Origin: Bacteroidales bacterium
GTDB lineage: Bacteria; Bacteroidota; Bacteroidia; Bacteroidales; UBA932
Assembly: GCA_017471045.1 (NCBI GenBank)
Contig: JAFUWZ010000007.1
Coordinates: 146,492 to 210,491, forward strand
Direction: 5' to 3'
DNA: 64,000 nucleotides
The notes under the pieces were generated by a model, which was not told the origin of the DNA, made no database searches, and saw only the letters and a list, made by a program, of their open reading frames with translations. Of this stretch, positions 1-64,000 are shown piece by piece. Numbering within the stretch: the stretch's first letter is position 1; the number at the start of each line of letters is the position of its first letter. The position numbers were made by a program, and so were the translations under genes.

Positions 1-345
1 GTAATTGATGGCCACATATGAAATCCCCGCCGGAAATACGGCACACAGGCCAGCATTCACAGAGAGTCCGCGTCCCGAGGTAAGTCCCCAGCTCCAACCG
101 ACGGAGATGTCCGCTTCCAGATTGTCGGTTTCTCCGGAAAAATTCCGCAGAAATCCCACACGTACTCCCGAAGTCAGCGTACTTTTGTGGGGGAACCAGT
201 AAGACTGGACATCCGCAAAGACACGGCCGGCAAAGGCAACCTTCCCAACGGCCCCGATGATCATACCTGCCCCACCACCCGGATAGAAACGGTCATTGAA
301 CATGTATCCCTGTGAGGTCTCCACGCCGTTCCAAAGGAGTCCCAT
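1..345 (-). CDS. Partial CDS, probable outer-membrane beta-barrel-like protein, runs off the left edge
   Basis: On the minus strand the frame is open from an ATG at 345 through base 1, so the 3' part of the gene lies outside the window. The 115 visible residues begin MGLLWNGVETSQGYMF and are rich in alternating aromatic/Gly/Ser segments (YPGGGAG, AFAGRVFADVQSYWFP, ISVGWSWGLTSGRG), which look like transmembrane beta-strands. A GTG at 360 in the same frame is an alternative start. No signal peptide is visible, so this may instead be the continuation of the broken gene immediately upstream (351-595) after a second frameshift. I do not recognise a family. Confidence 0.45.
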   Translation of the reverse strand, partial: MGLLWNGVETSQGYMFNDRFYPGGGAGMIIGAVGKVAFAGRVFADVQSYWFPHKSTLTSGVRVGFLRNFSGETDNLEADISVGWSWGLTSGRGLSVNAGLCAVFPAGISYVAINY

Positions 346-350
346 ATCGG

Positions 351-595
351 TCACTGACACTCTTCCTTTATAACTTTGTATCTGGTCCGATAATATGGGA
401 CTTCTGCGTCGGAAACAGTGAATGATCCGTGTGTGGTGACCTGTGGGTCTATTTCGTTAACAGATCCTTTTTTTGTGATTCGGTGAGGCTTGGAGGAATA
501 ACACCTGGATTTGTAAAATAGTCACTTGTTTTGACAAATAATTCTTTACTAGAAGAGAACTGATATTTGTAGATACTCCCATCGCGATAATTATA
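351..595 (-). pseudogene. Frameshifted gene remnant upstream of the left-edge partial CDS
   Basis: Two protein-like segments lie on the minus strand in different frames. The first (about 595 to 449) reads YRDGSIYKYQFSSSKELFVK and continues to ...PSLTESQKK. The second (to the TGA at 351-353) reads GSVNEIDPQVTTHGSFTVSD and ends RYKVIKEECQ. They join if one base is added or lost in the A-run at 468-474 (seven T on the plus strand). The first segment has a TAA just upstream at 596-598 and no start codon. It is either a decayed gene or a sequencing error in a homopolymer. Function unknown. Confidence 0.35.
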
Positions 596-637
596 TTATA
601 TTGTATATCAAGTGATTGCGTTACTCGTCTCTATTTC

Positions 638-3600
638 TCAGCAGGAGAGGCAGTTGTACAGAAGTACGACGGGGTGAAGGGCATGGACGCCGGTGCCGTC
701 CAGGATCTGCTGGCGGCAGGAGGTACCGGGAGCGAGGACCGCGACGGAGCCGGGTTGGCGGCCGGAATATCGGGCACCTTCCCCGACAGGGTTCATTCCG
801 GCGCCCGATGTTGCGGCTGCCGGCCCGGCCTGAGGCCCCTGTGCAGATCCAGTTTGAGCCTCTGCCACTGTTTCGGCCTGAGCCACCGCCTGGCGGACGG
901 CGGGGAAGAGGACCATTTCGCCGATGGCGAGGGAGGTCTCGTAGTGCTCTTTCTCGTAGCCGAAGGAGCCGGCCATGCCGCAGCAGCCGCTGGGGATGAC
1001 GTGCAGTTCGGCGTCGGGCAGCAGGGTGCGCAGGACCGATGCGGTCTTCTCGATGCCGACGAGGGCCTTCTGGTGGCAGTGGCCGTGGAGCCAGATCTGA
1101 AGCGGAGGCTGAGGGGTGATAGTTTCGGCCTTTTCGACAGTATCAGGCGCTTCCTGCCCTTCGCACACGTGCCGGAAAGAATCCGGAGAGATCCGGCCGG
1201 CAGCGATTTCGCGGGCCAGGAACTCGTCGTACAGCAGGCTGTTGCGGCCCAGTTCGCGGGCCCGGTCGCGCAGTTCGGGCGGGACGAGGTCGGGGTATTC
1301 GTCGCGGAAAGAGAGGATGCAGGAGGGCTCGATGCCGACCAGCGGCACCTCCTCGCTCACGAGGTCGGCGAGCAACTCGACATTGGCGCGGGCGAGGCGG
1401 CGTGCGAGGCGGAGATTACCTTTGGATATGGCGGCGCGGCCGGATTCGCGATGCCGCGGGATCTCGACTTCGTAGCCGAGCGCGCGGAGGAGGCGGGCGA
1501 AGGTCAGGCCGAGTTCGGCTTCCTGGTAGTTGGTGAATTCGTCGGCAAAGAGCCAGACTTTTCTGCCCGGGACAGGCTGTTCTTTCCGAACCAGCGCGCG
1601 CATCGTGCGGCGGCTCAGCACCGGGATCGACCGGGCCGGCGCGAACTGCAGCACTTTCTTGAGCAGCGCCGAAGACCATTTCGCGGACGCGAAATAATTA
1701 TAGACGGGTGCCACCAGCGAGCCCAGGCGCTCGACCGCGGCCATACGTGACACCGCCCAGGAGCGCAGCGGCATCCCGTGGCGGTCGTATTTCTGCTGAA
1801 GCAGTTCGGACTTCAGGCGCGTCATATCCACGCCGGAAGGGCATTCGCCGAGGCAGCCCTTGCAGGAGAGGCAGGTGTCCAGCACCTCCGAGAGTTCCGG
1901 CGCCGCGAAGAGACGATCTGCCGGCGCCAGGGGCCGGAACACCTCGCTCTCCCAGCCGCGCGTCAAGATCTCCCGGATCACGTTGGCCCGGGCGCGGGTG
2001 GTGCGCGTCTCGTCCTGCGATACGCGGTAAGCCGGGCAGATGGTGCCGCCCGACACATTGGACTTGCGGCAGTCGCCGCTGCCGTTGCACTGCTCCACCG
2101 AGCAGAGCAGCGCGTGCGCCTGCGAACGCACCCCGCTCACGCCGGGCGTTGTACACTCGTCGAAGACGGCGCGCCAGTTGTAATAGGTCTTGTCCGAGGC
2201 AAGCGCCTCCTCCACAGCGGTGCGCTCCGTCCCGTCGGCACGCAGGGGGACGCCGTTCCCGCGCAGGAAGGCATCCATCGGCGGCGTGTCGATGATCTTG
2301 TGGAGGTTGAAAACGCCCGCCGGATCCCAGCAGTGCTTGAGTGCGCGCATCATCTGGTACACCTCGTCGCCGTACATCAGCGGGATGAATTCGCCGCGCA
2401 GGCGACCGTCACCATGCTCTCCGCTGAGGCTCCCTTTGTGCTGCCGGACCAGACGCGCGGTGCGCTCCGCGATCTCGCGGAACTGGCGCCGCCCATCGGC
2501 GGTCTTGAGATTCAGGATCGGGCGCAGGTGGAGTTCGCCGGTGCTGATGTGGCCGTAGAAAACGCAGCCGAGGCCCATCTCGTCGAGGATGGCCCCGAAA
2601 TCCTTCAGGTAGGCGGGCAGGCGCTCCGGAGCGACGGCGGTGTCTTCGATGACGCCGACCGGGCGGGCATCTCCCTTCATGCCGTTCAGCACACCGAGGC
2701 CCGCCTTGCGCAGCTCCCAGACCTGGGCGACCGCCGCCCCGTAGGCCCGGGTGCATGTGTAGGCGAGACCTTGAGACTGCAGGTCGGCCTCGAGGGTCGC
2801 TGCACGCGCATCCAGGTCTTCGCCATAGAGTTCGGTCACCAGCAGCGCGGCGGGTGCGCCTTGCACCACGCTCATCAGGCGACTGACACCCGGATTCGCC
2901 CGTGCGAGGTCCAGGATCTTGCCGTCGATCAGCTCGACGGCTGCGGGGCGGTGCCGGAGGGCCACCAGGTTGGCTTGGTAGCTCTTTTCGAGGGTGTCGC
3001 AATGGGCGCAGACGACCATTTTGCCCGTCGGGGGCAGGGGGTCGAGGGAGAGTTTGATTTCGGTGATGAAGGCAAGTGTACCCTCTGAGCCGGCCAGCAG
3101 TTTACAGAGGTTGATGCGCGGTGAGGCGTTCGCATCGAACAAAACCTCGTCGATCGCGTAGCCGCAGTTGCGGCGGCGAAGGGCACGGTCGGGGAAATTG
3201 TCCGCCACCAACTGCCGAGTCCGGGGATTCTCCGCCCAACGGACCAGCTGCGCGTAGAGGCGTCCGGCCAGGCTTTCCGGCTCCCCCTCCCAGAAACGCG
3301 GCCCGAAACGCTCCTCCAACTGGGCGACCGTGTATTCCTTGAACACCTCGACGCTTCCGTCCGACAGCACGGCCGACGCCTCCAAGACATGGTCCCGCGT
3401 AGAGCCGTAGATCAGCGAATGGGTTCCACAGGAGTTGTTGCCGAACATCCCGCCGACACAGCAGCGGCTGGTCGTCGAAGTCTCCGGGCTGAAAAACAGC
3501 CCGTACGGCTTGAGGGCCGCATTGAGCACATCGCGGATGACGCCCGGCTGCGTGCGCACCCAGCGTTCCCGGGCATTGATCTCCAGGATGCGGTTGAAGT

Positions 3601-3823
3601 GGCGCGTAACATCCACGACGATGCCGTCTCCCACCACCTGTCCGGCAATGGACGTCCCGCCGGCGCGCGGAATGAGGCAGGTCCCCTTCCGCTGCGCCAG
3701 CGCGATCAGATCCTGGATGTCCTGCACCGTCTCCGGATAGGCAACGCCCTTCGGGATCTCCCGGTAGGCGCTCGCATCCGTCGCATACGCGATCTTGTGC
3801 AGGCTGTCGGAGTAAACCTTCAC
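638..3823 (-). CDS. FAD-linked and Fe-S oxidase, YdiJ/GlcD-GlcF fusion type (D-2-hydroxyacid dehydrogenase)
   Basis: About 1061 residues. The N-terminal third is a PCMH-type FAD domain (PRAGGTSIAGQVVGDG, then SPETSTTSRCCVGGMFGNNS), followed by the FAD-linked oxidase C-terminal domain (SGEHGDGRLRGEF), a ferredoxin-like region with two clusters (CNGSGDC...GGTICP and CLSCKGCLGECPSG) and a CCG-type domain (HGHCHQKAL, SGCCGMAGSFGYEKE). This is the single-chain form of glycolate/D-lactate/D-2-hydroxyglutarate dehydrogenases; the substrate is not predictable here. The start is taken as GTG 3823, one base after the stop of the upstream SDR gene; the longer frame to 3859 would start with TTG and overlap it. 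Near the C-terminus an Ala/Gln/Gly-rich insert of about 45 residues separates LFPAVRQ from APGTSCRQQILDGTG, an unusual interruption of a conserved region. Probably co-transcribed with the SDR. Confidence 0.85.
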   Translation of the reverse strand: MKVYSDSLHKIAYATDASAYREIPKGVAYPETVQDIQDLIALAQRKGTCLIPRAGGTSIAGQVVGDGIVVDVTRHFNRILEINARERWVRTQPGVIRDVLNAALKPYGLFFSPETSTTSRCCVGGMFGNNSCGTHSLIYGSTRDHVLEASAVLSDGSVEVFKEYTVAQLEERFGPRFWEGEPESLAGRLYAQLVRWAENPRTRQLVADNFPDRALRRRNCGYAIDEVLFDANASPRINLCKLLAGSEGTLAFITEIKLSLDPLPPTGKMVVCAHCDTLEKSYQANLVALRHRPAAVELIDGKILDLARANPGVSRLMSVVQGAPAALLVTELYGEDLDARAATLEADLQSQGLAYTCTRAYGAAVAQVWELRKAGLGVLNGMKGDARPVGVIEDTAVAPERLPAYLKDFGAILDEMGLGCVFYGHISTGELHLRPILNLKTADGRRQFREIAERTARLVRQHKGSLSGEHGDGRLRGEFIPLMYGDEVYQMMRALKHCWDPAGVFNLHKIIDTPPMDAFLRGNGVPLRADGTERTAVEEALASDKTYYNWRAVFDECTTPGVSGVRSQAHALLCSVEQCNGSGDCRKSNVSGGTICPAYRVSQDETRTTRARANVIREILTRGWESEVFRPLAPADRLFAAPELSEVLDTCLSCKGCLGECPSGVDMTRLKSELLQQKYDRHGMPLRSWAVSRMAAVERLGSLVAPVYNYFASAKWSSALLKKVLQFAPARSIPVLSRRTMRALVRKEQPVPGRKVWLFADEFTNYQEAELGLTFARLLRALGYEVEIPRHRESGRAAISKGNLRLARRLARANVELLADLVSEEVPLVGIEPSCILSFRDEYPDLVPPELRDRARELGRNSLLYDEFLAREIAAGRISPDSFRHVCEGQEAPDTVEKAETITPQPPLQIWLHGHCHQKALVGIEKTASVLRTLLPDAELHVIPSGCCGMAGSFGYEKEHYETSLAIGEMVLFPAVRQAVAQAETVAEAQTGSAQGPQAGPAAATSGAGMNPVGEGARYSGRQPGSVAVLAPGTSCRQQILDGTGVHALHPVVLLYNCLSC
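761..809. repeat. Interlocked inverted repeats inside the low-complexity insert of the FAD/Fe-S oxidase
   Basis: On the plus strand, GCCGGAAT (761-768) is the inverse complement of ATTCCGGC (795-802), and ATCGGGC (769-775) is the inverse complement of GCCCGAT (803-809). The order 1-2-loop-3-4 with pairings 1:3 and 2:4 is a pseudoknot topology rather than a simple hairpin. The element is in frame within the atypical C-terminal insert, so it may be an inserted palindromic element rather than ancestral coding sequence. Confidence 0.5.
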
Positions 3824-3824
3824 G

Positions 3825-4646
3825 CTAGATGCTGAAGCTGTTGAAGCCGCCGTCCACAACCTCGATAGTGCCGGTTACACCCTTGGATGCGTCGGAAGCG
3901 AGATAGTGCAGGGCACCGACGAGTTCGTCGGGCTCCAGGAAGCGGCCGAACGGGGTGTGGCCGATGATCTTGTGGCTGCGGTCGGTGAGCGAGCCGTCGG
4001 GGTTGGTCAGCAGGCTGCGGTTCTGGTTCGTCAGCAGGAAACCGGGCGCGATCGCATTGACGCGAAGGCCGGCGCCGAACTTGGTCGCCAGTTCACCCGC
4101 GAGCCACTGGGTCCAGGAGGCCAAGGCCGACTTGGCCATGCCGTAACCCGCGACGCGGGTGAGCGGGCGGAAGGAGGACATTGAGCAGAAATTGACGATG
4201 GAGCCCTTCTTGTTGGCGACCATCACCTTGGCGAAGACCTTGGTCGGAATGATCGCACCGATGATATTGAGCTCGAACACCTTGCGCGTAGCGTCCAGGT
4301 CCATGTCGAAGATGGTCTGGTCGGGTGCGACGTTGGCCGGGCCCATGTTGCCTCCGGCGCCGTTGAGCAGGATGTCCACCGTGCCGTAAGCGGCGACGAT
4401 ATCCTTGCAGTTCTGCTCCACGGTCGCTTCGTCGAGGACGTTGGTGGGGAGGAACATCGCCTCACCGCCGTCGGCCTTGATCTCGGCGACGATCTTCTCA
4501 CCGACCTCACGCGCACGCTCCAGGTCCAGGAGGGCCACTTTGCTGCCCTGGGCGGCGAAATACTTCACGATGGTGGCGCCGAGCACGCCGCAAGCTCCGG
4601 TCATAACGGTGACCTTGCCGTTGATGTCAAAAAGATTCTGTGCCAT
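3825..4646 (-). CDS. SDR-family oxidoreductase, D-mannonate oxidoreductase-like
   Basis: A 273-residue short-chain dehydrogenase/reductase, normal for the family. The nucleotide-binding loop reads TGACGVLG at residues 16-23 and NGAGGN replaces the classical NNAG. CSMSS supplies the catalytic Ser region and YGMAK the Tyr-x-x-x-Lys pair. The GACGVLG/NGAGGN pattern and the QWLAGELA segment resemble the SDRs annotated in Bacteroidales as D-mannonate oxidoreductase (fructuronate reductase) in hexuronate catabolism; that substrate is an inference, since no other hexuronate genes lie nearby. A promoter is visible upstream and the oxidase at 638-3823 follows after one base. Confidence 0.8.
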   Translation of the reverse strand: MAQNLFDINGKVTVMTGACGVLGATIVKYFAAQGSKVALLDLERAREVGEKIVAEIKADGGEAMFLPTNVLDEATVEQNCKDIVAAYGTVDILLNGAGGNMGPANVAPDQTIFDMDLDATRKVFELNIIGAIIPTKVFAKVMVANKKGSIVNFCSMSSFRPLTRVAGYGMAKSALASWTQWLAGELATKFGAGLRVNAIAPGFLLTNQNRSLLTNPDGSLTDRSHKIIGHTPFGRFLEPDELVGALHYLASDASKGVTGTIEVVDGGFNSFSI

Positions 4647-4666
4647 ATTGAATAGACTTGATTACA

Positions 4667-4697
4667 CAAAGATAAAAGGAAAAGGTGTGCAAAACAA
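4667..4697 (-). promoter_or_regulatory. Bacteroidota-type promoter for the SDR gene
   Basis: Minus strand: -33 TTG at 4695-4697, 20-nt spacer, -7 TATCTTTG at 4667-4674 (consensus TAnnTTTG), 20 nt before the ATG. The -33 element lies inside the first palindrome of the paired repeat at 4684-4770, so that repeat could influence this promoter. Confidence 0.55.
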
Positions 4698-4770
4698 GCG
4701 ATTTCGCACACCGCGTCCGTTCTTTTCCCCCAGCCGGTGTGCAAAATGGACACTTTTACACACCGGCTGG
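4684..4770. repeat. Paired palindromic repeat, copy 1 (GTGTG-N17-CACAC twice, 52 bp apart)
   Basis: Unit A: GGTGTG (4684-4689), 17-nt loop, CACACC (4707-4712). Unit B: 12-bp perfect arms CCAGCCGGTGTG (4730-4741) and CACACCGGCTGG (4759-4770), also with a 17-nt loop. The GTGTG boxes start at 4685 and 4737, 52 bp apart. Loops are A-rich then T-rich (CAAAA...TTT). The flank of unit A (CACACCGCGTCCGTTCTTTT) recurs in inverted orientation at 11962-11981, next to the second copy of this pair. Confidence 0.7.
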
Positions 4771-4838
4771 GCCCGGAGAGGCTGCGTGGGAAATCCGTCA
4801 TTTTAAACGACGGTCAAACTTTCGAGTTGAGACAGCGA

Positions 4839-5909
4839 TCAAGCACCGACCTTGCTTCCCAGCGTGCGGGCGATGTCAAGGAAGGCCAGGGAGTCCGGAC
4901 GGGAGCCGAGGGCGGCGGGTTCGCCGCTGTCACCGCTTTCGCGGATGCCCTGCACGATGGGGATCTGCCCCAGCAGGTCAAGGCCGAAGCGCGCGGCCAT
5001 CGCGGCGCCGCCGTCGCGCCCGAAGAGGTAGTAGCGCTCCTCGGGATGCGCCTCCGGCGTGAACCAAGACATGTTTTCGACCAGGCCGAAGAGGGGCTTG
5101 GCGACGCTCTTGTTGCGGAACATGTTGACCCCCTTCTCCACGTCGGCGAGGGCCACGTTCTGGGGCGTCGTCACGATGACGGCCCCCTCCATCGGGATGT
5201 CCTGCACGAGGCTGATGTGGATGTCACCGGTCCCCGGAGGCATATCGACCAGCAGGAAGTCCAGCTCGCCCCATGCGACTTGCAGAATCATCTGTTTCAA
5301 CGCATTGCAGGCCATCGGCCCGCGCCAGATCAGGGCCTGCCCGCGGTCGGCGAAATAGCCGATGGACATCCACTTGACGCCATATTTCTCGATGGGCAGG
5401 ATCCATTCCTTGTCCCCGTCCTGGAAAGCCTGGGGCGTCTGGCCCTCGGTGCCGGTCATCGTGGGGACCGAGGGCCCATACACATCCGCATCGGCAAGGC
5501 CCACCTTGAAGCCGAGCCGCGCCAGGGCGACCGCCAGGTTGACGGCGACCGTCGATTTGCCGACGCCGCCCTTGCCGGAGGCGATACCGATGATATGGCC
5601 GACCTCCGAGAGGCCTGAAAGGTCCAGGTCGAGGGGCTTCTTCTGCGCCGGTTTCGGCGCCTCTTCCACCACAGTCTTCACTTCCGCCTTGACGCCTTCC
5701 GGCAAATGGCGGATCAGCGCCGCCCGGGCGCTGCCGATCAAGTACTCCGCGAGCGGATCGCGGCGTTTGGGGAAGGCCAGGGTCACCGTGACCGCACCTT
5801 CCTGAATCTCAACATCTTTTATCATCTCCAACTCTACGAGGGACTGCTCCCCCCGAGCCGGATGCTTTACCCCTTCGAGGATGGAAAGGATCTCTTCGCG
5901 GCGCATCAT
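4839..5909 (-). CDS. mrp: Mrp/NBP35-type P-loop ATPase, Fe-S cluster carrier
   Basis: 356 residues. Residues 1-80 form a MIP18/DUF59 domain. The ParA-like ATPase carries the deviant Walker A SGKGGVGKST at 111-120, the switch DADVYGPSVP and the Walker B region LLVDMPPGTGD. Family members bind and transfer Fe-S clusters in the cytosol. The position where many homologues carry a C-terminal CxxC (after ENMS) reads WFTPEAHPEERYYLFG here, with no cysteine, so cluster binding must differ or be absent. The first ATG overlaps the stop of the peptidase gene by 4 bp (ATGA); a second ATG follows directly. The P-loop ATPase identity is certain, the exact role less so. Confidence 0.9.
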   Translation of the reverse strand: MMRREEILSILEGVKHPARGEQSLVELEMIKDVEIQEGAVTVTLAFPKRRDPLAEYLIGSARAALIRHLPEGVKAEVKTVVEEAPKPAQKKPLDLDLSGLSEVGHIIGIASGKGGVGKSTVAVNLAVALARLGFKVGLADADVYGPSVPTMTGTEGQTPQAFQDGDKEWILPIEKYGVKWMSIGYFADRGQALIWRGPMACNALKQMILQVAWGELDFLLVDMPPGTGDIHISLVQDIPMEGAVIVTTPQNVALADVEKGVNMFRNKSVAKPLFGLVENMSWFTPEAHPEERYYLFGRDGGAAMAARFGLDLLGQIPIVQGIRESGDSGEPAALGSRPDSLAFLDIARTLGSKVGA

Positions 5910-8056
5910 TTCACCAGATTCATTTCGTCCAGGAGATAGCCGGCACCGCCGAATTTGTCGAGCATGAGAAGGACGTAACGGATATCGACACAGATGCAGC
6001 GCTGGAGGTCGGGCTCGAACATCACGTCGCTCGACATCGACTCCCAGTTGCCGTCAAAGGCCAGGCCCACGAGGGCGCCGTCGGCATCCAGGACCGGAGA
6101 GCCGGAGTTGCCGCCGGTGATGTCGCAGTTGATCAGGAAACAGGCCGGGAGTTCGCCTGCGGCGTTGGCGTACGGGCCGAAATCCTTCGCGGCATAGATG
6201 TCCTTGAGCTTGGCCGGGACACGGAATTCATAATTGTCGGGGTCTTCCTTCTCCATCACGCCCTTGAGCGTCGTATAATGCTTGTAGAGAACGCCGTCCT
6301 TCGGCGAATAGGACTTGACAGTGCCGTAGGTGAGGCGGCAGGTCGAGTTGGCGTCCGGATAGGACGGCTGGCCCTTCTTCCACTCCAGCTGCCCGGCCGT
6401 GAAGGCCTTGGCGCCTTCGCTCAGGTCCTTCTGGCTGGCCAGATAGTTCTGGCGGTATTTCATGATGCCGGAATACATCTGCGTGAAGAGTTGGTTGGCG
6501 GGATCGTTGCGCAGATCCTCCATCGTGCGGATGCTTTCCTTGACCTTGGCCGCGGAGGTGAAGGCCGTGCTGTCGAAAAGCTGCTGCACAAAGGCCGGAA
6601 TGTCCATCGTGCGCACGTCCTGGCCCAGCAGCGGGATGCGGTCCTCCTCCTTGACATTGTCGCGGTAGAACGCGATCAGCGCCTCGGCCTCCTTGCGGTC
6701 GAGCGCTTCGTTGTAATCTTTGTACAGGGCGCCGGACAGCTCTTCCACCGCCTTGGCGATCGCCTCGTCATAGCTGACGTCGTCTTTCTTGAGGGAAGAG
6801 GCCGTGCGCAGGAGCGCATTGGCGAAGCCCAGCACTTCGATGCGGCCCACGCTCTCGCTGAGCAGCGTCAAGGCTTCCATCGCGGGAGCGGACTCTTCCA
6901 CGCCCTTCTCGATCTGCGCCAGGGCGTTGCCATATTTCTCCTGACGGGACTTTTTGGCCCCGACCCAATCCATGAAGTCGGCTTCCATCTGCTCCTCGCG
7001 TCCGATGATGTCGAGCTTTTCGAAGGCCTGCTTCATGCCGATCCACTTCTTCCAGCCGTTGGCCGAACCGGCGTACTTGTTGGCATACTGGAGATTGACG
7101 GTCGGATCCGCCATCCGCGCCTCCCACATCAGGTCCTGCCGGACCGTGCGCGCCGCGATGGAGATGTCCTGGGTGCGAAGCATCTCCCGGAGCTGGGCGG
7201 CCGTCTGAAAGCGCTGCGTGCGGCCGGGATAGCCCATGATCATGGCGAAGTCGCCGTCCCCGAGGCCGCGCAGCGAGACCTTCAGCGACTGCCTCGGACG
7301 CAGCGGACGGTTGTCGGCGGCATAGTCGGCCGGCTCGTTGTCGGCGCCCGCATAGACGCGGAACATGGAGAAGTCGCAGGTGTGGCGGGGCCACATCCAG
7401 TTGTCGGTCTCCCCGCCGAATTTGCCCATGGATGCCGGCGGAGCGCCGACGAAGCGCACGTCGCGGTACACCTTGGACACGATCAGGTAATAAACGTTCT
7501 CATTGTAAAACGGGGTCACGCGCGCCGTGCAGTGCGGATTGTCGGCTTCGGCCTTCTTTTCGAGTTCCTTGATGGCTTCGGCGACCGCCTTCTGGAGCCC
7601 CTCTTCATCGTCCTTGAACTTCTTGGCGGCGTCCTTGCGGGCCTTCTCGACCAGCTTGGTCACGTCGTCCATCCGCTGGAGGAAACGGACCGTCAGGCCG
7701 GGTACGGGCATCTCCTCGCTGCGGTTCATCGCCCAGAAACCATCCTCAAGATAGTTGTGCTCAGGGGTGGAAAGGGCTTGGATGGAGCCATATCCGCAGT
7801 GGTGGTTGGTCACCAGGAGCCCTTCGTCGGAAATAATCTCGCCGGTGCAGCCGCCGCCGAACTGGACGATGGCGTCCTTGATCGAGGCGTTGTTGACACT
7901 GTAGATCTGTTCCGGGGTGAGGCGGCAACCCAGCCCGGTCATCGCCTTGCCATTCATTTTCTGGAGGAGGGGCAGCAGCCACATCCCTTCGTCGGCGAAA
8001 GCCGAGATGCTGAGCGTCAGGGCCGCCAGGATCATGCAAACAGTTTTTTTTATCAT
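5906..8056 (-). CDS. S46-family dipeptidyl-peptidase, DPP7-like
   Basis: 716 residues, the usual S46 length. A signal peptide (MIKKTVCMILAALTLSISAFA) precedes a chymotrypsin-like double barrel. Visible triad regions: TNHHCGYG (His 85/86), the Asp in RHTCDFSMF (about 225) and GGNSGSP with the nucleophile at Ser651. S46 enzymes remove dipeptides from peptide N-termini in the periplasm and serve amino-acid-fermenting Bacteroidota. In Porphyromonas gingivalis the residue 18 positions after the nucleophile sets P1 preference (Gly in DPP7, Arg in DPP11). Here it is Gly669 (AFDGNWE), which points to DPP7-like preference for hydrophobic or broad P1 residues rather than Asp/Glu. The gene overlaps mrp by 4 bp. 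Confidence 0.9.
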   Translation of the reverse strand: MIKKTVCMILAALTLSISAFADEGMWLLPLLQKMNGKAMTGLGCRLTPEQIYSVNNASIKDAIVQFGGGCTGEIISDEGLLVTNHHCGYGSIQALSTPEHNYLEDGFWAMNRSEEMPVPGLTVRFLQRMDDVTKLVEKARKDAAKKFKDDEEGLQKAVAEAIKELEKKAEADNPHCTARVTPFYNENVYYLIVSKVYRDVRFVGAPPASMGKFGGETDNWMWPRHTCDFSMFRVYAGADNEPADYAADNRPLRPRQSLKVSLRGLGDGDFAMIMGYPGRTQRFQTAAQLREMLRTQDISIAARTVRQDLMWEARMADPTVNLQYANKYAGSANGWKKWIGMKQAFEKLDIIGREEQMEADFMDWVGAKKSRQEKYGNALAQIEKGVEESAPAMEALTLLSESVGRIEVLGFANALLRTASSLKKDDVSYDEAIAKAVEELSGALYKDYNEALDRKEAEALIAFYRDNVKEEDRIPLLGQDVRTMDIPAFVQQLFDSTAFTSAAKVKESIRTMEDLRNDPANQLFTQMYSGIMKYRQNYLASQKDLSEGAKAFTAGQLEWKKGQPSYPDANSTCRLTYGTVKSYSPKDGVLYKHYTTLKGVMEKEDPDNYEFRVPAKLKDIYAAKDFGPYANAAGELPACFLINCDITGGNSGSPVLDADGALVGLAFDGNWESMSSDVMFEPDLQRCICVDIRYVLLMLDKFGGAGYLLDEMNLVK

Positions 8057-8084
8057 TTTTTATGCGTTTTATATGTTTTTTCGG

Positions 8085-8705
8085 TCAAAAAAGCGTCGGT
8101 TCCAACTCTTTGGGATGGAAACTCTTGCGGTGGTAAGGAGTATATCCGTAGCAGCGGACGGCCTCGATGTGCTCCCGGGTCGGATAGCCCATGTTGCGGT
8201 CCCAGCCGTACTGCGGATACTCCGCCGCGAGACGGCGCATATATTCGTCCCGGTGCGTCTTCGCCAGGACGGAGGCGGCGGCGATGGCGGCGTAGGTGGC
8301 GTCCCCATGGACCACCGTCCGGTAGTCCGAGGACTTGTAGCGGCCGAAGGGCCGGAAGTGGTTGCCGTCGATGAGCAGAAACTCCGGCGCCGGGTCGAGC
8401 CGCAGCACGGCGCGCTGCATCCCCAGGATCGAGGCATTCAGGATGTTGACGGCATCGATTTCTTCCGGGCCGACGGCTTCCACGGCCCAGGCAAGGGCCT
8501 CCGCCTCGATCACGGCGCGCAGCTCGTTCCGGGCCTTTTCACTCATTTGTTTGGAATCGTTGAGCCGGGGATGGCTGAAGCCGTCGGGCAGGATCACGGC
8601 AGCGGCAAACACAGGCCCGGCGAGCGGACCGCGGCCCGCTTCGTCACAACCCGCTTCCAGCAGGCCGTCGTTCATCCGGCAGAGAAGATGGATTTCCCGC
8701 GACAT
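8085..8705 (-). CDS. rnhB: Ribonuclease HII
   Basis: 206 residues. RNase HII nicks 5' of ribonucleotides embedded in DNA and degrades RNA of RNA/DNA hybrids. The Asp-Glu of DEAGRGPLAGP (residues 21-22) and the Asp of LLIDGNHF belong to the metal-binding site; AAIAAASVLAKTHRDEY is the conserved RnhB helix. A -7 element TAAATTTG lies on the minus strand at 8713-8720, only 7 nt before the ATG and overlapping the stop codon of the upstream coiled-coil gene. This suggests its own, nearly leaderless transcript. Confidence 0.95.
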   Translation of the reverse strand: MSREIHLLCRMNDGLLEAGCDEAGRGPLAGPVFAAAVILPDGFSHPRLNDSKQMSEKARNELRAVIEAEALAWAVEAVGPEEIDAVNILNASILGMQRAVLRLDPAPEFLLIDGNHFRPFGRYKSSDYRTVVHGDATYAAIAAASVLAKTHRDEYMRRLAAEYPQYGWDRNMGYPTREHIEAVRCYGYTPYHRKSFHPKELEPTLF

Positions 8706-8717
8706 AACGTCGCAAAT

Positions 8718-8945
8718 TTAACCATTTTCCGAATCAGTTCCCTTGTCTTGCTGAGAATTCAGTTGCTTTTTGAGCATCTCGCACATGGACTCGGCAAAAG
8801 CCTTCGAATGAAGAGCCTGTTCCAGCTGCGTCTCCAGCGAGTCGATCCGTGCCTGCATACGCTCCTTCTCCCGCTGGAACTCTTCCTGCATCCGGTCTAT
8901 CCGGGCCTGGAAACGGTCCCGCTCCTCGCGGAGCGATCCGGCCAC
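8718..8945 (-). CDS. Small coiled-coil protein, possible remnant of an HTH regulator
   Basis: 75 residues from a GTG start, almost entirely a charged coiled coil (EERDRFQARIDRMQEEFQ, then SLETQLEQALH). The same frame stays open upstream for another 37 residues without a start codon (SLARPLAEKLAAVYGVPPVS), which looks like the C-terminal half of a phage-repressor-type HTH. It then meets a TGA, and seven codons before that lies an ATG (ATG AAG AAA TAT TTC). So the gene is either a truncated regulator translated from the internal GTG or a pseudogene with a stop at codon 8. XRE regulators with a C-terminal coiled coil are a known layout. Function unknown. Confidence 0.45.
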   Translation of the reverse strand: MAGSLREERDRFQARIDRMQEEFQREKERMQARIDSLETQLEQALHSKAFAESMCEMLKKQLNSQQDKGTDSENG

Positions 8946-9047
8946 GTCCGGTATCCAATACCCCAGCAGGCTGACCGGCGGTACGCCGTAGACGGCGGCA
9001 AGCTTTTCGGCCAGGGGACGGGCCAGGGAGATTGTATATGAAAAATA

Positions 9048-9064
9048 ATTTCACGTTGTGAAAT
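9048..9064. promoter_or_regulatory. Perfect palindrome ATTTCAC-GTT-GTGAAAT, candidate operator
   Basis: Seven-base perfect arms with a 3-base spacer lie in the divergent spacer between the coiled-coil/HTH remnant (minus) and the small HTH gene (plus). It sits over the disrupted 5' end of the minus-strand gene, a typical position for an autoregulatory operator. No protein partner can be assigned. Confidence 0.4.
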
Positions 9065-9201
9065 ATTTCTTCATGTTACCATAAAAAACAATTAAAATTC
9101 GAAAAAAACGGAAAAATTAGGGATCCGCAGCGGCATATTTTTTTCGGATGCTTGCAGCGGTGGAATCCTTTGTTCACATTTGCTTCACAAATATCACACA
9201 C

Positions 9202-9411
9202 ATGTTTACCTGGGATCACACCTTCCGGCGCTTTGCCGCCCTGATGGACGAAGAGAAAATCTGGCTCGACCCTGCCGTCTCGTTCCGCCGTATCTGCCGG
9301 GGACTCGGCGTTTCCGCCCGGAGCTTCGACCGCTTCCTGAACGCCGAACTGGGCTTCCACGGCGATGAAATCTTGCACAATTACCGCCGATCTGCTTACA
9401 AAAAGGATTGA
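9202..9411 (+). CDS. Small helix-turn-helix protein, AraC half-domain-like
   Basis: 69 residues from the ATG at 9202 (MFTWDHTFRRFAALMDEEK); an in-frame ATG at 9148 would add 18 residues that look non-conserved. The segment WLDPAVSFRRICRGLGVSAR followed by SFDRFLNAELGFHGDEILHNYR matches the pattern of the first HTH of AraC-type regulators (acidic-residue-Pro start, LA..LG turn, conserved Phe...Y-R). It lacks the second HTH, so it is a stand-alone half domain or a very short regulator. It is transcribed toward the EF-G2 gene. The target is unknown. Confidence 0.5.
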   Translation: MFTWDHTFRRFAALMDEEKIWLDPAVSFRRICRGLGVSARSFDRFLNAELGFHGDEILHNYRRSAYKKD

Positions 9412-9427
9412 GACATCGGCTTTTTCA

Positions 9428-9457
9428 TTGTAATTCCTTGTTTTTTTATTAGATTTG
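9428..9457 (+). promoter_or_regulatory. Promoter for the EF-G2-type gene
   Basis: TTG at 9428-9430, 19-nt spacer, TAGATTTG at 9450-9457, matching the Bacteroidota -33/-7 consensus. It leaves a leader of about 55-60 nt before the ATG at 9518. Confidence 0.6.
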
Positions 9458-9517
9458 CGGACCTGAACGCCCTGATTGCGGGCCCCTGAGACGCAAACTC
9501 ATAAAAAAATTGATAAC

Positions 9518-11626
9518 ATGAAAGATTACTCCACCAAAGACATCCGCAACGTGGTTCTTCTGGGCAGCACCAAATCCGGAAAGACCACGCTTGCCGAAGC
9601 TATGCTCTACGAGGGCAAGGTCATCGACCGCCGCGGCACCGTCGAAGACAAGAACACTGTTTCCGACAACGATGAACTTGAGAAGCTGAACCAGCGCTCC
9701 ATTTATGCGACTCCGCTGTATGCCGAGTTCCAGGGTGCGAAGATCAACTTCATCGACGCTCCGGGAGCCGATGATTTCATCGGCGGCGCTTATTCCGCAT
9801 TCCGCGTCTGTGAGAGCGGCATCCTCGTCGTCAACGCTCAGCAAGGTGTCGAAGTCGGCACGGAGAACTTCGTGCGCCGCGCCGAGGAGAACAAGCTGCC
9901 CCTCGCCATCGCGGTCAACCAGCTCGACACCGACAAGGCCGACTGGGACAACATCCAGGCTTCGATGAAGGAAGCGTTCGGCGGCAAGCTGGTCTATGTC
10001 CAGTTCCCCACCGCTACCGGCGCCAACTTCGACGGCATCGTGGACGTCCTGACGATGAAGTACTACCACTTCAAGGATGCCAACGGCGTTTGCGAAGAGC
10101 TCGAGATCCCCGCCCAGTTCGCCGACCAGGCCGAGGAGGCCCGTGGCGAGCTGATCGAGAAGGCGGCCGAGTTTGACGATGCGCTGATGGAGAAATTCTT
10201 TGAGGAGGGGACCCTCTCCGAGGAAGAGATCATGAGCGGCCTCAACCAGGGTGTCACCTCCGGCCAGGCCTACCCGGTCTTCTGCATCTCCGCCAAGAAG
10301 GACGTCGGCGTCAAGCGCCTCCTCGAGTTCATCAAGGGCGTCATGCCGGCCCCGAAGGTGGACGAGCAGGGCCAGCCCGCCCTCTTCATCTACAAGAACG
10401 ATGTCGAGCAGCACCTTGGCGAAGTCTCCTACTTCAAGGTGATGAGCGGCACGATCACTCCCGGTCTCGACCTCGAGGATCCCGCCACCGGCAACAAGGA
10501 GCGCTTCTCCGCCATCTATGCGGTCGCCGGCTCCAAGAAGGAGAGCGTCCCCGCCCTCAAGGCCGGTGATTTCGGCTGCGTCGTGAAGCTCAAGAACGGC
10601 AAGTCGGGCACGACCCTGTCCGCCATCGGTTCCGGCATCGAATATCCGAAGATCGCCTATCCGGCCCCGAAGTACCGCTGCGCCATCAAGGCCAAGGTCC
10701 AGCAGGAAGAACAGAAGCTCGGAGACGCCCTCAAGAAGATCGCGTCCCAGGATCCCACCACCATCGTGGAATACTCCAAGGAGCTGCGCCAGACCATCCT
10801 CAGCGGCAACGGCGAGCAGCACATCAACGTCACGAAGTGGCGCCTCAACAACGAGTTCAACGTCGAGGTCGAACTCTTCGCCCCGAAGGTGCCGTACCGC
10901 GAAACCATCACCAAGGTCGCCCAGGCCCAGTACCGCCACAAGAAGCAGTCCGGCGGCGCCGGCCAGTTCGGTGAGGTCCACCTCCTCGTCTGTCCGGCAG
11001 AAGGCGAGCTCAATACCAAGTTCAAGATCGACGGCAAGGACACCCAGCTCAATATCAAGACCCAGGACATCACGGACCTGGAGTGGGGCGGCAAGCTCGA
11101 GTTCTACAACTGCGTCGTCGGCGGCGCCATCGACCTCAGTTTCATGCCCGCTATCCTGAAGGGTATCAAGGAACGCATGGTCGAGGGTCCTCTGACCGGT
11201 TCCTACGCCCGTGACATCCGCGTCTTTGTCTATGATGGCAAGATGCACCCGGTGGACTCCAAGGAAATCGCCTTCATCATCGCCGGCCGCAATGCTTTCC
11301 GTGAGGCTTTCCGCAACGCGGGTCCGAAGATCCTCGAACCGATCTACAACGTCGAGGTGATGACCCCGGCCGAGTATCAGGGTGCCGTCATGTCCGACCT
11401 CCAGAACCGCCGTGGTATCCTCGGCGACCTGGGTGCCGACAAGGGCTTCTCCATCCTGCGTGCCCGCGTCCCGCTTGCGGAGCTGTACCGCTATTCCACG
11501 ACCCTAAGCTCCCTGACCTCCGGCAGCGCGACCTTCACGATGGAGTTCGCCGACTACCAGCCCGTCCCGGGAGATGTCCAGACCAAGCTCCTCGCGGACT
11601 ACGCCGCCCAGGAAGAGGAAGACTAA
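9518..11626 (+). CDS. Elongation factor G paralogue (EF-G2 type) lacking the catalytic His
   Basis: 702 residues from the ATG at 9518 (MKDYSTKDIRN). Full EF-G domain order: G domain, domain II (EVSYFKVMSGTITPG), domain III, domain IV (KQSGGAGQFGEVHLLV), domain V (RGILGDLGADKGFSI). The GTPase motifs are altered. G1 is GSTKSGKTT instead of AHVDAGKTT, switch I lacks RGITI (QRSIYATPL), and G3 reads DAPGADDF with Ala84 where EF-G has the catalytic His. In Bacteroides thetaiotaomicron an EF-G paralogue called EF-G2 supports translocation without GTP hydrolysis and is induced during carbon limitation; this gene fits that description by sequence. The canonical fusA is expected elsewhere. A strong terminator follows. 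Confidence 0.85.
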   Translation: MKDYSTKDIRNVVLLGSTKSGKTTLAEAMLYEGKVIDRRGTVEDKNTVSDNDELEKLNQRSIYATPLYAEFQGAKINFIDAPGADDFIGGAYSAFRVCESGILVVNAQQGVEVGTENFVRRAEENKLPLAIAVNQLDTDKADWDNIQASMKEAFGGKLVYVQFPTATGANFDGIVDVLTMKYYHFKDANGVCEELEIPAQFADQAEEARGELIEKAAEFDDALMEKFFEEGTLSEEEIMSGLNQGVTSGQAYPVFCISAKKDVGVKRLLEFIKGVMPAPKVDEQGQPALFIYKNDVEQHLGEVSYFKVMSGTITPGLDLEDPATGNKERFSAIYAVAGSKKESVPALKAGDFGCVVKLKNGKSGTTLSAIGSGIEYPKIAYPAPKYRCAIKAKVQQEEQKLGDALKKIASQDPTTIVEYSKELRQTILSGNGEQHINVTKWRLNNEFNVEVELFAPKVPYRETITKVAQAQYRHKKQSGGAGQFGEVHLLVCPAEGELNTKFKIDGKDTQLNIKTQDITDLEWGGKLEFYNCVVGGAIDLSFMPAILKGIKERMVEGPLTGSYARDIRVFVYDGKMHPVDSKEIAFIIAGRNAFREAFRNAGPKILEPIYNVEVMTPAEYQGAVMSDLQNRRGILGDLGADKGFSILRARVPLAELYRYSTTLSSLTSGSATFTMEFADYQPVPGDVQTKLLADYAAQEEED

Positions 11627-11644
11627 TTCTCTCTGCATTTCCCT

Positions 11645-11683
11645 AAAAAAGCATCGCCCAAGCACAATGGGCGATGCTTTTTT
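11645..11683 (+). terminator. Rho-independent terminator after the EF-G2-type gene
   Basis: AAAAAAGCATCGCCC (11645-11659), a 9-nt loop and GGGCGATGCTTTTTT (11669-11683). Perfect 15-bp arms with a T-run, 19 bp after the stop codon. Confidence 0.9.
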
Positions 11684-11911
11684 ACTTATCCGGGATAACT
11701 GATCAATCTGGATTCAATTCCCGGAAGAATTAAGCCCGTGAATCGGATCTGATAATTGCCAACTCTGGGCCATCCTTCCACGATCCATGCAAACTATTTG
11801 TCTGCTAAGATTCAAAAGCCTTGATAAAGAAACCCTTACCAGGGCGTGATTGTTCAGAAAGATCACCAAAATTAGTGCTTGGGAAAAATACTATAATAAG
11901 CGAGCACTGAC

Positions 11912-11959
11912 ATGGCGAAGATACAACTAAAACCCGATAACATCAATCCTTTCGGGGGA
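11912..11959 (+). mobile_element. N-terminal fragment of an IS1380-type transposase gene
   Basis: ATG at 11912 begins MAKIQLKPDNINPFGG, which matches the N-terminal pattern I know from Bacteroidota IS1380-family transposases (M-x-K-[VI]-x-[IL]-K-x-[ED]-x-[IL]-x-PFGG). After PFGG the similarity stops abruptly and the sequence passes into the paired palindromic repeat. The 228 bp before it (11684-11911) contain no gene. At 11686-11698 there is a palindrome TTATCC-G-GGATAA directly after the EF-G2 terminator that could be one end of the old element. The assignment rests on 16 residues. Confidence 0.4.
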
Positions 11960-11976
11960 CGAAAAGAAGGGACGCG

Positions 11977-12055
11977 GTGTGCAAAAAGGGGCAAAACGCA
12001 CACGGAAGGACATCAAAAGACAGCGTCGGTGTGTGAAACGTGGATTTCACATATC
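11977..12055. repeat. Paired palindromic repeat, copy 2 (same 52-bp spacing)
   Basis: Unit C: GTGTG (11977-11981), 17-nt loop, CACAC (11999-12003). Unit D: GTGTG at 12029-12033, containing the perfect palindrome TGTGAAA-CGTGGA-TTTCACA (12032-12051), with a degenerate right box. The two GTGTG boxes are 52 bp apart, exactly as in the pair at 4684-4770. Read on the minus strand, both units are followed by CACACCG and a CTTTT-type stretch. The pair begins 25 bp downstream of the aspS stop, so termination or 3'-end processing is one possible role. Confidence 0.65.
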
Positions 12056-12079
12056 AACGCCGAAACCTTCCGCGCAGAC

Positions 12080-13852
12080 CTAGGTTTCCGCAGGGACCGT
12101 GGAGACGATGCAGAGCTCCTGCATCTGGGCCTCGTCGATCAAGGACGGGGAGTCGATCATCACGTCGCGGCCCTGGTTGTTCTTCGGGAAGGCGATGTAG
12201 TCGCGGATCGTCTCCTGGCCGCCGAAGAGGGCGCAGACGCGGTCGAAGCCGAACGCCAGGCCGCCATGGGGCGGGGCGCCGAATTTGAAGGCGTTGATGA
12301 TGAAGCCGAACTTGTATTCCGCTTCCTCCTTGCCGATGCCCAGCACCTCGAACATCCGCGCCTGCATGTCGGCGTTGTGGATACGGATCGAGCCGCCGCC
12401 GAGCTCCGTACCGTTCAGCACGAAGTCGTAGGCGTTGGCGCACACGCGCTCCAGATCCTCTTTCTTGTCCGAATAGAACCAGGCCTCGTGCTCCGGCTTG
12501 GGCGCCGTGAAGGGATGGTGCATCGCGTAGAAGCGGCCGTCCTCCTCGCTCCACTCCAGGAGCGGGAAATCCACGATCCACAATGGCGCGAAGACCTTCG
12601 GGTCGCGGTAACCCAGACGGTTGCCGAGCTCGATGCGCAGCACGCCGAGCTGAGTCTGCGTCTTGCGTTTTTCGCCGCACAGGACCAGGATGAGGTCGCC
12701 CTTCTTGGCCTCCAGGGCCCCGGCTATCGCAGCCAGATCCTCCGGCGAGAAGAACTTGTCCACGGAAGACTTCAGCGAACCGTCCTCATTGACGCGGATA
12801 TAGACCAGGCCCTTGGCGCCCACCTGCGGCCGCTTGACCCACTCGGTCAGCTCGTCCACCTGCTTGCGGGTATAAGAACCAAGACCGTCGGCGCAGATCG
12901 CGCCCACGTAGGGCACGCTGTCGAAGACACCGAAGCCGTGGCCCTGCGCCAGGGAGGTGATCTCGTGGATCTTCATCCCGAAGCGGATGTCCGGCTTATC
13001 GGAGCCATAGTAGTCCATCGCGTCGTACCAGCTCATCCGCGGCAGCGGGTTGGGTATATCGACGCCCACGGCGTTCTTGAACATCTGCCGCATCATGCCT
13101 TCGAACATATTCAGCACGTCCTCCTGCTCGACGAACGACATCTCGCAGTCGATCTGTGTGAACTCGGGCTGGCGGTCGGCCCGCAGGTCCTCGTCCCGGA
13201 AGCAGCGCACGATCTGGAAATAACGGTCGTAACCGGCTACCATCAGCAGCTGCTTGAAGGTCTGGGGCGACTGCGGCAGGGCGTAGAACTGGCCCGGATT
13301 CATCCGGGAAGGCACGACGAAGTCGCGGGCGCCTTCCGGCGTAGATTTGATCAGGTACGGGGTCTCGATCTCCATGAAGCCCTGGCTGTCCAGGTAGGTG
13401 CGGACCTCCTGGGCGAGGCGGTGGCGCAGCGCGAGCGCCCGCTGGAGGGGCGGCCGACGCAGGTCCAGATAGCGGTATTTGGCCCGGATATCCTCGCCAC
13501 CGTCGCTGTTCTCCTCGATGGTGAAGGGCGGCGTCACGCTCTTGTTGAGCACGACGATCTGCTCAAGTCGGATCTCAACGTCGCCGGTCGGCATCTTGGC
13601 GTTTTTGCTCTCCCGCTCGACGACCGTACCCGTGACCTGGAGGACGAATTCGCGGCCCAGCGAGGACGCGGTTTCGACCAGGACCGGATCGGCATCCGCC
13701 TCCACGACGAGCTGCGTGACGCCGTAACGGTCGCGCAGGTCGATGAAGGTCATGCCGCCGAGTTTACGGGCCCGCTGGACCCAGCCGGCGAGGGTGACGG
13801 TCTCCCCGGCGTTGCTGATGCGGAGTTCTCCGCAGGTGTGTGTCCTATACAT
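12080..13852 (-). CDS. aspS: Aspartyl-tRNA synthetase (bacterial type)
   Basis: 590 residues from the ATG at 13852 ([13 protein letters not shown]); the longer open frame adds residues from the preceding spacer. N-terminal OB-fold anticodon domain, class II core with motif 1 (KYRYLDLRR), motif 2 ([18 protein letters not shown]) and motif 3 (GGLAFGFDR), and a GAD insertion between motifs 2 and 3, as in bacterial AspRS. It charges tRNA-Asp in the cytosol. A -7 element TATTTTTG lies at 13881-13888 (minus strand), 28 nt upstream, between the SGNH stop and the start. Confidence 0.97.
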
Positions 13853-13880
13853 AGTTTTCCGTTTGATCTTGAAAGGATTG

Positions 13881-13888
13881 CAAAAATA
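13881..13888 (-). promoter_or_regulatory. -7 element TATTTTTG for aspS
   Basis: Matches TAnnTTTG 28 nt before the aspS ATG. No good -33 TTG is seen at 19-21 nt upstream, so only the -7 half is supported. Confidence 0.4.
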
Positions 13889-13901
13889 CGAAATTTCTGC
13901 G

Positions 13902-15023
13902 TTAGTTATCCCATCGGGCCGTCTTGGATGCACGCCAAATCTCCATGATCTTCTTTTCGAAGCCGCTGGCCAGGAAACGCATCCCGTAATCGTTGGGGTG
14001 AACGCCTTCGATCATGCCGTCCATCGGCAAGCCCAGCTCCTCGTGGGTCATATAGTAAATCTCCGGCTCACCGCGCTGCTGCAGCGTCCAGTAGGCGCTC
14101 AGGACTTGTGCATTGGCCTGGCGGAAGAACGCCTTGGCCTCGCTTGCGGACTCGCCGACGTTGCCGCTGTGCTCCACCAGCAGGATGGGGCAGTCGTTCT
14201 TTTCGCGCAGGATGCGCACGGCTTCCAGCAGGCGCGGCTCGATATCCGTCGCACGGGTCAGGTTGGGACTCGTGTCCAAGATGTACAGCGACGCATCGAT
14301 CCGGGCCATCAGCGACAGCACCTCCGGGTCCAGGACCCCGTTGCCGGAGAAGCCCAGATTGACCACCGGCAGCTTCAGCTCGCGCTCAACGATGTTGGTC
14401 CAGGCGTTGCCGGGTCGGGAAGCGCAGGCGCCCTGGGTAATGCTGGTGCCGTAGATGACGACCGGGTGGCGCCGCGTCTCGGGCAGGAAACGGATCTGCG
14501 CCCCTTCGGGCACACCGACCTGGATCCAGTCCACCGTATTGTACAGGGGCAGATAAAGGTGATACTCGTAGGTCCGGACCCCCTCCGGGCGGTAGCTGAT
14601 CCCGCTGAAGACATAGCGGGTCGTATCGCTGCGGATCGATGCCGGGAAGTCCGGGGCCACCCACCGCAGGCCGCCGACCGCGTCACGGGCGTAGAGGTCC
14701 ACGCCGGAACGGCCGGTCGAGGGCATGTGGAACATGTTGAGCCCCTCCTTGAGCCCATAGCGTACGGCAATATCGGACGCGTCGCTCTCGAAGACCAGGC
14801 TGACACCGGCTGCGTTGCGGCTCAAGTTCCAGACGATCTCGCGCACGACGCCGTGCGCACACTCCGGCAGACGGACATAGCCGCTGCGCAGCTCTTCCCA
14901 ACCCACGCCATGTACGACGGGGCCCGCTTCTAGGGGATCGACCCAGCGGAACGGCTCCGGCTGCGCCCGCAGGGCGGAAACGACGGCCAGCAGGGCCGCC
15001 AACAGCAGAAGTTTCTTTTTCAT
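13902..15023 (-). CDS. Exported SGNH/GDSL-family esterase with N-terminal SGNH_hydro_N domain
   Basis: 373 residues with a signal peptide ([21 protein letters not shown]). Residues 25-190 form the beta-sandwich found before Bacteroidota SGNH hydrolases. The catalytic domain has block [12 protein letters not shown] (Ser nucleophile), block [10 protein letters not shown], the Asn/Gly region and block V GVHPNDYG with the His. Family members deacetylate polysaccharides or act as carbohydrate esterases in the periplasm. It directly follows the GH97 gene (11 bp), which supports a role in glycan breakdown; the substrate is unknown. Confidence 0.8.
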
Positions 15024-15034
15024 AACCGGAAAAG

Positions 15035-17029
15035 TTATTGCCTGACGATCCTGGCGGCCCAGCCGCCGCCGGGGGCCATGTGGACTTTGATCTTGTCGCC
15101 GGGCACGACGGTGATCTCTTCCTTGGCGAAGTCGCGGGCGGCGCGGTCGGCATTGGCGCCGTCCCGGAAGATTTCGACGTGGTAGCGGCCGGCGGGCAGG
15201 AAGCCCAGCTCGACCGTCTGGTCGCGCGGCGTCCAGTCGGTCATCGCGCCGACATACCAGGTGTCACCCCGGCGGCGCGCCATCGTGATGAACTCGCCGA
15301 TCTTACCGTTCAGCACCAGGGTCTCGTCCCAGACGGTCGGGATCCGCGCGATATATTCCGTACACTCGGGCTCCTGCAGGTAGTTGGACGGGGAGTCGCA
15401 GAGCATCGTCAGGGGCGCGTCGAAGATGACGTATTCCGCGAGCTGGCGGCAACGGGTGCCGGGGCTCATCGGCTCGCTGTTGACGGGATGGTAGTTACGG
15501 CGGGTGGCGTTGCGCATCGCTCCCTGGGTGTAGTCCATCGGACCCGCCATCATCCGCAGGAAAGGAATCGTCACGTCATAGACGACCTGCTGGGCTCCGT
15601 CCTGGAGCCACTTCATCTGCTCCAGGCCGTGGACGCCCTCGAAGTTGATGACGTTGGGATAGGTCCGGTGCAGGCCCGTCGGCTTGTAAGCGCCGTGGAA
15701 GTCCACCAGCATCTTGTACTTGGCGCCCATCTGCGCGCAGGCGGTGTAGAAGTTGACCATGTCCTGGTCGTCACGGTCCATGAAGTCGATCTTGAAGCCC
15801 TTGATCCCCATCCGGGAATAGTGCAGGAAGACGCTCTCCATGTCGCGGTTGACCGCCCAGTAGCCGGCCCAGAGGATGAGACCGACGTTCTTTTCCCTGG
15901 CATAGGCGCAGAGCTCTTCGAGGTCGATCTCGGGGACGACCTGCATCAGGTCGGCCTGCTTGTTGACCGCCCAGCCCTCGTCCAGGATGACATACTCGAT
16001 GCCCTTCTCGGAAGCGAAGTCGATATAGTACTTGTAGGTATCGTTGTTGATGCCGGACTTGAAATCCACGCCGTAGAGGTTCCAGTCGTTCCACCAGTCC
16101 CACGCGACCTTGCCGGGCTTGACCCAGCTCCAGTCGCGCGTCTCGGGCGCCGTGGCGAGTTTGTAAACCATGTCGCTGCAGGCGAGTTCGCGGTCCTCCC
16201 GGGCCACCTGGATCACGCGCCAGGGGAAGGAGCAACCGGGCTTGCAGTCCTTGGCGATGAAGTCCTCGCTGCTGAGGATGACGCCCTGGAGCATGTTGTG
16301 CCCGCCCTGCTTGACGGCTTTCGGCACACGGGCGTGGAAGCCTTCGATCGTCCGGGAACCGTTGAGGTTACGCACGTTCAGTCCCGGGAAGTTGAACAGG
16401 TCCGCCTCGGTGATGGCGACCTTGTAGCCGTTGGGCGCGCCGACGACCAGGGGCAGGAAGGCCGCCCGGGTCTTGTCCCAATCCTCCAGCTTGAAGTTGT
16501 AATAGACGTTCTCAAACGAGCATTCGATCTGCTTCTCGACCGTGCGGTCCGACTCGCGGCAATAAGGCACGACGGCGTCCCAGTTGCCGGGAAAGGTAAA
16601 TTCCGCCTGCTCGGAAGCAACCCCCACCCGCTTGTCGCTGCGGGAGACAAAGCGGTAGGCGACGCCCTCGTTGTAGGCCCGGAAGACCAGGTCGAACGCC
16701 TTGTAGCGCAGGGTCAGCTCGTTGTAGCGGTCCCGCACGGAGGCCTTTTTATATACCGGCGTGTCGAAGGTCTGGTCATGGCTCTTGCGGATCGTCTTGA
16801 CCAGCTGGGCGTTGCCGCCCCAGACGGTCCCGTCGGTGAGCGTCATCGAGACCGCCGAAGGGGCGAGCATCTGGACGCCGTCCGCCGTGACGGAGTACTT
16901 GAAATCGTCGAAGGTAAGCGCAATGCGACCGTCGGGGGATTTGAGGGTCTGCGGCTTGGCTTTCGCCGCGAAGGCGCTGACCGTGCCCAGGCACAGCAGC
17001 AGCGAGAAAAGAAGCAGGTGTTTTTTCAT
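15035..17029 (-). CDS. Glycoside hydrolase family 97, probable retaining alpha-galactosidase type
   Basis: 664 residues, signal peptide MKKHLLLFSLLLCLGTVSAFA. N-terminal beta-supersandwich (about 25-280), central TIM barrel starting at DWSWVKPGKVAWDWWNDWN, C-terminal beta-domain. GH97 contains inverting alpha-glucosidases (SusB, catalytic Glu base) and retaining alpha-galactosidases with an Asp nucleophile. Here GFKIDFMDRDDQD places an Asp on the relevant strand, and NFEGVHGLEQMKW supplies a candidate Glu acid/base, favouring the retaining type. It lies 18 bp after mutS and 11 bp before the SGNH esterase, so a three-gene transcript is plausible. No SusC/SusD pair is nearby. Confidence 0.85.
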   Translation of the reverse strand: MKKHLLLFSLLLCLGTVSAFAAKAKPQTLKSPDGRIALTFDDFKYSVTADGVQMLAPSAVSMTLTDGTVWGGNAQLVKTIRKSHDQTFDTPVYKKASVRDRYNELTLRYKAFDLVFRAYNEGVAYRFVSRSDKRVGVASEQAEFTFPGNWDAVVPYCRESDRTVEKQIECSFENVYYNFKLEDWDKTRAAFLPLVVGAPNGYKVAITEADLFNFPGLNVRNLNGSRTIEGFHARVPKAVKQGGHNMLQGVILSSEDFIAKDCKPGCSFPWRVIQVAREDRELACSDMVYKLATAPETRDWSWVKPGKVAWDWWNDWNLYGVDFKSGINNDTYKYYIDFASEKGIEYVILDEGWAVNKQADLMQVVPEIDLEELCAYAREKNVGLILWAGYWAVNRDMESVFLHYSRMGIKGFKIDFMDRDDQDMVNFYTACAQMGAKYKMLVDFHGAYKPTGLHRTYPNVINFEGVHGLEQMKWLQDGAQQVVYDVTIPFLRMMAGPMDYTQGAMRNATRRNYHPVNSEPMSPGTRCRQLAEYVIFDAPLTMLCDSPSNYLQEPECTEYIARIPTVWDETLVLNGKIGEFITMARRRGDTWYVGAMTDWTPRDQTVELGFLPAGRYHVEIFRDGANADRAARDFAKEEITVVPGDKIKVHMAPGGGWAARIVRQ

Positions 17030-17047
17030 TATGCCGTACGTTTACAG

Positions 17048-19672
17048 TTATAATCCGAGTTCCGATTTCATGCTCCGCAGCAGGTCGAAGGCCTGGAGCG
17101 GGGTCATGTTGTTGAGGTCCGCGCCCTTGAGCTGGTCGCGCAGCGACTCGAGCGTGGGGTCGTCCAGCTGGAAGAAGGACAGCTGCACGGCGCCGTCATC
17201 CTCGACCGTGCCGAGCCGGGTCGTCTGCTGGGCCCGCGCGATCACATTCTCCCCGGCCTCCAGGGCCTTGAGCGTCTTTTCCGCGGAGGCGATGATCTCC
17301 TTGGGCATGCCGGCGAGGCGCACCACATGGATACCGAAGCTGTGGGCGACGCCGCCCTCGCGCAGCTTGCGCAGGAAGATCACATCCTTGCCGGACTCCT
17401 TGACCGCGATGTGGAAGTTCTTGACCCGGGGATAGAGGCTCTCCAGGTCGTTGAGCTCGTGATAACGCGTGGCAAACAGGGTCTTGGCGCCCTTGCCGTG
17501 CTCGTGGAGATATTCGACCAGGGCCCGGGCGATCGACATGCCGTCGTAGGTCGAGGTCCCGCGCCCGATCTCGTCCAGCAGGACGAGCGAACGGGCGGAG
17601 AGGTTGTGCATGATCATCGAAGTCTCCAGCATCTCGACCATGAAGGTGGACTCGCCCCGGGAGATGTTGTCAGACGCGCCGACGCGCGTGAAGATCTTGT
17701 CGAACCAGCCGATGCGGGCGCTGGAGGCCGGCACGAACGAGCCGATCTGGGCCATCAGCACGATCAGGGCCGTCTGGCGCAGCAGGGCCGACTTACCAGC
17801 CATGTTGGGGCCGGTCAGGATGATGATCTGCTGCTGCCCGGAGTCGAGGTAGATGTCGTTGGGGACATAGTCTTCGCCGGCGGGCATCTGCTTCTCGATG
17901 ACGGGATGGCGGCCGTCCCGGATGTCCAGGACCAGACTGTCGTCCATCTGTGGGCGGCAGTAATGGCTGTCGGAGGCCAGCTCGGCGAAGCCGGCGAGCA
18001 CGTCCAGCCGCGCCAGGATCTGGCAGTTGGCCTGGATGTCCCGGATGCTCTGCTGGATCGCGGCGACCAATTCGCCGTAAAGGCGGCTCTCCAGTTCGTA
18101 GATGCGCCCTTCGGCGGAAAGGATCTTCTCCTCGTATTGCTTGAGCTCCTCGGTGATGTAGCGCTCCGCGCCCACGAGGGTCTGCTTGCGCACCCACTCC
18201 GGCGGGACCTTGTCCTTGAAGGTGTTGCGCACTTCGAGGTAGTAGCCGAAGACGTTGTTGTAGCCGATCTTGAGGGAGGCGATGCCCGTGCGCTCGACCT
18301 CGCGCTGCTGCATCTCCAGGAGGTAATCCTTGCCGCCGCGGGAGATGGCGCGGTACTCGTCGAGTTCGGCGTTGACGCTGGCGGCGATGATGTCGCCCTT
18401 GCCCAGGGCGGCCGCCGGATTCTCAGCCATCGTCGAGCGGATGCGTTCCAACAGGGCGCCGCAGCCGTGCAGCGCCCCCATCATCCGGTCGAGCTCCGCG
18501 ACTCCCCGGTCCTGACATAAGGCGCTGATCGGATCCATCTGGGCGAGCGAGCGGCCGAGCTGCATCACTTCGCGGGGCAGGATCTTGCCCGCCGCGGCGC
18601 GGGAAATGATGCGTTCCAGGTCCCCGACGTCGCCCAGGTGCTCCTGGAGCCGGAACAGGTCTTCCGGCTGATCCACGAAATGCTGGACCACGTCGTAGCG
18701 GGCATTGAGCTCGTCCAGGTCCAGCACCGGCATCGCCAGCCAGCTGCGCAGCTCCCGGGCGCCCATCGGCGAGGAGCAGCGGTCGATCACATCAACGAGC
18801 GACGTGCCTTCGCTGCCGGACGCAGAGGCGAAGACTTCCAGGTTGCGGACCGTGAAGCGGTCCATCCAGACATATTTGCTGCCGTCCACGCGCGAAATGG
18901 AGCAGATGTTGCCCAGGCCCGCATGCTGCGTCTGTTCGAGATAGACGAGCAGGGCGCCGGCGGCACAGATGCCCAGCGGGCTGCCGTCGATGGCGAAGCC
19001 CTTGAGACTGCGGACGCCCATCTGCGCCTTCAGTTTCTCGACGGCCGCCTCCTTGACGAAGGCCCACTCGTCGAGGGTGCTGATGTAGGCATCGGTGCGG
19101 ATGCGCTCCTTGACGAGGCGCGCGGCGCTGCGGGTGACGACGATCTCTTTCGGCGCGAAGGAGGAAAGCAGCGAGGCGAGGTAGTCAATGCTGCCCTGCG
19201 CGATCTTGAAGGTGCCCGTGGACACGTCCAGGAAGGCCGCCCCGCAAGTCTCGCCGTTGAAATGGAGACCGGCGAGGAAGTTGTTCTCCTTCTGGGCGAG
19301 CATCTGCTCGCCGAAGGCCACACCGGGCGTCACGATCTCCGTGATGCCGCGCTTGACGATGTTCTTGGCCAGTTTCGGATCCTCCAGCTGGTCGCAGATG
19401 GCGACCTTGTAGCCGGCCCGGATCAGTTTGGGGAGATAGACGTCGATGGCGTGATACGGGACGCCGGCCATCGGGATCGGATCGGGCGCCGTACTGGACC
19501 GCTTGGTCAGCACGATGCCGAGCACCTTGCTCGCGATGACGGCGTCATCCCCATAGGTCTCATAGAAATCCCCGCACCGGAAGAGCAGCACCGCCTCCGG
19601 GCACTGGGCCTTCATGGCGAAAAACTGCTTCATCATCGGGGTCATCGGGTCTTTTTCCTTCGTCTTTGCCAT
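17048..19672 (-). CDS. mutS: DNA mismatch repair protein MutS
   Basis: 874 residues from the ATG at 19672 (MAKTKEKDPMTPMMKQFF); the longer frame starts with TTG at 19693 inside the -7 element and is rejected. The mismatch-contact motif GDFYETY lies in domain I, followed by connector, lever, clamp and ATPase domains: Walker A GPNMAGKSALL at 621-631, Walker B LVLLDEIGRGTSTYDG at about 696-711, C-terminal helix-turn-helix (DLNNMTPLQAFDLL). It recognises base mispairs and starts repair with MutL, which is not in the window. Confidence 0.97.
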   Translation of the reverse strand: MAKTKEKDPMTPMMKQFFAMKAQCPEAVLLFRCGDFYETYGDDAVIASKVLGIVLTKRSSTAPDPIPMAGVPYHAIDVYLPKLIRAGYKVAICDQLEDPKLAKNIVKRGITEIVTPGVAFGEQMLAQKENNFLAGLHFNGETCGAAFLDVSTGTFKIAQGSIDYLASLLSSFAPKEIVVTRSAARLVKERIRTDAYISTLDEWAFVKEAAVEKLKAQMGVRSLKGFAIDGSPLGICAAGALLVYLEQTQHAGLGNICSISRVDGSKYVWMDRFTVRNLEVFASASGSEGTSLVDVIDRCSSPMGARELRSWLAMPVLDLDELNARYDVVQHFVDQPEDLFRLQEHLGDVGDLERIISRAAAGKILPREVMQLGRSLAQMDPISALCQDRGVAELDRMMGALHGCGALLERIRSTMAENPAAALGKGDIIAASVNAELDEYRAISRGGKDYLLEMQQREVERTGIASLKIGYNNVFGYYLEVRNTFKDKVPPEWVRKQTLVGAERYITEELKQYEEKILSAEGRIYELESRLYGELVAAIQQSIRDIQANCQILARLDVLAGFAELASDSHYCRPQMDDSLVLDIRDGRHPVIEKQMPAGEDYVPNDIYLDSGQQQIIILTGPNMAGKSALLRQTALIVLMAQIGSFVPASSARIGWFDKIFTRVGASDNISRGESTFMVEMLETSMIMHNLSARSLVLLDEIGRGTSTYDGMSIARALVEYLHEHGKGAKTLFATRYHELNDLESLYPRVKNFHIAVKESGKDVIFLRKLREGGVAHSFGIHVVRLAGMPKEIIASAEKTLKALEAGENVIARAQQTTRLGTVEDDGAVQLSFFQLDDPTLESLRDQLKGADLNNMTPLQAFDLLRSMKSELGL

Positions 19673-19690
19673 CTTTTCTCTCTTATCCTT

Positions 19691-19711
19691 CAAAGATAAT
19701 CATTATTTTTG
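19691..19711. promoter_or_regulatory. Back-to-back -7 elements for mutS and rsmA
   Basis: Minus strand TATCTTTG at 19691-19698 (18 nt before the mutS ATG) and plus strand TATTTTTG at 19704-19711 (52 nt before the rsmA ATG). The two promoters overlap, so their polymerase footprints would be mutually exclusive. Confidence 0.5.
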
Positions 19712-19763
19712 TGCGTTGCGACAATTTGCCGCTTCGGAAGGTCCCGTTTTTAAAGGATACGAT

Positions 19764-20579
19764 ATGGAAGTTAGAGCCAAGAAAGCCCTCGGACAGCATT
19801 TCCTGACGGACCAGGGCGTCGCCCGCGCGATCGTGGCGGCCCTGACGCCGGATTCTCCGGTACGCGACGTGCTGGAGATCGGTCCGGGGATGGGCGTGCT
19901 GACCCGGTACCTGATCGGCCGGGAAGACCTGGATGTCCGGATGATCGAGATTGACAGCGAGTCAGTCTCCTATCTGCTGACGCATTTCCCGGGGATGGAG
20001 GGCCGCCTGATGGAGGGGGATTACCTGCGCCTGGACCTGGCGCGGATCTTCCCCGGGCCGTACCGGGTGATCGGCAACTTCCCCTACAACATCTCCTCCC
20101 AGATCTTTTTCAAGATCCTGGAAGACAAGGACCGGGTGCCGGAAGTGGTCTGCATGATCCAGAAGGAAGTGGCGGACCGCATCGCCGAAAAGCCCGGCTC
20201 CAAGGTGTACGGGATCCTGTCGGTGCTGCTACAGGCTTGGTATGATATCGAATACGTGCTTTCGGTGGGGCCCGGCGCCTTCGCGCCGCCGCCCAAGGTC
20301 CATTCGGCGGTGATCCGCCTGCGGCGCAACGCGCGGACCTCGCTGGGCTGCGACGAGCGCCTTTTCAAGCAGGTCGTCAAAACGGCCTTCAACCAGCGCC
20401 GCAAGACCCTGCGCAATGCCCTGAAGCCGTTGCTGGGGACATGGGCGGCAAACCGCGCGGAATCCGCTGAAGCCGGGGTCGCCGCCATTGACCTCTCCGA
20501 CCCGATCTTTGACCTGCGCGCCGAACGCCTCGGCGTCGAAGACTTCGTGCGGCTGACCCTGCTGCTGACCCGCGACTGA
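19764..20579 (+). CDS. rsmA: 16S rRNA (adenine1518/1519-N6,N6)-dimethyltransferase
   Basis: 271 residues from the ATG at 19764 (MEVRAKKALGQHFLTD). SAM-binding motif I EIGPGMGVLTRYL and the catalytic motif IV GNFPYNISSQIFF (N-[FL]-P-Y) are clear; the C-terminal RNA-binding helices (KTAFNQRRKTLRNALK) are typical. It dimethylates two adjacent adenines near the 3' end of 16S rRNA during 30S assembly. Divergent from mutS and convergent with the NSS pair. A short hairpin ATCCCG-TCTCGC-CGGGAT just after the stop has no T-run. Confidence 0.96.
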   Translation: MEVRAKKALGQHFLTDQGVARAIVAALTPDSPVRDVLEIGPGMGVLTRYLIGREDLDVRMIEIDSESVSYLLTHFPGMEGRLMEGDYLRLDLARIFPGPYRVIGNFPYNISSQIFFKILEDKDRVPEVVCMIQKEVADRIAEKPGSKVYGILSVLLQAWYDIEYVLSVGPGAFAPPPKVHSAVIRLRRNARTSLGCDERLFKQVVKTAFNQRRKTLRNALKPLLGTWAANRAESAEAGVAAIDLSDPIFDLRAERLGVEDFVRLTLLLTRD

Positions 20580-20627
20580 GATCCCGTCTCGCCGGGATGG
20601 CCGCAAACGCGCCACCCTCGATCTTCG

Positions 20628-21977
20628 TCAGGCAACCAGATTGGTGACGAAGATGGTGAGGATCACGAGGGGGGCGACGTAGCGGATCAGGAAATAGACG
20701 AAGCCGAAGGCCCGTCCGTTGGCGCGGAGGGTGCCGCCGCCCGTGAATTCATCGCGGACGGTCTCCCGCTTCATCTTCCAGCCGACGAAGAGGACGAAGA
20801 GCAGGCTGCCGAAGGTCATCAGGTAGTCGGAGGTCAGGCGGTCGCAGAAATCGAAGATCGTGTTGCCGAGGAGTTTGACCCCGCTCAGCGGGCCGAAGGA
20901 CAGGGAGCAGAACGCCCCCAGGGTCCAGGTCGCGGCAAAAACCAGCAGCGAAGCCTTGCGCCGGGACATCCCCCGCTCCTCCACCAGGTACGCGACACCT
21001 ACCTCGCACATCGAGATGGACGAAGTCAGCGCCGCAATCACGATCGTCAGGAAAAACAGGACCGACACCGTCCGGCTCAGCCACGGTGACGCCGCGCTCA
21101 TGTGCGAAAAGATATAGGGCAGCGTCTCGAAGATCAGCCCGGGACCCGCGCCCGGCTCGACCCCGGTCGCAAAGACGGCCGGCATGATGGCAAAGCCGGC
21201 CAGCAGCGCGAAAAGCAGGTCGAAGGCCGCCGTCCCGAGGCCCGAGGTAAAAAGATTCTCTTCCTTCTTCATGTAAGACGAATAGGTCAGGATCGTCCCG
21301 ACACCCAGCGAAAGGGAGAAAAAGCTCTGACCCATCGCGGACGCCACTACGGAGGGCGTGATCTTCGAGAAATCCGGCTCCAGCAGATACCGGACGCCCG
21401 CAGCAGACCCGGGCAGGGTCAGGGAATAGACCATGATCACGACAATCAGCACGAAGAGGACCGGCAGGGAGATGCGGTTGAAGCGCTCGATGCCCGACTT
21501 CACGCCCGCCGACACGACCGCCACCGTCAGCAGGAGGAAGAGCGTGTGGCAGAGGAGCGGCGCCCAGGGCTTGATGATGAATTCGCCGAAGAGCGAGGAC
21601 ACATCCTCGCCGAATCCGCTTCCGGAAGCCTTGATCAGGTACTCGATGGACCAGCCGCCCACCACGCTGTAGAACGACAGGATGATCAGCGGCGAAATGA
21701 CGGTCATCAGGCCCAGCCACTTCCAGCGTGTCCCGGGGGCGAGCTGCTCCATCGCCCCGAAGGTCCCGGCATGGGTCGATCGGCCGATGATAGACTCGCA
21801 CAGCAGGATCGGCAGGGAAAGCAGGAAGGCCGCCAGCAGATAAATGATGATGAAGGCCGCCCCGCCGTTCTGTCCCACCATATAGGGGAAACGCCAGATG
21901 TTGCCGAGGCCGATCGCCGACCCCGCCATCGCCATCACGGCAGCCGCGCCGCTTCCGAAATGTTCCCGTTTCGCCAT
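20628..21977 (-). CDS. Sodium-dependent NSS (SNF)-family transporter, copy 2
   Basis: 449 residues, about 11-12 membrane segments. TM1 carries the unwound sodium/substrate motif GSAIGLGNIWRFPYMVG of LeuT-type neurotransmitter:sodium symporters. These import amino acids or related amines using the sodium gradient; the substrate cannot be read from sequence. Its ATG directly follows the stop of copy 1 (TAGATG), so the two genes are translationally adjacent. They share much of the length (for example VFATGVEPGAGPGLIFE versus VFAAGIEPGAGPGLIFE), indicating tandem duplication. Confidence 0.9.
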   Translation of the reverse strand: MAKREHFGSGAAAVMAMAGSAIGLGNIWRFPYMVGQNGGAAFIIIYLLAAFLLSLPILLCESIIGRSTHAGTFGAMEQLAPGTRWKWLGLMTVISPLIILSFYSVVGGWSIEYLIKASGSGFGEDVSSLFGEFIIKPWAPLLCHTLFLLLTVAVVSAGVKSGIERFNRISLPVLFVLIVVIMVYSLTLPGSAAGVRYLLEPDFSKITPSVVASAMGQSFFSLSLGVGTILTYSSYMKKEENLFTSGLGTAAFDLLFALLAGFAIMPAVFATGVEPGAGPGLIFETLPYIFSHMSAASPWLSRTVSVLFFLTIVIAALTSSISMCEVGVAYLVEERGMSRRKASLLVFAATWTLGAFCSLSFGPLSGVKLLGNTIFDFCDRLTSDYLMTFGSLLFVLFVGWKMKRETVRDEFTGGGTLRANGRAFGFVYFLIRYVAPLVILTIFVTNLVA

Positions 21978-23345
21978 CTACAAGATAAAATTGGTCACAA
22001 AGATAGACAAAACGCTGATCGGTGCCACCCACTTGATCAGGAAATAAATCACGCCGAACCAGCGGGCGTTGCGCTGCTTGCGCCCGCCGTTGGTGATCTC
22101 GTCCCGCACATCCTCCTTCTTCATCACGAAACCGACGAAGATCACGACCGTAAAGGCCATCAGGAGGAGCAGCACGTTGGAGGAGAACCAGTCGAAGAGT
22201 TCGAAAAGGTTTTTGCCGGCCAGCCGGAAGCCGCTCAGCGGTCCGAAAGACAAGGAGCAGACCACGCCGACCGCTCCACACACCAAGAACACCAGGGCGC
22301 TGGCCCTGCGCCGGTCCATCCCGAAACGGTCGTGCAGGAAAGCGACGCCCACCTCGATCAGCGAGATGACCGAGGTCATCGCCGCCACCACGATGGCCAG
22401 GAAAAACAGGACCGAGACGATGGCGCTCACCACCGGCCATTTCGTCCCCATGCTGGAAAAGATGAAGGGGACGCTCTCGAAGATCAGTCCCGGGCCCGCG
22501 CCCGGCTCGATCCCGGCCGCAAAGACAGCCGGCATAATGGCGAAGCCCGCCAGCACAGCGAACAGCAGGTCGAAGATCGCCGTCCCGGCACTCGACACCA
22601 CCAGATTTTCATCAGACTTGACGTACGAGCCGTAGGTCACGATCGCCCCCATTCCCAAGGACAGGGAGAAGAAACTCTGTCCCATCGCATAGACGAAGGT
22701 CTTGACATTGAGCTGGGACAAATCCGGCCGGAGGAGGTACTCGACCCCGGCCCGGGCGCCCGGCAGCGAAACGGAATAGACGATCAGCACGATGATCAGG
22801 ACGAACAGCCCGGGAATGGTCACCCGGCTGAAACGCTCGATCCCCGACTTGACGCCCCGGGCCACTACCCAGGCACAGGCCGCCAGGAACAGCAGGTGCA
22901 TCCAGACCGGCATCCAGACCGATGAGATGAAACCGCCGAAAAGGTTGCCCACCGTATCCGGCGATCCCTTTACGAAGTCAAATGCGCAGGACTTGATCAG
23001 ATAGTACAACGACCAGCCGCCGATCACGCTGTAGTAGCACAGGATGAAAAGCGGGATGAAGACCGACATCAGCCCCACCCAGCGCCAGCGCCGTCCGTGC
23101 GCGGGGTCCATCCGGGACATCGCCCCGAAACTGCTGGTGCGGCTCCGGCGCCCGAGCGAGATCTCTGCGATGAAAACCGGCAGCGAGACCAGCAGGGTGG
23201 CTACGATGTAGGAGAAGACGAACACTGCGCCGCCGTGCTCCCCCACCATGTAGGGGAAGCGCCAGATATTGCCCAGACCGATCGCCGACCCCGCCATGGC
23301 GTAGATGACAGCCCGACGGCTGCCGAAATGTTCTCTTTCTTTCAT
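21978..23345 (-). CDS. Sodium-dependent NSS (SNF)-family transporter, copy 1
   Basis: 455 residues with the same topology as copy 2 and the TM1 motif GSAIGLGNIWRFPYMVGEHGG. The core and the C-terminal NARWFGVIYFLIKWVAP segment are well conserved between the copies, while loops differ, so the duplication is not recent. It lies 29 bp after folA and is the fourth gene of a probable five-gene run (lipoprotein, thyA, folA, NSS, NSS). The folate genes and transporters need not be functionally linked. Confidence 0.9.
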   Translation of the reverse strand: MKEREHFGSRRAVIYAMAGSAIGLGNIWRFPYMVGEHGGAVFVFSYIVATLLVSLPVFIAEISLGRRSRTSSFGAMSRMDPAHGRRWRWVGLMSVFIPLFILCYYSVIGGWSLYYLIKSCAFDFVKGSPDTVGNLFGGFISSVWMPVWMHLLFLAACAWVVARGVKSGIERFSRVTIPGLFVLIIVLIVYSVSLPGARAGVEYLLRPDLSQLNVKTFVYAMGQSFFSLSLGMGAIVTYGSYVKSDENLVVSSAGTAIFDLLFAVLAGFAIMPAVFAAGIEPGAGPGLIFESVPFIFSSMGTKWPVVSAIVSVLFFLAIVVAAMTSVISLIEVGVAFLHDRFGMDRRRASALVFLVCGAVGVVCSLSFGPLSGFRLAGKNLFELFDWFSSNVLLLLMAFTVVIFVGFVMKKEDVRDEITNGGRKQRNARWFGVIYFLIKWVAPISVLSIFVTNFIL

Positions 23346-23374
23346 AGGTTGTCAAGTTCGTCTCACCGGAAGCC

Positions 23375-23866
23375 TCAACTCCTCCGCCTGTACACGACAA
23401 ATTCAAATGTGAATCCCGTCTCGGGATCCCGCGCCGTCTCGGAGACGGAGGCCTTGTACCAGAGGGCCGGATCGATGGCCGGGAAGAAGGCGTCCGCATC
23501 CTCCACGACCGTGTGGACATGGGTGATGTAGAGCGTATCCATCCAGTCGATCGCCGCCCGGTAGACCGACGCGCCGCCCATGATGAAGCATTTCCCGGCC
23601 GGCTCGGCCGCCGCAAACGCTTCCTCGAAGGAATAGACGCAGGTCACCTCCGGGATGGGGTCCCCGCCGGCGTTGAGCACGATGTTTTTCCGGCCCTTCA
23701 GCGGCCGGAACGGGAGAGAGAAATAGGTCGTACGGCCCATGATCACGGGGAAGCCGTGCGTGACCTGCTTGAAATACTTGAGATCTTCGGAGATGTGCCA
23801 GGGGAGCTGGCCCTTGACTCCGATGCCGTTGTTGTCCGCAATGGCGACGATCAGACATTTTTCCAT
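23375..23866 (-). CDS. folA: Dihydrofolate reductase
   Basis: 163 residues. MEKCLIVAIADNNGIGVKGQLPWHISEDLKYF contains the conserved GxxxxLPW-x-[LI]-x-[ED] motif with the active-site acid in SEDLK; MGRTTYFSL and GGASVYRAAI are the NADPH-binding loops. It reduces dihydrofolate to tetrahydrofolate, regenerating the cofactor oxidised by ThyA, encoded 18 bp upstream in the same run. Confidence 0.96.
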   Translation of the reverse strand: MEKCLIVAIADNNGIGVKGQLPWHISEDLKYFKQVTHGFPVIMGRTTYFSLPFRPLKGRKNIVLNAGGDPIPEVTCVYSFEEAFAAAEPAGKCFIMGGASVYRAAIDWMDTLYITHVHTVVEDADAFFPAIDPALWYKASVSETARDPETGFTFEFVVYRRRS

Positions 23867-23884
23867 ATTCGGCGGGATTGGGGG

Positions 23885-24679
23885 TTAGACTGCGACAGGA
23901 GCTTTGATGGCCGGCCAGGGATCGTAATCCACAAGCTCGAAATCCTCGTATTTGAAGTCAAAGAGGCTCTTCACCTCCGGGTTGATCTTCATCTTGGGCA
24001 GCGGCCGGGGCTCCCGGGAGAGCTGGAGGTCCGCCTGCTCCGTGTGGTTGAGGTACAGGTGCGTGTCGCCCGTGGTATGGATGAATTCGCCGGGCTGCAG
24101 GCCGCAGACCTGGGCGATCATCATCGTCAGGAGGGCATAGGATGCGATGTTGAAGGGGACGCCGAGGAAAGTATCCGCGCTGCGCTGGTACAGCTGGCAG
24201 GAGAGTCTGCCCTCCGCGACATAGAACTGGAAGAGGCAGTGGCAGGGCGGCAGGGCCATGCGGTCCACATCCCCGGGATTCCACGCGCAGACCAGCATCC
24301 GGCGCGAGTCGGGGTTGTGCTGGATCGCCTCGACGACCTGCGCGAGCTGGTCGATCGTGCGACCGTCCGTCGTCTCCCAGCTGCGCCACTGGTGGCCGTA
24401 GACCGGTCCCAGGTCACCGTTCTCGTCGGTCCACTCGTCCCAAATCGTCACCTTGTGGTCCTGGAGGAACTTGACGTTGGTGTCTCCCGAAATGAACCAC
24501 AGGAGTTCGTAGATGATGGACTTGAGGTGCACTTTCTTGGTCGTCAGCAGGGGAAAGCCCTCGCTGAGGTCATAGCGGCACTGCCATCCGAAAATGCTGC
24601 GCGTCCCGACACCGGTGCGGTCTTGCTTGATCACACCCCGCTCCCGGATGGCCCGGAGCATGTCCAGATACTGCTTCAT
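23885..24679 (-). CDS. thyA: Thymidylate synthase
   Basis: 264 residues, the standard ThyA length. [18 protein letters not shown], the catalytic Cys in [32 protein letters not shown] and [10 protein letters not shown] are all diagnostic. It methylates dUMP with methylene-tetrahydrofolate, producing dihydrofolate for FolA. It lies between the thioredoxin-like lipoprotein (6 bp) and folA (18 bp). Confidence 0.98.
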
Positions 24680-24685
24680 ATTGTT

Positions 24686-25639
24686 TTATGTTAAATTATT
24701 TTCGATGAACGATGCGACAGCAGCCGGGGTAGCATCTTTCATGAGGATCCGTTTGTCCGCATCGAGCACATAGATCGAAGGGATGGCCCGCACGAAATAG
24801 AGTCCGTCGGAGCGGATCGCACCCGCCGGATCGTAGCCGTTGACCCAGTGGACCGGCAACTGACCGGCCCGGTCTTTCCAGGCGGCCACATCCTCGTCGA
24901 TATAGATGCCCACGACCCGTAGCTTTCCCGCCTTTACAAGCGACTTCACCTCTCCAGACTCGAAGACAGAGACGACCTCTTCACAGGCCTGACAGCCCGG
25001 ATTGACGAAGAGCAGCACCGTCCAGGGTGCCTTTTCGCCATGCAGCGTATGGGTCCGCCCTCTCGCATCGAGGAAGCGGAAGTCCGGCGCCACGGTGCCG
25101 ATCCGGTTCGTCGCGCAGACCCGGGCGGCGTGTGCGTAGCGCGTGCGCAACTCCTCCTTGGAAAACGGCGAAACCGCCAGCCGGGAAACAAAGGGCAGGA
25201 ACAGTTCCTCGCTCCGGATTTCCGAATTGGGATCGAAAAGGTAATACTCCACGGCATCCGACACCCAGGAGAAGACGTTGGAGGCCGTGTCGGCCGCCTG
25301 GTAACGCTCCACCTGGCCGAAGAAGGCAGACATCACGGCCGCGGCCTTCTCCTCCGGGCTGTTCTCCAGGATGGAGAGGAAAGAGGCCAGCTGGGCCGCC
25401 AGGATGCGGTCATCCACGCCTCCGATATGGGTCGAATCGCAGAAATAGCGGCCCGTCGTGTCCAGATAGGCGTCCCAAAAATGGTCCAGGACATAGTCCG
25501 CCAACTCTTCCTGCGGAAGCATCGACGGGATCTGCACCTCGGGGAAACTCCGCACAGAAAGCCCCTCCGCCCCCGGTCCGTCCGCACACGTCCCGCACAG
25601 AACCAGCAGCAGGATCCCGGCAAGAATTCGCTGTCTCAT
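24686..25639 (-). CDS. Thioredoxin-like lipoprotein with N-terminal DUF5106-like domain
   Basis: 317 residues from the ATG at 25639 (MRQRILAGILLLVLCGTCAD); an ATG at 25648 lies only 7 nt after the -7 element, so the inner start is more likely. LVLC forms a lipobox, suggesting a lipoprotein. Residues 30-170 are the helical domain that precedes thioredoxin folds in many Bacteroidota proteins (DUF5106-like). Residues 175-317 are a TlpA/thioredoxin fold with the redox motif NPGCQACEEV (CxxC) and a cis-Pro in VRAIPSIYVLD. Likely a periplasmic thiol-disulfide protein; partner unknown. First gene of the thyA run. Confidence 0.75.
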   Translation of the reverse strand: MRQRILAGILLLVLCGTCADGPGAEGLSVRSFPEVQIPSMLPQEELADYVLDHFWDAYLDTTGRYFCDSTHIGGVDDRILAAQLASFLSILENSPEEKAAAVMSAFFGQVERYQAADTASNVFSWVSDAVEYYLFDPNSEIRSEELFLPFVSRLAVSPFSKEELRTRYAHAARVCATNRIGTVAPDFRFLDARGRTHTLHGEKAPWTVLLFVNPGCQACEEVVSVFESGEVKSLVKAGKLRVVGIYIDEDVAAWKDRAGQLPVHWVNGYDPAGAIRSDGLYFVRAIPSIYVLDADKRILMKDATPAAVASFIENNLT

Positions 25640-25655
25640 TATATGCATAATCCCT

Positions 25656-25683
25656 CAAAGATAACATTTTTTACGTAGATTTG
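25656..25683. promoter_or_regulatory. Divergent -7 elements for the thioredoxin-like gene and the gluzincin/barrel gene
   Basis: Minus strand TATCTTTG at 25656-25663 and plus strand TAGATTTG at 25676-25683. The plus-strand element ends only 4 nt before the ATG at 25688, so that mRNA would be leaderless or nearly so. Confidence 0.5.
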
Positions 25684-25687
25684 CGGT

Positions 25688-28600
25688 ATGAAACGGGGCT
25701 CCTGGATCGCTTTGTGTTTTTTTTTGCTCGCGGCAGCATCCGCGAGAGCCCAATTCTATTCGGCGGGGACCGATCCGGGCTCCGTCCGCTGGTCGGAAAT
25801 CCGTACCGAAAACTACCGCCTGATCTATCCTCGGGGGACGGATTCGCTCGCGCGCGCCTACGCTTTGAGCCTCCAGACGCAATACCCGCGCATCGGCCGC
25901 TCGCTCGGTTTTGCGCCGTCCCAGCTGTGCCGCAAGCCCATGCCGGTCATCCTCCATCCCTTCACCTCCTTCGGCAACGGAATGGTGATGTGGGCCCCGC
26001 GCCGGATGGAGCTCTACACGCTCGGAGATCCTGCGGATCCCGATCCGATGCCCTGGATGCTCAACCTCACCACCCACGAGCCGCGCCATGCCGCGCAGCT
26101 CCAGTTCGGCCGCCGCTGGCCGTACAAAGCCCTGCGCCTGCTGACCGGTGACCTGTCGGACGTGGCCTGGTGGTCGGTCTATACCGGGATTGCATTCTCC
26201 GAGGGAGACGCCGTCGTGACCGAAACGGCCCTGACCGAATCCGGCCGCGGCCGGACCGCTGATTTCCTCGAATACGTACGGGTCGCCTTCGACGAGGGCG
26301 ACTGGCGCGACTACTACCGCTGGCGCTACGGTTCGCTGAAGCGCTTCACGCCCGACCATTACCGGGCCGGATACCTGCTCGCCGCCGGCCTGCGCACGAG
26401 CTGGGACGAGCCGTTCTTCCTGAAAAAATACCACGACAACCTCTTCTCCCGCAAGCTGCCCCTGCCCTTCTTCAATATGCAGTACACCATCCGCGAGACG
26501 ACCGGTCTTTCCTTCAAGGATGCGTTCAGCCGGATCTCCGGGGATTTCCAGGCCGTCTGGGCGGCCAATGACAGCCTGCGCGGTCCTTTCCCCGAGGACC
26601 GGGCCCTGACTCCCGCAGGACGGCGCTACACGGCCTTCCGCGGGGCGGCAGCGGACGGGGACGACATCTACGCCGTCCAGACGGGTCTGGAGCGGGCCCC
26701 GCACCTGGTCCGGATCACGCCCGGCGGCGCAGTGCAGGACCTGGGACCTTTCGCCTCCTCGGCGTCCGACCTGCGCATCGCAGCCGGCCGGCTGTACTGG
26801 AGCGAGGAGCGGCGCGGCCCGCGCTGGGAACTGGCCGGGACCGCCGTCGTCCGCATGATGGACCTCGCCTCCGGACGGAAACGGACCCTGCTCGGCGGAG
26901 CTGCCGGGCGGCCCCTGGGCGCCTTCCTGCCGGAAGGCGTCACCCGGATCCCGGAAGGCGGGCGCTACTTCAATCCGGCGCCGAGCGAAGACGGGACACG
27001 TCTTGCCGCGATGCACTATGCCGCCGACGGCAGCCACCAGGTCGTGATTGTCGATGGACAGGACGGGCTGGCGCAGCCGGCGGACAGCGCAGTTCAAATC
27101 CGTATCCTGAACGTCCCCGCCGGTCTGCAGCCGGTCCAGGGAGCCTGGCTTGCGGAGGCGCTTTATGTCAGCGCCATCAGCGAAGCGGGCTTCGGCGTCT
27201 ATGAGGCTACCGACAGCTGGCGCTGCGTACTGCCCGGACGCGCCGTCAAGATCAAGCAGCTGCGGTCCCGGGCGGGACGGCTCTGGTTTGCCTGCGACAA
27301 GAACGGCGTCAACGAATTGTACTCCTGCGACCCGGCTTCCGGTACGCTGGTCCGGCAGACCAACCTGCGGCACGGAGGCCAGGATTTTGTCTTCAACGCC
27401 GCCGGCGACAGCCTGCGGTACACCGTGCTGTCCACGGGCGGAAGGGCTTTCCATGTCGCGCCCGTCGGGGCTTTTGCGGCGGTGGAGAGCGATTGGGATG
27501 CGATCTGGAGGCATCCGGTGGCGGAGAAGCTGGCGGAGCAGGAGCGAGCGCTGGAGGCGGCGGATACCTGCGGGGGAGAGATCCTTCGCTGCGCTCAGGA
27601 TGACAATGCCGGGGCGGAGGAGGGGATCGGCGTATCGGAACCGAAGGCTTACCGGAAAGCGGCCCATCTGCTGCGCTTCCACACCTGGGCGCCGCTCTAC
27701 ATCGATTACGATGCCGTCGCCGACTTGAGCCTCAGTTCCTTGTATGGCGCCGCCGGACTGGGTGCGACGGCCTTTTTCCAGAATGACCTGGCCACAGCCA
27801 GCGGCAGCATCGCCTACCACGCCTCGCGTCCCGCTCCCGGCGACTGGGGCCACCTGCTGGATCTGCGCTTCGATTACAAGGGATGGTATCCCGTGATCGA
27901 GTCCTCCCTGACCCTGGACAGCACCACTCCTTCGCACTATTCCTTCACGCGGCTGACGGACATCCAGGGGACAGAGTCCAACCTGGTTTCCGTATCGGGC
28001 CTGCGCGGGCCGGGCCTTTCTTTCTCCACCCGCGTCTATATCCCGCTCAGTTTCAGCGGCGGCGGTTGGAACCGGGGCTTTATCCCGCAGTTGCGTTATT
28101 CGATCGGGAACAGCCTCTTCGATGGATCCGTCCACTACACGCGCCGCTTCGGTTTGTTCCCGGAAAAGGACAGGAGCCTGATCCTGACGGCGACTGAACC
28201 GGGGGAGACGGCTTGGCTGCAGACCCTGTCGGCCAGCGTCCGAGGCTATGTGATGCGGCCGACCGCCCCGTCGGGCGTCTACCCGCGCTGGGGCGTCGGC
28301 GCCGAACTGGGCGGATCGCTGCGGCCGGCCCTGACCCGTATCTATGACCCCACGGTCTATGGCTACCTCTACGGCTATCTCCCGGGCTTCCTGCCGGAGC
28401 ACGGGCTGAAGCTGACCGCGCTTGTCCAGCGCCAATGGGACCCGGCCCGAACCTTCATCCCGGAACAACGGGTCGTGACCTATCCGCGCGGATTCGCCGC
28501 CACAGGTTCCGCCCTGGGCCGTTATCTGGCGGAACACTACCCCACGCAGACCAAGCTGACGGCGGATTATCTGATGGCGATCCTGCCGGTGGACTGGTCC

Positions 28601-28960
28601 GGGCTGGGTCCCGTCGCCTACGTCAAGAACTTCGAGCTGGGCCTCCACGCCGACGCCGGGCTCTATGCGGCGGACAAGGCGGCGAGCACGGCGGCAGGAG
28701 CGAGGGCGGGCCAACATGGCGGCGTGCTTGAGCATGGCGGCGAGAGCGATTCTGCCGGGAATTGCGCTGACCGCGGTGCGCTGATGAGCGCCGGGGTCTC
28801 GTTCTGCGTCCGGCTGGGCAACCTGCTGTGGATTCCTTTCGACACCCGCATCGGCGCGAGCTGGTCCGTCAATTTCGGCCCGTCCTTCGATACGATAAAG
28901 CAAGCCGGCACAGGGCTGGATCGCCACTATGTCGGCCTGCTCTTTTCCATTGATTATTAG
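25688..28960 (+). CDS. Large exported protein: gluzincin-like metallopeptidase domain, beta-propeller, C-terminal barrel
   Basis: 1090 residues with a signal peptide (MKRGSWIALCFFLLAAASARA-Q). Residues 30-290 form a peptidase-MA-like domain with a possible HExxH zinc site (TTHEPRHAAQLQ) and a downstream acid in AFSEGDAVVTE. Residues 310-600 contain TolB/WD-like repeats (SEDGTRLAAMHYAADGSHQV). The last 400 residues are beta-rich with a C-terminal strand ending in Tyr (HYVGLLFSIDY), typical of outer-membrane barrels. Two in-frame oddities: a GEILRCAQDDN stretch encoded by a dispersed-repeat sequence (27578-27606), and a Gly/Ala-rich insert near 28680-28790 containing the direct repeat CATGGCGGCG. 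Function not known; the catalytic role of HEPRH is unproven. Confidence 0.7.
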   Translation: MKRGSWIALCFFLLAAASARAQFYSAGTDPGSVRWSEIRTENYRLIYPRGTDSLARAYALSLQTQYPRIGRSLGFAPSQLCRKPMPVILHPFTSFGNGMVMWAPRRMELYTLGDPADPDPMPWMLNLTTHEPRHAAQLQFGRRWPYKALRLLTGDLSDVAWWSVYTGIAFSEGDAVVTETALTESGRGRTADFLEYVRVAFDEGDWRDYYRWRYGSLKRFTPDHYRAGYLLAAGLRTSWDEPFFLKKYHDNLFSRKLPLPFFNMQYTIRETTGLSFKDAFSRISGDFQAVWAANDSLRGPFPEDRALTPAGRRYTAFRGAAADGDDIYAVQTGLERAPHLVRITPGGAVQDLGPFASSASDLRIAAGRLYWSEERRGPRWELAGTAVVRMMDLASGRKRTLLGGAAGRPLGAFLPEGVTRIPEGGRYFNPAPSEDGTRLAAMHYAADGSHQVVIVDGQDGLAQPADSAVQIRILNVPAGLQPVQGAWLAEALYVSAISEAGFGVYEATDSWRCVLPGRAVKIKQLRSRAGRLWFACDKNGVNELYSCDPASGTLVRQTNLRHGGQDFVFNAAGDSLRYTVLSTGGRAFHVAPVGAFAAVESDWDAIWRHPVAEKLAEQERALEAADTCGGEILRCAQDDNAGAEEGIGVSEPKAYRKAAHLLRFHTWAPLYIDYDAVADLSLSSLYGAAGLGATAFFQNDLATASGSIAYHASRPAPGDWGHLLDLRFDYKGWYPVIESSLTLDSTTPSHYSFTRLTDIQGTESNLVSVSGLRGPGLSFSTRVYIPLSFSGGGWNRGFIPQLRYSIGNSLFDGSVHYTRRFGLFPEKDRSLILTATEPGETAWLQTLSASVRGYVMRPTAPSGVYPRWGVGAELGGSLRPALTRIYDPTVYGYLYGYLPGFLPEHGLKLTALVQRQWDPARTFIPEQRVVTYPRGFAATGSALGRYLAEHYPTQTKLTADYLMAILPVDWSGLGPVAYVKNFELGLHADAGLYAADKAASTAAGARAGQHGGVLEHGGESDSAGNCADRGALMSAGVSFCVRLGNLLWIPFDTRIGASWSVNFGPSFDTIKQAGTGLDRHYVGLLFSIDY
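27578..27606. repeat. Dispersed-repeat-like sequence in frame inside the gluzincin/barrel gene
   Basis: The bases ATCCTTCGCTGCGCTCAGGAT (27581-27601) followed by GACAA have inverted ends (ATCCT/AGGAT). They encode ILRCAQDDN, a peptide (reverse frame VILSAAKDL) I know as the signature of a repeat scattered through many bacterial genomes. It falls in a probable linker between the propeller and the barrel. Confidence 0.5.
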
Positions 28961-29685
28961 ATCCCGGCGCCGTCGGCAAAAAAGTCCTGCGTCTTCCCCT
29001 GCAGCACGCGGGCACCCGCCGGGACGCTGTGGGTCAGCCAGACGTTGCCGCCGATGACGGCTCCCTCGCCGATCGTGATGCGGCCGAGCAGAGACGCGTT
29101 GGAATAGACCGTCACACCGTCCTGCACGATGGGGTGGCGCGGGATGTCCATCGGACGCCCGTCCGGCCCCTGCCGGAAGTTTCTCGCGCCGAGCGTCACG
29201 CCCTGATAGAAGGTCACGTGGCTCCCGATGACGGCCGTGGCACCGATCACGACACCCGTGCCATGGTCGATGGCGAAATGGTCCCCGATCGTCGCGGCCG
29301 GATGAATGTCGATCCCGGTCGTCGAATGGGCGTATTCCGTCAGCATACGCGGCAGCACCGGCACGCCGAGGCCATGGAGCACATGGGCCGTCCGGTAATG
29401 CAGCAGGGCGGCGACGGCCGGATAACAGGCGACGACCTCGTCCCGGCCCGCAACCGCCGGATCGTTGTTGATGATCGCGTCCACGTCGCTCTGGATCAAG
29501 GCGCGGATCCCGGGCAGGGCCTCCCGGAAGCGAGCGCCTGTCTCCTTAGGGGCCCCGACCTCATCCAACAACTCGGAGAGGAGGGACCCGATATCGGCGC
29601 AGGGCTCGCTGTACTCCGGGAAAACGTAACTGTGTACCCCGGTCATCAGGCTCCGGAGGGCGAGACGGATCTTGGGCAGATTCAT
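28957..29685 (-). CDS. cysE: Serine O-acetyltransferase
   Basis: 242 residues of the EpsC/CysE type: an N-terminal helical domain and a left-handed beta-helix of hexapeptide repeats (GIDIHPAATIGDHFAIDHGT, VVIGATAVIGSHVTFYQGVT) with the active-site DHGTG. It makes O-acetylserine from serine and acetyl-CoA. Its ATG overlaps the cysK stop by 4 bp, so the order is cysK-cysE and translation is coupled. The 3' end overlaps the convergent barrel gene by 4 bp (shared TTAG). Expression is probably governed by the attenuator in front of cysK. Confidence 0.95.
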   Translation of the reverse strand: MNLPKIRLALRSLMTGVHSYVFPEYSEPCADIGSLLSELLDEVGAPKETGARFREALPGIRALIQSDVDAIINNDPAVAGRDEVVACYPAVAALLHYRTAHVLHGLGVPVLPRMLTEYAHSTTGIDIHPAATIGDHFAIDHGTGVVIGATAVIGSHVTFYQGVTLGARNFRQGPDGRPMDIPRHPIVQDGVTVYSNASLLGRITIGEGAVIGGNVWLTHSVPAGARVLQGKTQDFFADGAGI

Positions 29686-30614
29686 AGCGGGTATTCGTCG
29701 AAGGCATACAGGATTGTGGAGAGGTAGCGCTCGCCCGTGTCGGGCAGGAGGGCGACGATCGTCTTGCCGGCGTGGGCGGGTTCGCGGGACAGCTGCAGCG
29801 CGGCGGCAAAGGCGGCGCCGGACGAGATGCCGACGAGCAGGCCCTCCCGGGCGGCAAGCTGGCGGGAGGCGCGGATGGCGTCGTCGTCGCTGACCGGCAG
29901 GATCCGGTCGACGACGGCCGGGTCGTACGTGTCAGGCACGAAACCGGCCCCGATGCCCTGGATCTTGTGTTTGCCGGCTACGCCGGTCGAAAGGACGGCG
30001 GAAGAGGACGGCTCGACGGCGACGACCTCAACGGCCGGATTGTGGCGCTTGAGGGTCTTCCCGGCACCGCTGACGGTTCCGCCCGTCCCGACACCCGAGA
30101 CGAAAAGATCCACCTTGCCTTCGGTCGCGGCCCAGATTTCCTCGCCGGTGGTCCGCTCATGGACGGCGGGGTTGGCGGGATTGACGAACTGGCCGAGAAT
30201 GATGGCGCCGGGGATGCTGTCGCGCAGCTCTTCGGCCCGGCGGATGGCGCCCTTCATGCCCTCGGCACCCGGGGTGAGTTCGAGCTTGGCTCCCAGCGCC
30301 TTGAGCAGGCTCCGGCGCTCCTGGCTCATCGTCTCCGGCATCGTGAGGATGACTTTGTAGCCTTTGGAGGTTCCGACCCAGGCGAGTCCGACGCCGGTAT
30401 TGCCGCTGGTGGGCTCGATCAGGGTGGCGCCGGGCTGCAGGAGCCCCTTCTGCTCAGCGTCTTCGATCATCGCCAGGGCGATGCGGTCCTTGACGCTGCC
30501 GCCGGGGTTGAAGTATTCGAGTTTGACAAGGATGTCGGCCTGTTGGCCGGGGAAGCCCGCTACGCGCAGCAGCGGCGTGTTTCCGATCAGTTCGGAGAGG
30601 TGATTGTAAATCAT
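29682..30614 (-). CDS. cysK: Cysteine synthase (O-acetylserine sulfhydrylase)
   Basis: 310 residues from the ATG at 30614 (MIYNHLSELIGNTPLLRV); the longer open frame reads through the terminator and is not coding. PLP lysine Lys42 in GGSVKDRIALAM, substrate loop PTSGNTGVGLAW, phosphate loop GVGTGGTVSGAG. It converts O-acetylserine and sulfide to cysteine. The leader (30615-30798) contains a poly-Cys peptide ORF and a terminator whose U-run ends 28 bp before the ATG, so transcription into this gene is predicted to respond to Cys-tRNA charging. Confidence 0.96.
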   Translation of the reverse strand: MIYNHLSELIGNTPLLRVAGFPGQQADILVKLEYFNPGGSVKDRIALAMIEDAEQKGLLQPGATLIEPTSGNTGVGLAWVGTSKGYKVILTMPETMSQERRSLLKALGAKLELTPGAEGMKGAIRRAEELRDSIPGAIILGQFVNPANPAVHERTTGEEIWAATEGKVDLFVSGVGTGGTVSGAGKTLKRHNPAVEVVAVEPSSSAVLSTGVAGKHKIQGIGAGFVPDTYDPAVVDRILPVSDDDAIRASRQLAAREGLLVGISSGAAFAAALQLSREPAHAGKTIVALLPDTGERYLSTILYAFDEYPL

Positions 30615-30642
30615 AATACTATTTGTGTTGTTAAGTGTGAGC

Positions 30643-30682
30643 AAAAAAACACCTGCCCGCGGGATCGACCGACAGGCAGGTG
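30643..30682 (-). terminator. Attenuator terminator (3:4 hairpin) in the cysK leader
   Basis: Minus strand: CACCTGCC (30682-30675), 17-nt loop, GGCAGGTG (30657-30650), then seven T (30649-30643). The stem can extend by U-G, G-C, U-G pairs into the loop. It stands between the leader peptide and cysK, 28 bp before the start codon, so it would stop transcription before the structural genes. Confidence 0.85.
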
Positions 30683-30757
30683 CTATGGGTGTCACGATTG
30701 TCTCGTTCTGTCCTTATGATGCACACAGGAAGCCGTATCGGTCACGGGAGCCGATAC
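30667..30757 (-). promoter_or_regulatory. Cysteine attenuator: alternative pairings 1:2 and 2:3
   Basis: Arm 1 GTATCGG (30757-30751) overlaps the last Cys codon and pairs with arm 2 CCGATAC (30741-30735). Arm 2 extended, GACCGATACGGC (30743-30732), can instead pair with GCCTGTCGGTC (30677-30667) with one bulged C and one G-U pair. That second pairing uses the GCC of the terminator's left arm, so 2:3 excludes 3:4. A ribosome stalled on the Cys codons would cover arm 1 and favour 2:3 (read-through); one that finishes the peptide would allow termination. Confidence 0.75.
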
Positions 30758-30791
30758 AACAACAACAGCTGTTCACCTGAGTGCGTTTCAT
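30714..30791 (-). CDS. Poly-cysteine leader peptide of the cysK-cysE operon
   Basis: A 25-codon ORF beginning MKRTQVNSCCCCIG and ending FLCAS-TAA. Four consecutive TGT codons occupy 30767-30756, with a fifth Cys near the end. It is followed by the hairpins described above and the cysK terminator. Runs of the regulated amino acid's codon immediately before arm 1 are the hallmark of ribosome-mediated attenuation. The peptide itself need have no function. It is too short for ordinary gene calling. Confidence 0.85.
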   Translation of the reverse strand: MKRTQVNSCCCCIGSRDRYGFLCAS

Positions 30792-30798
30792 ACGGAGA

Positions 30799-30829
30799 CA
30801 AATATCTGAAATTGTTTTCAAAAAAGCAA
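30799..30829 (-). promoter_or_regulatory. Promoter of the cys leader
   Basis: Minus strand TTG (30829-30827), 20-nt spacer, GATATTTG (30806-30799; one mismatch to TAnnTTTG), 7 nt before the leader-peptide ATG. The -33 element starts 8 bp after the stop codon of the upstream small membrane protein, so the cys operon can be transcribed on its own with an almost leaderless peptide ORF. Confidence 0.5.
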
Positions 30830-30836
30830 CTTTTTC

Positions 30837-31118
30837 TTACTTTTTTCGGTCGATCCAGATCCAAAGGAGGTACATCACGGCGCCCCAGCCCAGGAAAAGC
30901 AGGATGGCGAGCCAGAGGGGAAGGTGCGAGTCGTAGACGTCGGAGCGGACGATCTTGTCAAAGTCGGGGATGTCCGCGTAGTAGTAAGCGCCGGCGCCGA
31001 AGTCCAGTCCTTCGACCAGCCCCATCCCGTGCACCATCACCCAGAGCGCAAGCAGCAAAACTGCCACGGCCAGGACGGCCGTGGCAATTTTGAATGCTTT
31101 CTTTCCTTTCGGGCCCAC
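30837..31118 (-). CDS. Small membrane protein, two transmembrane segments
   Basis: 93 residues with hydrophobic helices at about 9-30 (FKIATAVLAVAVLLLALWVM) and 66-88 (PLWLAILLFLGWGAVMYLLW). The loop between them (DFGAGAYYYADIPDFDK) is acidic, and both ends are Lys/Arg-rich, predicting both termini in the cytoplasm. It starts 2 bp after the YeiH gene ends and sits just before the cys operon. I do not recognise a family; an accessory subunit of the YeiH transporter is possible. Confidence 0.7.
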   Translation of the reverse strand: MGPKGKKAFKIATAVLAVAVLLLALWVMVHGMGLVEGLDFGAGAYYYADIPDFDKIVRSDVYDSHLPLWLAILLFLGWGAVMYLLWIWIDRKK

Positions 31119-31120
31119 TG

Positions 31121-32479
31121 CTATTTGAACAGGGCCAGTTCAGGCACCGGGAACACCACGCCGCTCAGCAGGAACCAGACGGCGAAGAGCGTCAGGGCGA
31201 TGTTGAACAGCTGTCCGATGACATAGAGCCAGAGAATCTTGCCGCCCTGCATGCGTTTGGCGATATCCTTGAAGTTGGTATCCAGGCCGATGCTGGTGAA
31301 GGCGAGGACGAACGCCCAGTTTTTGTACTGGTCGAGGACCTTGTTGATCGCGCCGACCTGATCGCCGCCGAAGATGGGCTGGATGATGAAGGAAGCCACG
31401 AGGGAGGCCACGAAGAAACCGATGATGAACTTCGGGAAACGCCGCCAGATCTCGCCGGCACCCACTTTCTCGGCGCCGCTGTTGTCCACGCGGGTCGCGA
31501 AGAAGACGGCCACGAAGAAGGCGATGAAGCCGATCAGGATGTTCTGGATGGACTTGACGAGCACGGCCGCCTGTTCCGCCTCCGCGCCCAGCGCATTGCC
31601 GGCCAGCACCACGGCGCCGGTGGAATCCACCGTGCCGCCGATCAGCGCGCCACCCATCAGCTGGTTCATGCCGCAGGCCTTGATGATCATCGGCTCGAAC
31701 ACCATCATCAGGATCGTGAAGATGATCGAGATGGAGATGGCTACCGACAGGTCGTCTTTCTTACACTTGGCGGCGGCGCCGGTCGCAATGGCGGCGCTCG
31801 TGCCGCAGACGCTCGTCGCGGAAGCCAGGGTGATCACGAGGGGCTTGTTGTCGATCTTGAGCACCTTGGTGCCCAGCCACCACATGAAGAGGATGACGAT
31901 CGGGGTCACGATCCACGCGATGCCGAGGCCGTAGAGGCCGAACTTGGCGATGTTGGAGAAGAGGACCGAGAAGCCCATGATCACGAGACCGGTCTTGATG
32001 TAGAACTCCGTGCGCACCGCAGGCTTGAGCCACTCGGGCACGCCGACCGTGTTGGAAACCAGCAGGCCGATGATGAGCGCCCAGAAGGCCCACTCGAGGT
32101 AGCGGTTGAGGGTGAACTCGGCGCTGACGAGACGCACGAGCACGGCCAGCACGAAGAGGGCCAGGAAGGCCGGGATGAATTTCTTGACCCTTTCGCCCTG
32201 GAGCTTGACGCCGATGGAGAAGAGCGTGCAGAGGGTTACGACGGTGACCAGCAGCTTGCGCCAAAAGACCCACTGCCCCAGTTGCTGTCCCAGCGGGACG
32301 GCCTTGGTGGCAGCTTTTTCGCCGAGGCTCCAGGTTGAGAATTTGAGGGCGGAGAAATCGAACCACCCGGTCAGGACCGCCACACATCCGATCAAGATGA
32401 TGATGAAACCGATCCAACATGCGAGCCAGTCTTCCTTCTTCCAAAGGTCAGACCAGTTTGTCTTTTTGGTAGATCCCAT
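31121..32479 (-). CDS. yeiH: YeiH-family (UPF0324) membrane transporter, putative sulfate exporter
   Basis: 452 residues with about 10-11 membrane helices. Family features include GTKVLKIDNKPLVITLASATSVCGTSAAIATG and GGTVDSTGAVVLAGNALG, a two-fold pseudo-symmetric arrangement. Members are annotated as putative sulfate exporters (Cons_hypoth698), with little biochemical proof. Placement immediately upstream of the cysK-cysE attenuator operon, with a two-TM protein between, supports a link to sulfur compounds. An exact palindrome lies in its promoter region. Confidence 0.85.
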   Translation of the reverse strand: MGSTKKTNWSDLWKKEDWLACWIGFIIILIGCVAVLTGWFDFSALKFSTWSLGEKAATKAVPLGQQLGQWVFWRKLLVTVVTLCTLFSIGVKLQGERVKKFIPAFLALFVLAVLVRLVSAEFTLNRYLEWAFWALIIGLLVSNTVGVPEWLKPAVRTEFYIKTGLVIMGFSVLFSNIAKFGLYGLGIAWIVTPIVILFMWWLGTKVLKIDNKPLVITLASATSVCGTSAAIATGAAAKCKKDDLSVAISISIIFTILMMVFEPMIIKACGMNQLMGGALIGGTVDSTGAVVLAGNALGAEAEQAAVLVKSIQNILIGFIAFFVAVFFATRVDNSGAEKVGAGEIWRRFPKFIIGFFVASLVASFIIQPIFGGDQVGAINKVLDQYKNWAFVLAFTSIGLDTNFKDIAKRMQGGKILWLYVIGQLFNIALTLFAVWFLLSGVVFPVPELALFK

Positions 32480-32496
32480 ATTCTAACAGGTTTGGA

Positions 32497-32526
32497 GTTA
32501 CACGTAACATTTGTCCAAAATGGACA
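32497..32526. promoter_or_regulatory. Two palindromes between yeiH and the CpXC gene, candidate operators
   Basis: TGTCCA-AAA-TGGACA (32512-32526, perfect 6-bp arms) and GTTAC-AC-GTAAC (32497-32508, perfect 5-bp arms) lie 18-47 bp upstream of the yeiH start and 29-60 bp before the -7 element of the divergent gene. Position and symmetry fit a dimeric regulator acting on one or both promoters. Confidence 0.45.
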
Positions 32527-32554
32527 TTCGGAAAGCAAATATAGCATTTTTTCC

Positions 32555-32562
32555 TAACTTTG
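32555..32562 (+). promoter_or_regulatory. -7 element TAACTTTG for the CpXC gene
   Basis: Exact TAnnTTTG match ending 8 nt before the ATG at 32571, so the 5' leader would be only a few bases. Confidence 0.45.
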
Positions 32563-32570
32563 TCCGCAGT

Positions 32571-33164
32571 ATGGCAACGTTAACCCGACACAGCTTCCGC
32601 TGCCCCGCGTGCGGGGCGGAAATCGTCGTGCAGGGGCACGACTTGATCAACGTCCGCGAGCAGCCCGAGCTCAAGGCTCCGCTCATCAGCGGGGAACTCT
32701 TCCTGCAAACCTGCCCGCAGTGCGGCCGGCGGCATCTCGTGACCTGGCCGCTGGTGTATCTGGACCCCGACGAGATGGTCCTGCTGATGCTCTCGGACAA
32801 GCCGCTGGCGATGGCGGATACGGGCGGCTATACGGCGCGGCTAGTCCCGCGCGTCGGGGATCTGATCGAGAAGGTCAAGATCTTCGACGCCGGCCTGGAC
32901 GACAAGGCGGTCGAGCTGTGCAAGTATGTGACGAAGCAGGATGCGGGCAAGCCGGAAGCCGACCTGCGCTTCCTTCGCCTGGACGGCGCGGACAACGAGA
33001 TCGTCTTTACCTATCCCGCCGGAGGGCAGATGGAACTGCTGGCGGTGGGGTTCAATGTCTATGAGGACTGCCGGGGCATCCTGGCGCGCAACCCTTCCGT
33101 CTCCGGGCGCGCCCAGGGCCTGGCCATCATCGACGAGGCCTGGGTCTCCTCGCTCCTGCGCTGA
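32571..33164 (+). CDS. CpXC-domain protein
   Basis: 197 residues. Two zinc-ribbon-like Cys pairs near the N-terminus (FRCPACGAEI and QTCPQCGRRHLV) flank a short insertion and define the CpXC domain; the rest is an alpha/beta region without recognised motifs. Proteins with this domain are common in Bacteroidales and of unknown function. The gene is a lone plus-strand unit between yeiH (divergent) and the LuxR fragment (convergent). Confidence 0.8.
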   Translation: MATLTRHSFRCPACGAEIVVQGHDLINVREQPELKAPLISGELFLQTCPQCGRRHLVTWPLVYLDPDEMVLLMLSDKPLAMADTGGYTARLVPRVGDLIEKVKIFDAGLDDKAVELCKYVTKQDAGKPEADLRFLRLDGADNEIVFTYPAGGQMELLAVGFNVYEDCRGILARNPSVSGRAQGLAIIDEAWVSSLLR

Positions 33165-33193
33165 AAGGCTGCGCCACGGGATGATTTACAGGA

Positions 33194-33394
33194 TCAGAGG
33201 CCTATATGCTGGGCCTTGCGGAGCATCTCGGCGTTGCTCTTCACGTCGAATTTGCTGTATATGTGATATTTGTGGTTGCTGACGGTGCGCGTGCTCAGGC
33301 AGAGCCGCTCGGAAATCTGCTTGCCCGTCAGGCCTTCCTTGCTCAGCGCGATGATTTCCAGTTCCCGCTCCGAGAGGCCGAGCTCGTCGTCCAA
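33194..33394 (-). pseudogene. C-terminal LuxR/GerE HTH fragment
   Basis: About 66 residues read LGLSERELEIIALSKEGLTG then KQISERLCLSTRTVSNHKYH, a complete GerE-type DNA-binding domain. The only available start is a TTG (33394). Upstream the frame reads RFLCTTKKAL and then hits TGA and TAA, with no receiver or sensor domain. It is most likely the 3' remnant of a LuxR-family regulator whose front was lost at about 33400. A free-standing HTH protein cannot be excluded. The next 339 bp toward galK (33395-33733) hold no convincing gene and look less GC-rich. Confidence 0.55.
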
Positions 33395-33733
33395 AGCCTT
33401 TTTGGTTGTACAAAGGAACCGTTATCAATCCGCTCAACGAACGTCTCGAAACAGCCCAAACAGGACGTAAAAACTTCCGTCCTTTATGGTGCAACTTATT
33501 CTTTGTCGTCTCCGGATACCGGTCTTTTCTCATCGTCTCTATCGGCGAAACGGAAGGGGACAGGAATACCGTTTCTTCCGAAAACCTCCGACAATTGAGC
33601 CGTTTTGTTTGTCGAAGACGCCGTCTGGCCGTCACAATCTAAAGAAGAAAGCTGCCGGAAGCGCTGAAGCTTTTTACCCCTTCAGGGGAAAGCGGTCCCA
33701 ACTGCACGGGCAGCTTATGCTTTCGGGCGTTTG

Positions 33734-34882
33734 CTACAGGCGGCGGGCACCGTCGCTGATGACGACCGGGTAGACCTTCGGCGCGTGGCCGAACTTGGCG
33801 GTAAACTGCTCCACGGCCGCATCGATGAAGGACTGGCAGAGCTCTTTCTTGACAAGGTTGATCGTGCAGCCGCCGAAGCCGCCACCCATCACGCGGGAGC
33901 CGCTGACGTCCATCTTGCGCGCCAGCTTATTGAGGAAGTCCAGCTCCTCGCAGCTCACCTCATACAGCTTGCTCATACCGAAATGCGTCTGGTACATCAT
34001 TTCGCCGGCGGTCTCGTAGTCGCCGCGCTCCAGGGCGTCGCACACATCCAGCACGCGCTGCACTTCGCCGATGACATATTCGGCCCGCAGGAAATCCTCC
34101 TCGGGGATCTCGGCGCGCACTTCCTCCAGCCACACGCGCTTGGCGTCGCTGAGGAACTCCACCTCCGGGTGGTTCTTGCGGATCGCAGCCGCCGCATTCT
34201 CACAGGACTCGCGGCGCTTGTTGTAGGCCGACGAGGCGAGCTCATGCTTGACGCAGCTGTCGATCAGCACCAGCTGGTAGCCGGCAGCCTCCGGATCGAA
34301 GGGGAAGTATTTGTATTCGAGGGTCTTGCAGTTGAGGCGGATCAGGTTGCCGGCCTTGCCGAAGCAGGAGGCGAACTGGTCCATGATGCCGCACTTCACG
34401 CCACAGTAGTTGTGCTCCGTGGACTGGCCGATCTTGGCGAGCTCGAACTTGTCGATGCCGTTGTCGTTGAGCTCATTGATCGCGAACGCGAAGGTGCTCT
34501 CCAGGGCCGCAGAGGACGACAGGCCGGCGCCGAGGGGCACGTCGCCCGCAAAGACGGTGTCGAATCCGGCCACCTTCCCGCCGCGCTTGAGGGTCTCGCG
34601 GCAGACGCCGAAGATGTAGCGCGCCCACTGCTTCTCGGGTTTGTCCTCTTCGTTGAGCCCGAACTCCGCATATTCGTTGTAGTCGAGCGAGAAGGCGCGG
34701 ACCTTGTCGGTGCCGTTGAGGCGGATCGCTGCCATGATGCCCTTGTCGATGGCGCCCGGGAACACATACCCGCCGTTGTAGTCGGTATGCTCGCCGATGA
34801 GGTTGATACGACCCGCGGAAGCGAAGAAGATCCCTTCGCCGCCGAAGCACTCCTGGAATTTTGCTGCAATCTTTTCTTTCAT
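33734..34882 (-). CDS. galK: Galactokinase
   Basis: 382 residues of the GHMP kinase family. Galactokinase signature GRINLIGEHTDYNGG at 24-38, ATP-binding motif PLGAGLSSSAALE, and the C-terminal GGGFGGCTINLV. It phosphorylates galactose at C1 as the entry to the Leloir pathway; no galT, galE or galactose transporter is adjacent. A possible -7 element TATATTTG lies at 34928-34935 on the minus strand, giving a leader of about 45 nt. Confidence 0.96.
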   Translation of the reverse strand: MKEKIAAKFQECFGGEGIFFASAGRINLIGEHTDYNGGYVFPGAIDKGIMAAIRLNGTDKVRAFSLDYNEYAEFGLNEEDKPEKQWARYIFGVCRETLKRGGKVAGFDTVFAGDVPLGAGLSSSAALESTFAFAINELNDNGIDKFELAKIGQSTEHNYCGVKCGIMDQFASCFGKAGNLIRLNCKTLEYKYFPFDPEAAGYQLVLIDSCVKHELASSAYNKRRESCENAAAAIRKNHPEVEFLSDAKRVWLEEVRAEIPEEDFLRAEYVIGEVQRVLDVCDALERGDYETAGEMMYQTHFGMSKLYEVSCEELDFLNKLARKMDVSGSRVMGGGFGGCTINLVKKELCQSFIDAAVEQFTAKFGHAPKVYPVVISDGARRL

Positions 34883-34927
34883 GGTGAGAATTATTTATTT
34901 GGTTATCATTTTCAGCTGCATAGCTTA

Positions 34928-34935
34928 CAAATATA
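34928..34935 (-). promoter_or_regulatory. -7 element TATATTTG for galK
   Basis: Exact TAnnTTTG match 45 nt before the galK start, just beyond the 3' end of the upstream hydrolase gene. No clear -33 TTG. Confidence 0.35.
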
Positions 34936-34947
34936 AGTATTTTCTCA

Positions 34948-35907
34948 TTAAAAGACCATACGCAGGAACACGGGACGATGGTCGCTGACGCCGCCCTGGT
35001 AGCGAGGGCCGACGTAGGTGCGCAGCGGCTTCTGTCCGGCATAGCTGCGGTCGCGCGTGGTCAGGAAAGGGATGTGGCAGACCCGGAAATGCGCGCCGGG
35101 AGCCAGGTCCGGGGATACCAGGCACTGGTCGATCAGCTCCCAGCGGCCCTCAAAGCGGATGCTGCCATCGCCCTTTTCGGCCAGGGGCCTTGTCAAGTTA
35201 ACATAATTTTTATCCAGCAAGCGGTACAGGGGAGCGTCGGGTGTATCGTTGAAGTCTCCGAGAGCGACTTGTCGTGCCCAGCCGGCTTGCGCCAGCGAAT
35301 CGGACAAGGCTGCGAGACGGCGCACGGCAGCCTCCCGCCGGGGCTCTGCGGCCGCGCCGCCGTACTTCGACGGATGGTGGCAGATCACGACCGCCAGGCT
35401 GTCCCCGCACTTCTTACGCAGCAGCGAGAGCAGCATGTCGCGCGTCTGCACGCCCGGCACGCGGACCGGAACCGTCCGTACCGTGTCCAAGCGCGACCGA
35501 CGGTACAACAAGGCCACATCGATCCCGCGCGGATCCGGCGAATCGTAGTGGATGATCCCGTAGTCGGCTTTGCGAAGAAGCGTTTCGTCCAGAAGCTTGC
35601 GCAGGACGAAACGGTTCTCGACTTCCGCGAGGCCGATCAGGTCCGGCAAAGCGCCTTCTTCGTCGGCGAGGTACAGGAGGGTCTTCGCGATGGCGTTGCA
35701 TTTGGTGAAGAACCGCCGGGCCGTCCAGTGGCGCGCTCCGCCGGCGGAGAATTCGGCATCGGACGCGCCCGTCCCGCCGTCGTGCCAGTCAAAGAAGTTC
35801 TCGACGTTCCAGAACACGGCCCGCAGGGTATCTCCGGGAGCGGCAGCGCTGCTTTGCAGCGGCAGAAACAGGACGAGCGAAAGCAGCAGACAGCCCCTAC
35901 TTGTCAC
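34948..35907 (-). CDS. Exported endonuclease/exonuclease/phosphatase-family protein
   Basis: From the GTG at 35907 the protein has 319 residues and starts with a clean signal peptide (VTSRGCLLLSLVLFLPLQSS-AAA). The frame extends to an ATG at 36003, adding 32 basic residues that would mask it. EEP-fold motifs: FWNVENFFDW, IGLAEVENR, RGIDVALLYRR, ICHHPSKYGG, ALGDFNDTPD and SDHRPVF, giving the metal-binding Asn, Glu, Asp and His. Such proteins cleave phosphodiesters of nucleic acids or lipids; the secreted substrate is unknown. Confidence 0.75.
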   Translation of the reverse strand: MTSRGCLLLSLVLFLPLQSSAAAPGDTLRAVFWNVENFFDWHDGGTGASDAEFSAGGARHWTARRFFTKCNAIAKTLLYLADEEGALPDLIGLAEVENRFVLRKLLDETLLRKADYGIIHYDSPDPRGIDVALLYRRSRLDTVRTVPVRVPGVQTRDMLLSLLRKKCGDSLAVVICHHPSKYGGAAAEPRREAAVRRLAALSDSLAQAGWARQVALGDFNDTPDAPLYRLLDKNYVNLTRPLAEKGDGSIRFEGRWELIDQCLVSPDLAPGAHFRVCHIPFLTTRDRSYAGQKPLRTYVGPRYQGGVSDHRPVFLRMVF

Positions 35908-36040
35908 GCCAAAGGGATGATATTGTGAGGATCGATGACACGACAAACGAGATTGTCGAAATAATTCGGACATAGCATAGTTAAGTTTATGGTTCGGCGA
36001 CAAAGGTGGAAATTATTTTTTATTCCCGCAAAGTATCATA

Positions 36041-36220
36041 TTAATATGGGCGCGTGATGGCCTTGCCATTTTTGGTTTGCGTTGCGGAACGGGTAAAGAT
36101 CTTTGTGCCGTAGCTTTGGGTAATACGCCAGTTCATCTCGCTGATATAGGAGTTTCCACCCGAAGAAAAGTGCAAGCGGCACCAAGATTTCGGGCTTTGA
36201 GCAGGTTTATTCTGCGACAT
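36041..36220 (-). CDS. Short unassigned ORF, or repeat remnant, in the ychF upstream region
   Basis: A 59-codon frame from ATG 36220 to TAA 36041. The second half reads EMNWRITQSYGTKIFTRSAT and ends KAITRPY, with normal amino-acid composition, while the first half looks non-coding. It lies antisense to the ychF leader and has no promoter of its own. It may be the tail of an insertion or dispersed element rather than a gene. No family recognised. Confidence 0.25.
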   Translation of the reverse strand: MSQNKPAQSPKSWCRLHFSSGGNSYISEMNWRITQSYGTKIFTRSATQTKNGKAITRPY

Positions 36221-36234
36221 TGGGCAGAAATGCT

Positions 36235-36242
36235 TATTTTTG
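36235..36242 (+). promoter_or_regulatory. -7 element TATTTTTG for ychF
   Basis: Exact TAnnTTTG match 19 nt before the ychF ATG at 36262. Confidence 0.4.
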
Positions 36243-36261
36243 TCAGAACAAAAAACTGACT

Positions 36262-37365
36262 ATGTCCCTGAAATGCGGTATCGTGGGGCTCCCGAATGTC
36301 GGGAAATCCACTCTTTTCAACTGTATCAGCTCCGGCAAGGCCCAGAGCGCCAATTTCCCTTTCTGTACGATCGAACCCAACCTCGGCTCCACCAATGTGC
36401 CGGACCGGCGCCTGGATGCGCTGGTCGAGATCTGCCACCCCAAGAGCGTAGTGCCGGCAACGGTGGACATCGTGGATATCGCGGGCCTGGTGCGGGGCGC
36501 CAGCCACGGTGAGGGCCTGGGCAACCAGTTCCTCGCCAACATCCGCGAGTGCGACGCGATCCTGCACGTGCTGCGCTGTTTCGACGATGGCAACGTCGTC
36601 CACGTGGACGGCAGCGTGGACCCGGTGCGCGACAAGGAAGTCGTGGATCTGGAGCTCCAGATCAAGGACCTGGAGACGGTCAACGCGCGCCTGGCCAAGG
36701 TGGAAAAGGCGGGTAAGATGGGCGGCGACAAGGAGGCTCGCAAGCTGGCCGACCTGCTGACGCGCTACAAGGAGGCCCTGGAGCAGGGCCGGTCCTGCCG
36801 CAGCGTGGAGCTGCTCAACGAAGAGGAAGCCGCGCTCGCCCACGACCTGTTCCTGCTGACCAACAAGCCGGTCCTGTACGTCTGCAACGTCGATGACGCC
36901 TCCGCTGTGCGCGGAAACGAGTACGTGGATGCCGTGCGCGAAGCCGTCAAGGACGAGCGGGCGGAGATCCTGGTCATCTCGGCCAAGACCGAGGCGGAAA
37001 TCGCCGAGATGGACGATTTCGACGACCGGCAGATGTTCCTGGAGGAAATGGGACTGACCGAATCAGGCGTCGTGCGCCTCATCCAAGGCGCTTACCACCT
37101 GCTGGGCCTCCAGACCTTCTTCACGGCCGGCGCGGACGAATGCCGGGCGTGGACGATCCGTAAGGGAGATAAGGCGCCGAAAGCCGCGGGCGTCATCCAC
37201 ACGGACTTCGAGCGCGGCTTCATCAGGGCGGAGGTCATCAAGTACGATGACTATGTACAGTACCGGACGGAAGCGGCTGTCCGCGCCGCCGGCAAGATGG
37301 GGATCGAGGGGAAAGACTACGTCGTCCAGGACGGCGACATCATGCACTTCCTCTTCAACGTCTGA
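36262..37365 (+). CDS. ychF: Redox-regulated ATPase YchF (OLA1 family)
   Basis: 367 residues from the ATG at 36262 ([20 protein letters not shown]). Obg-related P-loop GLPNVGKST at 9-17, switch [22 protein letters not shown], a helical coiled-coil insertion, and a C-terminal TGS domain ([16 protein letters not shown]). YchF prefers ATP over GTP because the G4 motif is not NKxD; here it reads NVDD after VLYVC. It associates with ribosomes. Confidence 0.96.
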
Positions 37366-37391
37366 CAAAGAAGCGCACCCCCGGGATTCGC

Positions 37392-38456
37392 TTAGCTGCT
37401 CTTGGGTTGCAAGTTGATGGATATACTTGCCGTCGTCCCATATCCGTCGTCATACCGGATCGTATAGGTCCTCAAGATGTCCGATTTGACCGGCACGTAC
37501 TCGATACAGGGGCGGCCGTTGAAATCGCCTAAGTAGAACTGCACGCTCGAAGACGACGGGATGTCTACTGACAAGTATTCCGAATTGAAATAAAGCAACG
37601 AGTTCTCCGTATTGTTCCACAGATAAGTGCGATGGACCTGACCGACAATGGGGTGATTGTCATAAATGAACTCCTGCCGATTGAAACTGGTGGAGAATTT
37701 AAGATCGAAGGGCACGTGGGGTCGGAGGATACTCTCGACCGTTCCGTCCGAACAGGTGGCCGTGATCCAGATCTGGTCAGTACCTCCTGCTGCGCCTTTC
37801 ATCACGCACATATATGCCCCGAGGTACTCTGTCGTGACCGAGACAAGGCTTGACTTGGTCGCATACGACTGCACCGTCGAAACAAACTTTTTGTGCGTCA
37901 CGTCGTACAGCCTGAAGTAAAGCGTGGAGCCCTTGTCCAAGCGGAAATCCATCCCAGAGTCCCACACGAAAGTGGACAGGCTCCTGTAGTCGGAACCGTA
38001 GTAGAAACTATAGTCGGGAGACTCGACCTCGAATGAGACGGTTTTCACTTCTTTTCCTGCATAGGAGAAAACGACAGGGCAGACATAGGTATAGTCCACA
38101 CGGCTCAGGAACTTGACCCGATAGACGGAGAATACCCCCGTCGGTGCGGAAGAGGCTCCCGAGAAATCAATGACAGGGGACACCCTGCTGGAGGAGTTTA
38201 CGCCCGTGGCCCGGATCTCGAAGCCGCCCGTCGTATAGACATAACTGCCGGCGATCCGGTCATACAGCTGGAAGGTGTAGGTATTGTCCGCCACGTCATC
38301 ATACGTGAGCCTGAACGTGGAGCTGACTTCCGATGAACCGTAATAGATGGCATACCGGGAGGATACGACTTCGATCGTGACCTGCCGGTATAATTCACTC
38401 ATGCGGGTGCCGTACTTGTCGTAGCTGATGTTCCAGGTCACCTTACCCGTCTTCAA
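37392..38456 (-). CDS. C-terminal part of a frameshifted surface lipoprotein
   Basis: The frame begins at a TTG overlapping the stop of the upstream ORF, but its protein continues seamlessly upstream in the same frame as DLDADSKSFTIQALKTGKVT. So this is the downstream half of the gene at 38453-40927, separated by a -1 frameshift near 38497-38499. It holds two related beta-domains of about 100 residues, each with YYGS after a conserved strand (SSRYAIYYGSSEV and DYSFYYGSDYRS), then a further beta-rich region ending YDDGYGTTASISINLQPKSS. It may be translated only if the shift is corrected by slippage, is a sequencing error, or reverts. Confidence 0.6.
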   Translation of the reverse strand: MKTGKVTWNISYDKYGTRMSELYRQVTIEVVSSRYAIYYGSSEVSSTFRLTYDDVADNTYTFQLYDRIAGSYVYTTGGFEIRATGVNSSSRVSPVIDFSGASSAPTGVFSVYRVKFLSRVDYTYVCPVVFSYAGKEVKTVSFEVESPDYSFYYGSDYRSLSTFVWDSGMDFRLDKGSTLYFRLYDVTHKKFVSTVQSYATKSSLVSVTTEYLGAYMCVMKGAAGGTDQIWITATCSDGTVESILRPHVPFDLKFSTSFNRQEFIYDNHPIVGQVHRTYLWNNTENSLLYFNSEYLSVDIPSSSSVQFYLGDFNGRPCIEYVPVKSDILRTYTIRYDDGYGTTASISINLQPKSS

Positions 38457-40927
38457 CGCCTGGATCGTGAAGGACTTGCTGTCCGCATCCAGGTCAGGGA
38501 CGCGATGGACTCGTCGCCCGTTGCCGACAGCGTCAGATAGTCGGGATCCATCGCTTCTGCCCCGTGGAAGACATTCATAATGTACAGTTTGGTGGATTCT
38601 CCCTTGGCAAGCGTGATTTCTTCGCCAATGGAAACGGCACTGCTCAAGTCCGCGCTCTTCGACAGAAGCAGATCTTTGGGGACGTACAAAGTCACCTCAC
38701 GCTCGAAGTGGAGGTCTGTCTCATCATCGTCGTACTTCAGCACCCAGCTCACCCAGCCACCGCCGCCAGAGGTGAACGCAACGCGCCACCAGGTCTGCTC
38801 GCCATCCGTATAGACATCGTTGCTGTACTCCTGATAGAGCGACGCGGTCCGCACGCCAAAGGAGTGGTGGTTGCCCGGAAGATCCGTCCCGTCCTTCGTG
38901 CTCAACTTGATCAGGTAGCCGTACCCCTGACGGATCTCCGTCGGACCATCCAGCAGCACGACGTTCCCCCGGTCGTCCTGACGGCACATCTTCAGCACCA
39001 GATCGTCCGCCGTGTATTTCGGCTTGATCGTGACCTTGCACTTCGCAGACAGGTTACCGTCTTTCGTGATGACTACAACGTCACAGCTCGAGCCGGGCAC
39101 GCCCACCGCCGTCACCGTCACTTCCCGCGTCGTCGTCCACTCTTCACCCGGGGAGACGGTCGCGCAGCCCGTATTGCTCGACCCCCAGTAAAGATGCTTC
39201 TCCGCCGCGTTCGACGGACTGACCGTCGCTTTCAGCGTCGCGCTCTCGCCCGGAGCCAGTCTCAGCTCCGTCTTGTCCAGCGTCACGCCCGTCACCGCCA
39301 CAGGCGGCACCACCGTCACCCGGCACGCCGCCTCGCCGGCGCGGTAGTGGTCCGTCTCGCTCACACGCACCGTCACAACCGTCTCGCCTGCCGACTGCGC
39401 CGTCAGGTGACCGCCGCCGTCCACCGTCACCACCGACGGGTCCGCGGACTCATAGCTCAGCACGCCCCCCTCGACCAGCGAGTAGCACAGGCCCACGCCG
39501 ATCAGACCCGTCTGGCCCACCGTCAGCGTCTGCGACGTCTTCGTCAGGCGGAGTTCCGGGTCGCCCTTCCAGCTGTCGTCGCCCGTCCCGGCCAGCTTGT
39601 AGAATGCTACCTCCTCGCGTACCGACACCGTCGGAGCGACCGCGCGGAAGACACGCGAGCTCACCGTGTAGGCCAGGTCGCGCGTCGTGCCCTGGTTGCG
39701 GTACCGCTGCGCCCCGCTCACCGTCGTCGGCTTCCAGTCCGTCGCCGGACCCTTCGACTGGCTCGTCAGGTAGTTCGTCCCGCTTACAGCGCCCAGGTAC
39801 TTCCCGTCGCCCGTCTTCAGCGCGAACGTCCCGCTCGCCGTTCCTTCCTCCACCGTCAGGATCTCCACCCGTTCGTCCGGGTCCACGATCGCGTCGCCCT
39901 GCTTCACCACGGCCACCGACGCACGTTCGTTCGCGTTCTGTACCTTGCTCATCGCGTATCCGATCCCGTCCGAAGCCGGGGACAGGATCACCTTGCTCCC
40001 CGTCGTCAGGTACTTCGGGTCCGTCACCTTACCGTAGGTCGCGTCCCCTGACGGGGCCGCCCCCTTCATATCCACCGTCACGACGGCGATACGGCCGCGC
40101 TCGAAATTCTTCCCCGGAGGGACCGTCACTTCGCGGGACAGGCTTCCCTTGCTCCCGCTCACCGTCACCGTCAGCTGCGTGCCCGACACCGCTGCCGGCA
40201 GCACGCCCAGCCACACGTCCTTCAGCGAGGACGTCAGCGCCGTCACGTCCGCCGAAGCCGTCTCAACGGCCGTCACCGTTCCCGTTCCGAAGTCATAGTC
40301 CGCTTCGCCAGACAGGGCCGCACCCGAGCTACGCAGCTGAACGTATCCGACCGTGCCCAGAGACGGGTCCACGTTCGTCAGCGTCAGCTTCACGTACGCG
40401 CTCAGGTGTCCCGGAGTGAAGTCCACACGGGAAGGAGCCGCCGCGTACGCCTCAGAGGAGGCCACCAGCAGCTGCGCCGACTCGTCCACCGACGACGGGA
40501 GCGGGACCTGCGTCCCCGGGACCGACACGCGCACCGTGCGGCTGCTCCCGCCCCGGACGTTCACCTTCGCCGACGAGGGGCTCAGCATATAGAACCGGTA
40601 CGGGTCCGAGCCCGCCGGCAGCGGGAACAGCGCGTCGAACGTCGCACGCTTCCCGTCAGACTCCGCCTGCACAGGCACGTCCATCCCGGAGCCGAAGTCG
40701 TCCGGGAACACAGACACCTCCGTGTCGTTCGAGGTCCACAGCACCGGGTAGCTGTCCCCTTCGGGCGACGTGAACGCCGTGCGCGTCTCCGGAACGCCCG
40801 CCGTGAAATGGACCACGCGGCCCGGCTGCGTCTCCGGCTGCGCAGACTCCGCCGGGGAGCGCTGGCATGAATACAGCGCCGCCACGCACGACGACATCGC
40901 CAATAGCATTCTCATCGATCGTCTCAT
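38453..40927 (-). CDS. Surface lipoprotein with fimbrillin-like N-terminus and BIg2 domains (N-terminal part of a frameshifted gene)
   Basis: 824 residues. Signal peptide with lipobox (SCVAALYSC-Q). Residues 35-270 resemble Bacteroidales fimbrillin-type domains (PETRTAFTSPEGDSYPVLW, VSVFPDDFGSG). About 470-560 and 565-650 are BIg2-type Ig domains (KTSQTLTVGQTGL; VTGVTLDKTELRLAPGESAT). The tail after DESIAS is out of frame and ends MRTASPSRSRR. Restoring one base in the GGG run at 38497-38499 (CCC on the coding strand) would read ...DESIASPDLDADSKSF and fuse it with the ORF at 37392-38456, a protein of about 1190 residues. Likely surface adhesin or fimbria-related; function inferred from domains only. 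Confidence 0.7.
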   Translation of the reverse strand: MRRSMRMLLAMSSCVAALYSCQRSPAESAQPETQPGRVVHFTAGVPETRTAFTSPEGDSYPVLWTSNDTEVSVFPDDFGSGMDVPVQAESDGKRATFDALFPLPAGSDPYRFYMLSPSSAKVNVRGGSSRTVRVSVPGTQVPLPSSVDESAQLLVASSEAYAAAPSRVDFTPGHLSAYVKLTLTNVDPSLGTVGYVQLRSSGAALSGEADYDFGTGTVTAVETASADVTALTSSLKDVWLGVLPAAVSGTQLTVTVSGSKGSLSREVTVPPGKNFERGRIAVVTVDMKGAAPSGDATYGKVTDPKYLTTGSKVILSPASDGIGYAMSKVQNANERASVAVVKQGDAIVDPDERVEILTVEEGTASGTFALKTGDGKYLGAVSGTNYLTSQSKGPATDWKPTTVSGAQRYRNQGTTRDLAYTVSSRVFRAVAPTVSVREEVAFYKLAGTGDDSWKGDPELRLTKTSQTLTVGQTGLIGVGLCYSLVEGGVLSYESADPSVVTVDGGGHLTAQSAGETVVTVRVSETDHYRAGEAACRVTVVPPVAVTGVTLDKTELRLAPGESATLKATVSPSNAAEKHLYWGSSNTGCATVSPGEEWTTTREVTVTAVGVPGSSCDVVVITKDGNLSAKCKVTIKPKYTADDLVLKMCRQDDRGNVVLLDGPTEIRQGYGYLIKLSTKDGTDLPGNHHSFGVRTASLYQEYSNDVYTDGEQTWWRVAFTSGGGGWVSWVLKYDDDETDLHFEREVTLYVPKDLLLSKSADLSSAVSIGEEITLAKGESTKLYIMNVFHGAEAMDPDYLTLSATGDESIASLTWMRTASPSRSRR

Positions 40928-40939
40928 AAGGCTGCAATT

Positions 40940-41104
40940 TTATAGGGTCCCCCAATTGTCGCCCGTGCCGGGCTCGATCTCGCCTGATCCCAGGCTTGTC
41001 TGGCAGAGCGAAGCGTCGCTTTCGCAGGTCAGTATCTCGCACGCGGGGTGCGCGTACGGAAACCGGCGGAATACGTCATTGCGTACGATTTCAGGATTTG
41101 TCAT
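40940..41104 (-). CDS. Small acidic-tailed protein upstream of the surface lipoprotein
   Basis: A 54-codon ORF starting MTNPEIVRNDVFRRFPYAHP and ending GEIEPGTGDNWGTL. Codon use is regular, it contains three Cys (ACEIL, TCESD, SLCQT), and its stop is 12 bp before the lipoprotein ATG. Short proteins of this style (hydrophilic, Gly/Glu/Trp-rich tail) commonly precede surface-protein genes in Bacteroidales, but I know no function. A weak -7 element (TATATTGG) lies about 25 nt upstream on the same strand. Confidence 0.5.
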   Translation of the reverse strand: MTNPEIVRNDVFRRFPYAHPACEILTCESDASLCQTSLGSGEIEPGTGDNWGTL

Positions 41105-41149
41105 CTTGTCGAATTATTTTCTGACGGCCAATATACAGATTATTTTTTC

Positions 41150-41187
41150 CACAAACAAAACCGCCCGAGCCTTTTTCAGGCCGGGCG
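41150..41187 (-). terminator. Terminator after the PpiD-like gene
   Basis: Minus strand: CGCCCG-GCCT, GAAAA loop, AGGC-T-CGGGCG, followed by GGTTTTGTTTG. A 10-bp stem with one bulge and a T-rich tail, 26 bp after the stop of the gene ending at 41213. Confidence 0.8.
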
Positions 41188-41212
41188 ATTCCATATCCGG
41201 GGCAGAGGGCTT

Positions 41213-43237
41213 CTAATAGAAGCGCGCGCGATTATCTTTGACGTCGCACAGTTCCATCATGGTCGGGACGACCATCTGGGACATGTACTGGTTCTTCTGG
41301 GCGATGTAGTTCTTGGCATCGTCCTCGGTGTAGAACGCGCCGGTGTCACGGCCGGTAACCTGGAATACGTATGAACCGATCGCACCGGCGACAGGACCGC
41401 AGACCTTGCCTTCCGGAGCCACGCTGACGGCACCGATGAACGCGGGATCCAGACCCTGGCCGCGCATGGACGCGAAGGTGATGTCCTCCTGCGTGCTGAC
41501 AGTCGTACCCAGCGCCTCGGCGATCGCCTGCAGGTCGGTCAAGCCCTGGATCTTCCCGGCAACCTCGGCCGTCTTCTTTTCACCGAGTTTCTCGGCGTAA
41601 AGCTGCTGGCGGATGGTCGAAGCGACTTCCTCCACCTTGGCAAAGCCCTCTTTGTGGACATCCTTGACCGTTGCAATGAAGAAATAGTTGTTGTTGACGG
41701 TGATGATGTTGGAAACCTTTCCGGGCTTGTTGTCAAAAATCCAGCGGGTCACTTCCTTGGCATTGTCGATCGCGCCGTAGGAAGAGGTGCTCTCGAGCAC
41801 GCGGGTCATCGGATGGGAATAGACACCCATCGTATCGACGGCGGCCTTATAATTGGCATAGCTGCCATTGGCGATCGTCGCAAACTTGTTGGCCTGGGAA
41901 TAGTAGCGGTTGAAGGTCTCCTTGCTGGCGAGGGCGGTCTTCTCGAAGAGGGCGACCTGCTTCATCTGGACGGGATCGGACTTGCTGACCACCTCGCAGA
42001 GCAGCTGGCCATAGTTGAGCGTGTTGACAAGTTTGGGGGAGTTGACCGGCTCGTCAAACAAACCCTCGAGGCCGGGGACAAAATTCGAACGGGTCATCTG
42101 CATCGGCTCGCTCACGCGAAGGACCGTCAGCAGGGAGTCGCTGATCTCCTTCACACCCTGGGCAGCGGCCACGCGGATAGAGATGTTTTCGGAGCGGGGA
42201 GCGACCGCCATCACGCGGGCGCCGTAGAAACTGTTGCCGTCGGCGATCATCTGGGAGACCTCACCGACCTTGGCGGCATCAACAAAGTCGGACACGGCCT
42301 TCGAGACCGTGGCCAGCTCGCCTTCCTTGTACCAGTACTCGGAGAAGGAGCGGTCGGAGTTCTTGGAGAGGAAACTCTTGACGTTGCCGGTGGTGGCAAA
42401 CTCCTCGTACAGCTCGGACATCGCGTTGCTGGTCGCGGCAATATCCTCGTCGGAGGGCTTCACCTCGAAGACCACATATTCGGCGTCGCGGCTCGCGGGC
42501 TGCTTGAACATCTTCTTGTGGTCGTTGTAGAACTTCTTGATCTCAGCGGAAGAAACCACGACGGTGGAATCCTGGGCGAAGCCGTAGGGCACCATCACGA
42601 ACTCGACGTTGGTCGTATTGTTGTTCTCGGCGATGGCCCGCTGGAGCATCAGGGGATTCTGGATGTCGCTGTTGGCGAACAGGGACATGTATTTGGCATA
42701 GTACTGCTGGTTCAGGACCGCGTTCTGGAGATAGTTCCAGTAAGTCTTGAGACGGCCGCTGGCATCGGAATCGACCTGATTCACGAAGTCGACCAGGGAA
42801 TTGGGATCGTATTCGCCGTCCCGGTTGACAAAATTGTAGTTGGAGGTAAGGACGGGGGAGACCCGGTCACCGGTCGTGAGATCAATCATCTCGGCCTTGC
42901 CGACGTTGATGCCCGCCGCCTTTGCATTTTTGACGAACATAAACTTGTCGATCAAGTTCTGCCAGGCAGAATTCCGGATCTGCTCCTGCTGCTGATCATC
43001 CTTGACGGAACTGCCGGACATGATCTCGCTGACCGTGGAGAACTTCTCCACTTCTTCCTGGAAGTCGGTGTAGGACACGGACTTGCCGTTGATCTGGCCT
43101 ACGTCATATTTGGAAGACATCGAATTGACCGCGGAGTCAAGCGTGCTCGGATCAATGATGAAAGACAAGAGGGCCAAGGCGATAATGACGGAAATCAAAA
43201 CGCCGAATTTTACGCGAATATTCTGAAGAAGCGCCAT
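41213..43237 (-). CDS. PpiD-like membrane-anchored peptidyl-prolyl isomerase / SurA-N domain chaperone
   Basis: 674 residues. A single N-terminal membrane helix (VKFGVLISVIIALALLSFII) and a large periplasmic part. The SurA_N-type helical domain follows (INGKSVSYTDFQEEVEKF), then parvulin-like segments (ASRDAEYVVFEVKPSDED). A second C-terminal parvulin-like region contains NKPGKVSNIITVNNNYFFIATVKDVHKEG. These proteins assist folding of exported outer-membrane proteins. It is the last gene of the coaX-OMP-TPR-lptC-ppiD cluster, a gene order common in Bacteroidota, which fits a role in envelope assembly. Confidence 0.85.
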   Translation of the reverse strand: MALLQNIRVKFGVLISVIIALALLSFIIDPSTLDSAVNSMSSKYDVGQINGKSVSYTDFQEEVEKFSTVSEIMSGSSVKDDQQQEQIRNSAWQNLIDKFMFVKNAKAAGINVGKAEMIDLTTGDRVSPVLTSNYNFVNRDGEYDPNSLVDFVNQVDSDASGRLKTYWNYLQNAVLNQQYYAKYMSLFANSDIQNPLMLQRAIAENNNTTNVEFVMVPYGFAQDSTVVVSSAEIKKFYNDHKKMFKQPASRDAEYVVFEVKPSDEDIAATSNAMSELYEEFATTGNVKSFLSKNSDRSFSEYWYKEGELATVSKAVSDFVDAAKVGEVSQMIADGNSFYGARVMAVAPRSENISIRVAAAQGVKEISDSLLTVLRVSEPMQMTRSNFVPGLEGLFDEPVNSPKLVNTLNYGQLLCEVVSKSDPVQMKQVALFEKTALASKETFNRYYSQANKFATIANGSYANYKAAVDTMGVYSHPMTRVLESTSSYGAIDNAKEVTRWIFDNKPGKVSNIITVNNNYFFIATVKDVHKEGFAKVEEVASTIRQQLYAEKLGEKKTAEVAGKIQGLTDLQAIAEALGTTVSTQEDITFASMRGQGLDPAFIGAVSVAPEGKVCGPVAGAIGSYVFQVTGRDTGAFYTEDDAKNYIAQKNQYMSQMVVPTMMELCDVKDNRARFY

Positions 43238-43311
43238 TGTATTGTTAGTTTTTAATTAATTATCAAATCGATATTGGGGTGCGAAGATAGCAATTTTCCG
43301 GTAAATCATCG

Positions 43312-43944
43312 TTATTTTTTAAGAAATGGGCCTATAAAATTGACCGAATCCACCAAAATGGCGGTCGTATCCTGCACCACGACGCTGTAGCTGTTGAACG
43401 GTTTGTGGATGACGGCGTTCCGCGCCTTGTCGTCGGATCGCATGCCATATCCCTGCATGAAGCCGTCCGGCGAATACATCCGGATGTAGCAGTCCGTATA
43501 GATCTGATGGACGCGCTGGTCCCAATAAATCGTGTCCGTCTCCATCGTCTCGCGTTTGATGAGATTCTGGACGGAAACGTTGCCGAATGCCTGCCACTCC
43601 TCCCCGTTGTTGGCCTTGTAGGTCAGGTGACGGGCTTGGTCAGAGAGCAGGATCGTTTCCAGAAGCCCCTCGTCGGTATAGCTGTACACGGCAAATCCTT
43701 CCGGGAAAAGTTCCATCGTCGTCGTGTCGTTCTCGTAGCGGAGCATCTTGTCCGCTTCGATGCGCATCACGACCACGCCGTTCTTGGTCTGGACGGCGAA
43801 CATGTCGTCGACCACCTGCATCGGCACGCTGGCCAGGTCCAGATGGTCGTCCGCCGCCTTGTCCTTTCGGACGAAGAGATAAACGACGAAAGCAACCGCG
43901 GCTGCGGTTGCTATCGCTGTCAGTATCTTCCAGATGGGTTTCAA
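43312..43944 (-). CDS. lptC: LPS export component LptC
   Basis: 210 residues with one N-terminal membrane helix (ILTAIATAAAVAFVVYLFV) and a beta-jellyroll periplasmic domain. The pattern YENDTTTMELFPEGFAVYSY, LTYKANNGEEWQAFGNVSVQ and ETDTIYWDQRVHQIYTD is typical of LptC/YrbK proteins in Bacteroidota. LptC forms part of the bridge carrying lipopolysaccharide from LptB2FG to the outer membrane. It begins 4 bp after the TPR gene stop. Confidence 0.85.
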   Translation of the reverse strand: MKPIWKILTAIATAAAVAFVVYLFVRKDKAADDHLDLASVPMQVVDDMFAVQTKNGVVVMRIEADKMLRYENDTTTMELFPEGFAVYSYTDEGLLETILLSDQARHLTYKANNGEEWQAFGNVSVQNLIKRETMETDTIYWDQRVHQIYTDCYIRMYSPDGFMQGYGMRSDDKARNAVIHKPFNSYSVVVQDTTAILVDSVNFIGPFLKK

Positions 43945-43948
43945 GACA

Positions 43949-45271
43949 CTACTTCTGGGTTCTCACGGTCGTGGTGGCACGCATGCCCCCGCAAGCGACG
44001 GTATAGCTCTGACCTGCGTTCAGGTCGTACATGAAGGCCTCGGCGGTCTGCGGGAAATAGCGGCTGCAGGAAGCGATGCGCTCGTTGGCTTCGGAAGTCA
44101 GGCTCGCATCGGCGGCCTTGGCTTTCTGATAGTAGTCCACGGCGACCCAGTAAGGGGCGCGGCGCTCGATCTCGTTGCCGCCGCAGGAAGTGGCGGCCCA
44201 GATGTTGCCGATGAGCATGTAGCACTCGCCCTTGACGGCCGGGTTGAGTTCGGCGGCCTTGACGGCGGCGTCGAACGCCTTACCCTTCATGTTGTTTTTG
44301 TAGCAGAACTTGGCGAGTTCGTTGTAGTAGTCACCGTCGGTGGCGCTGTCGGACTCGGGATAGGCAATGGCCTGCTCGAGGTAGTTGATGGCCTCAGTGG
44401 TGTTGCCGCGGGAGGAGTTCAGCCTGTACAGGAAGTACGCGGACTTGTAGGAAGGCTCCATCTTGTGCATTGCGGTGACCGCCTTGAGGAAGAGTTCGTT
44501 GTCCGTGCAACCTTCTGTGTTGTTCAGCATACTGACGATGTTGGAGACCACGGAGATATCGTCCGGATTGGCCTCGAAGCGGGGAGTGAACAGGGCCAGG
44601 AGGTTCTCGCAGCTCGCCACCTTGCTGGTGATGAACAGGCCTTCCAGGTCGGACTTGACCTTGGCATTCTGCTCGGCTTCGAAGTCGGTTTTCGCCGTCA
44701 TGTTGTTGACTATCCCGAGATTGCGCTGGTACGTATTGATCACATCCTCCGCGGTGAGTTCGCCCTTCTGGAAGAGATCGATGGCGGCATTGAGGTCGAA
44801 GAGCAGGATGGAAGACTTGGTCGCGGGACCGTTGGCCTCGATGATCCGGTTGAAATTCTCGTACAGCGTCTTGGAGTCCTTGACATAATTGGACAGGTCC
44901 ACGCCCTTGTTGTTGAGCGCCGTCGCAGCATATTTCGGGTAGAACTCGATACGGGCGTCGTGCAGGGCCATCAGCGTGTCGATGAGCGCCTTCTTGTACG
45001 CTTCGTTCTTCGCGTTCTGCGCAATCAGCCGGCGCATCAGCGTGGTACCGTCCACAAGCATCGTCTGGTTGGCGGTAGGAGGGCAGATGCTGTAGGCCTT
45101 TCTCCAGTTGGGAAGCGCCTCGTCGTAATTCTTCTGCTTGAAATACTCCTTGTAATAAGAAAGGTACATGATGCAGTTGGCGCTGTCGGCTCCGTACTTT
45201 CCCTGGGCGGACATCTTCATGCCCGGAAAAACCACCATAAGGGTTAAAATGGCGAATGCTAACTTTTTCAT
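43949..45271 (-). CDS. Exported TPR-repeat protein
   Basis: 440 residues with a signal peptide (MKKLAFAILTLMVVFPGMKMSA-Q). An N-terminal TPR-like unit (YYKEYFKQKNYDEALPNWRK), a long helical middle, and C-terminal TPRs (NTTEAINYLEQAIAYPESD, KGKAFDAAVKAAELNPAV). The C-terminus reads NAGQSYTVACGGMRATTTVR. Proteins of this type recur between an OMP gene and lptC in Bacteroidota and are presumed periplasmic scaffolds; the partner is not known. Confidence 0.75.
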   Translation of the reverse strand: MKKLAFAILTLMVVFPGMKMSAQGKYGADSANCIMYLSYYKEYFKQKNYDEALPNWRKAYSICPPTANQTMLVDGTTLMRRLIAQNAKNEAYKKALIDTLMALHDARIEFYPKYAATALNNKGVDLSNYVKDSKTLYENFNRIIEANGPATKSSILLFDLNAAIDLFQKGELTAEDVINTYQRNLGIVNNMTAKTDFEAEQNAKVKSDLEGLFITSKVASCENLLALFTPRFEANPDDISVVSNIVSMLNNTEGCTDNELFLKAVTAMHKMEPSYKSAYFLYRLNSSRGNTTEAINYLEQAIAYPESDSATDGDYYNELAKFCYKNNMKGKAFDAAVKAAELNPAVKGECYMLIGNIWAATSCGGNEIERRAPYWVAVDYYQKAKAADASLTSEANERIASCSRYFPQTAEAFMYDLNAGQSYTVACGGMRATTTVRTQK

Positions 45272-45298
45272 ATCTTCTTGGTGTTTATTTCGTGTTTC

Positions 45299-46636
45299 CT
45301 ATAAGTACTGGTTCTTCTGGAACCATATATCGAAAGCGTTGAGCCCGATGGTAAATCCTATGTACCGTTCGCGGACCAGATTGCCTTGCAAGCGGCCCCG
45401 CTGGCCGACATCCATGCTCAGCGACAATCCGTTGTTCATCCGGGTGTTCTGATTCGAAATCGGAAGCGTGATGCCGAAAGTCAGGCCTGCGGACCAGATC
45501 TGATTGCCGTCCAGCAAAAAGTATTCCTTATTGAGATAAGTCCCCGCCTTGTAGGATACGCGGCGCATGTAATACCGGACATCGTTGATGTTCGGAATGA
45601 ACTCGAAACCGGCCCGGACGGACTGCGCCGCCGTCGCAGAGAAGACCGATCCGGAGGTGTTGGCAAATCCCGTCACCTTATCCATTCCGGTATGGGTCCA
45701 GTCACTCCTGGAATAATCAACTTCCGCACGCCAGCGCTCGCCGCTACGCAGGGATACGCCCGCCGTCAGTTCGCCGGCCAGGCCGGCCTTATCTTTCGAA
45801 AAATCGTTGATGTTGTTGCGCAGGGTGTCGGTGACCAGCGAACCCGTCGAGAGTTTATAGTCCCGGACGCTGCCCTTCAGGTTGGTCCCCAGCGTATAAG
45901 TGGCACCCATGACGAGGGTCAGGCTCCCGAGCGGCTGCTCGTACTGGAGACCGAACTTGGCCGTATGGCCGGAAAGGTTGAACTCGTATCCGCTGCTCAC
46001 TCCGTTGTAGCCGGAAGTGGTATAAGTCACGGTCGAAGCCTTCTGCATCTTGCCGAAATAGTAGATGTACTCAGCGCCCAGCGAAAGGCGCCGCCACAGC
46101 GTAACACCCGCTCCGGCGAAAATCTGGTACAAACCACCCGTACCCGCCGAGGAATAGGCCACATTGCCTACATGGCCGACCAGGTCAGGATCCGTCGCAT
46201 AGGAGGAAAAACCGTATCCCAGCCCGCTGTAAGGGGCAGCTCCGAGCATCATCGCAGAATGATGATAGATCGGGAACGAGATGACGATGTCGTTGAGATT
46301 GGTCAGGTTGGCCCCGCTCCTGAGGTCCTGCTGCCGGTACAGTTTGTCCGCGTGCATCAAGCTGAAATCCACCATGAACGCCAGGGAATCGCGCGCAGTG
46401 AGGGCGGCCGGATTCATGTAGTTGATCACCTTCCTGTTCCGGGATGCAACGCCGGTGCCGCCCATGGCTTTGTGATAGGCGGTACCTTGGGGAATCACGT
46501 CACCCACGCCGAAGACGGAATACGGCGTGTGGGCGGAACCCGCACCGCTTTGCGCCCGCAGGGGAAGAAGGGCGCCCAGGGCGAAGATTGCGGCGAGCAA
46601 GGCGGTTTTAACTGTCTTTTTCTCTGACATATTCAT
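45299..46636 (-). CDS. Outer-membrane beta-barrel protein of the CoaX-LptC cluster
   Basis: 445 residues; an in-frame ATG two codons in (46630) is also possible. Signal peptide ALLAAIFALGALLPLRA-Q, a conserved plug-like N-terminus (HTPYSVFGVGDVIPQGTAYH, MGGTGVASRNRKVINYMNPA) like FadL/OmpP1-family barrels, then regular amphipathic strands to the C-terminus. The start overlaps coaX by 29 bp, implying co-transcription. The clustering suggests a conserved envelope role rather than nutrient uptake. Confidence 0.75.
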   Translation of the reverse strand: MNMSEKKTVKTALLAAIFALGALLPLRAQSGAGSAHTPYSVFGVGDVIPQGTAYHKAMGGTGVASRNRKVINYMNPAALTARDSLAFMVDFSLMHADKLYRQQDLRSGANLTNLNDIVISFPIYHHSAMMLGAAPYSGLGYGFSSYATDPDLVGHVGNVAYSSAGTGGLYQIFAGAGVTLWRRLSLGAEYIYYFGKMQKASTVTYTTSGYNGVSSGYEFNLSGHTAKFGLQYEQPLGSLTLVMGATYTLGTNLKGSVRDYKLSTGSLVTDTLRNNINDFSKDKAGLAGELTAGVSLRSGERWRAEVDYSRSDWTHTGMDKVTGFANTSGSVFSATAAQSVRAGFEFIPNINDVRYYMRRVSYKAGTYLNKEYFLLDGNQIWSAGLTFGITLPISNQNTRMNNGLSLSMDVGQRGRLQGNLVRERYIGFTIGLNAFDIWFQKNQYL

Positions 46637-47333
46637 CAGTAATTAGAGCCAGTCCAATCAAAACAAGGTTACAAACTACAAAGATGGAGTTTTTCATTTT
46701 TTTAACAAAATAAATTGCGTCCCCACCCGTGAATAGTACCACGTTGTCCGGCTTTCTGTCCATGTAGGACTGTATTTCAAATATGATGCCCGAAACGATA
46801 CCGGAGCCGATGGACGTCTCCAGGGAGTCCCCCAGCGGGAGGATATCCCCGGGTGTATCGAGTAGCGGAAGGGCCCGTGCATAGCGGTTCAGCGCCTTGA
46901 AACGGGTCCGGCAACCCAGGGAAATGTTGCCGCCCTCGTAGCGGCCGTCCGCATCGATGTAGTCGACCGTCAGCGTCGTACCGAAATCAAAGACCGTACA
47001 GGCCTTGCCCCGGAAAAGATACTGGGCTGCCAGCAGGGCCGCCGCCCGGTCATACGACAGGTAGGAAGGGAAGCCGTAGCGCGAGGCGGTCAGCGGATGG
47101 GCGGGGTCGAGGATGACCAGACGGTGACATTCTTTCCTGAGCCTCTCCTGCTCCGCGGCGGAAAGTTCATACACGCAGGAAACGACCATCACGCCGGCTT
47201 TTTCCCGCCCGGTGACGGAAGCGATGAACTCCATCTTCCGCTCTCCCTGGTAGCGGAAAGTCTTGCCGAGGGTTTTATCCTCGGTCCAGGCCGCTTTCAG
47301 GGCAGTATTGCCTATTTCTACGATCAGATTCAA
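46608..47333 (-). CDS. coaX: Type III pantothenate kinase
   Basis: 241 residues of the ASKHA fold: MNLIVEIGNTALKAAW (phosphate-1 loop; the usual Asp is Glu), the Asp in SYDRAAALLAAQYLF, DFGTTLTVDYID and the second phosphate motif LFTGGDA. It phosphorylates pantothenate, the first step of CoA synthesis, without feedback by CoA. Promoter elements lie at 47356-47385. First gene of the envelope cluster, an arrangement seen widely in Bacteroidota although the functions are unrelated. Confidence 0.92.
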   Translation of the reverse strand: MNLIVEIGNTALKAAWTEDKTLGKTFRYQGERKMEFIASVTGREKAGVMVVSCVYELSAAEQERLRKECHRLVILDPAHPLTASRYGFPSYLSYDRAAALLAAQYLFRGKACTVFDFGTTLTVDYIDADGRYEGGNISLGCRTRFKALNRYARALPLLDTPGDILPLGDSLETSIGSGIVSGIIFEIQSYMDRKPDNVVLFTGGDAIYFVKKMKNSIFVVCNLVLIGLALITDEYVREKDS

Positions 47334-47355
47334 GATTTTTGCCTTTTAAAGGATT

Positions 47356-47385
47356 CAAAGTTAATCATTATTGCAACTTGCACAA
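47356..47385 (-). promoter_or_regulatory. Promoter of the coaX-OMP-TPR-lptC-ppiD cluster
   Basis: Minus strand TTG (47385-47383), 19-nt spacer, TAACTTTG (47363-47356), 22 nt before the coaX ATG. It overlaps the 3' end region of mfd. Confidence 0.55.
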
Positions 47386-50300
47386 AATGGAGAAGGCCTT
47401 CTCCATCGAATCCACGCCCCGGGCGACGATCTTGAGTTTGCCTTCGCTCTGCTTGAGGCCGAAGATATTGTCGTGCATCGTGATCCGCTCCAGCACTTTT
47501 GTAAATACGGACGAATGGAAATACGGGGACATCTGGTTGGCAATGAAGAATGCGATGAAGAGCCCGTTCTTGATGATGATCTTCTCGAAACCCAGTTTTG
47601 CACCCAGGTTGCGTACTTTCACCACATAGAAAAGGTTTTCCAGTTCCGGCGGCATGGGACCGAAACGGTCCTCTATCTGGCTGTGCATACGCTCCACCTC
47701 CTTCTCGGACATCAGCGAATCGAGCCGCTTGTATATGCGGATTTTCTCGGCGGTTATATCCATGTAACTGTCCGGGATCAGGGCGGGCTGGTCCGTTTCG
47801 ATGGAGCATTCCTCCACATATTTGTCACGGGATTTCCGCGTATCGATGCCGGTCTCTACACCCAGTTCCTCCATCGCCTCGGCGAGGATCTTCTGGTAGG
47901 TTTCGTAACCCATCTCGGAGATGTATCCGCTCTGCTCGGCGCCCAGCAGGTTGCCGGCACCCCGGATGTCCAGATCCTGCATCGCGATGTTGAAGCCGCT
48001 GCCCAGGTCGGAAAATTCCTCGATCGCCTTCAGGCGGCGCCGCGCCTCGTCCGTAATCGTGATCAGCGGCGGCACGATCAGGTAGCAGAAGGCCCGGCGG
48101 TTGGACCTCCCCACGCGGCCGCGCAGCTGATGCAGGTCGCTCAGGCCAATGTTCTGTGCCTGATTGATGATGATCGTGTTGGCATTCGGGATGTCCAGCC
48201 CGTTTTCGATGATCGTCGTGCATAGCAGCAGGTCATAGTCACCCCGCATGAATTCGAGGATTTTGTTTTCCAGCGTCTTGGACTCCATCTGTCCATGCGC
48301 GACGCAAATTTTCATATCCGGCACGATGCGGTGCAGGATATCGTAGATGGACTGCAACTCCTCCACCTTGTTGTGCAAGAAGAAGATCTGGCCGCCGCGG
48401 TTCAACTCATAATTGATGATGCTCTTCAGTTCAGCCTCATTGAACAGGATGATTTCGGTCTGCACCGGAATCCGGTTGGGCGGCGGGGTGTTGATGATGG
48501 ACAGGTCGCGCGCGCCCAGCAGCGAAAACTGAAGCGTCCGGGGAATCGGTGTCGCCGTCAAGGTCAAGGTATCAACCGATTCCTTGAGTTGGCGGAGTTT
48601 CTCTTTGGCGGCTACGCCGAATTTCTGCTCCTCATCGATAATCAGCAGGCCGAGGTCTTTGAATTCGAAACCAGCACCCAGAATTTTGTGCGTACCGATC
48701 ACAATGTCCAGTTGTCCGGCGGCGATACGCCGCTTTATTTCACCGATTTCCTTGGCCGTGCGCAGACGGCTCACGTAATCCACCGTGCAGGGAAGACCCT
48801 GGAGACGGGATACGAATGTATTATAGTGTTGCAGTGCCAGAATAGTGGTCGGCACGAGCACGGCGACCTGCTTGCTGTCACAGACAGCCTTGAATGCGGC
48901 CCGGATGGCCACTTCGGTCTTGCCGAAACCCACGTCGCCGCAGACCAGGCGGTCCATCGGACAATTGTCCTCCATATCCCGCTTGACCGCGGCGGTAGCC
49001 AGTTCCTGGTCGGGCGTATCATCATACATGAAAGACGACTCCAACTCTTCCTGCAAATAGGAATCAGGCGAGAAAGCATAACCCTTGGAAGCCCGACGGC
49101 GCGCATACAGCTGGATCAGTTCCTTCGCAATATCCTTGACCCGGGACTTGGCGCCCGACTTGAGGTTCTGCCAGGTTTTCGACCCGAGTTTGTTGATGCG
49201 GGGCGGTTCCCCGTCCTTGGACTTGAAGCGGGAGATCTTGTTGAGCGCGTGGACGGAAACGAAGACCACGTCACCGTCTTTGTAGGTGATCTTCACGACT
49301 TCCCGGACGCGGTCGTGATCGTCCCGCATCCGCACCAGACCGCCGAATACCCCCACGCCGTGGTCGATGTGGACCACATAGTCGCCGATATTGAGCGAAT
49401 TGAGTTCGTTGATCGTCAGCTGCTCGCTCTTGTCCACGCTCCGCCGGATACTGACCCGGTGGAAGCGGTCGAATATTTCATGGTCGGTGTAGCAGCAGAT
49501 CTTGTCCTCCGTGTCGATGAAACCGTTGTGGATGTTTTTGCCCGGCATAAACGCCGGCATGATGCCACCGTTCTGGAAAAGGATGGATTTGATCCGCTCC
49601 AGCTGGGAACTCTTTTCTCCGAAGATGAAAACCTTGTATCCGGATTCGATCCGGCTGCGGATGTCCTCGGTCAACAGCTCAAAATTCTTGTTGAAAGAGG
49701 GCTGCGGCACCAGGTTGAAGCGGATGGTATCGTCTTTCTCCCCATGCCCGAGCGGCGTATCGATAAACACGCGCTGAAAAGTGCCTAATTCCTGGAAGAA
49801 GGGCTTTTCTTTATACATATCGCTCGAGTCCAGCCACACCCGCGTACCTTTCGGCAGAAGGCTTGCGATAGATACTTCACCGCCCTCGTAACCCGATACG
49901 ATGTCCGACACGATGTCTGCCGTCTCCGCTTCTTCGACGGAAAGCTGGGTATTGCTGTCGAATATGCTGATCTTTTCTATCTCATCGCCCCAGAACGAAA
50001 GACGGTACGGATTGTTGAGGGAGAAGGAAAAAATATCTATCAAAGAACCGCGGATGGCAAATTGACCCGGCGCCGAGACGAAATCCACTTTCTCGAAACC
50101 TAATTCGTTCAACTTGACAAGGAGGGTGTCGAATTCGATTTCATCTCCTTTGTGAAGTGACCAGATCGCATTCCGGATGGTCTTGTTGTCCGGAATCAAT
50201 TCCTCCAGCGCTTCCGGATAGGTGACGATGACCTGGAGTTCGCCTTGGTTTTCCGAAATCTTCCCTATGGCCGCCGTCCGCTGCACGCACAGCGAAGACT

Positions 50301-50556
50301 TGTAATTGCTCCTTTCTATCCCTTTGCCGGAAGATGGAAGGAAAAAAACGCAATCTCCTTCCATCAGGTTATAAAGGTCGGCCGAACAGTATTCCGCCGT
50401 ATCCTTATCCGGCAATATGATCATCTGCAGACCGGACCGGACCGCCTGGGAGAAAACAAACCAACGTGCGGAAAGGAACAATCCCCCGCAATATACATCT
50501 CTTCCGGCAGCAAGCGCATGGACAAGTCGGTCGCTTGTTTTCGAGTTTATCAACAT
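47368..50556 (-). CDS. mfd: Transcription-repair coupling factor
   Basis: 1062 residues. UvrB-like N-terminal module (DRLVHALAAGRDVYCGGLFL, FSFSLNNPYRLSFWGDEIEK), RNA-polymerase interaction domain (NIGDYVVHIDHGVGVFGGL), RecG-like motor with Walker A GDVGFGKTEVAIRAA, Walker B IIDEEQKFG and QLRGRVGRSNRRAF, and the TRCF C-terminal domain. It displaces RNA polymerase stalled at lesions and recruits UvrA. The ATG is followed by MLINSKTSDRL. The upstream spacer to ruvB is unusually AT-rich. Confidence 0.97.
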   Translation of the reverse strand: MLINSKTSDRLVHALAAGRDVYCGGLFLSARWFVFSQAVRSGLQMIILPDKDTAEYCSADLYNLMEGDCVFFLPSSGKGIERSNYKSSLCVQRTAAIGKISENQGELQVIVTYPEALEELIPDNKTIRNAIWSLHKGDEIEFDTLLVKLNELGFEKVDFVSAPGQFAIRGSLIDIFSFSLNNPYRLSFWGDEIEKISIFDSNTQLSVEEAETADIVSDIVSGYEGGEVSIASLLPKGTRVWLDSSDMYKEKPFFQELGTFQRVFIDTPLGHGEKDDTIRFNLVPQPSFNKNFELLTEDIRSRIESGYKVFIFGEKSSQLERIKSILFQNGGIMPAFMPGKNIHNGFIDTEDKICCYTDHEIFDRFHRVSIRRSVDKSEQLTINELNSLNIGDYVVHIDHGVGVFGGLVRMRDDHDRVREVVKITYKDGDVVFVSVHALNKISRFKSKDGEPPRINKLGSKTWQNLKSGAKSRVKDIAKELIQLYARRRASKGYAFSPDSYLQEELESSFMYDDTPDQELATAAVKRDMEDNCPMDRLVCGDVGFGKTEVAIRAAFKAVCDSKQVAVLVPTTILALQHYNTFVSRLQGLPCTVDYVSRLRTAKEIGEIKRRIAAGQLDIVIGTHKILGAGFEFKDLGLLIIDEEQKFGVAAKEKLRQLKESVDTLTLTATPIPRTLQFSLLGARDLSIINTPPPNRIPVQTEIILFNEAELKSIINYELNRGGQIFFLHNKVEELQSIYDILHRIVPDMKICVAHGQMESKTLENKILEFMRGDYDLLLCTTIIENGLDIPNANTIIINQAQNIGLSDLHQLRGRVGRSNRRAFCYLIVPPLITITDEARRRLKAIEEFSDLGSGFNIAMQDLDIRGAGNLLGAEQSGYISEMGYETYQKILAEAMEELGVETGIDTRKSRDKYVEECSIETDQPALIPDSYMDITAEKIRIYKRLDSLMSEKEVERMHSQIEDRFGPMPPELENLFYVVKVRNLGAKLGFEKIIIKNGLFIAFFIANQMSPYFHSSVFTKVLERITMHDNIFGLKQSEGKLKIVARGVDSMEKAFSILCKLQ

Positions 50557-50801
50557 TCTGCCTCTATTTCTGTCAATAAACGGTTGAAAAGCCTGTTAAA
50601 AACCTTTTATAAGTTGAGGATAAAAAAGGCTCCTTTTTTTTCAACGGTCCATCCACTTGGATATCCTCTGCTTTTTCAACCTCTGTAAATACTCGCAATT
50701 TATTGTCAATCAAAAAGTAAAAAATATTTTCAACATTTCAACAACCCCATCATCATAAACTAAATCCAAATAAAAAAGTATATATTTGTATTTGTTAGGT
50801 A
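50548..50801. other. AT-rich divergent spacer with repeated TT[AT]TCAAC motifs, candidate origin region
   Basis: Between mfd (minus) and ruvB (plus). Motifs resembling the DnaA box TTATCCACA: TTATCAACA at 50548-50556, TTTTCAACC (minus strand, 50582-50590), TTATCCTCAAC (minus strand, 50612-50622), TTTTTCAAC at about 50637 and 50673, TTTTCAACA at 50727-50735. An A/T palindrome AAAAAAGG-CT-CCTTTTTT lies near 50622-50639. Gene orientation flips here from mostly minus (left) to mostly plus (right), and two parS-like sites lie 8 kb to the right. No exact TTATCCACA and no dnaA are present, so this is only a candidate; it also holds the ruvB and mfd promoters. Confidence 0.35.
50781..50788 (+). promoter_or_regulatory. 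-7 element TATATTTG for ruvB
   Basis: Exact TAnnTTTG match 13 nt before the ATG at 50802 (25 nt before the alternative ATG at 50814). Confidence 0.4.
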
Positions 50802-51866
50802 ATGATTGAGAAGATGTCCGAATTCGATCCCCACAATGCAAGCGGCAACAAAGATAAGGATTTAGATGGAATAATCAGGCCGCAGGAACTGGAAGATTTC
50901 ACCGGCCAGCGCGAAATCGTATCCAACCTGAACGTCTATATCAAAGCTGCCAAACTCCGCGGCGAGGCCCTGGACCATACGCTGTTCCACGGACCTCCCG
51001 GCCTGGGCAAGACGACCCTCGCACACATCATCGCCAATGAAATGGGCGTCAACATGAAGATCACCTCCGGACCCGTGCTGGACAAACCCGGCGACCTGGC
51101 AGGCCTGCTCACTTCCCTGGAAGAGGGAGACGTGCTCTTCATCGACGAGATCCACCGCCTCTCGCCGGAGGTCGAGGAGTATCTTTATTCCGCGATGGAG
51201 GACTATGTCATCGACATCATGATTGACAAGGGGCCCGGCGCCCGGTCGGTGCGCATCAGTCTCAATCCTTTCACCCTTGTGGGGGCCACGACCCGCAGCG
51301 GCCTGCTGACCGCGCCCCTGCGCGAACGTTTCGGCATCACCTGCGCGCTGGAATACTATGACAGCGCCGAACTGGTCAAGATCATCAAGCGCAGCGCCCG
51401 CATCCTCAAGGTGGAGATCGAGGAGCAGGCGGCCCAGGAGATCGCCCTCCGCAGCCGCGGCACGCCCCGTATTGCCAACGGGCTTCTGAAGCGCGTACGC
51501 GATTTCGCCCAGGTCATGGGCGACGGCCACATCGACCTCGGAATCGCCCGCTATGCCCTGGATAAACTCAAGATCGACAAGCGGGGACTGGATTCGATCG
51601 ACAACAAGATCCTCCGCACCATCATCACGACGTTCAAGGGCGGTCCCGTCGGTGCCAACACGATTGCCACGGCGATCAGCGAGGACCAGGGAACCTTTGA
51701 GGAGGTGTACGAGCCTTTCCTGATCAAGGAAGGCTTCATCGTCCGCACCCAGCGGGGAAGGGTGGCTACGGATATGGCTTACCGCCATCTGGGACTGGAA
51801 AGCATGCTGGACCAGGAGAAAATGAGAAGGAATTTGACCGGCGAGAGCGATCCTTCCCTCTTCTGA
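50802..51866 (+). CDS. ruvB: Holliday junction branch-migration ATPase RuvB
   Basis: 354 residues (350 if the ATG at 50814, MSEFDPH, is used). Walker [10 protein letters not shown] at 64-72, Walker [18 protein letters not shown], sensor/arginine-finger region [19 protein letters not shown]-terminal winged helix [17 protein letters not shown]. It forms the hexameric motor that drives branch migration with RuvA, whose gene is at 59199-59792. Confidence 0.97.
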
Positions 51867-51867
51867 G

Positions 51868-51898
51868 TTGGTCTTTTGCCTAAAAATCACTAAACTTG
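51868..51898 (+). promoter_or_regulatory. Promoter for frdA-frdB
   Basis: TTG (51868-51870), 20-nt spacer, TAAACTTG (51891-51898; one mismatch to TAnnTTTG), 36 nt before the frdA ATG. Confidence 0.45.
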
Positions 51899-51934
51899 CA
51901 GACTGATTGAAAATCTTACAAATCATTCAATAAA

Positions 51935-53881
51935 ATGGCGGATAAACTTATATCTAAGATTCCTGACGGGCCTTTGGCTGAAAAATGGACCAAACGCAAA
52001 TCAGAAATTCATCTTGTCAGTCCCAACAACAAAAGAAAACTGGAGATCATCGTCGTCGGTACCGGACTCGGAGGTGCTTCTGCAGCCGCTTCCCTCGGAG
52101 AGCTCGGTTACAACGTGAAGATTTTCTGTATCAGCGACTCCCCCCGTCGCGCCCACTCCATCGCGGCGCAGGGCGGTATCAACGCTGCCAAGAATTATCA
52201 GAACGACAACGACTCCGTCTATCGGCTGTTCTACGACACGATCAAGGGCGGTGACTACCGTGCCCGCGAGGCCAATGTATATCGTCTGGCCGAAGTCAGT
52301 GCAGCGATCATCGACCAGTGCGTTGCACAGGGCATCCCCTTTGCCCGAGAGTACGGCGGCTACCTGGCCAATCGCTCCTTCGGCGGCGTGCAGGTCAGCC
52401 GTACCTTCTATGCGCGCGGCCAGACCGGCCAGCAGCTCCTGCTCGGTGCCTATGCGTCCCTGAACAAGGAGATCGCCGCCGGCACCGTCAAGTCTTACCC
52501 GCGTCACGAGATGCTTGACCTGGTCATCATCAACGGGCAGGCCAAGGGCATCATCGCCCGCAACCTGACGACCGGCAAACTCGAGCGTTTCGGCGCCCAT
52601 GCCGTCGTGATTGCGACCGGCGGTTACGGAAATACTTATTTCCTCTCCACCAATGCGATGAACAGCAACGGCTCCGCCGCACTGCAGTGCTACAAGAAAG
52701 GCGCCTATTTCGCCAACCCCTGTTTCGCGCAGATCCATCCCACCTGTATCCCGGTCCACGGCGACCAGCAGTGCAAGCTCACCCTCATGTCCGAATCCCT
52801 CCGCAACGACGGACGCATCTGGGTGCCCAAGAAACTGGAAGATGTGGCCAAGCTCCGCAAACACGAGATCAAGCCTTCCCAGATCCCCGAAGAGGATCGT
52901 GACTATTACCTCGAGCGCCGCTATCCCGCGTTCGGCAATCTCGTCCCCCGTGACGTGGCTTCCCGTGCCGCGAAGGAGCGCTGTGACGCCGGCTATGGCG
53001 TGAACGAGACCGGCCTGGCTGTGTTCCTGGACTTCAAGGACGCCATCCAGCGCCTGGGTGAGAAGCGGGTGGCCGAACGTTACGGCAACCTTTTCGAAAT
53101 GTATGAGAAGATCACGGCTTCCAGCCCCTGGAAGGAGCCGATGATGATTTATCCCGCCATCCACTACACGATGGGCGGCATATGGGTAGATTACGACCTA
53201 CAGACTACGATTCCGGGCCTGTATGCGATCGGTGAAGCCAACTTCTCCGACCACGGCGGCAACCGTCTCGGTGCCTCCGCCCTGATGCAGGGCCTGGCCG
53301 ACGGTTATTTCATCCTGCCCGTGACGATCGGCGACTACCTTTCCAAGAAGTTTGCCGAGCCCAAGACCGACACTGATGCCCCCGAGTTCGAGGTAGCCGA
53401 GAAGGCCGTCCAGGCCCGCATCGACCGTCTCTTCTCCATCAAGGGTAAGGAGACTGTCGATTCCCTCCACAAGCAGCTCGGACATATCATGTGGGAGTAT
53501 GTGGGCATGGCCCGCAACGCCGAAGGCCTGAAAAAGGCAATTCGTGAGATCGACGAACTGAAAGCGCGTTTCTACAAGGATGTGTGCGTACCCGGCAGCC
53601 AGTATGAGTTCAACCAGGAGCTTGAGAAAGCCCTTCGCCTCGAAGATTTCTTCGAGATCGGCAAACTGATGGCCTTCGATGCCCTGAACCGCAACGAATC
53701 CTGCGGCGGCCACTTCCGCATCGAGAGCCAGACCGAAGAGGGTGAAGCCAAGCGTGACGATGCCAACTACATGTATGTGGCGGCCTGGGAGTACAAGGGA
53801 GAGGGCCAGGAGCCCGAACTCCACAAGGAGCCTCTCAACTACGAATTCATCGAGGTAAAGACAAGAAACTATAAAGACTGA
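51935..53881 (+). CDS. frdA: Fumarate reductase/succinate dehydrogenase flavoprotein subunit
   Basis: 648 residues. FAD dinucleotide fold [20 protein letters not shown], the covalent-FAD His in [19 protein letters not shown], active-site region [12 protein letters not shown] and the Arg-containing [21 protein letters not shown]. In Bacteroidota this B-type enzyme reduces fumarate to succinate with menaquinol during anaerobic respiration. The Fe-S subunit follows after 6 bp. The usual upstream gene for the membrane cytochrome b subunit is missing: only 68 bp separate this gene from ruvB. Confidence 0.95.
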
Positions 53882-53887
53882 TTTGCA

Positions 53888-54667
53888 ATGGAATTCAATT
53901 TGAAAATATGGCGTCAGAAGAACGCCAAGGATAAGGGACATTTCGAGACTTATCATATTTCCGGAATTGAAGAGGATGCTTCTTTCCTTGAAATGCTCGA
54001 TATCCTCAATGAGCAGTTGATCCGGGAAGGTTGCGATCCGGTCGCTGTGGACAAAGGGTGCCAGAGCAGCGGTCCTGTTTCTTTCGACCATGATTGTCGC
54101 GAAGGGATCTGCGGTGCGTGTTCGCTGTATATAGATGGCCGCGCGCACGGTCCGGATGACCACGTGACGACCTGCCAGTTGTTCATGCGTCACTTCAAGA
54201 ACGGTGCGACGATTACCGTGGAGCCTTGGCGCAGTGCCGCATTCCCGGTCATCAAGGACTTGGTGGTGGATCGTGGAGCCTTTGACAAGATCCTTCAGGC
54301 CGGCGGCTTCATCTCGGTTCGTACCGGTTCGGCGCAGGATGCGAACAATATCCTGATTTCGCACGAGCGGGCGGAAGAGAGTATGGATGCGGCAGCTTGC
54401 GTGGGTTGCGGCGCCTGCGTGGCGACCTGTAAGAACGGTTCCGCGATGCTCTTCGTAGCGGCGCGCGTCAGTTCCCTGGCGTTGCTCCCTCAGGGCCGTC
54501 CTGAGGCGAAGCGTCGTGCCAAGGCGATGGTGGCCAAGATGGACGAACTGGGCTTCGGCAACTGCACCAATACCCGTGCCTGCGAAATGGAATGCCCGAA
54601 GGGTATTTCCGTCTCCCACATCGCCCGTCTCAACCGCGAATTCCTCAAAGCCAAGTTCAGCGACTAG
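53888..54667 (+). CDS. frdB: Fumarate reductase/succinate dehydrogenase iron-sulfur subunit
   Basis: 259 residues. [2Fe-2S] ligands Cys70, 75 and 78 (CREGICGAC) with Cys96 after a longer than usual loop; [4Fe-4S] and [3Fe-4S] ligands in [11 protein letters not shown] and [14 protein letters not shown]. It carries electrons between the flavoprotein and the quinone site. The partner membrane subunit is not encoded in this locus. A strong hairpin terminator follows. Confidence 0.95.
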
Positions 54668-54694
54668 ACAGCTTTTCACAGCGATAAGATAAGT

Positions 54695-54744
54695 AGTGCG
54701 AGTGCCAATAATCTCCCCTTCGGGAAAGGCACTCGCACTATTTT
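54695..54744 (+). terminator. Hairpin terminator between frdB and hflX
   Basis: Perfect 12-bp arms AGTGCGAGTGCC (54695-54706) and GGCACTCGCACT (54728-54739), with an inner CCCCTTCGGG in the loop, followed by ATTTT. It ends 3 bp from the hflX stop and could serve both convergent genes. Confidence 0.85.
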
Positions 54745-54747
54745 CTA

Positions 54748-55929
54748 CTACCAGAGGAAATTGTTGAAGGGATAGCGGCCGGCGTGGATTTCAGCCACCA
54801 TTTTGTAGATGTCGTTCTTAAGTTTGTCTATACCTATCTTTTCCTTGGCGGAAATAAAGATGCACGGCGTCTTCTCCTGAGCAATCCAACTCTTCTTTAG
54901 GTCATCCAACGAGCGGTTATCCTTCGTAGGAGGCGTCAGCGAGAACTCGTCATACTCCTCGTATTGATACGCATCCACCTTGTTGAATACCATATAGACA
55001 GGTTTGTTGGCCGCCCCGATGTCCCGCAGCGTCTTCTCCACCACCTCCATCTGCTCTTCGAAATCCGGATGCGAAATATCCACTACATGCACCAGGATAT
55101 CCGCCTCCCGCACTTCATCTAGGGTACTTTTGAACGCCTCGATCAGTTGGGTGGGGAGTTTCCGGATAAAGCCGACCGTATCGCTCAGCAGGAACGGAAC
55201 GTTTTCAATCACAACCTTGCGCACGGTCGTATCCAGCGTTGCAAACAGTTTATTTTCAGCGAACACGTCTGATTTTGCCAGCAGATTCATCAAGGTACTC
55301 TTGCCCACGTTGGTATAGCCCACCAACGACAGGCGCACCATCTGGCCCCGGTTCCCCCGTTGCGTCGCCATCTGCCGGTCTACTTTTTTCAGTTGTTCCT
55401 TGAGCCGGTTGATCCTCTCCTTTACGATACGCCGGTCTATTTCAATCTGGGTTTCACCCATACCGCCGCGCGTACCCATACCACCCCGTTGGCGTTCCAA
55501 GTGCGTCCACATACCAGCCAGACGCGGCAGCATGTAATTGTATTGGGCGAGTTCCACCTGCATCTTCGCGTACGATGTCTTCGCCCGCTGCGCAAATATC
55601 TCCAGGATCAGGCTTGTCCGGTCGATGACGTTCGTGCCTTGGACTACCTTTTCTATATTGCGCTGCTGCATCCCCGTCAGTTCGTCATCGAAGACGCAAT
55701 ACTTGATCTCGTTCTCTTTGCAATAATCCGCAATCTCCTGCAATTTTCCGCTTCGGATGTAGGTTGCCTTTTCCGGCTTGTCCAGCCGCTGGACAAACTT
55801 ACGGTCTCCTGTGGCTCCGGCCGTTTCGGCCAGAAATTCCAACTCCTCCAGGTATTCCATCACCCTCCGCTCCTCGTCATTTTGGCGGATGATGCCGACA
55901 AATACCGCTTTCTCTTTTTCCTGCTGCAT
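54748..55929 (-). CDS. hflX: GTPase HflX
   Basis: 393 residues. N-terminal HflX domain (YIRSGKLQEIADYCKENEIK, VVQGTNVIDRTSLILEIFAQ), the glycine-rich GGMGTRGGMGETQIEIDRR linker and coiled coil, then a G domain with G1 GYTNVGKST, G3 DTVGF and G4 NKVD. It is a ribosome-splitting GTPase that rescues stalled ribosomes. It lies 61 bp after tonB on the same strand, with a terminator between them. Confidence 0.96.
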   Translation of the reverse strand: MQQEKEKAVFVGIIRQNDEERRVMEYLEELEFLAETAGATGDRKFVQRLDKPEKATYIRSGKLQEIADYCKENEIKYCVFDDELTGMQQRNIEKVVQGTNVIDRTSLILEIFAQRAKTSYAKMQVELAQYNYMLPRLAGMWTHLERQRGGMGTRGGMGETQIEIDRRIVKERINRLKEQLKKVDRQMATQRGNRGQMVRLSLVGYTNVGKSTLMNLLAKSDVFAENKLFATLDTTVRKVVIENVPFLLSDTVGFIRKLPTQLIEAFKSTLDEVREADILVHVVDISHPDFEEQMEVVEKTLRDIGAANKPVYMVFNKVDAYQYEEYDEFSLTPPTKDNRSLDDLKKSWIAQEKTPCIFISAKEKIGIDKLKNDIYKMVAEIHAGRYPFNNFLW

Positions 55930-55942
55930 TTTGAATCTTTAC

Positions 55943-55972
55943 CAAAAAAGGCCATCCCGCAGGACAGCCTTC
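55943..55972 (-). terminator. Terminator after tonB
   Basis: Minus strand: AAGGCTGTCC, TGC loop, GGGATGGCCTT, then TTTT. Symmetric stem with internal TG/TG mismatches and a T-run, 18 bp after the tonB stop and upstream of hflX. Confidence 0.7.
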
Positions 55973-55990
55973 TATTTGAATGATAATTTG

Positions 55991-56683
55991 TTATCTCAAT
56001 TGGAAAATAACAGGGAAGGTATAGGTGACCTTGACCGCACGGTCTCTCTGTCTTCCAGGCTCCCATTTCGGTGAACTGGAGACAACGCGGACAGCTTCCT
56101 TATCCAGAGAGGCATCTACGCCACGGAGAACCTTCACGCCCGAAACGGAACCATCCGGATTGACTGTAAACTGAAGAACGACACGACCTTGTACGCCATT
56201 CTCCTTGGCAATCTCGGGATAGACCAGCTTGGAGTTGACCCATTTGGAGAAATCGTTGGCATCTCCGCCTTGGAACTTGGGTTTCTTTTCCACAAGTTGG
56301 AACGGAATGGCTTCCTCTTCCACGTGTTCTTCCTCCACCTGTTCGACATAGTCCTGGATCTCGACACCCATATTGGCATTATCCTCGAGGTTCATGAACA
56401 TATCGTCATCGACCTTTATATCATCGTCCACAATGTCGATCTGGTCGGAAAGAAGCGGAATCTTCGGGGCCTCGGGCGGCGGAGGAGGCGTCTCCTGGGT
56501 GATAGGAACCATCTCTTCGACCTCGATATCCTGGTTGACATCCAACAGGTCGGAGACCTTCTTTTCCTTCGTGCTGTAGGAAAATGCTCCCCACACAGCC
56601 AGCAGAGCGGCGATCAAACCGATCTCCACGAAGAGAAGTCTCTTGTTCTCAAGACTTGCTTTCTGTGATTTTTTAACTTCCAT
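55991..56683 (-). CDS. TonB-family energy transducer
   Basis: 230 residues. Short basic cytoplasmic start, one membrane helix (about 16-36, LLFVEIGLIAALLAVWGAFS), a Pro/acid-rich periplasmic linker (ITQETPPPPPEAPKIPLLSD) and the TonB C-terminal domain (VVLQFTVNPDGSVSGVKVLR, PKWEPGRQRDRAVKVTYTFP). It transmits proton-motive force from ExbB-ExbD to TonB-dependent receptors. No exbB/exbD or receptor gene is adjacent, so its specific receptor is unknown. Confidence 0.92.
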   Translation of the reverse strand: MEVKKSQKASLENKRLLFVEIGLIAALLAVWGAFSYSTKEKKVSDLLDVNQDIEVEEMVPITQETPPPPPEAPKIPLLSDQIDIVDDDIKVDDDMFMNLEDNANMGVEIQDYVEQVEEEHVEEEAIPFQLVEKKPKFQGGDANDFSKWVNSKLVYPEIAKENGVQGRVVLQFTVNPDGSVSGVKVLRGVDASLDKEAVRVVSSSPKWEPGRQRDRAVKVTYTFPVIFQLR

Positions 56684-56716
56684 ATTCTAATCTGGTTTTA
56701 TCCTATTTACGAGTCT

Positions 56717-56774
56717 CAAAGATAGAAATAAATAAATTCAAATCCAATTTTTTAATTTAATAGTTGTAGATTTG
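56717..56774. promoter_or_regulatory. Divergent promoters for tonB and ybeY
   Basis: Minus strand: TTG (56747-56745), 20-nt spacer, TATCTTTG (56724-56717), 33 nt before the tonB ATG. Plus strand: TAGATTTG at 56767-56774, 18 nt before the ybeY ATG at 56793, without a clear -33 element. Confidence 0.5.
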
Positions 56775-56792
56775 CGAAAAAATACGTGTAAG

Positions 56793-57218
56793 ATGATTTC
56801 CTATTTCACCGAAGATATCAAGTTCGTCCTGAAAGGAAAACTGCTCAACAACCGCTGGCTTAAAATGGTTGTAGAGAGTGAAATCAAGAAGTTGGGTGAC
56901 CTCTCCATCATCTTTTGTTCGGACCGATATATCCTGGATGTCAATATCAAATATCTTCAGCACGATTATTTTACGGATATCATTACCTTCGATTATTGTG
57001 AAGGGGACAAGATTTCCGGTGATCTCTTTATCAGCATCGACAGCGTGCGTGAGAACGCCCTTTTTTACGGAACCGAATTTGAGGACGAATTGGACCGCGT
57101 GATGGTCCACGGTGTCTTGCATCTGCTGGGTTATGACGATCATTCGCCCGAGGATGTTGCCGTAATGCGTGAGAAAGAAGATTATTATGTTAAGATGAAA
57201 AGGTCCCTCCAGCTGTAG
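56793..57218 (+). CDS. ybeY: Endoribonuclease YbeY, rRNA maturation factor
   Basis: 141 residues from the ATG at 56793 (MISYFTEDIKFVLKGK); a longer frame from 56772 begins inside the -7 element and is rejected. The zinc motif HGVLHLLGYDDH (H-x3-H-x5-H) is intact, and TDIITFDYCEGDKISGDLFI is the conserved core strand region. It trims rRNA, notably the 16S 3' end. It lies 3 bp before mnmG. This pair is clearly richer in A+T than the rest of the window. Confidence 0.95.
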   Translation: MISYFTEDIKFVLKGKLLNNRWLKMVVESEIKKLGDLSIIFCSDRYILDVNIKYLQHDYFTDIITFDYCEGDKISGDLFISIDSVRENALFYGTEFEDELDRVMVHGVLHLLGYDDHSPEDVAVMREKEDYYVKMKRSLQL

Positions 57219-57221
57219 ACC

Positions 57222-59180
57222 ATGTTTTTGCGATATGATGTCATAGTCGTAGGTGGCGGTCATGCCGGGTGCGAAGCTGCGATGGCGGCTGCGCGGCTTG
57301 GTTCTTCCGTCCTACTCCTTTCGATGGACATGACTGGATTTGCCAAGATGTCGTGTAATCCGGCGATAGGTGGCATTGCCAAAGGACAGATCGTACGGGA
57401 GATCGATTCGCTCGGCGGCTATACGGGTATAGTGACTGATGCTTCTACCCTTCAGTTCCGTATGCTTAATCGCTCCAAAGGACCTGCCATGTGGAGCCCA
57501 CGGGCGCAATGTGATAAAATACTTTTTTCCGCCAACTGGCGTAGAATTCTTGAAAGTAATTGTAAATTAGATATTTACGAGGATACTGTAACTCGTCTTC
57601 TTTTTGAAAACGGAAAAATCTTGGGCGTCAGTACGACGACGGGCGCGATTTTCAAATCTCAGACAGTTATCCTGACTGCCGGAACTTTCCTGGGCGGCAA
57701 GCTTTTTATCGGTCGGACGGTGTTTGAAGGGGGTCGTATCGGTGAACTCGCTTCCCACGGCCTTACCGAACAACTCTCCTCTCTTGGGATCCGGACTTCC
57801 CGGATGAAAACCGGTACTCCCCCTCGGATTGATATTTCCTCGGTTGACACGGAGCATCTTCTCCGTCAGGACGGTGATCCGTCTCCGGGTAAGTTTTCTT
57901 TTCTTCCCTTCTGTTCCTCCATCCAGAACGGTACTCCGCAGATGCAATGTTTCATCCTGCATACCAATCCTGCCGTTCATGAAACCCTTCGAAGCGGGTT
58001 CAAGGATTCCCCTCTTTTCAATGGGCTGATCAGCGGCCGGGGTCCGCGTTATTGTCCGAGCATCGAAGACAAACTTCGTGTATTTCCCGATAACGATCAT
58101 CATCAGCTTTTCCTCGAACCGGAAGGGCGAAACACCCACGAGTATTATCTGCAAGGTTTTTCCTCTTCTCTTCCGCTCGATATTCAATTGGAGTCGTTGC
58201 ATCAGATCGAGGGTCTGGAAAATGTCAAGGTATTCCGCCCGGCTTATGCTGTAGAATATGACTATTTTGATCCGACACAATTGAAAGCCAACCTTGAATT
58301 GAAGGAGGTTGAAAACCTCTTTTTGGCGGGACAGGTCAATGGTACGACCGGATATGAGGAAGCGGCTGCTCAAGGTATCATGGCCGGGATCAATGCTCAT
58401 CTTAAGTGTCATGATCAGGAACCGTTCGTTCTCCGTCGTGATGAGTCTTATATAGGTGTTTTGATAGATGATCTGATCACGAAGGGCGTGGATGAACCCT
58501 ATCGCATGTTTACTTCTCGGGCGGAGTATCGTATCTTGCTTCGCCAGGACAATGCGGATCTTCGCCTCACCGAGCGCTCTTGGAAATTGGGCCTTGCCTC
58601 TGATTATCGTTACCGGTTCACTTGTAAAAAATACGATCGAGCTAGCGAGCTTACCGATTTTTGTTCTTCCGTCAATATGACAGCCTCGCAAGCCAATCCT
58701 TATCTTTCTTCTCTGGGTGTTGCTGAAATTTCCGATTCTAAAAAGATTTCTGATCTGGTTTCCAGACCGGAGGTCTCTCTCTCTGATTTGATTCATTTTG
58801 TTCCACGTGGAACAATTTCTAAATATCAAGATCATTTTTCTTTTTCTTGGCCTCTTCCCTCTGATCTTCCCATCCTGCCTGATCATCAAGATGAAGATTT
58901 CCTGGTTGCGCACATGCAGAAAGAAGTATTCGATTCTGTAGAAATCTCCTTAAAGTATAAGGGTTATATTGAGCGGGAGCGTAAACTTGCCGACAAAGTG
59001 ATGCGTCTCGAGGATTTATCGATCCCCGAGCATTTTAATTTCGACCAGGTAGCCGGTCTTTCTATTGAGTGTAGGCAAAAGCTGAAAAAATATGGCCCGC
59101 GCACGATTGCGCAGGCCTCCCGTATTTCCGGCGTGTCGCCGTCCGATATTTCTGTTTTGCTGGTTTACTTCGGCCGATGA
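57222..59180 (+). CDS. mnmG: tRNA uridine 5-carboxymethylaminomethyl modification enzyme, FAD subunit
   Basis: 652 residues. FAD motif [20 protein letters not shown], second flavin motif [34 protein letters not shown], and the C-terminal tRNA-binding domain ([16 protein letters not shown]). With MnmE it modifies U34 of several tRNAs. Codon use is T/A-rich at third positions and GC is roughly 46%, against about 60% in most neighbours. A perfect parS sequence is embedded at 58799-58814 (codons for VPRGT). mnmG (gidA) is a classical origin-proximal gene in many bacteria. Confidence 0.97.
58799..58814. other. parS centromere site inside mnmG
   Basis: TGTTCCACGTGGAACA is a perfect 16-bp palindrome identical to the conserved ParB-binding consensus TGTTNCACGTGNAACA. 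parS sites normally lie near the chromosome origin. Confidence 0.8.
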
Positions 59181-59182
59181 AA

Positions 59183-59198
59183 AGTTTCACGTGGAACA
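59183..59198. other. Second parS-like site between mnmG and ruvA
   Basis: AGTTTCACGTGGAACA matches TGTTNCACGTGNAACA at 15 of 16 positions (first base A). It occupies the whole spacer between the two convergent stop codons, 384 bp from the site in mnmG. Confidence 0.7.
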
Positions 59199-59792
59199 TT
59201 ACATCATTTTTAATGCCATCTTGATGATATCCTCGACCTTCGCACCGGGGTTCTTTTTGAGGATAGCCTGAACGGCTTTATTGACGTTGGGTTTTGAGAA
59301 TCCCAGCATCGTGAGGGCGCGCGTTGCTTCCTCGACAGCTTCGTTGCTGGTTGTCTGGAATAGCACTTCATTGCTCGAACCCTCCCCTTTGACGATCTTG
59401 TCCTTGAGTTCGAGGATCAGGCGCTGTGCGCTCTTAAGCCCGATGCCCTTGACGCTCTTGATCCGGTTGACATCCTCACTGAGGATGGCTTCGCGCAGTT
59501 CCTTGGCCGAGAAAGACGACAGCATCATCCGTGCGGAGTTGACGCCGACGCCCGAAACGCTGATTATCAGTTCGAATAGTTCACGCTCATCCTTGGTGCT
59601 AAAACCGTAATACATCTCAATATCCTCCCGCTGGCGGAAATAGTGATAGATGTATATTTTTGCTTCTGTTTTTCCTTCCAGGGTTTCGTAGGTCTGGAGG
59701 GAAATCTCAATGCGATAGCCGATGCCATTGTTGTCCAGCACTACCCGCGTGGGTGTCAGTTCTGCGATGGATCCTTTGATATAATCGATCAT
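59199..59792 (-). CDS. ruvA: Holliday junction DNA-binding protein RuvA
   Basis: 197 residues with the three RuvA domains: OB fold (MIDYIKGSIAELTPTRVVLD), tandem HhH motifs (LIISVSGVGVNSARMMLSSF and VNRIKSVKGIGLKSAQRLIL) and the C-terminal RuvB-contact helices (RALTMLGFSKPNVNKAVQAI). It binds Holliday junctions and positions RuvB (50802-51866). Convergent with mnmG and divergent from sufS. Confidence 0.96.
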   Translation of the reverse strand: MIDYIKGSIAELTPTRVVLDNNGIGYRIEISLQTYETLEGKTEAKIYIYHYFRQREDIEMYYGFSTKDERELFELIISVSGVGVNSARMMLSSFSAKELREAILSEDVNRIKSVKGIGLKSAQRLILELKDKIVKGEGSSNEVLFQTTSNEAVEEATRALTMLGFSKPNVNKAVQAILKKNPGAKVEDIIKMALKMM

Positions 59793-59814
59793 AGCCCTAC
59801 TATTTTGACTCTTG

Positions 59815-59864
59815 CAAAAATATAGGAATTTCGCATCAAAAGAAAGAAAGCTTTGTTAAATTTG
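59815..59864. promoter_or_regulatory. Divergent -7 elements for ruvA and sufS
   Basis: Minus strand TATTTTTG at 59822-59815, 22 nt before the ruvA ATG. Plus strand TAAATTTG at 59857-59864, only 7 nt before the sufS ATG. Confidence 0.45.
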
Positions 59865-59871
59865 CAGCGAT

Positions 59872-61095
59872 ATGGATGTAGCTGAAATCAAACAATTATT
59901 TCCTTCTCTCAAGCAGACCGTGTACGGTCGTCCGCTGGTCTATCTGGACAATGCGGCGACCAGCCTGCGGCCGCAATCCGTGATCGACAAGTGGAACGAG
60001 ATGGCGACGAAAAAAAACGCCAACATCCATCGTGCCGTCCACAGACTGGCGGTTGAAGCGACGGAGGAATATGAGTCTACCCGCGATGCGGTGCGGGAGT
60101 TTCTGAATGCGGAGTACCGGGAAGAAATCATCTTCACGTCCGGCACGACGGCATCGATCAATCTGCTGGCGTTCTGTTTCGGTGAAGCCTTCATCCAGCC
60201 CGGCGATGAGATCCTGATTGCCGAGAGTGAGCACCACTCAGACATCGTGCCCTGGCAGATGATGTGTCAGCGGAAGGGCGCCGTGATCCGCACGATCCCC
60301 GTTGACGGGAACGGTCACCTCGACCTGCAAAGACTTCGCGAGAATCTCACAAAAAAAACAAAGCTGACCTGTCTGGCGGAAATTTCCAACGTACTGGGCC
60401 TGAAAAACCCGGTTAAAGATATTGTAAAGATTTGTCATTCAGTTGGTTGTCTTGTTTTTATAGATGGCGCGCAGGGTGTGGTCCATTCCGCGCCGGACGT
60501 GCGCGCGACGAGTTGCGACTTTTATGCTTTCTCCGGACACAAGATCTATGCGGCCAGCGGGACCGGCGTGCTCTACGGCCGCCGCGCTCTGCTCGAGCAG
60601 ATGCCGCCCTACATGGGCGGCGGCGAAATGATCGCGACCGTTTCCTTTGAAAAGACCACCTACGCTCCTCTGCCCGGCAAGTTTGAAGCCGGCACGCAAA
60701 ATATCAACGCCGTCCCTACCCTGAAAGCGGCGCTCGAGCTGGCGCGTGCGTTTCGTTGTCCCGAGGTGGAGGATGAGCAGCGGCGCATCATCGATTTTGT
60801 TATAGGTGAATTGTCCGCCGATCCGCGCATCACGCTCTATGGCCGACCGGTCGATCCGGCCGAAAAGGTGCCGATCTTTTCCTTTACGGTCCGGGGGGCG
60901 CATCACGAGGATCTGGCATTGATCTTGGATAAACAGGGCGTGGCCGTGCGCTCCGGGCAGATGTGCGCCGAGCCGCTGATGGACCGCTACGGCGTGACCG
61001 GCATGGTGCGGGCATCCTTTGCGGCCTACAACACGCTGGATGAAGCCCGCACGTTCATAGGAGCCTTGCGAAAGGCCATCGAAATGTTGAGTTAG
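59872..61095 (+). CDS. sufS: Cysteine desulfurase, SufS type
   Basis: 407 residues of the class V aminotransferase fold. PLP lysine in FYAFSGHKIYAASGTGVLYG, HRAVHRLAVEATEEYESTR near the N-terminus, and catalytic Cys365 in RSGQMCAEPLM. SufS removes sulfur from cysteine and passes it to SufE for Fe-S cluster assembly. sufE follows after 8 bp and sufT after that, but the sufBCD scaffold genes are not in this locus. Confidence 0.94.
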   Translation: MDVAEIKQLFPSLKQTVYGRPLVYLDNAATSLRPQSVIDKWNEMATKKNANIHRAVHRLAVEATEEYESTRDAVREFLNAEYREEIIFTSGTTASINLLAFCFGEAFIQPGDEILIAESEHHSDIVPWQMMCQRKGAVIRTIPVDGNGHLDLQRLRENLTKKTKLTCLAEISNVLGLKNPVKDIVKICHSVGCLVFIDGAQGVVHSAPDVRATSCDFYAFSGHKIYAASGTGVLYGRRALLEQMPPYMGGGEMIATVSFEKTTYAPLPGKFEAGTQNINAVPTLKAALELARAFRCPEVEDEQRRIIDFVIGELSADPRITLYGRPVDPAEKVPIFSFTVRGAHHEDLALILDKQGVAVRSGQMCAEPLMDRYGVTGMVRASFAAYNTLDEARTFIGALRKAIEMLS

Positions 61096-61103
61096 GAGTA
61101 GAT

Positions 61104-61517
61104 ATGAATACGCTGAAAGAAGCAAAAGAAGCCGTTATCGAGGATTTCTCGATGTATGACGAGTGGCTGGACAAATACGAGTATCTGATCGACCTGGGCA
61201 AAAAGCTGGATGCTTATCCCGAGGAGGCCAAGACCGATGATAAACTGATAAAAGGTTGTCAGTCAAGAGTTTGGCTGGATTGGTCGCTCAGCGGAAGCCG
61301 GCTGTATTTCCGGGCCGACAGTGACGCGATCATCACCAAGGGCATCATCTCCCTGCTGATCGGTGTCTATTCCGGCCGTACCTCGGCCGAGATCGTCGGC
61401 GACGATTTCTCCTTCATTGATGAGATCGGCTTGAAGGAGAACCTCTCCCCTACCCGCTCCAACGGCCTGGCGTCGATGATTGCCACCATTCGCGGCGTCG
61501 CCGCACAAAACGTGTGA
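61104..61517 (+). CDS. sufE: SufE-family sulfur acceptor
   Basis: 137 residues. The acceptor Cys52 lies in the conserved KGCQSRVWL motif after DDKLI; GIISLLIGVYSGRTSAEIV and LSPTRSNGLASM complete the family pattern. It accepts persulfide sulfur from SufS and enhances its activity. Its stop overlaps the GTG of the next frame by 4 bp. Confidence 0.95.
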   Translation: MNTLKEAKEAVIEDFSMYDEWLDKYEYLIDLGKKLDAYPEEAKTDDKLIKGCQSRVWLDWSLSGSRLYFRADSDAIITKGIISLLIGVYSGRTSAEIVGDDFSFIDEIGLKENLSPTRSNGLASMIATIRGVAAQNV

Positions 61518-61522
61518 AAGAA

Positions 61523-61903
61523 ATGACCGACAAGCAAGAAATACTGACTGCCGAAGACGTCAAGGCCCTCGCTCCGCTCTACGAGGACGTGGTCCTGGCG
61601 CTTAAGCAAGTCTATGATCCGGAGATTCCGGTCAATATCTACGACCTTGGGCTGATCTATGAGCTGAACATCAGCAAGGCGTATGAAGTATATATCAAAA
61701 TGACATTCACGGCGCCCAACTGTCCGATGGCGGACGACGTGATTGCTGAAGTCCAGCGCAGCGTCGAAGACGTCAAGGGGATCGCGAAGTGCACGATCGA
61801 CCTGACGTTCGAGCCTGCCTGGGACCAGAGCATGCTTTCCGACGAGGCACGGGTCATCCTGGGGATGGACCTGGATTTCGAAGACGAACCCGACACGCTG
61901 TAA
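61523..61903 (+). CDS. sufT: SufT/MIP18-type Fe-S assembly protein (DUF59)
   Basis: 126 residues from the ATG at 61523 (MTDKQEILTAEDV); a GTG at 61514 overlapping the sufE stop is the alternative. The DUF59 core reads QVYDPEIPVNIYDLGLIYEL, with the reactive Cys in TFTAPNCPMADDVIAEVQ. Such proteins assist Fe-S cluster maturation. A related DUF59 domain forms the N-terminus of Mrp (4839-5909). Its TAA overlaps the folK ATG (TAATG). Confidence 0.88.
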   Translation: MTDKQEILTAEDVKALAPLYEDVVLALKQVYDPEIPVNIYDLGLIYELNISKAYEVYIKMTFTAPNCPMADDVIAEVQRSVEDVKGIAKCTIDLTFEPAWDQSMLSDEARVILGMDLDFEDEPDTL

Positions 61904-62379
61904 TGCCGCGCGTTTACCTTTCTCTCGGCACCAACCAGGGCGACCGCCCCGCACAGTTGCAGGCGGCCCTCGTTGCGCTCGAATCAGCGTTCGGTGCCGC
62001 TCCGACGGCACTTTCTTCTTTTGTTGAGACACCCGCCTGGGGCTTTGAGGGATCGGATTTCCTGAACTGCGCGGTGCGTTTCGACTGCCCGGAAGGCAAG
62101 GGCCTTACCCCTACTCGCCTGCTGGACCTGTGCCAACGGATCGAGCGCCGCATGGGCCGTCGCGGCCGGCCTGAATGGGACGCGGCCGGACGCCGCATCT
62201 ACCACGACCGCCCGATCGATATCGACATTCTTTTCTGGGACTGCCGCCGCATCCGCACGACGCGCCTCTTGATCCCCCACCCCCTGATCGCGGAGCGCGA
62301 TTTCGTCCTGCGTCCGCTCGCCGAAATCCTGGACGAAGAGACAAAACGCGCATTTCCCGAAATATTTGCGGGGAAATGA
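61903..62379 (+). CDS. folK: 2-amino-4-hydroxy-6-hydroxymethyldihydropteridine diphosphokinase
   Basis: 158 residues from the ATG at 61903 (MPRVYLSLGTNQGDRP). HPPK signature GRRIYHDRPIDIDILFWD with the two catalytic Asp, and the IPHPLIAERDFVLRPLAEI tail. It transfers diphosphate from ATP to the pterin alcohol in folate synthesis, upstream of the folA/thyA steps encoded elsewhere in the window. It shares the TAATG overlap with sufT, so translation is probably coupled. Confidence 0.95.
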   Translation: MPRVYLSLGTNQGDRPAQLQAALVALESAFGAAPTALSSFVETPAWGFEGSDFLNCAVRFDCPEGKGLTPTRLLDLCQRIERRMGRRGRPEWDAAGRRIYHDRPIDIDILFWDCRRIRTTRLLIPHPLIAERDFVLRPLAEILDEETKRAFPEIFAGK

Positions 62380-62380
62380 T

Positions 62381-62388
62381 TATTTTTG
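62381..62388 (+). promoter_or_regulatory. -7 element TATTTTTG for glyS
   Basis: Exact TAnnTTTG match immediately after the folK stop codon, 23 nt before the glyS ATG. Confidence 0.4.
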
Positions 62389-62411
62389 CATGATTTAACA
62401 GACAAACAGAT

Positions 62412-63950
62412 ATGACACAGGAAGAACTTTTCAAGGTGCTGGTCGCCCATTGCAAAGAGTACGGTTTCATTTTCCCTTCCAGCGAGATCTATGACGGACT
62501 CGCCGCCGTGTACGATTACGGCCAGATGGGTGTCGAGCTCAAGAACAATATCAAGCAGTACTGGTGGAACGCGATGACGCGTCTGAACGAAAACATAGTG
62601 GGCATTGACTCCTGCATTTTCATGCACCCGCGCATCTGGGAGGCTTCCGGGCATGTCGGTGCGTTCAATGACCCGCTCATCGACAACAAGGACTCCAAGA
62701 AGCGCTATCGCGCCGACGTGCTGATCGAGGATTACCTTGGCAAGATCGAAGAAAAGATCGCCAAGGAAGTGGCCAAGGGACGCAAGCGTTTCGGCGACAG
62801 TTTTGATGAGGCGCAGTTCCGCGCGACCAACCCGAATGTCCTGCGGGAACAAGCGAAATATGACGAAGTGCACGCACGCTACGTCAAGGCCGAGCAAGCT
62901 TCGGACTTCGCCGAATACCGCCAGATCATCATCGACTGCGGCATCGTCTGCCCGATCAGCGGCACCTGCAACTGGACCGACGTGCGCCAGTTCAACCTGA
63001 TGTTCTCCACTTCGATGGGCAGCACCTCCGAGGGAGCAAATACCATTTACCTGCGCCCGGAGACGGCCCAGGGTATCTTTGTGAATTATCTGAATGTCCA
63101 GAAGACCGGGCGCATGAAACTCCCCTTCGGCATCGCGCAGATCGGCAAGGCCTTCCGCAACGAGATCGTCGCGCGCCAGTTCATCTTCCGCATGCGGGAA
63201 TTCGAGCAGATGGAGATGCAGTTCTTTATCAAGCCCGGCACCGAGCTCGAATGGTTCAAGAACTGGAAGGAGAAGCGTATGGCCTGGCACGTCAACCTCG
63301 GCATGGGCGCGGAGAATTATCGTTTCCACGACCATGAGAAGCTGGCGCATTATGCCAATGCCGCGACCGACATCGAGTTCCAGTTCCCCTTCGGTTTCAA
63401 GGAGTTGGAAGGCATCCATTCCCGTACCGACTTCGACCTGGGCAACCACCAGAAGTTCTCCGGCAAGAAGATCCAGTACTTCGATCCCGAGACAGGTGAG
63501 AGTTTTGTCCCTTACGTGATCGAGACGTCCATCGGTGTGGACCGGACGGTCCTGGCCGTGCTTTCGCACGCTTACAAAGAGGAAAGACTGGAAGGCGGCG
63601 ACACGCGCGTGGTCCTGTCCATTCCGCCGGCACTCGCGCCTGTCAAGGCTGCGGTGATGCCGCTGGTCAAGAAGGACGGCCTGCCGGAGGTGGCCCAGCA
63701 GATCATGGATGATCTGAAGTACGATTTCAACTGCCAGTATGACGAGAAGGATTCCATCGGCAAGCGTTATCGCCGCCAGGATGCGATCGGTACGCCGTAT
63801 TGCATCACGGTGGACCATGACACGCTGGAGGACCGGTGCGTGACCGTGCGTGACCGCGACACGATGACGCAGGAGCGGATCCCCATTGCCGAGCTCCGCG
63901 CCATGATTGACCGTCGCGTCAATCTTAACACTCTGCTTCGCAATCTGTAA
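62412..63950 (+). CDS. glyS: Glycyl-tRNA synthetase (single-chain, dimeric type)
   Basis: 512 residues of the alpha2 type. Class II motif 1 to 3 regions: IYDGLAAVYDYGQMGVELKN, motif 2 FGIAQIGKAFRNEIVARQF with FRMREFEQMEMQFF, and motif 3 IETSIGVDRTVLAVLSHAY; the C-terminal anticodon domain includes KRYRRQDAIGTPYCITVD. It charges tRNA-Gly. The 50 bp after its stop contain nothing recognisable before the window ends. Confidence 0.97.
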   Translation: MTQEELFKVLVAHCKEYGFIFPSSEIYDGLAAVYDYGQMGVELKNNIKQYWWNAMTRLNENIVGIDSCIFMHPRIWEASGHVGAFNDPLIDNKDSKKRYRADVLIEDYLGKIEEKIAKEVAKGRKRFGDSFDEAQFRATNPNVLREQAKYDEVHARYVKAEQASDFAEYRQIIIDCGIVCPISGTCNWTDVRQFNLMFSTSMGSTSEGANTIYLRPETAQGIFVNYLNVQKTGRMKLPFGIAQIGKAFRNEIVARQFIFRMREFEQMEMQFFIKPGTELEWFKNWKEKRMAWHVNLGMGAENYRFHDHEKLAHYANAATDIEFQFPFGFKELEGIHSRTDFDLGNHQKFSGKKIQYFDPETGESFVPYVIETSIGVDRTVLAVLSHAYKEERLEGGDTRVVLSIPPALAPVKAAVMPLVKKDGLPEVAQQIMDDLKYDFNCQYDEKDSIGKRYRRQDAIGTPYCITVDHDTLEDRCVTVRDRDTMTQERIPIAELRAMIDRRVNLNTLLRNL

Positions 63951-64000
63951 GAGGTTCATTCGAGGCCGAAGTGCCGCGGTGCCCCGGCAAAGCAGTCCCC

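Follow-up and report, generated by a model that had tools for sequence, protein, structure and literature searches.

What does a short open reading frame with a run of Cys codons do directly ahead of genes for cysteine synthesis? The question is raised by a locus in the window, the whole stretch of 64,000 nucleotides of Bacteroidales DNA that was analysed, in which the entire element, i.e., the leader ORF, the hairpins, cysK and cysE, lies on the minus strand (Table 1). The answer that we favour, with a probability of about 87% and on the strength of sequence comparison, is that the element is a ribosome-mediated transcription attenuator which governs cysK-cysE according to how much charged Cys-tRNA is available. 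Attenuators of the trp/his type, such as E. coli trpL, combine a leader ORF containing codons for the product of the pathway with a protector hairpin 1:2, an antiterminator 2:3 and a terminator 3:4. The window contains a leader ORF with product codons (judged by the annotation of cysK and cysE), a terminator before the first gene, an antiterminator that competes for the 5' arm of this terminator, and a protector hairpin that overlaps the sensor codons and competes with the antiterminator. In every structural feature examined the element matches a classical attenuator, and the regulation that it would exert is predicted.

The leader and the cysK-cysE operon

The initial annotation had described a 25-codon ORF with four consecutive Cys codons, followed by a U-tailed 3:4 terminator and then by cysK and cysE, and all of these were found, cysK with a match above the family cut-off and cysE with a best match below it. 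What it had said of the two other helices stood in part. The 1:2 hairpin is present and begins within the third Cys codon, not at the last one; the 2:3 alternative, in which arm 2 GACCGATA pairs with arm 3 TGTCGGTC, does compete for the terminator arm, and its duplex is 9 + 3 bp interrupted by one mismatch (12 bp in all) instead of the approximately 11 bp claimed. Comparison of related sequences shows the Cys codons and where they stand, the U tract, the operon and the three alternative helices, which are conserved.

Table 1. Features of the predicted attenuator and of the operon that follows it, in window coordinates.
Feature	Position	Strand	Description	Evidence
Predicted promoter	30799..30829	minus	-33 (G)TTG at 30829-30827, 20-nt spacer, -7 box GATATTTG at 30806-30799	sequence; comparison across leaders
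Leader ORF	30714..30791	minus	25 codons, MKRTQVNSCCCCIGSRDRYGFLCAS; ATG at 30791, stop at 30714	ORF listing; sequence; homologous Cys-run ORFs
Proposed sensor	30756..30767	minus	four consecutive Cys codons, codons 9-12	sequence; conservation in aligned leaders
Protector hairpin 1:2	30732..30760	minus	-14.6 kcal/mol; begins inside the third Cys codon	folding; covariation
Antiterminator 2:3	30667..30743	minus	arm 2, starting at 30743, pairs with arm 3, ending at 30667; 9 + 3 bp, -18.9 kcal/mol	folding; covariation; arm swap
Intrinsic terminator 3:4	30643..30683	minus	hairpin 30683-30650 and seven U, -25.0 kcal/mol	folding; covariation; T tract
cysK	29682..30614	minus	cysteine synthase A, 310 aa	TIGR01139, 429.9 bits (cut-off 350.95)
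cysE-like	28957..29685	minus	serine O-acetyltransferase, 242 aa	TIGR01172 best match, 152.4 bits, below cut-off 210.65

The Cys run is followed by 13 further codons before the end of the leader ORF, which could be 35 aa long if an in-frame TTG upstream is used. Folding of 145 nt gave z = -2.95, with none of 200 shuffles equally stable. The 3:4 terminator is absent from the list produced by a generic terminator scan of the window, probably because of a bulge in its stem. Generic scanning also returned a sigma-70-like match at 30641-30613, 3' of the terminator, a promoter type that Bacteroidota are not known to use. Downstream, the start of cysE overlaps the stop codon of cysK, whose relatives belong to Bacteroidales, and across the loci compared 30 of the 34 leader loci with room for it have cysE no more than 400 nt behind cysK, as against 39 of 84 loci without a leader.

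Conservation of the Cys codons and of the competing helices

Relatives of the window's cysK were taken as the best 80 loci from named genomes together with loci from genomes of the genus and family; the latter set contained 80 further stretches picked by hand, mostly better matches, with eight from the group of 43-52% identity. Before the counts, L143 and L154 were dropped because they were not oriented, L075 because its cysK is truncated, and L112 and L113 because they have no cysK, and the 217 loci were reduced to 212 and then to 199 distinct upstream regions, the second step removing 12 duplicates and one locus with less than 60 nt upstream. The initial annotation had suggested searching such regions for short ORFs with Cys runs. 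With the requirement of an ATG-started ORF of 8-45 codons containing at least three consecutive Cys codons no more than 300 nt from cysK, the search found 37 in the 199 regions, while in 50 rounds of dinucleotide shuffling the count averaged 0.2 and never exceeded 2; for runs of four Cys, the numbers were 22 observed and 0.02 shuffled. On the antisense strand one region has a run of at least three and none has a run of four, and among the residue runs compared Cys is the commonest (37), followed by Leu (11).

Covariation was examined in two alignments. In a plain MAFFT alignment of 19 leaders, the proportion of paired cells was 84.8% for 1:2, 91.8% for 2:3 and 88.1% for 3:4, and the covariation scores of all three helices exceeded those of all 500 shuffles. 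The second alignment was made with a covariance model containing 1:2 and 3:4 only, so that 2:3 was absent from the model; its input was 41 loci selected for a visible leader, of which 40 were aligned. L131, with a CCC run and a terminator, gave no match to this model. The near-copies L047, L097 (with the same upstream sequence as L021) and L102 were excluded from alignment A1. Over the 40 rows, 2:3 is paired in 94.3% of cells and scores 0.396 against 0.279 in shuffles, 1:2 is paired in 84.6% and scores 0.406 against 0.292, and 3:4 is paired in 92.2% and reaches the highest score of the three, 0.756 against 0.313; in each case none of the 500 shuffles attains the observed value. The kinship of the rows inflates such shuffle tests, which makes the slid controls important, and these give 2:3 at most 0.106 as opposed to 0.396 in register. 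In 2:3, 21 cells have changed on both sides, compared with 8.0 in shuffles. Two measures are weaker: the further pair types of 2:3 are matched by 35 of 500 shuffles and the pairs of 3:4 with two-sided change by 136 of 500.

The paired changes of 2:3 can be followed in individual leaders, with arm 2 and arm 3 reading GATTGG and CCAATC in L042, GATTAGCGG and CCGCTAATC in L034, ATGGGGT and ACCCCAT in L013, and TATTGGC and GCCAATA in L018. L210, whose hairpin arms are unaligned, was excluded from the arm swap as well as from the masking, the distance table and the promoter, stop and spacing counts, which leaves 39 leaders in each. When arms were swapped among these leaders, the mean pairing energy of arm 2 was -15.2 kcal/mol with the arm 3 of the same leader and -11.3 kcal/mol with a foreign arm 3, and the arm 3 of the same leader was better than the median foreign one in 35 of 39.

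Conservation of the terminator bears on the best-surviving alternative, translational attenuation, in which a ribosome stalled at the Cys codons would expose the start of cysK, as proposed for mycobacterial Cys leaders. The leaders do resemble those of mycobacteria (passages of PMC1262725) in having Cys runs in short ORFs that are probably leaderless, yet all 40 aligned leaders have at least four T within 8 nt after arm 4, 3:4 has the top covariation score, and in 39 leaders the cysK ATG is separated from the end of the hairpin by 16-98 nt and is not covered by it. We therefore regard translational attenuation as improbable.

The Cys codons themselves are conserved at the position where an attenuator would need them. 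In the 40 aligned leaders, the last three codons before the hairpin encode Cys in 114 of 120 cells (TGT in 92, TGC in 22, and one further cell with TGG), and a third base that drifts almost only between TGT and TGC points to selection on the meaning of the codon. A metabolite riboswitch or T-box with an incidental ORF would also place a long structured 5' region ahead of a biosynthetic operon, yet the Cys codons are conserved as codons, no Rfam family reaches its gathering score in the window, and the leader region, searched at E up to 5, returns an unrelated lncRNA only (E 1.5); this explanation seems to us very improbable. Less probable still is a functional Cys-rich peptide, metal-binding or secreted, beside a coincidental terminator: it would explain why Cys runs are conserved, yet the part of the peptide that recurs apart from Cys (DWYG-like) is encoded by arm 2, and in some leaders (L008, L074) the stop codon lies within the hairpin.

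The initial annotation had named homologous leaders without the Cys codons or the competing pairings as evidence against an attenuator. Overall the Cys codons are kept in the 114 cells just mentioned and 2:3 is kept by paired changes, with L011 and L012 as exceptions. L011, whose upstream sequence is identical to that of L092, retains the terminator behind a leader ORF without Cys codons and looks like a decayed or rewired attenuator; L012 has a single Cys at the hairpin. Two other leaders, L017 and L007, have CC or CLCC in place of a longer run. Some leaders, found in 661-base stretches ahead of cysK, are built differently: L194 has five Cys codons directly before its stop codon and no clear terminator, L205 reads CCCCCSCC, and L210 reads CCCCPYCC and is followed by a terminator-like hairpin. 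These three leaders possibly have independent origins.

Predicted switching and the start of the leader RNA

If the element works as an attenuator, transcription would begin at or just before the leader AUG and a ribosome would load immediately. When Cys-tRNA is scarce, this ribosome would stall in the Cys run and cover arm 1, arm 2 would pair with arm 3 as soon as arm 3 has been made, thereby blocking the terminator, and with arm 3 sequestered the polymerase would continue into cysK-cysE. When Cys-tRNA is plentiful, the ribosome would reach the stop codon. In 28 of 39 leaders the stop codon lies 12-18 nt past arm 2, where 1:2 would re-form behind the ribosome; in 4 it precedes the end of arm 2, so that the ribosome itself would cover this arm; and in 7 it lies 1-9 nt past arm 2. 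Whether through the re-formed 1:2 or through the covered arm 2, arm 3 would be left free and the terminator would form. That the leader is translated, that the ribosome stalls on it, which way the response goes and where transcription starts are all predicted here from the sequence. A signal carried by the nascent peptide was also considered; since the stretch ahead of the Cys run varies, this was judged unlikely.

The initial annotation had called for a comparison of the energies of 1:2/3:4 with that of 2:3, and its outcome agrees with a kinetic, not a thermodynamic, switch. A stalled ribosome was simulated by masking the RNA to 10 nt past the last Cys codon with arm 4 not yet made. Under these settings 38 of 39 leaders have a fraction of more than 0.4 of arm 2 paired with arm 3 (median 0.86), whereas in the unmasked RNA before arm 4 this is so in 13 of 39 (median 0.02), mostly because 1:2 holds arm 2; the pairing of arms 2 and 3 is greater masked than unmasked in 35 of 39. 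Once the RNA is complete, 3:4 outweighs 2:3 in 28 of the 39 masked leaders, 2:3 outweighs 3:4 in 10, and neither helix forms in one, L074, whose terminator was misplaced by the alignment. A purely thermodynamic switch was rejected because the complete RNA favours 3:4 in those 28 leaders even when masked, and the switch must therefore be kinetic. In the full unmasked RNA, 2:3 outweighs 3:4 in 5 of 39 (L099, L103, L104, L114 and L145). The folding pattern fits the kinetic behaviour of an attenuator, as a calculation and not as a proof of switching.

How the first ribosome might reach the leader in time is suggested by the sequence in front of it. Bacteroidota promoters have a -7 box, TAnnTTTG, centred at -7, according to the part of PMC7366714 used here, and the window's leader ATG follows the box GATATTTG by 7 nt. 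The core of this box, TTTG or TTCG, is followed at 6-9 nt by an in-frame ATG in 21 of 39 leaders (at exactly 8 nt in 13), and all but one of these 21 (20) also have a TTG 18-22 nt upstream of the box, the spacing expected of a -33 element. Random positions show the -7 box in 6.9% and both boxes in 1.7% of cases, a comparison in which a leader that has several in-frame ATGs had more than one chance. In loci that lack a leader, 7 of 159 cysK starts passed a looser form of the box test. Of the 21 leaders whose promoter lies at that distance, 18 have their last Cys at codon 11 or 12. Since the motif is centred at -7, the leader AUG can be estimated to lie about 0-5 nt from the start site, and the leader RNAs of the 21 box-bearing leaders probably have a leaderless or nearly leaderless start; in the same part of PMC7366714, the median 5' UTR is 32 nt and only about 3.7% are shorter than 10 nt. 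A universally leaderless start was rejected, because a -7 box at a distance of 5-10 nt from an in-frame ATG is missing in 18 of the 39. In one locus, L002 (2249-2326), a tRNA-His gene ends at 2324 and the leader ATG is at 2326, and with the ATG placed right after the tRNA gene, tRNA processing may produce the same kind of 5' end.

Upstream of the leader, on the same strand, the window has a gene for a YeiH-family putative sulfate exporter (TIGR00698, below the cut-off; 31121-32479, minus), and between this gene and the leader lies a 93-aa ORF without an NCBIfam match (30837-31118, minus). That the hairpin is an ordinary terminator of this upstream unit beside a chance ORF is scarcely credible in spite of the adjoining genes, because a same-strand yeiH occurs in the window's own locus only among the 35 leader loci long enough to test, the leader has promoter-like boxes of its own, and both 2:3 and 1:2 covary.

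Distribution and relation to known leaders

With the covariance model, 20 of 22 genomes, most of them chosen as leader carriers, gave a match at E up to 0.5. Twenty matches in these genomes have E below 1e-4, of which 19 are directly upstream of known cysK loci, and the twentieth, L237, stops at a contig edge and repeats the leader of L083; in the window's own genome the leader is the sole match. Three consecutive Cys codons are absent from every frame of the weak matches L238-L241 (E 0.07-0.24; that of G081 is not among these). An order-wide search of 393 genomes reached E of 0.01 or less in three, namely the window's own and those with the weak matches L112 and L113, and with eight candidates scored per genome it is weak evidence of absence elsewhere. 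L112 and L113 were rejected as leaders, since the matched stretch is without a Cys-run ORF and they look like plain terminators.

In a tree of 122 CysK proteins, all 36 rows with a leader belong to a single 82-row fork, whose support of 90/87 falls short of the program's star, and none of the 40 rows outside it has one. Within the fork the leader is patchy (36 of 82 rows), which takes at least 20 state changes compared with a shuffled mean of 31.1. Within one region of the tree the leader may have been lost or replaced many times, or it may have been gained repeatedly. The cysK genes of L073 and L079, titled Roseburia sp. and Bacillota bacterium, stand among those of Bacteroidota in this tree, as mislabelled bins or through transfer.

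In trpL, the sensor codons lie at about codons 10-12 and the stop codon lies between arms 1 and 2. The Cys leader has the same layout as the trp/his-type attenuators, including the position of the sensor codons at about 10-12, and differs from trpL in its Cys codons and its cysK-cysE operon, in being probably leaderless or nearly so, and in a stop codon that usually lies 12-18 nt past arm 2. Mycobacterial polycysteine ORFs, which Canestrari is said to have reported as leaderless in 2020, likewise have Cys runs in short ORFs before Cys genes, with a leaderless start that is here predicted. In the mycobacterial cys operons, as described in passages of PMC1262725 (Seliverstov 2005), the run is near the stop codon and no conserved hairpins capable of termination are found; in the window, by contrast, the Cys run is in the middle of the ORF and a U-tailed hairpin follows.

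Similar in design is uORFC-8-2, found before cysS in Rhodobacterales, for which the portion of PMC8632094 considered here describes Cys codons in tandem, a pair of stems and a final run of U, and proposes readthrough dependent on Cys-tRNA, i.e., a predicted Cys-codon attenuator with an intrinsic terminator. The window leader shares with it the Cys-codon uORF, the stems and the U run, and falls outside its definition by standing before cysK in Bacteroidales and not before cysS in Rhodobacterales. It also differs in that uORFC-8-2 controls a cysteinyl-tRNA synthetase in another phylum with two Cys codons, usually at 14-15, and covariation for a competing antiterminator is not among the features described in that portion of PMC8632094. 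Within the phylum of the window, attenuation by leader peptides of amino-acid operons has been inferred in Flavobacterium psychrophilum, with no Cys case named in the relevant part of PMC9723704. Among the matches listed in the open-licence literature there is no Cys attenuator for cysK-cysE or in Bacteroidota. The initial annotation had known of none in this phylum, and as far as the search went this is borne out, but the cysS attenuator of Rhodobacterales had already been predicted in part of PMC8632094. New are the combination of Cys codons and a cysK-cysE operon with an intrinsic terminator, the occurrence in this phylum, and ribosome loading that is probably leaderless. On balance we lean towards the fuller reading that this is a complete Cys-tRNA attenuator with a terminator on a leaderless or nearly leaderless leader, where the ribosome would load at the 5' end of the RNA and meet the last Cys at a fixed distance (codon 11-12), and that it would be the first classical attenuator of cysteine biosynthesis, independent of the mycobacterial ORFs.

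We are not aware that a cysteine regulator has been described for these Bacteroidales of gut and rumen, most of which are uncultured, and a literature search aimed at such regulators found none named among the matches listed. The element offers a specific, testable model of cysteine regulation in these bacteria. Attenuation requires the first ribosome to be closely coupled to RNA polymerase, and Shine-Dalgarno sequences are little used in Bacteroidota. Should the leaderless start be real, this coupling would be attainable without Shine-Dalgarno initiation, and it would raise the question of whether leaderless starts are a general solution for the leader peptides of Bacteroidota.
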